Assembly (NCBI GenBank): GCA_937129395.1
Contig: CAKZNE010000335.1
Span: 1-35,458, forward strand
Length of the DNA stretch: 35,458 nucleotides
DNA from: an uncultured Cryomorphaceae bacterium
GTDB taxonomy: Bacteria; Bacteroidota; Bacteroidia; Flavobacteriales; Schleiferiaceae
Direction: 5' to 3'
The notes under the pieces were generated by a model. That model saw nothing but the letters and a program-made list of their open reading frames with translations. It searched no databases and was not told the origin of the DNA. A program made the position numbers and the translations under genes. Of this stretch, positions 1 through 35,458 are shown in pieces; within the stretch, counting starts at the first letter, position 1; every line of letters starts with the position of its first letter.

Positions 1-212
1 CCCGAGCCATCCTCAATGCTATGGATTACCTTGTTTTCCTCAAAAGTTTTTAGTGTACGAAAAATAGAACTCCTATCGGTGTATGCTAATGCGTTTTCAA
101 TGTCTTTTAACGATTGGGCTTTTTCTTGGCTCAAAAGGTGTCGCAACACTACCGTTCTTACTGCTGTGTTTTTTACTTTTTTTATGTTTAGGATTTCCTC
201 TTCTGTTTGCAT
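1..212 (-). CDS. Fur-family-like transcriptional regulator, 3' part cut off by window start
   Basis: Reverse-strand reading from ATG at 212: MQTEEEILNIKKVKNTAVRTVVLRHLLSQEKAQSLKDIENALAYTDRSSIFRTLKTFEENKVIHSIEDGSG, which matches the Fur winged-helix pattern. It is absent from the ORF track because it is truncated. Confidence 0.75.
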   Translation of the reverse strand, partial: MQTEEEILNIKKVKNTAVRTVVLRHLLSQEKAQSLKDIENALAYTDRSSIFRTLKTFEENKVIHSIEDGS

Positions 213-334
213 TTTCCTGTTTTATTCCTTGTCTATGCGTTGGCTGAAAACAGCTCTTTTGTTTATTTTTGCGTTGGCTTGCGTGTCAGCAAAAAACCAA
301 ATGTGCTGTTTGTGCTGTTGGCTTTTTTTTAATT

Positions 335-532
335 GGGCATAACGACCCGGCTATGCACAGTAAGGGTTTTCGAAGCACAAACCTTTCGAATTGCACCGAG
401 CCAAAGCATTGTATTTTGTTTTTAATTTATTCATTCTTAAAAGCCAAATCAATGATTTGGCGGACTTTCTATGAAAACCAACTTTTCAATTTAGCAATGA
501 ACCCCTTATTGGGTATAGCCATTGTTGTGGGT
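335..532 (-). repeat. attC-like site A
   Basis: Arms 349-366 (GGCTATGCACAGTAAGGG) and 503-520 (CCCTTATTGGGTATAGCC) pair over 18 positions (15 WC, 2 G-T, 1 mismatch). Outer boxes are CATAAC (338-343) and GTTGTG (524-529). Internal hairpin GCCAAAT-CAATG-ATTTGGC at 443-461. Confidence 0.75.
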
Positions 533-1077
533 AGTGTTTTTTCTTTTTCTTCTGTTCGTTTTTGTACGATTGATTCATTTTCTTTTCCGTGAACATATTT
601 GTCAATCCACTTCCTTGCCTCTTTTTTAAGGACTTCTTCAATGTTGTCTAAGTCCGCACCTTCAAAGTAATAGTTAACTCCAATTTCTTCAAGTTCGTCC
701 CATCCGTGGTAAATCAAGTAGAAGTTCATAAGTCCCGATTCATAGTCATTGTCAACGCAAAGCTGATAGAGAGACTGTAAATTCTTTCTTATCTGTCGGC
801 CGTTCAGAATTTCATTCAAGTGATAATGAGTTTCAGCGATAACAGCACTTTTGTAGTCGAGTTCTTCAAGTCCTAAGTCGTTAAGAACGTTTGTTACATA
901 GGGACTTATTTCAAATCTGTCAATCGGTTTAGAAAATGAAGCAAGCATTAACACATTGTCAGTCTCCTTTCCTTGTCGGATTAAGTCAATCGCCCAATCA
1001 ACCGCTTTAGAATAGTCGAAATGCTCCAATTCCTTGTGGCTTTGAATCAGTCTTAATATGTGCTGTTCGTCTGTCAT
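469..1077 (-). CDS. Cassette-borne hypothetical protein, 202 aa
   Basis: Complete ORF. Its ATG is 16 nt from the cassette boundary and its C-terminus is encoded inside attC-like site A. Confidence 0.7.
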   Translation of the reverse strand: MTDEQHILRLIQSHKELEHFDYSKAVDWAIDLIRQGKETDNVLMLASFSKPIDRFEISPYVTNVLNDLGLEELDYKSAVIAETHYHLNEILNGRQIRKNLQSLYQLCVDNDYESGLMNFYLIYHGWDELEEIGVNYYFEGADLDNIEEVLKKEARKWIDKYVHGKENESIVQKRTEEKEKTLPTTMAIPNKGFIAKLKSWFS

Positions 1078-1085
1078 TTTACATT

Positions 1086-1283
1086 ACCCACAACGTCTCG
1101 GCTAAGTGGAGTGCGGGATTGAACAGTAAGATGTTCAATCAGCGTACGAAACTGAGCCAAACCAATTTTTGTGAATTTACTTTATCAAATATAATTCGTC
1201 AAAACTTGTTTTGGCGGATGCATCACGGAAAACATTCTATTAACCCACTAAACCCGCATTACATTTAGCCTTTGTTGTGCCTA
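1086..1283 (-). repeat. attC-like site B
   Basis: Arms 1100-1117 (GGCTAAGTGGAGTGCGGG) and 1253-1270 (CCCGCATTACATTTAGCC) pair over 18 positions (15 WC, 2 G-T, 1 mismatch). Outer boxes CACAAC (1089-1094) and GTTGTG (1274-1279). Internal CAAAAC-TT-GTTTTG hairpin. Confidence 0.8.
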
Positions 1284-1835
1284 GTTTTTTATTTTCCAAT
1301 GAATTGATACTCTATTTAATATTTTCTCTTTTTCATCTTCGGTAAAATAAAAGCTAATACCTCTGCTGTATAGATTATATGTTAGTGAATCACTTGATAT
1401 GTAATCGTGTTTTTTTCTTTTTCCGAAATATCTATCCAACGGAGGATTAGTATCACCTAGTTTAATTTTTTTATTGATGTGTACATCGTAGAATTCGGTT
1501 TTTTTAATTTCAATTTTTTCTAGAAGCAAGCTGTCTTTTTTTGGTCCGATAAATATGAAATTGATTCCTTTACAACTAATTTCTTTTTTGAATTCATAGC
1601 CGTGTACAGATTCTCCTGTTTCACTGTCAATTCCATCCCAATGAACTGGCGAGGTGTAGAAGAAGTCTTCTAATTCAAAAACATCAAGCACTTCTTTAAT
1701 GGTGGAATGTTTTAGACAAAAAATCTTATGGCCTATTTGTATTTCTTTTCCTGGTCTAATAATTATTTGTTCAGGGTTGAAAGTCACAAAAGAATAATTA
1801 AGACAAATTGTAAATAATAGGATTACGTATCTCAT
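1281..1835 (-). CDS. Cassette-borne hypothetical secreted protein, 184 aa
   Basis: Complete ORF with N-terminal hydrophobic segment MRYVILLFTICLNYSFV. Its TAG stop lies in the site-B outer box. Confidence 0.65.
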   Translation of the reverse strand: MRYVILLFTICLNYSFVTFNPEQIIIRPGKEIQIGHKIFCLKHSTIKEVLDVFELEDFFYTSPVHWDGIDSETGESVHGYEFKKEISCKGINFIFIGPKKDSLLLEKIEIKKTEFYDVHINKKIKLGDTNPPLDRYFGKRKKHDYISSDSLTYNLYSRGISFYFTEDEKEKILNRVSIHWKIKN

Positions 1836-1844
1836 TTTTTAAAT

Positions 1845-2046
1845 TAGGCACAACGGTTCAGTATATGAAAAGTAGCGCTGAAAAAATACACTATCCATTC
1901 GATTAAACTTAAGCCGAATTTTAAATTTTTCTATTTATCTTTTTTTCTAAAATTGCAAAATTTAAAAATTTGGCGACCTCGAAAAAGTGCCCGAACCTTT
2001 GTGTTTGCAACTGCTTGCGCTATTTTTTATATGCATTGTTATACAC
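1845..2046 (-). repeat. attC-like site C
   Basis: Arms 1861-1878 (GTATATGAAAAGTAGCGC) and 2017-2034 (GCGCTATTTTTTATATGC) pair at all 18 positions (15 WC, 3 G-T). Outer boxes CACAAC and GTTATA. Confidence 0.78.
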
Positions 2047-2378
2047 TGGCTTTTTTCTTTTCAGTTAAAATTCTTTCAATTATCCAAATCAGGTTTGTTA
2101 TTCCGATTCCAACAAGTCCAAATTCTCCAATACATGACATTCAGAAAATTCCACTAATTAAAAATCCGAGTTCAATTAAAGAAATCCGATTTACAGTTTT
2201 CCTCCCCCCTAGCTTGAGAAAAAGTCCGTTTAAGATTCCCAATCCGATTGCAAAAAATTCGTAAACGAGAAAATACATTGAAATTGCGATAATGTCGCCA
2301 TTTTCAATATTATATGAATTCTACAAAGTCCAATTAGAAAAAGGTAATTCCAATTAATTTTAAAGTTCCTATTTTCAT
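2039..2378 (-). pseudogene. Decayed cassette gene for a small membrane protein
   Basis: ATG at 2378 reads MKIGTLKLIGITFF then stops. A different frame continues ...AISMYFLVYEFFAIGLGILNGLFLKL...GFLISGIF*MSCIGEFGLVGIGITNLIWIIERILTEKKKASV*. The 340-bp span is not a multiple of 3. Confidence 0.55.
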
Positions 2379-2502
2379 TTTTCAGCTTGTGTATAACTTA
2401 TTATATGAGTAACAAATACCCTGTTTTACCTGTCATTTTTCAGGGATAAGAGTATGTTTTGACTACTGTTATCCCGAATTGTTCGTTGCTCTATATTTAG
2501 GT

Positions 2503-2658
2503 CTAATGGGCTTCCATTTTCATTAACGCTTTGCTAGTTGCATGGGTGTAAATCATTGTCGTTTCTGGTTTCGGGCCGAATATATTGGAGAGATTTATCT
2601 CTTCTATTTTCTCTCCATTAAACTTATCAAGTTCTAGATATTCAGATACAGGGTTATC
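2503..2658 (-). pseudogene. Possible C-terminal remnant of a tyrosine recombinase
   Basis: Reverse-strand reading ...NIFGPKPETTMIYTHATSKALMKMEAH*. TTMIYTH resembles the catalytic-Tyr motif of tyrosine recombinases; the rest is not recognisable. Confidence 0.35.
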
Positions 2659-2958
2659 TTAAGGATAGTTTTTTTTATAATATGGTTAATGTGATGGTGA
2701 ATATTTTTCTTAAAAAGTTCGTATGATGTTTGAATAAGTGCAACCAAATTACCAAAAAAAAGCGTTCATTTTTAATAATTATTATTACAAGGGCTTAATA
2801 AATTGGACTAGGCAATTAGTTAAGAGAATACTAAGTAAATAATGTAATAAAATGGCAAATAAAGCACGATTAACCGTGAAATGGGGTTTGGGGAAATTCC
2901 CCAACAAGATGTATGTAAATGAAGTGTTAACGGAATGACATGCTATCTTGCTAGACGT

Positions 2959-2995
2959 AAAAAAAGCACCAAGTGGTAAGCGAGGTGCTTTTTTT
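2959..2995. terminator. Hairpin terminator, probably bidirectional
   Basis: AAAAAAAGCACC-N13-GGTGCTTTTTTT. Confidence 0.75.
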
Positions 2996-3016
2996 GTTGA
3001 GGCGAGAGATGAAGGA

Positions 3017-4036
3017 TTAAAGGGATATTGATACCCCTGCTCTAAGGACAGATCCATCAGGAGCTAAGCCCAACTCGCCGTTAAGAAAAAGTTTTTCCGC
3101 CACTTTATATTTTCCACCTAAGTAGAAATCGTAATATGTACCTGTAGCCTCTCCAGAAATATCACCAAAAATTGTGTTGACGGTTGCAGTGGCCTTAACA
3201 TAGCCTAAAGAAAGTCCAAGGTAAGCTGCTGAGTTTCGTTTGGTCAATAAATAATACCTGACAAAAGGGGCAAAGTGAGTGGCGGTAATTTCGATTCCAT
3301 CTTCATCACCAGACACATAACCTGCTCCAATACCGATACTGAATTTATCTCCTGAAAAATATTCAAAACGCCCATGAATGCCTCCGTATAATAAGCCAAG
3401 AGAAGGCTCAAGGTATTTACACCCCTTCTCCAATTCATTACCGCTTGAACTTTGCCTTTTCCTAGGAAAAGGAGGAGCTGTGCTGGTGTTTTGAAAGCAC
3501 CAGATTTGCTGTTGAAAATTCTCTGCTTTTCTGGAAGTTACATCACCTGTCATGCTTTGTTTTCCTGTAGGAGTAATTTGGAACATTTCAATGGGATTTA
3601 AGGAGAGGTATTTCAATTCTTCTTCACTGATGTCGCTGGTAATAAAAATGGTGGTCATGACTTTACTTCCTGTTTTTCGCTTTTGGCTTGATACCTCAGT
3701 AACCGTGAACCCTCTTATTCCACCTTCAGTTTTAAGTCGAACAAGGCTTCCTTCAGGAATAACTACATTATCTACTCCAGCGTCATTTAGACCCTGATAA
3801 TATACCAGCCAAAAAACTATTTGACTTTTATCATTTTCCTTGTAAACAAAAGCGGAAACCTTAAAACTATAGCCAAACCACAGGCTTCCACCATCTCCAA
3901 GAGTTCCTCCATAAAACTGGAATGTTTCCCCCGTAAAGTCGTCGGTTGACGTGCGTTCAGGATCACAGTCCTGTGCGCCAAGTGGCAGGCAGAACAGTAA
4001 AAGGATAAAAACTACAACACTTAATTTTTTTTTCAT
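3017..4036 (-). CDS. Outer-membrane beta-barrel-like protein with signal peptide
   Basis: Likely start at MKKKLSVVVFILLLFCLPLGAQ. C-terminal half has alternating strands (YLGLSLGYVKATATV, YYDFYLGGKYKVAEKLFLNGELGLA). Confidence 0.6.
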   Translation of the reverse strand: MKKKLSVVVFILLLFCLPLGAQDCDPERTSTDDFTGETFQFYGGTLGDGGSLWFGYSFKVSAFVYKENDKSQIVFWLVYYQGLNDAGVDNVVIPEGSLVRLKTEGGIRGFTVTEVSSQKRKTGSKVMTTIFITSDISEEELKYLSLNPIEMFQITPTGKQSMTGDVTSRKAENFQQQIWCFQNTSTAPPFPRKRQSSSGNELEKGCKYLEPSLGLLYGGIHGRFEYFSGDKFSIGIGAGYVSGDEDGIEITATHFAPFVRYYLLTKRNSAAYLGLSLGYVKATATVNTIFGDISGEATGTYYDFYLGGKYKVAEKLFLNGELGLAPDGSVLRAGVSISL

Positions 4037-4052
4037 AACGATTGATTTTAGA

Positions 4053-4430
4053 ATGAATGATGACAAACATAGAACAAATGTTTATAAATGTGGTAATTTA
4101 TATGAGGTAACACAAAATTACTTCCACCCTCATCTTTGTTTTAAACCAAAGAAGGGGAAATTGAAGAAAGTTAAAGAGGCACAAGCCAAGGAGCTTGATC
4201 CAAGAATAAAGGCTATAGCGGGTAAATTGGAACAAGTTAGAATAGAAAAGGGCTATACTTCCTATGAAAATTTTGCCATTGAACATGGCATTTCGAGGAT
4301 GCAGTATTGGCGAATGGAGAAGGGTTCCAACTTTACTTTTGCCAGTTTTCTAAAAATACTGGATGCCCATGGAATGAGCTTATCGGAATTCTTTAAAGAG
4401 TTTAATGGGAAACGAGATGAAAGGCAATGA
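4053..4430 (+). CDS. HTH (XRE-like) DNA-binding protein
   Basis: ...GKLEQVRIEKGYTSYENFAIEHGISRMQYWRMEKGSNFTFASFLKILDAHGMSLSEFFKEF has an XRE-type helix pattern. The N-terminus is uncertain. Confidence 0.65.
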   Translation: MNDDKHRTNVYKCGNLYEVTQNYFHPHLCFKPKKGKLKKVKEAQAKELDPRIKAIAGKLEQVRIEKGYTSYENFAIEHGISRMQYWRMEKGSNFTFASFLKILDAHGMSLSEFFKEFNGKRDERQ

Positions 4431-4512
4431 CATAATGGTCATGTCAAATGTGAACATTTCTTTTGGCTAACTTAGACGCTTGTTGGAGTTGGTCTTTTGA
4501 TAATTAGAATAT

Positions 4513-5532
4513 ATGGAAAGTTGGGAAGATAAATTGGGATTAGGTGCTTTGGAGAGTATTAGAAAAGTGCAAGAACAGTTTTCTAATTCTTTTGGTCGGT
4601 TGTCGAGGCAACACCAAATAATGACCAGTATAATTCCAAATTCAGGATTGCTTAATGTTCAAGAGCAAATGATTAAAAGTTTAAGCGGTCTGAACATGAT
4701 GTCAGAAATCGCTAAAAGCATGAAGCAATACTCTCAGTTACCACCACTTCATTCATCAGCTCGTGATGCCATTGCTAAATCCACAAGTTTGCACAATAGC
4801 CTTGCGATTCCATCCAACACATTGGCGGCAATTAATTCAATTAATCAGCAACATCAACTTCTGTTTCATAGGCTAATACCTGCTGTTGAACCATTGGTCA
4901 TTACAATACCAGCGATTAGTCAATTGAAAAACCTGGATGTTGCTTTAGGAAGAATTTCAGGTCAATTGGCTGGAATTGCAGTCAAGCAAAAGAATTGGGC
5001 AATACTAGAAGATCTTGATGAGGTAGTGGAGAAAGCACATGATTTTACTGAAGAACTTGATAATTCATCTGAACAGGAGCAACAAAGACAATTTGAAATA
5101 CTTCTTTCATTAGTTCGTACTTTTTATAATAAGCACAAAGCTCGTGGTTCTTTAGTTTTAAAAGTAGTTGGTGTTTTTCTGATGGTGGCTAACATACATC
5201 AGTACTACGATTTTCTGCAAACAAAACCGGATTTGGCAACAAAAGAAGATGTTAAACAAATCACAAAGAGTCAAGACTCCATTTCTAATTTTATAAGAAT
5301 TATAAACCAGGAGCTAAAGGAGCTAAAGAAGTACCGCATAACCAATCGAAATTGTAAAGTAAGATTAAAGCCAAAGATCAATACTCAAATCTTAACAGAA
5401 TTACCTGTCAATTTTGATGTAATTGTAATTCAAATTCACCATAAATGGCTTAATGTAAGCTATTTTGACCCCAAAGACAATTTACCCCAAACAGGTTGGA
5501 TAAGGAAGAAGTATTTAAATAAGCCAAAATAA
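4513..5532 (+). CDS. Hypothetical protein with predicted TM segment and C-terminal SH3-like domain
   Basis: Hydrophobic GSLVLKVVGVFLMVANIHQYY, then NCKVRLKPKINTQILTELPVNFDVIVIQIHHKWLNVSYFDPKDNLPQTGWIRKKYL (bacterial SH3 pattern). Confidence 0.6.
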   Translation: MESWEDKLGLGALESIRKVQEQFSNSFGRLSRQHQIMTSIIPNSGLLNVQEQMIKSLSGLNMMSEIAKSMKQYSQLPPLHSSARDAIAKSTSLHNSLAIPSNTLAAINSINQQHQLLFHRLIPAVEPLVITIPAISQLKNLDVALGRISGQLAGIAVKQKNWAILEDLDEVVEKAHDFTEELDNSSEQEQQRQFEILLSLVRTFYNKHKARGSLVLKVVGVFLMVANIHQYYDFLQTKPDLATKEDVKQITKSQDSISNFIRIINQELKELKKYRITNRNCKVRLKPKINTQILTELPVNFDVIVIQIHHKWLNVSYFDPKDNLPQTGWIRKKYLNKPK

Positions 5533-5618
5533 AAAAAACGCTGATCCAATAATCAAGGCTTATCGAATTCGGTTATTTCTGTAAGGAAATATGATTACCA
5601 TGAGAAGATTGCAACAAA

Positions 5619-6323
5619 TCAATCGATGGAATCTGAATCTTCAACTTTCAATATTTTTCTACAATATTCCTCTATTTCCTCTAGTTTTGGAGGTAATTTA
5701 TCCATTATTTCTGAGGATATTTTTCGTAATTCTTTCGAAAACGCAGCGTGATCTTCAGGACTAAGCTGTTTGCTATCAATTCTAAATTTTCTATATCCGA
5801 AGTCCCAATGTTTACTACTATAATCATTAAAAATGGCCTCAATGTATTCACAAAGAGGCTTTTGTAATAACAGTTTATTTAGATGGTAATAATTACCAAA
5901 TTCTTCAATAGCCTTTGAGGCAGCATTTAGCCGATCTTCACTCTCTTTTTTTGCATCTGAATGGATTAATTGTATAGGAGCGGTCCAATGAATCATGACT
6001 GCGTGCAGCTTTTGTAGGTTCCCATAAATTTCCACAAGTGCTTCGGCTCTTTTCTGGTGGAGGTAAGCGTACTCAATTTGAAAAGCCATGTTGTCTTTGG
6101 CAAGAGCTGACTTTAAAGGCTCAATTTTTTCTGCAAGTTTTTCTTTAAAATCTTTCTTAATTATTTCTTGAGCAGATGTCAATTGATCTATAGTGGCTAA
6201 CTCTGCCATCTGCTTACCCATGTACTTCAGAAAAGATTTGTAAAAAAAGAGATATGAAGCCAAAAGAAAAAAAGCCAGCTGGATCAGCCATGAAATTATC
6301 TTTTCCCAGGTTATTGAATCCAT
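5619..6323 (-). CDS. N-terminally membrane-anchored coiled-coil protein, STING-module partner candidate
   Basis: IISWLIQLAFFLLASYLFFYKSFL near the N-terminus. Starts 4 nt after the stop of the upstream TIR-STING-like gene. Confidence 0.65.
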   Translation of the reverse strand: MDSITWEKIISWLIQLAFFLLASYLFFYKSFLKYMGKQMAELATIDQLTSAQEIIKKDFKEKLAEKIEPLKSALAKDNMAFQIEYAYLHQKRAEALVEIYGNLQKLHAVMIHWTAPIQLIHSDAKKESEDRLNAASKAIEEFGNYYHLNKLLLQKPLCEYIEAIFNDYSSKHWDFGYRKFRIDSKQLSPEDHAAFSKELRKISSEIMDKLPPKLEEIEEYCRKILKVEDSDSID

Positions 6324-6327
6324 AATA

Positions 6328-7278
6328 TTAGAAATTATACTCGATAAATTTTATTACTCTTTGACTGAAGGGATCTGCGTATATCTTGCTTTTAAGAACC
6401 GAAATGAAGTTGTTAATTTCTCGCACCTGGATCAATTGAAATTCCATGGAATTTGGAGAATAATCGTGAGGAAGGTACATTTTGATTGCATCGTGAATTG
6501 TAGTTAAAGTAGTTGGCATGTCACAAATTATAAGCCCATTCTTTTTAGTGGGATCTTGTTTGACCTGGGTCCAAATAGGTCGACCTCCTTCTGGTTTAAA
6601 ACTATGTTCTCTAAACTTGTTGTTCGCAAAATAATCCGAAGCACTATTTTGCATAACATGTTGAAGTTTAGTTGGAATTATGACTTGAATTTCAAAATGA
6701 TCATACCGTTTTTTGTCAATTTCTATGTTGGGCTTTGAACGCAAATAATCACATAATCTTTCTAGAAAATTAGTGTAAAATCCGGCTGCAGCACTGGTTG
6801 AAGGCAGTAATCCAAGTTTTGGTGATTTAAATTTCTCCTTAATATGTTCGCTGATAATTTGAACCTGCGATTGCAGAGATTTAGAGATCTGAATATCATT
6901 TTCCCCACCAAATATTGAAATATGAATTCCATCCAAATCGGAAGGTTTTTTTGCTCCTTTTTGAAGCAACAGTATTGCTCTAAATTGACCTAACTGTCCC
7001 ATGAATAAGCCATATTCAAAAACAACATTGTCTCGAGGAGACATAATATCATTCCCTCTTGAGTAAGTCTTATCGTCTTTGGAGCCAATCAATATTCCAA
7101 AATCGAACATGCTTCCCGCTTTCAATAAGGAGCTAAGATAAGAGGCCCCTAATCCGAAGACGGTGCCATCATTCCAAACTATACATTCTATTGCTGAATT
7201 TTTTTCAAGTTGGTGTTTTACTTTTTGAGCAATAGGTAATCCTTCCATTGAAGAACCAATGAAAATTCTAGGTTTCAT
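6328..7278 (-). CDS. TIR-STING-like protein (PF10137-type TIR + prokaryotic STING-like domain)
   Basis: N-term MKPRIFIGSSMEGLPIAQKVKHQLE...SPRDNVVFEYGLFMGQLGQFRAILL (CAP12/Pycsar-type TIR). C-term LLPSTSAAAGFYTNFLERLCDYL...EIQVIIPTKL...GLIICDMPTTLTTIHDAIKMYLP...FQLIQVREINNFISVLKSKI (STING ligand-domain order). Confidence 0.72.
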   Translation of the reverse strand: MKPRIFIGSSMEGLPIAQKVKHQLEKNSAIECIVWNDGTVFGLGASYLSSLLKAGSMFDFGILIGSKDDKTYSRGNDIMSPRDNVVFEYGLFMGQLGQFRAILLLQKGAKKPSDLDGIHISIFGGENDIQISKSLQSQVQIISEHIKEKFKSPKLGLLPSTSAAAGFYTNFLERLCDYLRSKPNIEIDKKRYDHFEIQVIIPTKLQHVMQNSASDYFANNKFREHSFKPEGGRPIWTQVKQDPTKKNGLIICDMPTTLTTIHDAIKMYLPHDYSPNSMEFQLIQVREINNFISVLKSKIYADPFSQRVIKFIEYNF

Positions 7279-7705
7279 ATGGAGTAGTTTTTAGTTTCAA
7301 ATTCATGAGAATAATTTCACCAAAAGCGAATATAAACAAAAGGACCCATTTGGTTTTCTAGCATATCTTTCTCTAGGTCAAAATTTACGATACTTTTTTT
7401 GCTGCCAAATTTATTTTTGATACTTGAACTTTTAAATGCTCCTCAAAAAGCACCAATTTACGCTTGGGCTGAGATATCCTAAAATCCATCTTGGAAATTC
7501 ATTACCGTTACCTACTGTGTATAATCGACCCGCTATCGACTGGTTGGATCCACCCCTTTTTACTTCTTTTGATTGCTCTGTTTCATGTTTTAGTTGTTTT
7601 GTAGTTTCTCGAGCATTAATTTTTTTAATAAATAGTATGAGTTTAATTAAAATCCAGAATGATGATTTTTATTTTAATGACTTTTGTAATTATCTATTGC
7701 TTTCG

Positions 7706-7738
7706 AAAAAAAAACGCCAACAACAAGGCCAGCGTTTT
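7706..7738. terminator. Hairpin terminator
   Basis: AAAACGC...GCGTTTT with a flanking A tract, at the 3' end of the minus-strand cluster. Confidence 0.6.
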
Positions 7739-7748
7739 ACGTATTTAA

Positions 7749-8174
7749 TTATTTAAGCCAAATAGTTTTGGCTTTTTCAAACCCGCACCAGCGGTTGTCG
7801 AGATCATACCCTCTAGCAGATAGTTCAAAACGAATGAACTTTTCTAAAGGAATTTGATACCGAAGAATAAATCGGAGGGTTTCACCATCAAGGATGGAGA
7901 TCATACCTCGAATTGTTTCCCAAAAGGGAAGAGGATCAGTATCCATTGCAATTTCTTGAATAGAATCATAGCCCATCCTCTTAAGGGATTTAGGGAGCTT
8001 TTTAAATTTCTCTCCTATAAATGAAGGATGATCTAGGGAAACCACAAGGTGTTTTCCACTCGACCCTAGAATAGCTCCAAACCTTTGATGATTTAAGCGA
8101 TTTTGAAAGTTGAGCCAAAGGGCATGATCACGAGCTTTTTGTAGGCTTGGATAGGATATCACTTCATTTTTCAT
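7749..8174 (-). CDS. Hypothetical protein (start MKNEVISYPSLQ...)
   Basis: Overlaps the upstream ORF by 11 nt, consistent with translational coupling. Confidence 0.6.
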   Translation of the reverse strand: MKNEVISYPSLQKARDHALWLNFQNRLNHQRFGAILGSSGKHLVVSLDHPSFIGEKFKKLPKSLKRMGYDSIQEIAMDTDPLPFWETIRGMISILDGETLRFILRYQIPLEKFIRFELSARGYDLDNRWCGFEKAKTIWLK

Positions 8175-8676
8175 CACCCTCTGCTTTTTTTTCTTTGGGA
8201 AGAACTCTACCATTTAGTGAAATGATGTCTTCACGAGATTTTTTAGCATCCTTGCCTTTCTTTCGAAGGGCACGTTGGGTATTAAATAACGATCGGCACT
8301 TGATGTTAAACTCCGTATAGGAATAAGCATCCTCCTTGTTTTTAAAGGAAGCAACATAAGTTTCATACAATGCTCCATTGGTCATTTGATTTCCCTCCGC
8401 TTTCATTAGCAATTCTAAAACGAGTGTTGCAACGGGGTTAAGCCCATGCTCCTGCTCCGAAAAGCTAAATCCAAGCTCTTCTATTTTAGCTCGCTGATTT
8501 TCATCGGCATACTTCAGTAATACTGAACTATCTTTCCGATAATCTTTAAGGCGATCTACTACCTCCCTTTTTTCGTCTTTGGCTTCTTGAACTTTTTGCT
8601 CTAGTTCATTAAGAAGCTTTTGATCGGTTGTGATGTTCTGGATTAGAACATCTACAATACTTGCATTTTTGCTCAT
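8164..8676 (-). CDS. Hypothetical coiled-coil protein, 170 aa
   Basis: Complete ORF in a tight minus-strand cluster. Confidence 0.65.
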   Translation of the reverse strand: MSKNASIVDVLIQNITTDQKLLNELEQKVQEAKDEKREVVDRLKDYRKDSSVLLKYADENQRAKIEELGFSFSEQEHGLNPVATLVLELLMKAEGNQMTNGALYETYVASFKNKEDAYSYTEFNIKCRSLFNTQRALRKKGKDAKKSREDIISLNGRVLPKEKKAEGDEK

Positions 8677-8711
8677 TGTACTTGATTTTGAATTAATAAA
8701 ATTGTTGTGAA

Positions 8712-9314
8712 TTACCTGCCTGCAATGAGAGACAGAATGTGAAGATCATTTTCTTGGAATTGACGTTCATTAATAAGCTCCTTCATAGCTATATCAGCTA
8801 GATCAGGAGACTCATAAAAACGTTTAGGAGGGGAAGTCACTGAGTTGATTTCTTCCTGCTGAGTACCAGCGTCGTAAATGCCATACACTCGGCATATTTT
8901 CCCAGCCTTTACTTGTAGGGAACGATAGTTATTTAAATCATAGGAGTCCCACTCTGAAATTTGCTTAAACCTTAAATAATGGGATTGCAGACCAAGTTGG
9001 TCCAACACTGCGCAAACTCCTTTTGCAGTAATAGATGCATTTTGACAAATTTCCTCATCCCACAGATCAAGGAAATAGCCCAGAATTAAGGTGTCATCTC
9101 CAATAGTCTCAAGAAGCTCTGCTTTACTCATCGCGCCCAGTTTCAGTTCTTTCAATGCTTTGGCATCGTAGATGGAACAAAGGATATTCTTCAATTCATT
9201 TTGGGTAAAAAAAGATTGAAAGAAAGGATCAATTTGGGCAACTTTGGTGTTGCTGATTTCATTGCGAGTCTTCAGCAAAAAATGCCGAAGTACCACGCGT
9301 GTTGTCATGTTCAT
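8712..9314 (-). CDS. Hypothetical protein, 200 aa
   Basis: Complete ORF in the same cluster. Confidence 0.65.
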   Translation of the reverse strand: MNMTTRVVLRHFLLKTRNEISNTKVAQIDPFFQSFFTQNELKNILCSIYDAKALKELKLGAMSKAELLETIGDDTLILGYFLDLWDEEICQNASITAKGVCAVLDQLGLQSHYLRFKQISEWDSYDLNNYRSLQVKAGKICRVYGIYDAGTQQEEINSVTSPPKRFYESPDLADIAMKELINERQFQENDLHILSLIAGR

Positions 9315-9332
9315 TGTATTTGATTTTAAAGA

Positions 9333-10124
9333 TTACGTGATGGGGTAGTTGGCTACTAGGACTTCTGTCTTTCGTGCCAACCGAGGCTTTCCAAATTCTG
9401 CCTTTACGGCGCTTTTGGTTTTGTTATAGGACTGGAGATACCAACCTTGTTTTTTAATATATTTATCCAAAATAGGATTGGGAAATCCGCTTAATAGGAA
9501 TTTCCCTTTAAGGGCAACAAGTGTTTCCAATAACTCTTTGTACTGATCAATAGAATAGCCTTTGTAATGTCCCATATCGGTATGGATATAGGGTGGATCA
9601 ATGTAATGGAAGGTATCAGGGGTATCATATTGAAGAATGACTTTGACGGCATTACCGGTTTCAATCTGTGCAGACTCTAAACGCCTAGGAACAGACTGAT
9701 CAAATGCCATTTTTTTATTCAAGAAAGATTTAGCCCGTTTTCCGTATTTATCTAGTCCCCAAGACCCAATTCTAGAACCGAAGCCCATATTGGTAGCGAC
9801 ATAGAAAGCCCATGCTTGCTGAAGTGGGGAAAATAAGTGGGGCATACGGTATATACTCCATGCTACAGAATAGGTAGCACGAGAGAACAGGGTTGTCTCC
9901 ACTTTTAATTGTAGGGAGTTGAAGCTTGTTTTAGCGATTTCAAAGAAGTTCATCACCATATGATTCACATCATTGATGATTTCAGATTCTGAAGGTTTTT
10001 TAGCAAAGAATACAGCACCACCTCCAAAGAATGATTCAGTATAGATTCGGTGAGTGGGTATATTGGGAAGAATATGACGAAGCATATTCTGCTTACCACC
10101 ATAGTAAGCGATAGGGGTTTTCAT
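9333..10124 (-). CDS. D12-class (Dam-like) N6-adenine DNA methyltransferase
   Basis: Start MKTPIAYYGGKQNMLRHILPNIP; YTESFFGGGAVFFAK; catalytic FHYIDPPYIHTDMGHYKGYS (DPPY). Confidence 0.88.
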   Translation of the reverse strand: MKTPIAYYGGKQNMLRHILPNIPTHRIYTESFFGGGAVFFAKKPSESEIINDVNHMVMNFFEIAKTSFNSLQLKVETTLFSRATYSVAWSIYRMPHLFSPLQQAWAFYVATNMGFGSRIGSWGLDKYGKRAKSFLNKKMAFDQSVPRRLESAQIETGNAVKVILQYDTPDTFHYIDPPYIHTDMGHYKGYSIDQYKELLETLVALKGKFLLSGFPNPILDKYIKKQGWYLQSYNKTKSAVKAEFGKPRLARKTEVLVANYPIT

Positions 10125-10170
10125 AAATAGAGTAGAGAGAAAGAAAAATGAATAAAAGCGGGTAATAGAA

Positions 10171-11346
10171 TTAGGGAGGAAAAGTCTGAGCTGAAAAAGC
10201 ACGAGAAGGTTTTCCGTTTATCATGAGTCTCAAATAAACCTCAAAGTTTGCGAGGGAGGTAAAGTCAGCAATTTCATATTTAGGAATTCCAAGAGGGATA
10301 AATTCTTTTACCAAAAGGGAAGCATCGGAAGAGGAGCAACGAAAGGCTACCACGGTACCAACGTTACCTAAAAGGGAAGCCCTAACCTCAGAATCCAGTT
10401 GATATAAGAATTGGTTGGCTAAAATTAGCCCAACCTTGAACTTACGAAGCTCAGAGAGCATTTCAGAAACTAGTTCGGTGTTGGTTAAGGTTTGAAATTC
10501 ATCAATATATAGGAAGAAAGGACGCCTTTTAGAAAAAGGGGTATCAATACGAGAAAAGGCAGCTGAAGCTAGGGAAGTGAGAAGTAAGGAGCCCAAAATA
10601 TGAGCTACATCTGAACCCACCTGTCCTTTAGCCAGATTAATCAAGAGCACATTCCCCTTATCCATTGTGGAACGAAGGGATAACTGACGAGTATTTTCAA
10701 CTAGAACCTTTCGAACTATAGGATGAGCTAAAAAAGCGCCTGTTTTGTTTAAGATGGGAAGAAGATCAGCGGATTTGTACTTGGGGAATTCTACTGTCCA
10801 AAATCGTTTCACATCATTGCTGGTAACATACTTTAAGCAAGACATGCGAAAGTTAGTATCTTGAAGAAGTAGAGGGATATCTACGAAATTGGCGGAAGGT
10901 TGACAGAGCAGGGTGAGTAAAGAAAATCGAAGTATATGCTCCATTTTCATTCCCCAGGCACTCTTCCAGTGTCGTTTAAGGATTTCCAAAATGTTAGAGG
11001 CTACAAGAGAATGTTGAGAGGGTTTTACTTTTCGAAAAGGATTGTATCCCCACTCTAAAGTTGGATCGGTAACATCTAAATAGATTACTCTTTCTTTATC
11101 AAAATCAGAAAGACTATCATAAACTTCACGACAAGCATCCCCATGAACATCCAAAAAGGCAAAGCCCCGTGAGGCTTTAAGATCTTGCTCCATAAGGCAC
11201 TTAAGTAGTGATGTTTTTCCAGCACCTGTCTTACCTAGGGCGTAAAAGTGAAAAAGTCGATCGGCTTGTTTGACACCAAAATCTTCACCTGAATTTCTAA
11301 AGTTAGTTTTCCCAAAATAGCTGACCTCATAAAGAGAAGGAATCAT
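10171..11346 (-). CDS. TraD/VirD4-like DNA-transfer ATPase
   Basis: Walker A ALGKTGAGKTSLL, Walker B FFLYIDEFQTL, and ILANQFLYQLDSEVRASLLGNVGT pattern typical of TraD/TraG-type ATPases. Confidence 0.75.
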   Translation of the reverse strand: MIPSLYEVSYFGKTNFRNSGEDFGVKQADRLFHFYALGKTGAGKTSLLKCLMEQDLKASRGFAFLDVHGDACREVYDSLSDFDKERVIYLDVTDPTLEWGYNPFRKVKPSQHSLVASNILEILKRHWKSAWGMKMEHILRFSLLTLLCQPSANFVDIPLLLQDTNFRMSCLKYVTSNDVKRFWTVEFPKYKSADLLPILNKTGAFLAHPIVRKVLVENTRQLSLRSTMDKGNVLLINLAKGQVGSDVAHILGSLLLTSLASAAFSRIDTPFSKRRPFFLYIDEFQTLTNTELVSEMLSELRKFKVGLILANQFLYQLDSEVRASLLGNVGTVVAFRCSSSDASLLVKEFIPLGIPKYEIADFTSLANFEVYLRLMINGKPSRAFSAQTFPP

Positions 11347-11599
11347 GGAAAGAAGAGAAAAGAAGAAAAACGAATAACTATTGAGTTGAAAGGAACACGC
11401 GAGTGATAGAGGTTTTATTGAGCTGTTCAGTAGTGCTTAAAGATGGTAGAAATTTCTGCTTAGGAGTATTATACCATAATTTGAATTAAAAGAGTAGTCC
11501 ATCAATTCTGTAGAAAATTCTCATCCATTCCCTTTTTTAATATTCTAAAATTTTCTTTTAGATAAAGACCTAGCGCCATTACGTTTGTCATTATCTACT

Positions 11600-12580
11600 T
11601 CATGACTTATTGTTGCGATTAGCTTCCATTGTTTCTCTTTCAATATCGAAGTTATAGACTTTGTCAAACTCTTCAGCTGGTAATCGCAAACTTAAAATAT
11701 CCGAAACTTTAACGGTTTCCAAGAGGTTATTAATTTGAATATGTAAACACCTTTTGGTCTTATATGCAATATCTTTTATTGCATCAATGTTTGTATCTGG
11801 AGAACTCATAACAAATCTCAAAAGGTTATTTTCTTTTTGTAGTTCATTCAGATGAGAGCGAATACCCTCTGTAAAAGCAGGCATCATTAAATATCCAGAA
11901 TTTCCATATTGGTTTTGTGAAGCATTTCTGAAATTCAAACTATCAAGCGCCACAATGGATGGTCGTTGAAAGTCTTTCTTTTTATCTTTTTCCACTTGTT
12001 CTGATGAATAAACTCCATAAGGTCTTAATGCTATACTCAAGCCATGTTTATATTGATCATAAAAAAACTTATGCTTTTTGTAGAATTCAATTAGCTCAAT
12101 AAGAATCTGTCTTAGTCTATCAATAGAGTCATAAATGGTTTTTAGAGTATCCGTTTCCGTAGTTGCCTCAGTCTTTGAAAAGTAAGGAAAGTGAAACATT
12201 TTACAGATGTTCTCATCCTTCATGGAAAAACCTTTGATAAAGGAATCTACCTTTCCCGCATTGTATTTAATGATACTTCTAATAAAGTGGTTTTGATTTT
12301 GTGAAGCTGAGATTAACGCGAATAAGTCTTCAATATATTGCATACTGTGCTGAACTGCTTCAAACAATAAGCCATTTTCAATTTCTTGAGCTATAGTATG
12401 CTCTCCAGCACTTTCATCGGTAGATTTTATTTCCTCAACTATTTCGCGGTAAAAGTCATACTTGTTCTCAAGTCTTTTTTTAATACTTAAGACTTGTATG
12501 TACCTCCATTCTGAATAGTAAGATGAAAAGAATTTATTTATTTGATCACGGTTTATATTTTGTCTTTCTTCCGTTGTCAT
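11600..12580 (-). CDS. Hypothetical helical protein, partner of RES protein
   Basis: 326 aa ORF; its start overlaps the RES gene by 35 nt. Confidence 0.65.
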   Translation of the reverse strand: MTTEERQNINRDQINKFFSSYYSEWRYIQVLSIKKRLENKYDFYREIVEEIKSTDESAGEHTIAQEIENGLLFEAVQHSMQYIEDLFALISASQNQNHFIRSIIKYNAGKVDSFIKGFSMKDENICKMFHFPYFSKTEATTETDTLKTIYDSIDRLRQILIELIEFYKKHKFFYDQYKHGLSIALRPYGVYSSEQVEKDKKKDFQRPSIVALDSLNFRNASQNQYGNSGYLMMPAFTEGIRSHLNELQKENNLLRFVMSSPDTNIDAIKDIAYKTKRCLHIQINNLLETVKVSDILSLRLPAEEFDKVYNFDIERETMEANRNNKS

Positions 12581-13754
12581 TTGTATACTCTGAATATGAG
12601 AGGTTTGAGATTTTTTTTCTTTTTAAATTTGTCAATTTGACTTTCCCTTTACTTAACTCACTATCCCAGAAAAATACTGATGCTTGATAATTCTTATTCT
12701 GTGAAGACGGATATAACATTCCAGATATTTTATTCTTCCTATTCTTATTGAATGGGAATCTTAGAAATTCTGTAACAACCTGAGTTGAAACATACTCTAT
12801 GTGTTCTTTTCCGTCCTTAACGATTGTTTTAGTCATATCTCTTACCAAAGAGTGAATGAATAAAATCAAGTAGTACTTCTTTTTATTCTTAACGCTAAAT
12901 ATGCTTGGGATATTCGGCAGTTTATTAAAGTCGACCACGACTGTGTTTTCAATTGTTTCAAACTCTGCAATTGAGACATATTTCTTCGCTTTATTTTTAC
13001 GACTTACAGTTTCAAGAATTGCTGTGTCAATGTCAAAAGCAGAATAAAACATAGAAATTCCTGAGGGGCTAAATCTATTCGGATAAATTGCATTTTCATT
13101 TGGCGGAGAAGAAATATCTTCAAATCTATTAATTACGGTCTTAAAATCATGTTGTCTACAACGATATAGTTTTGTTCCTTTTGGAATTGCTCTTATAATC
13201 CCCAAAGAGGAGATGAGCTTACCAACTTCTTTGAGGATATGAAAGGCTCGGGTTTGATTTTGATCTCCTGCTGAAAACAGAAATCGAGATTTGTGTTTAA
13301 TCAGATCCTTAAAGTATTTCCACTGATATTCCAAATCATCCTTTACATTATCATAGTATAAGTCAGGTTGAGCCCAAGCAATCATTTCAATGGAATCTAT
13401 AACGTCTTCTACAATTTGAAATGGCTCTGCCATCAGCTCAATTTCGTTGCGAATAATTTCATCTGGGCTATATATTTCACCTAAATAACCTCCTTCTCTT
13501 GAGTTGTAGCTCATAAAATTTGCCGCATCTTCATAGAAATTTGAAATTCCAAACATTAAAAATTCCATCAGATCTTCAAATGAAACCACTTTCAATTTTT
13601 TTTTGCAATAATCACAATGACCATGCTTATAATTCTTTTTGATAAAATTGGTAATACTATTATCTTCAAAGTGTTTGGCACAAATATGTTTATCAGGAAT
13701 ACGGTTTAAGTTCCTCTCCTGTTGTTCCATCCACTTCTGCTTAGCCAGGCCCAT
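12546..13754 (-). CDS. RES-domain protein with HEPN/RES N-terminal-like region
   Basis: IPKGTKLYRCRQHD...NRFSPSGISMFYSAFDIDTAILETV matches the RES pattern. N-terminal CxxC (HCDYCKKKLK) and helical region. Confidence 0.72.
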   Translation of the reverse strand: MGLAKQKWMEQQERNLNRIPDKHICAKHFEDNSITNFIKKNYKHGHCDYCKKKLKVVSFEDLMEFLMFGISNFYEDAANFMSYNSREGGYLGEIYSPDEIIRNEIELMAEPFQIVEDVIDSIEMIAWAQPDLYYDNVKDDLEYQWKYFKDLIKHKSRFLFSAGDQNQTRAFHILKEVGKLISSLGIIRAIPKGTKLYRCRQHDFKTVINRFEDISSPPNENAIYPNRFSPSGISMFYSAFDIDTAILETVSRKNKAKKYVSIAEFETIENTVVVDFNKLPNIPSIFSVKNKKKYYLILFIHSLVRDMTKTIVKDGKEHIEYVSTQVVTEFLRFPFNKNRKNKISGMLYPSSQNKNYQASVFFWDSELSKGKVKLTNLKRKKISNLSYSEYTNDNGRKTKYKP

Positions 13755-13828
13755 ATTAGTTAGTAAAATTGGATGAAAAGCTCAAATGCTTTGATTTTTT
13801 TTTAATGGTTATAGGAATACTAGAGCTT

Positions 13829-14179
13829 TTACCATTGGTATTTTGCTGATGCCATCTTTATCAGCTCCCTTATCTCTTGGACAATCAAGTCTTTTAAATG
13901 ATCGACAGACCTCTCCCTTTCCACGGAGGGTACATTCTCAACTTCATTTTGAAAATTGGTAATGGCATTGTTTCCTACCTTCATTAACGTATCAGTTAGG
14001 TTCTCAATAGTTGCTTGCATGGCAATTAGTCTATTTTTCAAATTCTCAAATTTATCTGATCCTAACTCCAGATTTATGCTAGTAACGACATTCTGATAGT
14101 TATCATGAAGGCGCTTTTTTAACTCACTCTCAAATAGAACCTCTGCTCTTGAAAACAAATTTTCTTCCAAATAGCTCAT
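13829..14179 (-). CDS. Small coiled-coil hypothetical protein
   Basis: 116 aa ORF directly upstream of the RES gene on the same strand. Confidence 0.55.
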   Translation of the reverse strand: MSYLEENLFSRAEVLFESELKKRLHDNYQNVVTSINLELGSDKFENLKNRLIAMQATIENLTDTLMKVGNNAITNFQNEVENVPSVERERSVDHLKDLIVQEIRELIKMASAKYQW

Positions 14180-14300
14180 TTATTTTTTATTTACAATTAG
14201 TAGTTTAAAGGCGTTTCAACTTTTATATAAATGTAACAAAATCAGATAAGCATATAGATGTTTTTATACATAAAAAATTAGCTTAATTAAGGCAGATGAT

Positions 14301-14324
14301 CCATACTAGCTATTACTAGTATGG
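14301..14324. repeat. Perfect inverted repeat
   Basis: CCATACTAG-CTATTA-CTAGTATGG. Confidence 0.6.
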
Positions 14325-14336
14325 ATATAAAGTTTA

Positions 14337-15337
14337 AATGGGTGTCCGCTTCCATAAAGTCCTTATCTTGTAGGAAATAATATTTCTATGGAATTGGCCC
14401 GTTTTTTTCGCAATTATGGAGACGAAGAATCTTGCACTCAGTTATTTAAAGAATTTAGAGATCGGCAAGGAGTAATTTGTAAAGGATGTAAAGGGAAAGA
14501 TCATATTTGGATCCGAACGGTTAGGAAATATGAATGTAAATCCTGTCACTTTCAAACTACTTTACGAAGCGGTACAATATTGCATGCCTCGAAGTTACCT
14601 TACCATTATTGGATTTACGCCATTGTAATGATGACCTATACCAAAAAGAGCATTTCTGCTTTAGAAATGCAACGTCAATTGGGGCATAAACGATATGAGC
14701 CAATTTGGGCGATGATGCATAAAATTCGACGATCCATGGGAGATAGAGATTCCCGGTATCAATTGGAAGAGTTAGTTGAATTGGATGATGGTTTTGTAAA
14801 GAGTTTTAAGGATAAGGATGAAAATGACTCCAATGGGAATAAAGCAGGAAGGGGAACCCAAGAAAACTCTAACATTTTGGTAATGTGCAGGGTTAGTAGT
14901 GGGAAAGATGATAGCAAAAAGAAAAAAGACACCGCCTTTAGGTATGTGAAAATGCGACTAACCCTTAGCCAAAAAGCGGAAGAATTTGAGAAAATAGTCG
15001 AACAGCATATTGACCCTGAAACTTGCCTAATGTCTGATGGTTTTCCATCTTTTAGTAAACTTGACAGTAAGGTAAAAAGCCATCTACAACTAACTGTAAG
15101 CCCCAAGCTTGGTGGTAAAGTTTTACCCTGGGTTCACACAACCATATCGAACCTAAAAAGACAACTGCTGGGTGTCCATTCTGGTGTAAAGCAATCCTAT
15201 TTACAGAATTATCTAGATGAATTCTGCTATAAGACAAATCGAAGGTATTTTGGATTTAAATTGTTTGATAGAGTTATGGTAGCTGCAGTTACTAATCATT
15301 CAAAATATGGAAGCCTTTAGCGAAACGGATACCCATT
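14337..15337 (+). mobile_element. IS1595-family insertion sequence, 1001 bp
   Basis: Left end AATGGGTGTCCGCTTCCATAAAG, right end (revcomp) AATGGGTATCCGTTTCGCTAAAG. 8-bp direct repeat AAAGTTTA at 14329-14336 and 15338-15345. Confidence 0.9.
14388..15320 (+). CDS. IS1595-family (ISXO2-like) transposase
   Basis: N-terminal Zn finger CKGCKGKDHIWIRTVRKYECKSCHFQTTLRSGTI, then LEELVELDDGFVKSF...; flanked by TIR/TSD. Confidence 0.9.
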   Translation: MELARFFRNYGDEESCTQLFKEFRDRQGVICKGCKGKDHIWIRTVRKYECKSCHFQTTLRSGTILHASKLPYHYWIYAIVMMTYTKKSISALEMQRQLGHKRYEPIWAMMHKIRRSMGDRDSRYQLEELVELDDGFVKSFKDKDENDSNGNKAGRGTQENSNILVMCRVSSGKDDSKKKKDTAFRYVKMRLTLSQKAEEFEKIVEQHIDPETCLMSDGFPSFSKLDSKVKSHLQLTVSPKLGGKVLPWVHTTISNLKRQLLGVHSGVKQSYLQNYLDEFCYKTNRRYFGFKLFDRVMVAAVTNHSKYGSL

Positions 15338-15555
15338 AAAGTTTATTACTGAAGCCTTGACGTTTTAGAATAGATATTGTACAATGCTTAAGCCTAATTG
15401 TAAAGGCAGGTAAGAGGAATTAAAAGCAGGGAAGTGATCCTTGTTTTTTTTGTTTTCCATTTTGAAGAACCCCCTCTTGCTAAAAACATCTCCATGAGAT
15501 ATACTATTAACCGAACCGATAAACAAAGACTAACACTCGTTGGCCGTTAAGGCAC

Positions 15556-15665
15556 ATTCTGATTTTTCGAATCAGAATCAAGGAAACATCGAGGTATATT
15601 TTGTCGGGCATTTTTTAAAAAAAATGTCTGCATCAAATACCCGCTGATTTCCTTGGCGGGTATTT
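15556..15665. repeat. Stem-loops upstream of the tyrosine recombinase
   Basis: ATTCTGATT-TTTCG-AATCAGAAT (15556-15578) and AAATACCCGC-N11-GCGGGTATTT (15635-15665), both perfect. Confidence 0.65.
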
Positions 15666-15674
15666 AATGTTTTT

Positions 15675-16658
15675 ATGCACCTTAATAACGAATCAATAAC
15701 GCTACAAGAATCAATAGATATTTATTTAGACTGGAAGAAGACCCACACGGCAGATGCTTACAAAGCTTACCGAATACGACTGGAACAATTTGTGAGTTTT
15801 ATTGAAACTCAAAAGTTTCAACTAGCCGACATTACTGGAGATGATATAACAGCCTTTCATAATAAGATGTTGGAGAATTTCTCATCAGCAACGGTTGCTT
15901 ATTCTGCCAGAATCCTTCGGAATTATTTTCTTTTTTGGCAGGGAAGAGGAAAGACAAAGTTAAACCCCAAAGAAATTATCCCCATTCGATTTATCAATGC
16001 GGATAAGGATGTTGTGGAGGAGGAAGATTTTGAAGAAATGACGGATTTATTGGATGAAAATTACGTGGATGACTTACAAAAGAAACTTGTTCTTCATCTA
16101 CTCTGGGACACAGGAATGCGAATTAGTGAATTACTAGACCTAAAACTCTCAGATATTGGGGAAAGGGGAGAGAATGGCCTTAGAACAGCAAAGGTGAAAA
16201 CCCGTAAAACGATGCGCTACAATTTGGTGGTTTGGGGAGCTTCAACAGATGATTTACTTATTCGATATTTATCATGGAGAGTTCAAACAGATCATCCCAG
16301 TGATAAATTATTTATAGCCACCCATAAAAAGTATCATAAGGATAAAGCAATAACTCCTCGTACAGTTCAACGCTGGGTGAAGCAATTGGCTAGTGCTGCC
16401 ATGCTTGACAAGAACCTTACCCCTCATAGTTTTAGACATGGTAAGGCGCACTATATGTTGGATAAAGGAGCAAGCGCCGTTGATGTTCAAGCAGTATTAC
16501 GACACCGCAACTTAAACTCAAGTCTAAACTATATGCAGCTTAACCAGAATCAATACCTTAAAACTACTTCTAAGTTTTTGGATCAAACCATGCCTATAGC
16601 GGACACCTTTAAGAGTATCCTTGCCAAAAATGGCAAAAGTGTATACACTCTAGCTTGA
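15675..16658 (+). CDS. XerC/D-type tyrosine recombinase
   Basis: TGMRISELLDL, TPHSFRHGKAHYML, LRHRNLNSSLNYMQ give the R-HxxR-H-Y catalytic set. Confidence 0.88.
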   Translation: MHLNNESITLQESIDIYLDWKKTHTADAYKAYRIRLEQFVSFIETQKFQLADITGDDITAFHNKMLENFSSATVAYSARILRNYFLFWQGRGKTKLNPKEIIPIRFINADKDVVEEEDFEEMTDLLDENYVDDLQKKLVLHLLWDTGMRISELLDLKLSDIGERGENGLRTAKVKTRKTMRYNLVVWGASTDDLLIRYLSWRVQTDHPSDKLFIATHKKYHKDKAITPRTVQRWVKQLASAAMLDKNLTPHSFRHGKAHYMLDKGASAVDVQAVLRHRNLNSSLNYMQLNQNQYLKTTSKFLDQTMPIADTFKSILAKNGKSVYTLA

Positions 16659-16738
16659 TTCTTTCAAAAGTCATTTTCTTGATAGACATTATTCCATTTT
16701 GTTTATCGGTGACGAAGTCCTATTACCTTAATTATTGC

Positions 16739-16762
16739 AAAGACCTAAATAAAAAGGTCTTT
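16739..16762 (+). terminator. Hairpin terminator after the recombinase
   Basis: AAAGACCT-N8-AGGTCTTT. Confidence 0.55.
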
Positions 16763-16778
16763 CAATAGAAAGGAGCAA

Positions 16779-16837
16779 TGTCGTAAAAGATATAGTAAGG
16801 GACGGGTTGTCGTATTTCCAGAAAAGTTTTACGACAA
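16779..16837. repeat. Three TGTCGTA motif copies, two forming an inverted repeat
   Basis: TGTCGTAAAA (16779), TTGTCGTA (16807-16814), TACGACAA (16830-16837). Confidence 0.5.
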
Positions 16838-16897
16838 AGATCTATCAAGGAAATGACGATGAGAGAATTGGATTATTCTTAAAATCAAAAATCTACT

Positions 16898-17089
16898 ATG
16901 TCTAATTATTACACCGTCTGTTCTGAACGCAATCAGACAGATACTTTAGAAGCCAAAAGCACCTTTCAAAAGATTGGGGTATTAAAGGTTACCGAAAATG
17001 GCGGATGGTTTTTACATCTGTATCAACAGCCTGAAACCTCCTTTCGCATTTTTCCGAATACTGAAGAGGAACTTCCAGTAATAAACTAA
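16898..17089 (+). CDS. Small hypothetical protein, 63 aa
   Basis: Short ORF directly upstream of the replication-like gene. Confidence 0.45.
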   Translation: MSNYYTVCSERNQTDTLEAKSTFQKIGVLKVTENGGWFLHLYQQPETSFRIFPNTEEELPVIN

Positions 17090-17091
17090 TT

Positions 17092-17604
17092 ATGGAACTC
17101 AAAAACACGACTCCCGTTCCCAACGGGATTTTTGAGCAGATGGGAATGCTTTCAGGAACAGAACTCAAGGCTTTACTACTAATCACACGAAATACTCTCG
17201 GCTGGAAAGATCAATCCACTGGCAAGCGAAAACAACGAGATTGGATTGCCCATCGCCAATTTGTTGAGAAGGCAGGAATTAGCGACCGCAGTGTTACTAG
17301 TGCAATTCAAGGACTAATCGACAAAGGACTCATAGAAGCTACCGACCGAGTTAACAATGCAATGAATCACCCTAAAGACCGCCAGAAATGTCCACAAGTT
17401 TTTTATGGATTAACTGTGAACAACCAAGAAAAACTTACGGACACCCCCGCAAAAAACCTACAAAATCGTCCGCAAGGATTGCGGACTACAAAAGAAATTT
17501 TACAAAATAGTAGTCAGCAGGAATTGCCCCAATATCCACAAAGGGAACTTATCGAACGAGAACATTACCGCAATCAAGAACAAAGAAATGGTTGGAGGTA
17601 TTAG
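17092..17604 (+). CDS. Replication protein O-like winged-helix protein
   Basis: TPVPNGIFEQMGMLSGTELKALLLITRNTLGWKDQSTGKRKQRDWIAHRQFVEKAGISDRSVTSAIQGLIDKGLI. Confidence 0.65.
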   Translation: MELKNTTPVPNGIFEQMGMLSGTELKALLLITRNTLGWKDQSTGKRKQRDWIAHRQFVEKAGISDRSVTSAIQGLIDKGLIEATDRVNNAMNHPKDRQKCPQVFYGLTVNNQEKLTDTPAKNLQNRPQGLRTTKEILQNSSQQELPQYPQRELIEREHYRNQEQRNGWRY

Positions 17605-17778
17605 GCATGAAACCAGTAGCAGAAGAATCAGGCAAGGAATAGAAAATGAAAATCAGAGATTTTCTATCAATAAGGTAGCTTCATTCCAGTTGATGACCAA
17701 GAAACCTTTTAATTTCATCCTCAATGCTGTCTAGTATTACCTAACTTTGAAAAGGAAAAATTAATTCGTGAAAACTCT

Positions 17779-18096
17779 ATGGTAAACAATCAGTTATTCA
17801 GGCAATTAGCATATCACCTCAAAGAACATACGGGTGTAGAGGTCATTGGCATTCAAACTCATGGAGGCAAGTCTAATAAAATTCAATTAGGCGTTCGAGA
17901 CTTTTATCATCCCTCGGATAATAGGCAAGTGACTATAATAGTCGAAAAGCCAGAAGGTGAAACTTCGGAACTGTCAGGTAAAATTAAAGCTGTCTTAGAT
18001 AAGTATTTCACAAGTCATTACATCAACCTTTGTTTCTGTAATGAAGATCATATCTTTTATGTTTTAGAGCTTAACTCGATAACCCAACCATTATAA
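17779..18096 (+). CDS. Small hypothetical protein upstream of DUF4365-TPR gene
   Basis: 105 aa ORF, ends 6 nt before the next start. Confidence 0.55.
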   Translation: MVNNQLFRQLAYHLKEHTGVEVIGIQTHGGKSNKIQLGVRDFYHPSDNRQVTIIVEKPEGETSELSGKIKAVLDKYFTSHYINLCFCNEDHIFYVLELNSITQPL

Positions 18097-18102
18097 AAAT
18101 TG

Positions 18103-19959
18103 ATGGCTAAAAGAACCAGAAGTCATATTCTAGAGGACGAATCAAGAAATCAACTTCAGGCTATTATTCCTTCGGAATGGGTTGTAAGGGATAAACCTAA
18201 GGATTATGGAATTGATTGTGAAATCGAAATTTTCGATAGTAAAGGAAATCCAACAGGGGCTATCTTTTGGGTACAACTAAAAGCTACGGACTCAAAAAAA
18301 ACAGGTTTAGGTTTGAGTATAAAAAAAGAAAAGCTTAAACAGTTTAACTCATATCCTGTACCTGTTTTGTTTTTAAGATATTCTAGCCCTTTAGAATCAT
18401 TTTTTTATGAATGGAGCAATAAGTATTATTTCCTTGGGGTTAATTCTTCCTCGAAATCTATTAGCTTAAAATTTAATAAAGAATGGGACGGAACTACTCC
18501 GACTGATATTCAATCGTATCTAAAAAAAGTTAATCTGATTAAAAGGGGGGATTTTGAATTACCCTTAAGATGCTCAATAGTAAATTATACTAGTTCTGTT
18601 TCCATTGCTTATGCTATTAAATCAAGCTTCGAAAATTATAATGATTGTATCAGGTTTGACAATGAGGGTTACCTTTTTGAAATGACAATCTATGATAATA
18701 AGATGCTAATCACATTGATGAATGAATTCGCTGCATTTTTCTATATCAGTGAGGCTTCATTCAATGCTGATACACTATCTAAATCTATTGGTTGCGGTAT
18801 CTTAGTAATCTTAGCTCAAATTAAAAAATACGATCTATTAAATATTCTCTTTGATAGATTAGATTTAAAGAAATACTTAAGTAAAAATGTTGAAATCCTA
18901 AAATTCCTAATACCACATTTATTCAACGGGGAAAATGAAAACATGAATTTCATTCACCAGTGCATGGATGAAATTGATGATCCAGCTCTTGAGGTTCTTA
19001 CTAACATAACTTTACAAACCAATAGAAACAAAGCTTCAAAAAAAACTAGAGACAATATAATTTCTTTTTACCAGAAACTACTGGACAGTCCTAAAAGGAA
19101 CAGAACTGCGAAATCTACTTACCTGTATAATATTGGCAATATTTATACTTCGCGAGGTGACTACTTAAAAGCATTAAGTTTTTACAACAAAGCAAGAAAA
19201 TATAACCCTAAATATTTAGAATATGATTACTTCTTAGCGGAGTTGGCTGGAGTGCTTTTTGAGAGTGAGAAATATGACCTATCAAAAAAACTTTATAAAA
19301 AATCTCTTGAAATAAATGACTCTGAATATTTGAGATATGCTTTGTATGGTGACGCTTTGATGTTCACAGGTGAGTATTCAGAAGCGGTGAAGAATTTTAA
19401 TATATACTTGATAAATTCTGATGAAGCAAGTTCAGAGTATCAATTGAAATTTACTGCTTTAACCACTTTAATATCCACTGGGTATCCTAAAAGTCAAAAA
19501 AGAAATACTTTAGAATCTTCTAAATTGATTGGTGAGAGAGAAAATACATCACTAGAAAACTTAAAGGAAGCTGTCGGAAGAGATCTATTATGCAAATATG
19601 CCTGGTATGAACTAGGACATAGATATTTAGAACAAGATAAACTTAAGGACGCCTTTATATCTTTTTTGATGTCATCAGTTTTGTATAGATATGTTAATGC
19701 TCCTTGGATAAATTGCACAACATTATCACTTCAAATTAAAGAAACTGATATTTTATACTACCATGTAATTAACTGTTCTTATAGATTTTGTGGAGATGGT
19801 TATATTAGTGAATTAATGGACTATATTCAGAGTCTTAACCTTGATTTTGAAGAACAAATCCTCGAAGCAATAGAAAAGGCAATTCAGCCCATAAATCAAC
19901 CTAAAAAAGAGTTCAGACTAATTGATAATATTGGTGAGGTGATTACAGTTTTCATTTAA
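18103..19959 (+). CDS. DUF4365-like (PD-(D/E)XK-type) protein with TPR C-terminus
   Basis: KDYGIDCEIEIFD...GAIFWVQLKATD (D..E.QxK nuclease-like motif), then TPR-like YLYNIGNIYTSRGDYLKALSFYNKARKYNPKYLEY. Confidence 0.75.
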   Translation: MAKRTRSHILEDESRNQLQAIIPSEWVVRDKPKDYGIDCEIEIFDSKGNPTGAIFWVQLKATDSKKTGLGLSIKKEKLKQFNSYPVPVLFLRYSSPLESFFYEWSNKYYFLGVNSSSKSISLKFNKEWDGTTPTDIQSYLKKVNLIKRGDFELPLRCSIVNYTSSVSIAYAIKSSFENYNDCIRFDNEGYLFEMTIYDNKMLITLMNEFAAFFYISEASFNADTLSKSIGCGILVILAQIKKYDLLNILFDRLDLKKYLSKNVEILKFLIPHLFNGENENMNFIHQCMDEIDDPALEVLTNITLQTNRNKASKKTRDNIISFYQKLLDSPKRNRTAKSTYLYNIGNIYTSRGDYLKALSFYNKARKYNPKYLEYDYFLAELAGVLFESEKYDLSKKLYKKSLEINDSEYLRYALYGDALMFTGEYSEAVKNFNIYLINSDEASSEYQLKFTALTTLISTGYPKSQKRNTLESSKLIGERENTSLENLKEAVGRDLLCKYAWYELGHRYLEQDKLKDAFISFLMSSVLYRYVNAPWINCTTLSLQIKETDILYYHVINCSYRFCGDGYISELMDYIQSLNLDFEEQILEAIEKAIQPINQPKKEFRLIDNIGEVITVFI

Positions 19960-20116
19960 AAAAACAATTTGAGGCAAAAAAAAGAAACGATCTCTATTAG
20001 AAATTACAAGAGAGTAATGACCCAAATTAGAAAACGATAAGAATTTTGAATCATCTTTAAGTTCAAAGAGCTAACAACTTTCTTGGATAGATGTTCAAAG
20101 CTCATTCCAATGATGT

Positions 20117-23100
20117 TTAGCCATTAGACCATATTAAACGATAAAGTTCTTTTTTATTTTTAGGTGTTTCATTGAAAAAAGGCTCAATGTTGTTAGCTAG
20201 CAAGCCTCTTTGATGTGAATGTAGTGAAAAGAAAACTGGCTTCGGAGTTGTAGATTGTTGTACCGATGAATAAATATTGACCTTATCTGCGAGTTTGTAT
20301 TGGTGACCATCACTCGATGTCAAGATTCCATTGAAATATATACCTCGGTTTCCCATTGACACCATAGAGTTATTCACTGTTTCAAAAGTTTCTTCTAGCT
20401 TTTTAGTCCTAGGCACATTGGTATCGGTTCTCCAGTCTTGTTGTATTTCCTTGTATTTATCCGAATCCAAAAAGCGGTAACTATCAATTAAAGCAATGTA
20501 ATACGAGTGCTTCTGTGAAAAATTTTTGGAAGCGAACCTCTCTGCATAACTGGCCAAAAGATGATATCGCCTAGTTATTTTGATGTGATAAAGAATACCT
20601 TCAACAGTAAATGAGCTTCGGTGATTAAGATTAAATAGCTTTTTGAGCGGCTCAATGCACCTATGGTAGTAAATCTTATCGTTTAAATGACCTCTCATTT
20701 GACGGTTGAGGACAAACAACTGGTGCCATGAAGGAGCAGCATCTGGATACTGCTTTACATTCTCGTTAAGTAGTTGAGTGGCCTGGTGGTAAAGGTTTTC
20801 CATCTGTTTTAGATCCAATCTATCATTGCTAATATGAGCGATAAAAATACCAGCATGAACACTATTAACCACATGGTTAAAAGTTTGTGGGTTGTTTTTC
20901 TTAAAGTTGAGAATTACCCTCATAGCTTCCTGTAAGTCCTTCTTGTCCAATAGCCAGTTTGCTAGATGCGTCACTACGACAGGAGAATTACAATACTCTT
21001 TGACTTCTTTGATTAATGCGGAAAGTCGTTCCTTATTTCCAACTGACCACATGTATTTCGCAAAGTTTAGCTTATACCACCAGTTGGGGCGGTTGTTCAA
21101 CTGAATTATCTCCTCATAAAGAGCAGTTATCTCACGTTCGTATATGTCAAACCCTTTGTAGTTTGCCATAGCGTTAAGTATATAAGATCTAATCAAATTT
21201 TCACTATCAATATTTCTATAATAGAGATCAACCATTTTGGAAAACTTGAGAGTCTTATCATTTGTAAATTTGAGCAAATAGTTGAAGTATGTTCTCAGTA
21301 CAGGTAGTTGATGATATCCGTCATCTATCAATTTTTCGATTATACCTTCAGCAGCCTCTGGTTTTTTGTGGTCCAGGTAGTGACGGACAAGCCTATTTCG
21401 GGCGTGTAACGAGTCATCCTCAAAATTGTGGATAATGGTTGTTAATTGCTCTACAGCAAGGTTAACTTGCTTTCTTCGGGAAAAGAGGATGTACAATTCC
21501 ATGTACGTCTTGGGGACATCAGAAGTTTGAAGGTTACTTTCCTTTACGAATTCTTGAAATACCTTAATCAGTTTCTCTTCTTTAGGGATAAGCTCTTTAA
21601 GTAATTCATCATGTTTTAAAAACTTGTTTCTATACACATTGCGCAAAAAATGAATATGTCCTTGCATACTGGATGTCATACATCTTTCAATGGTGTTTTT
21701 AAACAAACCCTTTTTGTAGATTCCCTTTGGATCATCCCTTGACAGGAAAAATGGAATAACGTTCGGGTTACGAACTACCAGTAAATTAGAGCCTTCTACA
21801 AGTTGAAGCGGAAGGTCATGCTTGAAAAGATCAACATGTTCTACCGATGAGATTTCAACTCCAATTATCTCTAAGCACAAAGCGACCTGAGGTTGGATAT
21901 CATAGTAGTTAAAATTGGCAACAACTTTATACAAGGGCTCAAGCTTCTTGAATTCCGGATGACCATCGCAGAATGACAACCAGATGTTCCAATCAAATTT
22001 AAACTGATAACGTTTGGGGTCAAGAGCCCTCAGGTTTTGTAGCAGTTCAAATATTCTCTCAGTAGTTGTTCGGTTAGAATTTTTTACAAAATTTGGCCTG
22101 AAGGCATTAATCTGGGCTACATCAACGATGTTAAGTTTAGCAGCCAATCTCTTAAAAAGGGAAGAGTAAAATTTACTTGAGGAAAAGAAGATACAGTGTT
22201 CAATCGTTTGAATATGAGATGGTGCGATCTCTAAAAAAAATTGGTTCCGCTTTATACTGGTCAGCGATATTTTCTCCGTCATAAGCAAGGTAAAACCGTC
22301 TTCGTAATAGGTTTCAGAGAGTTGTACGATGAATGCTTCTAATTCATTGAAATGCTTGGAATAATTATCCAATAACACCAGCGAGTGTTTTCCTTTCGGT
22401 TCAGGAAAATACGGAATATTCTTTGGGTCATTGATTAGAAAAGTGTTGTAACGGTTATAGAACTGTTTTCCTAACTGGAACAGAAAAGTTGTTTTCCCAC
22501 TTCCCCCTCTTTCATTAATAGTGATAATAGAAGATATGCTGCCGAGAGCATTTTCCTTAAATCGATCTCCAAGATCTATCGGTATCTCATTGTCTGTAAT
22601 TAAGCGGTCACTTCTTTGCACATGAAGCTGATTGTCAATAATGTAGGGCAAAAATGAAGAGTGGCTGTTATTATTGATATAGAATTCCAACAGTTGTTCA
22701 TTGGTTTTTTTAGTTTCCGAAATCTCTTTCCAGTAGAATTTATTGAAATGTATTAAACCCGAAAATTTGATTGAATCAGGGCGATCAATTGGTTTGCGTA
22801 TATTCTTTTTCCATTTTTTTAATTTCTCTTCAAAAGGGATCTTTTGAGGCCTTATACCATTTAAAAACTGTAAGAGTTTTTTTGGTTTTCCATAGTCATA
22901 GTTGTGAAGATTACTAAAAACATTAACGTGCAATCCATTTTCTAAAAAATCAACCAACAATTTGTAAAGGAACTCTATTGTCTCCTCACTTGTAACTGTT
23001 CTGGGTTTCTTTTTATTCGCAGAATATTTTGGATGAGTTATAAAGTTTCGATACAATCTCAATTCGTGAAGAAAATCGATGTTCTTAGTATACCTTTTTA

Positions 23101-23431
23101 ACTCATCGATAGTTTCTCTAAATGAATTAATTATAATTAGTTGGTCGACATATTTCCCATGATAGTTGGAGTTTACATATTTTAATATCAAGGTATGAAT
23201 GACGGTTTCAATTATTATGCTTGCTTCCTTAAGCTTTTCGTTTTCAGATTCTGAATCAATCACCACTTTAAGATGGTGAGATAGCTGTTGTAGGTCAAAA
23301 TAATTCATATAACTATTAAAAAAACCTCTCCAATCGAACTGGAGAGGGGAGGGTTCATATTCAGTTGGGAATACTCTGAGTGAAGCAGAGCTATGCAAAT
23401 CATTTGGGTCGCAAGGCTTATAACGTTTCAC
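20117..23431 (-). CDS. HEPN-STAND-TPR-like NTPase, 1104 aa, GTG start
   Basis: LRLYRNFITHP (Rx4H), Walker A NERGGSGKTTFLFQL, Walker B-like HSLVLLDNYSK, long helical-repeat C-terminus. Start codon on the sequence is GTG, preceded in frame by TAG. Confidence 0.68.
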   Translation of the reverse strand: MKRYKPCDPNDLHSSASLRVFPTEYEPSPLQFDWRGFFNSYMNYFDLQQLSHHLKVVIDSESENEKLKEASIIIETVIHTLILKYVNSNYHGKYVDQLIIINSFRETIDELKRYTKNIDFLHELRLYRNFITHPKYSANKKKPRTVTSEETIEFLYKLLVDFLENGLHVNVFSNLHNYDYGKPKKLLQFLNGIRPQKIPFEEKLKKWKKNIRKPIDRPDSIKFSGLIHFNKFYWKEISETKKTNEQLLEFYINNNSHSSFLPYIIDNQLHVQRSDRLITDNEIPIDLGDRFKENALGSISSIITINERGGSGKTTFLFQLGKQFYNRYNTFLINDPKNIPYFPEPKGKHSLVLLDNYSKHFNELEAFIVQLSETYYEDGFTLLMTEKISLTSIKRNQFFLEIAPSHIQTIEHCIFFSSSKFYSSLFKRLAAKLNIVDVAQINAFRPNFVKNSNRTTTERIFELLQNLRALDPKRYQFKFDWNIWLSFCDGHPEFKKLEPLYKVVANFNYYDIQPQVALCLEIIGVEISSVEHVDLFKHDLPLQLVEGSNLLVVRNPNVIPFFLSRDDPKGIYKKGLFKNTIERCMTSSMQGHIHFLRNVYRNKFLKHDELLKELIPKEEKLIKVFQEFVKESNLQTSDVPKTYMELYILFSRRKQVNLAVEQLTTIIHNFEDDSLHARNRLVRHYLDHKKPEAAEGIIEKLIDDGYHQLPVLRTYFNYLLKFTNDKTLKFSKMVDLYYRNIDSENLIRSYILNAMANYKGFDIYEREITALYEEIIQLNNRPNWWYKLNFAKYMWSVGNKERLSALIKEVKEYCNSPVVVTHLANWLLDKKDLQEAMRVILNFKKNNPQTFNHVVNSVHAGIFIAHISNDRLDLKQMENLYHQATQLLNENVKQYPDAAPSWHQLFVLNRQMRGHLNDKIYYHRCIEPLKKLFNLNHRSSFTVEGILYHIKITRRYHLLASYAERFASKNFSQKHSYYIALIDSYRFLDSDKYKEIQQDWRTDTNVPRTKKLEETFETVNNSMVSMGNRGIYFNGILTSSDGHQYKLADKVNIYSSVQQSTTPKPVFFSLHSHQRGLLANNIEPFFNETPKNKKELYRLIWSNG

Positions 23432-23448
23432 ACTCTAGTTGTGAAACG
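23424..23448. promoter_or_regulatory. Palindrome overlapping the GTG start of the STAND gene
   Basis: CGTTTCACA-CTCTAGT-TGTGAAACG, perfect 9-bp arms. Confidence 0.55.
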
Positions 23449-23519
23449 AAATTATGCGAAACCGAAGAATTCATAGAACCTTTATCGCTGCATGTCATAC
23501 CATCGGGATTAAGTATCCT

Positions 23520-23548
23520 AAATGTTTAGCATAACATGCTAAACATTT
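23520..23548. promoter_or_regulatory. 29-bp perfect palindrome, candidate operator or UAS
   Basis: AAATGTTTAGCAT-AAC-ATGCTAAACATTT, 13-bp perfect arms, between regulator stop and STAND start. Confidence 0.6.
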
Positions 23549-23622
23549 CCTGAACTATTCGATTAGGAACACCTTCACTACATATCCTATCATAGCTTCA
23601 AAAAATGTCAAGCCTTTATATT

Positions 23623-25116
23623 TTATATGCGTGTTAATTTGTACTTCTTGATTTTAGTATCTAATGTTCTCTCCGCAATTCCCAAGGTTTTGTAGGTCCT
23701 GGATTTATTCCACGAAAACATATGGAGTACTTTTTGGATATGCTGCTTTTCCATGTCCTCCAAAAGCTGAGAAGCCGATGTTCCTTCGGGTGAACTTACC
23801 CGCTTAGGTAAATCCAATAACCGCACTTCCGTATTACAAAATGCATAGAGACGCTCCATCAAATGAATCAGTTCTCGGATATTCCCTGGAAAGGCATAAG
23901 CAAGAAGAATTTGCTCTGCTTGCTTGGAAAACTTTAAAGGTTTTCTTGGGCGTAATTTTTTGGCCATTGATCGGTTGAAATGATTGATACAAGCTTTCTT
24001 GTCTTTTAAAGGGAGCTCTCGAAGGGAAGGACATTCAATTTCTGCCACCGCCAGACGGTAAAAAAGATCAGCCCTAAACAAGCCCTTTTCTTTAAGTTCA
24101 AAAAGGTTTTTGTGGGAAGCGACAATCACTCGCACATCAGTGGGTATTTTTTCAAAACCACCAACCGGAGTTATAATACCATCTTGCAGTACCCTTAAAA
24201 GCGTTTGTTGGAACTTTGGCGAAATATCACCGATTTCATCAAGAAAGAGAGTACTACCACTGGCATGTTCAAATGCACCTTTGGTGTCTTTATTAGCACC
24301 AGTAAAGGCTCCTTCTTTATACCCAAATAATCTGCTTTCCAACAAGTCATCATTGTATGCCGCACAGTTTATAACAACAATATCCTTCCCCTTTCGGATT
24401 GAGTTTTCATGGATGTAGTTGGCGATTATATCTTTTCCAGTACCAGTTTCCCCGTGGATCAATACCGTAGGATGTACAGTGGCATGAGCAATTAAATAAG
24501 CTCTTTCGAGGACTTTATCGATTATCTCAGGTCTGAACAAATCTGAGGGAACTTTTTCATTACGCTCATCGTTAACACGGTTTTCAAGGACTCTGGCAAA
24601 ATCAGATTTTGTGACCGCTGTATATATCTTTTGAGGGAGAGCCCCATTTCTTTCATGGGGTGGACGAACCTGAAAAATTTTGACGTTTTCGTACTCACCA
24701 GCAATCAGATATGCCGCTGTTTGCATTGCAGGAGTGCCAGGAGATGTATAGATCTCAACTTGATATATCTCAGAGGAGAGTTCTGAAATGAGACTAACCA
24801 ACTTTGTTTTAATCTCATCGATGTTTATGACATCGGAAATCCCCATACATCTGGGTTTAAGATTATAATTAGGGAAACTTTGAGACAAAACCCTTGTAAG
24901 TTCAGGAAAATGAGGGTCATTATCTAGGTTTTCCCTACTTGTGGTGGCCAACAAATGATGCTCATCATAATCAAATAGATTCTGGTAAAAATCAAAGTGA
25001 GTTCCAGATTGGTTCACTTGAATCCTTCCATTCTCATCTTTTGTAAAATCATGTTTTTTTGCCATCCATGAGATTAGGATTTTCTTTTTCCCTACGATGG
25101 GAGTTTTCTTTTTCAT
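23623..25116 (-). CDS. Sigma54-interacting activator with RtcR-like (CARF-type) sensor domain
   Basis: VLIHGETGTGKDIIANYIH, ESRLFGYKEGAFTGA, STLFLDEIGDIS; C-terminal Fis-like HTH. N-terminal QVEIYTSPGTPAMQTAAYLIAGEYENVKIFQVRPP is CARF/RtcR-like. Confidence 0.85.
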   Translation of the reverse strand: MKKKTPIVGKKKILISWMAKKHDFTKDENGRIQVNQSGTHFDFYQNLFDYDEHHLLATTSRENLDNDPHFPELTRVLSQSFPNYNLKPRCMGISDVINIDEIKTKLVSLISELSSEIYQVEIYTSPGTPAMQTAAYLIAGEYENVKIFQVRPPHERNGALPQKIYTAVTKSDFARVLENRVNDERNEKVPSDLFRPEIIDKVLERAYLIAHATVHPTVLIHGETGTGKDIIANYIHENSIRKGKDIVVINCAAYNDDLLESRLFGYKEGAFTGANKDTKGAFEHASGSTLFLDEIGDISPKFQQTLLRVLQDGIITPVGGFEKIPTDVRVIVASHKNLFELKEKGLFRADLFYRLAVAEIECPSLRELPLKDKKACINHFNRSMAKKLRPRKPLKFSKQAEQILLAYAFPGNIRELIHLMERLYAFCNTEVRLLDLPKRVSSPEGTSASQLLEDMEKQHIQKVLHMFSWNKSRTYKTLGIAERTLDTKIKKYKLTRI

Positions 25117-25501
25117 AATTAGAAGGGTCTAAATGCCTTAAAAATTACGGCGTTATGGTGTTTTCTATTGAATTCTGAATTTTTAAATAGCTGGTTATCA
25201 ATGCTAATTTTTAGGGAATAGCTATTGGAATGGGTAAGCCAGAATCGTTCTTTACTTGTTTTCATCGAAATACATTCAAATTAGAAGACCTCTAAACTAT
25301 ATAGGCCCAACGCAAGAGCGTTGCGGAAAACCTCAAGAGGGGTGTGTTCTCTTGAATATTTCGATTTCAGCATGTAAAAGAATTGATTTTAGGATACCCC
25401 AGTTGCCATTTAAGGGAATGGTTTTTATCTCGACTGGCGTTATCCTATCCCTTGTAAAACAACATAGATCTATGGAGATATTAATTTAAATCTATTATCA
25501 G

Positions 25502-25669
25502 ATGAAAAAATATCTTCTAATTTTAATTGTGAGTATCTTTTCCTTGATCATTATGTCTTGTGAAAAGGATGAGTTTAACTCCTCCAACAACGGCCAAGGC
25601 GATTCAGACTGCTGTGGCCATGAAATACCATTGCCAATTGAACCTGGAGATACTTTAGGGGGAGAGTAG
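25502..25669 (+). CDS. Small lipoprotein, 55 aa, Cys-Cys motif
   Basis: MKKYLLILIVSIFSLIIMSCEKDEFNSSNNGQGDSDCCGHEIPLPIEPGDTLGGE*. Lipobox IMSC; followed by a terminator. Confidence 0.6.
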   Translation: MKKYLLILIVSIFSLIIMSCEKDEFNSSNNGQGDSDCCGHEIPLPIEPGDTLGGE

Positions 25670-25697
25670 TTTAAGGGCGATTGCTACCTAACTGATG

Positions 25698-25722
25698 AAA
25701 CCCGCACCAGAAGTGCGGGTTT
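25698..25722 (+). terminator. Hairpin terminator
   Basis: AACCCGCAC-CAGAA-GTGCGGGTTTTT. Confidence 0.8.
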
Positions 25723-25742
25723 TTCATTTACTTTTATAAAAT

Positions 25743-27725
25743 ATGTTGCACAGATTTATCAATATTACCTCACTTTATATTGGGTTCCTTCTTCTTCTCA
25801 TTAGTTGTTCAGAATCTCACCTAGATTCTGAATCAGAAAACAAACTAAACCAAAAGGATTCTATTGTTTTATTAATTAACAAGGGGAAAATAAGCATTGA
25901 TTCAATATATTATTTAGACATGGCTATAAGGATAGCTGAGACTAAAGGGTATGATTCTTTGTGGTTTTCGGCATTGGATTTTAGAAGTAATCTTTTTTAT
26001 AAAGACAAAAATTATTCTTCTTTTTATTCAGACAGCAAAAATTATTATAATCGAGCATTAGAAAAAAATGATACCCTTCGAAAAGCTGAAGGTGGATTTA
26101 AGCTAGGAAGCTATTTTCTAAAGCGTAATATTTTGGACAGTGCATTCTTTTTCTTTTATCAGGCTAGTAAGGACTATCAATTGTTGAGCGATAGTGTACA
26201 AGCAGCTTCCAACCTGCTTAACATGGCCATTATTCAAAATTATACAAGGGATTTCTTTGGAAGTGAGGAAATTTCAGTTAAGGCTTTAACTCTTCTTAAG
26301 AACAACCCCAAGCCCGTTAAGCTTCTTTTGGGAATTTACAATAACCTAGGAATGGTTACCCGGAATTTGAATCGATATAAAGAATCAGTAAAGTGGTATG
26401 AAAAAAGTCTATCCCTTATTCGTAATCCGAGAGAGAGGATGGTGGTGTTAAACAATATGGGAGTGGGATATAAATTCCAAGGGCAATTTAAGAAAGCCGT
26501 TGCTAATTTCAACGAAGCCCTTTTATTGGACTCGACAAATAAACACATGCTAGTGGTAGCAACCATCCTTGACAATATGGGGCATTGCCATTTACTCGAG
26601 AAGCAAAATGCCACTTTGGATATTTACAATATCCTAAATAGAGCCTATCAAATCAGGATTAAGCAATCCAACCAGTTGGGTTTGTTTGAAAGCAAACTTC
26701 ATTTATCTGAGTATTTCTTTTTAGACGATGACTTAACAAAAGCCTTTGCATTTGCTAAGGAGGCTTTGGTCATTGCACAAAAAAATGGATTTACCTCAAA
26801 TGAACTAAGAGCCTTAAAGGTTTTATCCGAAAGGAGCGTTAATGCCAAGTGGAGCAAAGACCTTCTTTTGAAGATGGATGAAATTGATAGATCTGGAAAA
26901 TCCTATCAGCAGCAATTTGCCTCGATCCTATATGAATCTGAATTAAAGGAAGAAAAGAACCAGTCGCTTCAAAGCATAAACCAGCGTCAGGATAAAAGCC
27001 TGAAAACCCAGAAGAAATGGGGAATTATTTCTCTAGTGGTAATTGGATTGATTGTCATTTTATTAATATCTGTTTATTACAATTACAAGCAACAACAAAA
27101 GCTTCACGAAAGCCAACTCCTTATTGAAAGACTCAAGGCGAAAAGTGAAGAAAAGCATTTATTGTCTTTGCATTTACATGATGATATTTCAACGGATTTG
27201 TTGGTAGGCCTGCAACGGGCTGAGGACCTTATGGGGCAGGGCAATCATAAAGAATGGAGTGAAATATTAGATTTATTTGAAAACACCTATGAAAATTTGA
27301 GGACAATATCTCAAGATATAAGCATAACTAGTTTTCAGATTATCCCTTTTGAAAGGAAAATTGAAAATCTAATTCAGATTTTTTCTTTTAAGAATGGTTT
27401 GAATATCTCTCAAGAAGGAATGGAGGAGATAAATTGGAATGAAATTACGGTTGATTTAAAGGTGGAGTTCTATTTAATTGTAAAAGAGGCATTCAATAAT
27501 ATCATTAAACACTCCAAGGCTACTCAGGCAATTCTGCTGTTTTCCCAAAAAGGAAATAAACTAAATGTATCCATATCAGATAATGGGATTGGAATTGAAG
27601 AAACTCAGGCATCAGGAGTTGGAATGTTAAACATCCAAAGTAGAATTGAAAAAATAGAAGGAAAACTAAAGGTTATATCAGATAATAAAGGGACAACCCT
27701 TTTAATTGTACTACCTAAATTATGA
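25743..27725 (+). CDS. TPR-containing sensor histidine kinase (LytS/NarX-like)
   Basis: N-term lipobox (LLLISCSES), TPRs, one TM, H-box LHLHDDISTDLLVGLQ, HATPase VKEAFNNIIKHSKATQ...ISDNGIGIEETQASGVGMLNIQSRIE. Confidence 0.88.
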   Translation: MLHRFINITSLYIGFLLLLISCSESHLDSESENKLNQKDSIVLLINKGKISIDSIYYLDMAIRIAETKGYDSLWFSALDFRSNLFYKDKNYSSFYSDSKNYYNRALEKNDTLRKAEGGFKLGSYFLKRNILDSAFFFFYQASKDYQLLSDSVQAASNLLNMAIIQNYTRDFFGSEEISVKALTLLKNNPKPVKLLLGIYNNLGMVTRNLNRYKESVKWYEKSLSLIRNPRERMVVLNNMGVGYKFQGQFKKAVANFNEALLLDSTNKHMLVVATILDNMGHCHLLEKQNATLDIYNILNRAYQIRIKQSNQLGLFESKLHLSEYFFLDDDLTKAFAFAKEALVIAQKNGFTSNELRALKVLSERSVNAKWSKDLLLKMDEIDRSGKSYQQQFASILYESELKEEKNQSLQSINQRQDKSLKTQKKWGIISLVVIGLIVILLISVYYNYKQQQKLHESQLLIERLKAKSEEKHLLSLHLHDDISTDLLVGLQRAEDLMGQGNHKEWSEILDLFENTYENLRTISQDISITSFQIIPFERKIENLIQIFSFKNGLNISQEGMEEINWNEITVDLKVEFYLIVKEAFNNIIKHSKATQAILLFSQKGNKLNVSISDNGIGIEETQASGVGMLNIQSRIEKIEGKLKVISDNKGTTLLIVLPKL

Positions 27726-28381
27726 AGCATGTAAACGTTTTGATCGTGGAAGATCATGATTTATTAGCAAATGGGATTGAGAGCAAGCTAAAGGAAAAGA
27801 GCAAGTACCAATTTCAAACAAAGGTTGCAACAAATTTAGAACTAGGGCGAAATTACCTAGAGAATGGCTTGTTCGACGTAGTACTATTAGATTTGGTGCT
27901 AAAGTCTGACAAGAAGGATATTAAAGTGCATGGTGGAGAGGAGTTACTCAAGGAGATACGCAAAATGCCAATACCACCAAGGGTAATAGTCATCTCGAGA
28001 ATTGATGCATTGGACATGTTAGATTATGTGGTTAATCATTTACAAGCAGATGGTTATATTTTAAAAAGTAGAAAGAGTTTAACGGAAATACTACCAGCAA
28101 TAGAGCTTGTTTTAAATGGGCAACAATATTTTAGCCCTTCAGTGTTAGCCAACTTAAAGATTACCTCTGATCTTTTAGACTTAGACAGAGCGAACCGATT
28201 AATTGTAAAATTTCTTTCTAATGGATTAAAACATTCAGAGATTGAGCAATCTTTAAAAGAATGCAAAATTAACATTACTGTTTCCGCTATAGAGAAACGA
28301 ATTAAACATTTGAAAGATTTATTTGGAGCCAAAACTACTGCTCACTTGATTGCCTTGGCCTACCAAAAAGGCCTTTTATAA
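27722..28381 (+). CDS. NarL/LuxR-like response regulator
   Basis: VLIVEDHDLLANGIESKLK, DVVLLDLVLK, C-terminal HTH-like; ATGA overlap with the kinase. Confidence 0.85.
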   Translation: MKHVNVLIVEDHDLLANGIESKLKEKSKYQFQTKVATNLELGRNYLENGLFDVVLLDLVLKSDKKDIKVHGGEELLKEIRKMPIPPRVIVISRIDALDMLDYVVNHLQADGYILKSRKSLTEILPAIELVLNGQQYFSPSVLANLKITSDLLDLDRANRLIVKFLSNGLKHSEIEQSLKECKINITVSAIEKRIKHLKDLFGAKTTAHLIALAYQKGLL

Positions 28382-28482
28382 TCCCTTAAAAACTGAGGTG
28401 GAATTGCAATAGTTAGTGGATTGAATATCCTTAAATCCTTAATAATAAAGCATCTAGTTATTGGCCTAATTTCGGACAGAAG

Positions 28483-28503
28483 TGCTTGAATAAAAATCAA
28501 GCA
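28483..28503 (+). repeat. Inverted repeat between regulator and mobilization operon
   Basis: TGCTTGA-ATAAAAA-TCAAGCA. Confidence 0.45.
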
Positions 28504-28505
28504 TA

Positions 28506-29618
28506 ATGAAATCACAAAATTCAACCCAAGAAGTCCAATTCCAGGTTTACGAAAAACCTGAAGCACGTACCCTAATTGAAAAAACAAAACGTGAACTGGG
28601 GGATTCTGCTAAGGAAGCAGGAAAGCGTGATGCCGAATCTAGTTTACCTCGGAAATCCGACAATTTTTTACCTTATATAGGTCATCTATTGATATCCGTT
28701 CAAGAGTTAATCAACTCCTTGAGAAGCATCCATAAAGCGGACGAAAATGTGGCCCAAGCTGTCACCACACAAGAGCGAATATTACAGCAAGCCCGCAATG
28801 AAAGGAATGAAATCCAAACCAAATATTCTAAGGCTGAAGGAGAGTACCAAACTCATAAGGATGGTTTCCCTTCGGTTTTAGCTATCATCATTTCGGTGAT
28901 TATTCTATTACTGGGATTGATGGAAGGGGGCATTTCAGTTCAGGCCATACGTGCGTTTATTCCCCATTATGTATTCGCATTGCTCACCTCAATGGTTTAT
29001 GGCTTGAGTTTAACGATCCTAGCCCATCAAGTGATAACATGGTGGTATATGGGGAAAAGTCAAATAATGAAATGGCTGATCAGAATTTTGATAATTGGAG
29101 GTATCTCAGGAGCCTTCTTCATGATGGGATTGTTACGAAGTGGTCAGATACATTTAGCAAATTTAAGTTTAGAGGAAAGTGGCTCAGCAACCATCTTCAC
29201 TTATGCGGACCGAGAAGAAGCTCTTTTGTTCACTTTAATTTCGTGGCTTGTATTCTTGCCCGCAGTTCTATTAACCAAGTTTGCTCCTACCAAAACGCAA
29301 TGGATTGGGATTTTCAAAGCGCGAAACCAGAAAAAGGCCTTGAAGGAAATTGAGGCTAAACTACAAGAACAAAAAGATCGTATTGCCACGACCCAAAGGG
29401 AAATTGAAAACCTAAAAGCTTTTGAAATCAGTCGCAATAGGGCCGCCATTCGAGACGAAGAAGATGCCCTTAGTTTGGTGGAGCATGTGAAAAGTCATTA
29501 TGTACAGATTAATATCCGCTATCGACTTGATAAAGGATCTTTTCCAAGTTGTTTTGAAAAGGAACTTCACTATCCACTAACTACCTATTTCTATAATCCT
29601 AAATCTTTAAAAAAATGA
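28506..29618 (+). CDS. Multi-TM coiled-coil hypothetical protein of the mobilization operon
   Basis: Several hydrophobic helices; ATGA overlap with the next gene. Confidence 0.7.
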   Translation: MKSQNSTQEVQFQVYEKPEARTLIEKTKRELGDSAKEAGKRDAESSLPRKSDNFLPYIGHLLISVQELINSLRSIHKADENVAQAVTTQERILQQARNERNEIQTKYSKAEGEYQTHKDGFPSVLAIIISVIILLLGLMEGGISVQAIRAFIPHYVFALLTSMVYGLSLTILAHQVITWWYMGKSQIMKWLIRILIIGGISGAFFMMGLLRSGQIHLANLSLEESGSATIFTYADREEALLFTLISWLVFLPAVLLTKFAPTKTQWIGIFKARNQKKALKEIEAKLQEQKDRIATTQREIENLKAFEISRNRAAIRDEEDALSLVEHVKSHYVQINIRYRLDKGSFPSCFEKELHYPLTTYFYNPKSLKK

Positions 29619-30334
29619 AAACGCTACTCCTATTTGGTCTGATACTGCTATTTGCGATAGCCTGTAACACGGACCGTCAACCGCTATTGGATATGACGGT
29701 TTTAAAAGATTCCACCGATGAAATTCCTCACTTAAGCTATGAAGACGTCAGGCAGTTTTTGGATTATTCCAACACAGAACTGATCTGGTATGAAGTTTCA
29801 ATCGCTCAAAGGGAACTCACTGATGTGCGTTATGGTATTATTGCCAACAGTCATTTACCTAAAGGAGAACCAAACCAGACCACAGAACAACAGCGAAAAG
29901 TGGCCGTAAAACGGTTTTTGAAAGAAACTGAGACTATGTTAGGCCAAGATTTCCAGCATGGTTCTCAGGAACAAAGCCACTTGTATTTTGGGATTGCTGA
30001 AGAATTGAATAAGCTATCGAAAGGTAAAGCCCATCATAAGGTTTTGGTGATTTCCAGTAACCTTTTGGAGAATACGAATATTTTTTCAGCTTACCGACCA
30101 AAGGATCTCAAGCTCCTTCAAGAAAATCCAGACTCGGTGATCAATCTACTAAACGATCAACTTCCATTAGAGAATCTAATAGGAGTAAAGGTGTACATCA
30201 TTTATCCTGCTATCCCAGAGGATCACGAGCTTTTTGTATCCATGTCTACGCTCTACAAAACAATGCTTACTCGAAAGGGAGCGAAGGTATATATCGCTGG
30301 AAACTTAATCCCTGAAACCCTAACAGCGCCATGA
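29615..30334 (+). CDS. Lipoprotein, mobilization operon
   Basis: MKTLLLFGLILLFAIACNTD lipobox. Confidence 0.7.
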   Translation: MKTLLLFGLILLFAIACNTDRQPLLDMTVLKDSTDEIPHLSYEDVRQFLDYSNTELIWYEVSIAQRELTDVRYGIIANSHLPKGEPNQTTEQQRKVAVKRFLKETETMLGQDFQHGSQEQSHLYFGIAEELNKLSKGKAHHKVLVISSNLLENTNIFSAYRPKDLKLLQENPDSVINLLNDQLPLENLIGVKVYIIYPAIPEDHELFVSMSTLYKTMLTRKGAKVYIAGNLIPETLTAP

Positions 30335-30480
30335 AAACTTTTTTAACATTTCTAAAGGCCAGTTTCCTTCTAATGATCAAACTTCTCTTGTTAATTCTTT
30401 TTTTCTGCACCAAGCTGGCAGAGGAGCTATTTAAGGCGATAAACACGGGGCTATCCGAACATATTCAATCTAAAAATTAA
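30331..30480 (+). CDS. Small membrane protein, 49 aa
   Basis: MKTFLTFLKASFLLMIKLLLLILFFCTKLAEELFKAINTGLSEHIQSKN*; ATGA overlap with upstream gene. Not in the ORF track. Confidence 0.55.
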   Translation: MKTFLTFLKASFLLMIKLLLLILFFCTKLAEELFKAINTGLSEHIQSKN

Positions 30481-30484
30481 GACG

Positions 30485-32014
30485 ATGAAAAAAATATTAC
30501 GACACCGAATCAAACAAATCGGGTCATATCTTTTACTTTTTCTGGTTCGCTTATCTGAAACAATGGAAGACTTGGCGGACCATGCTTTGTCACAGTTAGC
30601 AGGAAAGGATCATAGTTTAAAGGCTTCTTTTGCGAAAGAGTCCACTATTTTATCTCCTAGAAACAAAGGTTTTGTGCTTACAGGAACGAAAGCTATCCGC
30701 CCAGAAATTTCCAAAATGGGGGTGCTTATATCTGGAGGAAGTGGATCAGGAAAATCCACCATTGTCGGCATTCCGAATTGTTTGACCACCGAAAATTCCA
30801 AAATTATCCACGACCCTAGTTCTGAGTTATTCGACCAATCTTCTGGCTATTTAAAAAGTCAGGGCTATACCATCATCCGCATCGACTGGTCGGATGCCAA
30901 TCATAGTCACAATTTCAATCCACTGGAAAGGGTGAGCACTTTATCAGAATATAGCAAACTAGCCACCCAATTAGTAGAAGCTTCGAGCAACAAAAAAGAC
31001 AAGGGGAACTTTTGGAATTCGATGGCCATTCAATTATTGGTTTGCATAATCCGTATTGTTAAACAGCTACCAAATGAATATAAAACTCTAACCGAGGTGG
31101 CACATCTTGTAGACCAATTACAATCCAAAAGTGGACAAAAAGAAGTAGATCAACTTGTAGCTATTATTTCGGAGAAGGACGAAGGATTATTTGAAAAATA
31201 TGCTTCTCTAATTGGAAATTCAGAGAATACCTTGAGTGGAATTTTGGGTTCAGCCACTACAGCAGTGCAAATGTACGCCTTGGATGAGAATATAATCCAT
31301 ATTACTTCCAATGACAGTTTAGGAGACTTTAAGAAGTGGAGAAAAGAAAAGACGGTAGTTTATATCCACAGCAGCACGGTGAACATGAATTACTACGCTC
31401 CGCTGTCCAGTATTTTTTTACAACAGTATTTTGAATCTTTATTTAAATCCTTACCAACAGAAGGTGAACTAGATGTTGACTTCATATTGGATGAAACCCC
31501 TATTCTAAGTATAGAATTGGACGTTTTAGCTGCAAATGTTCGTAAATATCGAGGAAGTCTCCTAGTAATATGTCAAGATGCCGAAAATCAGCTTACCAAT
31601 TCCTTCGGAAGGGAAAGAGCACGAAGCATATTATCCAATCTTAAAACCAAGCTCTATCTCACCACTAATTTAGATAGTGCACAGCGATTATCGAAAGAGT
31701 TAGGAACTTATGAATACATGGATAAGAAAACCAAGCAAATAAGGAGAAGAGAATTAATGACTCCAGAAGAGATCATGAGTTTGCCAGCAGATAAGGGATT
31801 AATAACAATAACAGGGCAACAATCGATTCTCGCCAGACTAAGCCCCCATTTTCTTATTCTGAGACTCAAAAGGATGAGTGAATTACCACCTGCTTTGGAT
31901 GATGATCAAATAACAGACAAGCAGCACAATCCCCCTAGACTTTTAAACCTCACCGAATACCTTGAATCATTTCCTTCCTTAACTCCAAAAACAAAAACCG
32001 ATGGCCAGAATTAG
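30485..32014 (+). CDS. TraG/VirD4-type coupling protein
   Basis: MGVLISGGSGSGKSTIVGIPN, DPSSELFDQS, VDFILDETPIL, LLVICQDAENQL. Confidence 0.85.
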   Translation: MKKILRHRIKQIGSYLLLFLVRLSETMEDLADHALSQLAGKDHSLKASFAKESTILSPRNKGFVLTGTKAIRPEISKMGVLISGGSGSGKSTIVGIPNCLTTENSKIIHDPSSELFDQSSGYLKSQGYTIIRIDWSDANHSHNFNPLERVSTLSEYSKLATQLVEASSNKKDKGNFWNSMAIQLLVCIIRIVKQLPNEYKTLTEVAHLVDQLQSKSGQKEVDQLVAIISEKDEGLFEKYASLIGNSENTLSGILGSATTAVQMYALDENIIHITSNDSLGDFKKWRKEKTVVYIHSSTVNMNYYAPLSSIFLQQYFESLFKSLPTEGELDVDFILDETPILSIELDVLAANVRKYRGSLLVICQDAENQLTNSFGRERARSILSNLKTKLYLTTNLDSAQRLSKELGTYEYMDKKTKQIRRRELMTPEEIMSLPADKGLITITGQQSILARLSPHFLILRLKRMSELPPALDDDQITDKQHNPPRLLNLTEYLESFPSLTPKTKTDGQN

Positions 32015-32414
32015 ATCTAAAAAGCTGTATAGCTATCTGAGAGAAAATGATGGCCTAGGCAACCCACGTGAGCTGAAAAGATTAAAACGAGAATACCGCA
32101 GGCAGTATCAAAACCAGTGGGCTCGTCAAAATAGAAAAAAACATGAAATCCGTTTTACCCTCTCAAAGGAGGAATACCAGAAAATTAAAATCCGTTGCCA
32201 GCAGGAATCCAACACACCCACTGAGCTTGCTAAAGACCTTCTGATATGCCGCAGTAAAAACGAACATTTTGTAGCAAACAAGGAAGATTTAATGGCAGTA
32301 GCCAAAGAGCTAGGGCTTGCTATTAACCGTCTAAAATCAGTAAGAGAAATTGACACAATCCTTGAAAAACTCCTTTCGGCTGAAATGAAACTCCTGAACT
32401 ATTTAAACCTTTAG
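32001..32414 (+). CDS. MobC-like mobilization accessory protein
   Basis: Basic RHH-like ...EIRFTLSKEEYQKIKIRCQQESNTPTELAKDLL; between T4CP and relaxase. Confidence 0.7.
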   Translation: MARIRSKKLYSYLRENDGLGNPRELKRLKREYRRQYQNQWARQNRKKHEIRFTLSKEEYQKIKIRCQQESNTPTELAKDLLICRSKNEHFVANKEDLMAVAKELGLAINRLKSVREIDTILEKLLSAEMKLLNYLNL

Positions 32415-32416
32415 AA

Positions 32417-33265
32417 ATGCCCATACTTAAGATACTTTCGAGAAGGCAATTATCCGCTATTGAGCACACTTTGAATTACATCACTAGAGAAGGGAGTGGA
32501 GTGTCAAAACCTCTTTTACACAATTTGCGTAGTTCCATGGAGGATAGGGATGCTTTAGTAAATGAGTTCATCGTCAATGAAGCTTATCGTAAAATTACCA
32601 GTAATCGAATCTACTGTTATCATAGTATTCTTTCGCTATCGGATTTAGACAAGGAGCAGGCGACACCTAAAGTAATGCAAGCCATAGCTCAAAAGTATTT
32701 GGACTTAAGAGGAGATATCTTAGCGGTGGTAGTACCCCATAATGATACCGATAGCCCTCACCGGCATATCCTTGAATCAGCCACATTATATCGAGAAGGA
32801 AAATCTAGTGGACTTCGAAAACAAGAACTCCATAACCTGAAAATGGAGCTAGAGTATTTTATTCAAGAGCGTTTTCCTGAGTTAGAGAACTCTGGAGTAG
32901 AGCACGGAAAAGGAAAACCTTATGTCAAGGAACCTGAAATCCAGCTTCTAAATCGAAAGGGCACCAGTGAGCGGGAACAACTCCAAAAACTTATAAAAAA
33001 TGCCTACTCATCAGCCAACTCCAAACAACAGTTTTTAGACATTCTTCAAGACCATGGTTATTTTCATTATCAGCGAAATAGCGATGGAATACCTACTGGT
33101 CTTCTTTCAGAAAGTGGAAGGAAGTATCGGTTTAAAACTCTTGGACTATCCTTTGAAAAAATCATGGAGCTTGAAAGTAAAATCGAAAAACAACAAGAGG
33201 AGAAACTGTTAAACCAACTAAAAGAAATTCGACAAAATAAAAACCCTAAAAACCGAGAACGATGA
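32417..33265 (+). CDS. Relaxase / mobilization nuclease
   Basis: EHTLNYITREGS (candidate catalytic Tyr), VVPHNDTDSPHRHIL (HxD..HxH metal motif). Confidence 0.8.
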   Translation: MPILKILSRRQLSAIEHTLNYITREGSGVSKPLLHNLRSSMEDRDALVNEFIVNEAYRKITSNRIYCYHSILSLSDLDKEQATPKVMQAIAQKYLDLRGDILAVVVPHNDTDSPHRHILESATLYREGKSSGLRKQELHNLKMELEYFIQERFPELENSGVEHGKGKPYVKEPEIQLLNRKGTSEREQLQKLIKNAYSSANSKQQFLDILQDHGYFHYQRNSDGIPTGLLSESGRKYRFKTLGLSFEKIMELESKIEKQQEEKLLNQLKEIRQNKNPKNRER

Positions 33266-33549
33266 AATTTATAAAAGACTATCTCCTGAAATATAAAGCG
33301 AAATCCCGTCAACATTTTTTTGAACTGATCAGGGACAATGGCATGACAGTACAGTATACTAGAGGGGGAATTCCCAGTGGGGTAAAAGATACCAATGGCC
33401 GCAGCTATTCTTGGCAAAAACTAGGCATTGGACCATCGGACTTCAACAATCTTGATCAAAGATACATACTGCTAAAAATGGATGATCGCCTAAATAAACT
33501 TGAACAATTGCGAGATGGTAAAAAGACCGATAGAAACTTGGAACCCTAA
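33262..33549 (+). CDS. Standalone paralog of the relaxase C-terminal domain
   Basis: KSRQHFFELIRDNGMTVQYTRGGIPSGVKDTNGRSYSWQKLGI aligns with relaxase NSKQQFLDILQDHGYFHYQRNSDGIPTGLLSESGRKYRFKTLGL. Confidence 0.7.
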   Translation: MKFIKDYLLKYKAKSRQHFFELIRDNGMTVQYTRGGIPSGVKDTNGRSYSWQKLGIGPSDFNNLDQRYILLKMDDRLNKLEQLRDGKKTDRNLEP

Positions 33550-33560
33550 ACCTACACAAC

Positions 33561-33968
33561 ATGAAAAAATTCTTCACCCACAATATAAAACTACGCCTAC
33601 AAGCACAAGGAAAACAGGCCTTCGCGGATGATCCCAAAGTATTGGCAGTTATAACCAACCCCGGAGATAACACCTCCTTTTATATTACGGGATATCTTCC
33701 TGATCAGGACATGTTATTCGGCTATGTCAAAGGAAACAATATTGAGGGAAGTTGGGGCAACTTTCCAGTAGATGGAATCGAACGCTTGCATCACCTCCTT
33801 CAAGGTAGAAAACACTCGAAACAAATGCAGGTAATAAAACCTACCCCTATTTCTGAATTCTTTCCCAACATGAAAGAAGCGATAGCAGTTGCCAAGCTAG
33901 ATAGGATAGTAAAGGCTCGTAGTGCTGAGCTAGATAAAAAAGACCAAGAACTAGATCAAGAAATTTAG
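33561..33968 (+). CDS. Hypothetical protein, mobilization operon
   Basis: 135 aa ORF downstream in the same orientation. Confidence 0.6.
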   Translation: MKKFFTHNIKLRLQAQGKQAFADDPKVLAVITNPGDNTSFYITGYLPDQDMLFGYVKGNNIEGSWGNFPVDGIERLHHLLQGRKHSKQMQVIKPTPISEFFPNMKEAIAVAKLDRIVKARSAELDKKDQELDQEI

Positions 33969-34017
33969 AAATCCCCACGGTTCAATTCAGGTAAATGAAA
34001 AAGCTTAAGCCAAGGTT

Positions 34018-34170
34018 ATGAAAAAGGAAGAAATAGGTTTAAAAATTGGTAAAAACTGGACAGATGAGCAGAAGCTTCAGGTTCATTCCTTCCTTGCTTT
34101 TATGGCGAAATTAGAGTGCGAAAAGTATATTAACACAAAGTCAATGAAGGACTTGTGTGTTTCAAATTAA
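34018..34170 (+). CDS. Small hypothetical protein, 50 aa
   Basis: MKKEEIGLKIGKNWTDEQKLQVHSFLAFMAKLECEKYINTKSMKDLCVSN*. Not in the ORF track. Confidence 0.35.
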   Translation: MKKEEIGLKIGKNWTDEQKLQVHSFLAFMAKLECEKYINTKSMKDLCVSN

Positions 34171-34236
34171 TGTCCGTGTTTAGACTGGAACAACTCTAAA
34201 TCACACCGAATTAAATCAATAATACACTTTTAAGAA

Positions 34237-34641
34237 ATGGCAAATGTCATCCTATATTCCAGGGTTTCTACAGATGAACAGGCAGACAAGGGCTTTAGCC
34301 TTCGTCATCAAAAAGAAGTGCTTGAACTGTATTGCAATCAAAAAGGATATTCGATTGCCCAACACTTCAGGGAGGACTATTCTGCAAAGAACTTCAACCG
34401 TCCTGAGTTTAATAATCTCTTAGTCTATCTAAAAGGTAATCGAAAACGAATTGACCAAATCCTTTTTACCCGCTGGGATCGATTCTCTAGAAATCAAGAG
34501 GAAGCTTATCGAGTTATTAGACAGTTCCGGAATATGGGAATTGAGGTAAATGCCATTGAACAGCCTCTTGATCTAACACAAGCCGACTCAAAGGTTATGC
34601 TGGCGGTATATTTAGTGATGCCAGAAGTAGAGAATGATAAA
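34237..34641 (+). pseudogene. Large serine recombinase, truncated after catalytic domain
   Basis: ILYSRVSTDEQADKGFSLRHQKEVLELYC...TRWDRFSRN...LAVYLVMPEVENDK, then unrelated sequence and stop. Confidence 0.8.
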
Positions 34642-34879
34642 ATGTATTTAAATGATCTTGGAAAAATCACGCAAAAATTTTCGACCAAATATGGTCGCCT
34701 AGCCTATTTTCGACCAATTCATTAAATGCGATTGGCATTAATGCAATACAAGTAGAGTATCCGTTCAAGCCTTTAAGGGATTTAGAGCGTGAAATTAAAC
34801 CCTGTGTCTTTAGGATTGTTGTACTCGCAGATAGTTTTTCTTCTATAACCCGAAAGAATTTGTTAGGTGCAATCGAAGT

Positions 34880-34984
34880 TTTCCAAAACCACTGATTTCT
34901 GCGATTACTGGTCATAGTCCTGCTGGAGGATGTATTTTGGCGATTTGTTCTGATTATAGAGTGATGGCAGAAGAATCAAAATTT
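34880..34984 (+). pseudogene. Enoyl-CoA hydratase/isomerase internal fragment
   Basis: FPKPLISAITGHSPAGGCILAICSDYRVMAEESKF matches the crotonase oxyanion-hole region, with no intact gene around it. Confidence 0.75.
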
Positions 34985-35458
34985 GATGGTCTTACGCAAA
35001 AACAACAAGCTGCGATTGATTTTGCGATAAACAAAGAGCACCTTAGTGGTTTGTTAAAATCCAATAGGGAAAATGATGTACTCATAGATTTTGTGGTGAT
35101 TGATGGTAAGGACGAATGGCGTGATGGACTTAGAGAAGTCTACGCTAACGTGTCACCAGAGGCTTTGGATAATCTTGTAGATAAACATCAAGCATATATT
35201 CAAGAGCAAGTGGAAAAAGCTTCTTTTTCTCCCTCTGTGCTTCCTTTCGATGGGGGGGATAACGCCTCCCTTCCTCAGAAAACAGGGAATACTGTCCAAA
35301 GGTAGCTATTGAAGGAAGCAGATTTATTCAGCACCCCGTTGATTTGCGCTCCGCTGCTTTGTGATATTTGACACCGTGTTTGTTTGTTTCAGATAAAAAC
35401 AAAGCGATGTGTGAGAGGTTGTAATGGTGTGTTACATCAGCAATAAAATCTGGGTAAC

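Follow-up and report, generated by a model that had tools for sequence, protein, structure and literature searches.

What activates a bacterial TIR-STING that has no cyclic dinucleotide synthase at its side? What is understood of bacterial STING is mostly its role as the receptor that is paired with a CD-NTase, and in bacteria TIR-STING ordinarily serves as suicide effector in an alarm circuit against phage. The question is raised by a 35,458-nucleotide contig of an uncultured Cryomorphaceae bacterium, the whole stretch of DNA analysed here and termed the window, that has a gene for a 316-amino acid TIR-STING and in which Pfam, NCBIfam, PADLOC and other searches detected no CD-NTase.

The original prediction gave the 316-amino acid ORF a CAP12-type TIR and a STING-like C-terminus, and both assignments are well founded. 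The Pfam matches to CAP12-PCTIR_TIR (PF10137, 5.6e-29) and prok_STING (PF20300, 5.1e-28) are far over cut-off, the PADLOC TIR effector model PDLC00729 also matches (2e-97), ElSTING (9lmq) aligns end to end (residues 1-313, E 5e-61) and SfSTING (7un8) does likewise. The best PDB matches of the AlphaFold2 model (pLDDT 88.5) are 9lmq, 9lmr and 7un8 with TM scores of 0.83-0.86, and in the comparison with known STINGs that had been proposed as a check, the C-terminal half does model as STING. The NADase residues of SfSTING are F6, S10, W33, F37, R78, N80, E84 and D110 (PMC9402430), and all eight are present in the window protein as F6, S10, W35, F41, R82, N84, E88 and D114. In place of V280 and E290, interface residues of SfSTING, the window protein has S and Q, at positions that are variable across the family. 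As judged from its sequence, the product is a full-length TIR-STING and a predicted NADase.

Table 1. Features of the window, with coordinates counted from its first nucleotide.
Feature	Position	Strand	Description
TIR-STING, 316 aa	6328..7278	-	TIR (residues 4-120) and STING (residues 159-296)
Partner ORF, 234 aa	5619..6323	-	N-terminal hydrophobic helix (residues 9-27) and helical body
Terminator-like hairpin	7711..7738	-	3' of the 7749-8676 gene pair; consensus match only
Lid-motif codons R233-P234-I235 (CGA CCT ATT)	6574..6582	-	RxI, not RxY/F or RxR
T4SS coupling protein	30485-32014		Mobile-element gene
Relaxase	32417-33265		Mobile-element gene
Integrase	15675-16658		Mobile-element gene
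Resolvase	34237-34725		Mobile-element gene
IS1595 transposase	14388-15320		Mobile-element gene

Four nucleotides separate the TIR-STING stop codon from the ATG of the downstream 234-codon ORF on the same strand, and the two are probably co-transcribed. On its consensus match, the hairpin would set the gene pair upstream apart from the TIR-STING transcription unit and, as it would terminate that pair, TIR-STING probably starts a transcription unit of its own. The 35 kb contig is a mobile element (Table 1), possibly misbinned, and it shows no overlap of its ends, so circularity is not supported. Other genes on it merit mention. The product of 12546-13754 (minus strand), with a HEPN/RES N-terminal domain (PF18870, 4.6e-37) and a RES domain (PF08808, 1.1e-11), is probably a RES-type toxin that shares the element with TIR-STING; the 1104-amino acid product of 20117-23431 (minus strand) has a weak match to nSTAND NTPase 5 (3.9e-6, below cut-off) and is possibly of the STAND defence type; the 619-amino acid product of 18100-19959 (plus strand) combines DUF4365 (1.2e-17) with TPR repeats and weakly matches a PADLOC restriction-nuclease model (1.1e-6); and at 9333-11346 (minus strand) a D12-class adenine methyltransferase gene overlaps one for a TraD/VirD4-like ATPase, the two resembling phrog_56 and phrog_5156.

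The lack of a CD-NTase gene close to TIR-STING, noted originally, extends as far as the draft genome allows. Elsewhere in the source assembly, which is 91.5% complete, searches for CdnE, DncV-like and SMODS proteins were empty, as was the proposed search for GGDEF enzymes, while a single DAC gene, for a c-di-AMP synthase, is present on another contig. c-di-AMP is then the only cyclic dinucleotide for which a synthase was detected in the source genome. Of the earlier suggestion that a housekeeping or trans-encoded nucleotide is used, the part concerning housekeeping c-di-GMP has become unlikely as GGDEF enzymes are absent, and the part that c-di-AMP could fill has gained a synthase. The assembly is a draft of 346 contigs, 91.45% complete with 3.87% contamination, and a CD-NTase could be absent from the assembly only.

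An alignment of eight sequences, scanned against a genome collection, yielded 80 loci and a phylum search 16 regions, and 87 full-length TIR-STINGs were surveyed. A CD-NTase-type gene is adjacent in 81 and in six there is none. The CdnE profile matches in 73, nearly always directly upstream of TIR-STING, though at one locus (L112, 7047-8243, minus strand) CdnE is beside TIR-STING on the opposite strand. Eight profile-negative loci (L052, L059, L082, L085, L086, L093, L094 and L114) were considered as orphans and rejected, as each has another nucleotidyltransferase-type ORF adjacent; that of L052 is DncV-like by Pfam and the other seven were assigned by visible sequence similarity, which makes the 73/8/6 division approximate at the margins. 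The six orphans are the window protein, its closest relative L035, and L025, L084, L090 and L110. In plasmids, matches to TIR-STING cover about the TIR half only, and the phage collection gave none.

The SMODS model (PF18144) was rejected as a sole test for CD-NTases since the CdnE paired with TIR-STING does not match it, and a CdnE profile (A2) was searched alongside. Seven genomes were examined, those of the six orphans and G296, which encodes a 435-amino acid TIR-STING (L031). In none of them was CdnE found, the one match (E 0.28, G296) being at chance level, and five of five positive control genomes matched at E<1e-90. SMODS was absent from the same seven, the control genomes of L052 and L094 being positive. 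GGDEF was also absent from all seven and was rejected as ligand source there, keeping in mind that CdnE-bearing control genomes lack it too, a lack that is common to the tested STING carriers rather than particular to orphans. The alternative that homologous loci always carry a CD-NTase that was lost only here is contradicted by L035 and the four further orphans; to judge from these searches, the absence is at the level of the lineage.

On the tree the orphans fall into two groups, the window protein with L035 (support 100) and L025 with L084, L090 and L110 (support 96). The orphan state needs two changes, against a mean of 5.9 when labels are shuffled (0 of 500 as low), and a single-clade origin of all six is not rejected (p-AU 0.153). 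Like the window, members of the second group have an intact TIR active site and genomes without detected CdnE, SMODS or GGDEF; unlike it, they retain the RxF/Y c-di-GMP motif and form a separate clade on the best tree.

Two further sets of loci came to light in the survey. A gene of the cytidine-deaminase fold (PF00383) adjoins a TIR-STING without a detectable CD-NTase in both a Puniceicoccaceae genome (L090, 6941-7702, plus strand, 1.7e-17) and one of Bacteroidota (L031, 4806-5450, plus strand, 2.7e-15), lying once downstream and once upstream, and a TIR-STING-deaminase pairing is possible. Five loci (L026, L027, L029, L033 and L034) encode short STING-domain proteins of about 200-250 amino acids, several with an N-terminal hydrophobic stretch and none with a CdnE match in the region retrieved; the lid arginine is missing from some, for example with DxT in L026 and L027 and YxF in L033.

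L035, the closest relative of the window protein at 52% identity, is from another phylum, on a 4.9 kb contig of a metagenome-assembled Chthoniobacter genome. It stands between a gene for a LutA-like protein (CCG domain) and a LUD-domain gene, and its locus has neither CdnE nor the 234-amino acid partner. In 394 genomes of its phylum no more members were found, other matches covering the TIR half only. By sequence and neighbourhood these two members are what was found of a rare divergent TIR-STING lineage outside CBASS operons.

It is in the lid of the STING pocket that the two stand apart. The window protein retains the guanine-reading arginine R233, aspartate D253 and the stacking phenylalanine F171. 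The residue two positions after the lid arginine stacks on the base, being F232 in ElSTING, Y235 in PcSTING and R153 in FsSTING (PMC12421889, PMC8748872), and Rx(Y/F) is the motif of the c-di-GMP class and RxR that of the 3'3'-cGAMP class of bacterial STING (PMC8748872, PMC10739871). At this position all 81 CD-NTase-linked proteins have Y (38), R (31), H (6) or F (6), and the other four orphans have F or Y, whereas the window protein (RPI) and L035 (REI) have isoleucine and so neither motif. The lid is an indel region in which pairwise HMMER and small 8-sequence alignments place the window arginine differently; the RxI assignment is taken from the large L-INS-i alignment, in which the arginine is invariant. 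With the stacking residue lost, a different signal may be answered, and the RxI lid suggests that the ligand is not c-di-GMP made by CdnE. Yet the residue following I235 is tryptophan, which might substitute for the lost stacking residue, and in a lineage of two members only the isoleucine could be one ancestral change of small effect on specificity. Motif-less STINGs without a known ligand do exist (PMC10739871, PMC8748872). Compared with the Cap12 of CBASS (SfSTING, ElSTING), the window protein is alike in domain order and length, with 39-40% identity to ElSTING, and it has every NADase residue, the STING fold and the pocket R, F and D; it differs in that CdnE is neither adjacent nor detected elsewhere in the genome, in its RxI lid and in its matches to the NCBIfam Cap12 models, which span the full length with scores (280 and 229 bits) under the cut-off of 450. 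What appears to be new is the retention of all NADase residues in a protein that has lost the base-stacking lid residue.

The downstream gene was the other part of the original prediction, in which it encoded a coupled membrane partner that may act as sensor or inhibitor. Its position and the single hydrophobic segment near the N-terminus were as described, and the rest of the protein is predicted to be all-helical, at low confidence, the single-sequence model being poor (pLDDT 47). Against Pfam, NCBIfam, PADLOC, PHROGs and PDB sequences it had no significant match. The TIR-STING and its neighbor could be a sensor-effector or toxin-antitoxin-like unit in which the partner senses infection or restrains the NADase, and the shared strand, the 4-nt spacing and the hairpin that isolates the pair speak for it, as does an AAA_21 ATPase gene adjoining that of a partner relative, L116, to which there is weak similarity (23%) over most of the length. 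The neighborhood survey that had been called for showed instead that the partner is not conserved: none of the 86 other TIR-STING loci has it, that of L035 included, and it is absent from the genomes of 98 relatives. L116 links it to proteins of Haloferax and Bacillus plasmids, the Haloferax one also being matched directly, and there is partial similarity to L117 and L121; these relatives are solitary or have unrelated neighbors, and nothing is shared among their surroundings. A two-gene system is therefore not supported, and such a unit is improbable. The 234-amino acid protein is best seen, from these similarities, as a distant member of a scattered family of membrane coiled-coil proteins that is co-directional here by chance, and at most as a lineage-specific accessory, a membrane tether or damper, rather than a conserved component. 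What stands of the earlier interpretation overall is the identity of the TIR-STING and the absence of a CD-NTase, and what falls is the conserved coupling.

Two other explanations concern the missing synthase. The gene may be an ordinary CBASS effector with usual c-di-GMP activation, its CdnE being elsewhere in the real genome, on a plasmid or in a missing region; the incompleteness and fragmentation of the draft, the retained R233, D253 and F171 and the variable layout seen with the opposite-strand CdnE of L112 are in keeping with this. With a CD-NTase-type gene adjacent in 81 of 87, though, trans arrangements would be rare, L035 from a different phylum also lacks CdnE genome-wide, and the lid residue class common to all CD-NTase-linked proteins is changed, so this is rather unlikely. 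Alternatively a decaying remnant, with its CD-NTase lost and STING pocket drifting, would account for both the missing gene and the changed pocket residue, but the reading frame is unbroken with every active-site residue retained, and neither 52% identity across phyla nor the same isoleucine in L035 is expected from neutral decay; of the explanations considered it is the least probable.

The explanation preferred, by a modest balance of probability, is that the gene encodes an orphan TIR-STING NADase on a mobile element, with an altered pocket, that is triggered by a nucleotide not derived from a local CD-NTase. It draws on the TIR and STING domains with all eight NADase positions, the absence of CdnE, SMODS and GGDEF, the solitary L035 and the lid isoleucine. 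Without ligand the STING dimer would be silent; the nucleotide that it binds would come from outside the locus, whether from the host (c-di-AMP for instance), from a pool altered by infection or from an invader, and its binding would close the lid and lead to filament formation, NAD+ hydrolysis by TIR and abortive infection. Against c-di-AMP in this role, it bound ElSTING without activating it (PMC10739871). A more specific version, of a CD-NTase-independent lineage that acquired a new ligand by rebuilding its lid and became a one-gene sensor-effector, placed or restrained here by the membrane protein, is conceivable though doubtful. In the open-access literature that was searched, no report of orphan or CD-NTase-free bacterial TIR-STINGs was found.

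Standalone choanoflagellate STINGs without cGLRs (PMC12424679) are similar to the window protein in being STING receptors with no partner synthase detectable in the genome, and are proposed to be readers of foreign cyclic dinucleotides; unlike it, they are eukaryotic, have no TIR and are shown to bind c-di-GMP. Among bacterial STINGs, some that are motif-less or linked to DisA (Burroughs and Aravind 2020, as cited in PMC10739871) are described there as missing the standard lid motif, as in the window, where by contrast with the STING-DisA linkage reported in that source the DAC gene is unlinked and on another contig.

That receptor and NADase have been kept while CD-NTases and GGDEF enzymes are undetectable raises the question of what activates such lineages, for which two natural test cases exist, one with the RxI pocket and one, the other orphans, with RxF/Y. 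If a housekeeping, phage-altered or foreign nucleotide is read, STING can be a stand-alone sensor in bacteria, comparable to what is proposed for some choanoflagellates.
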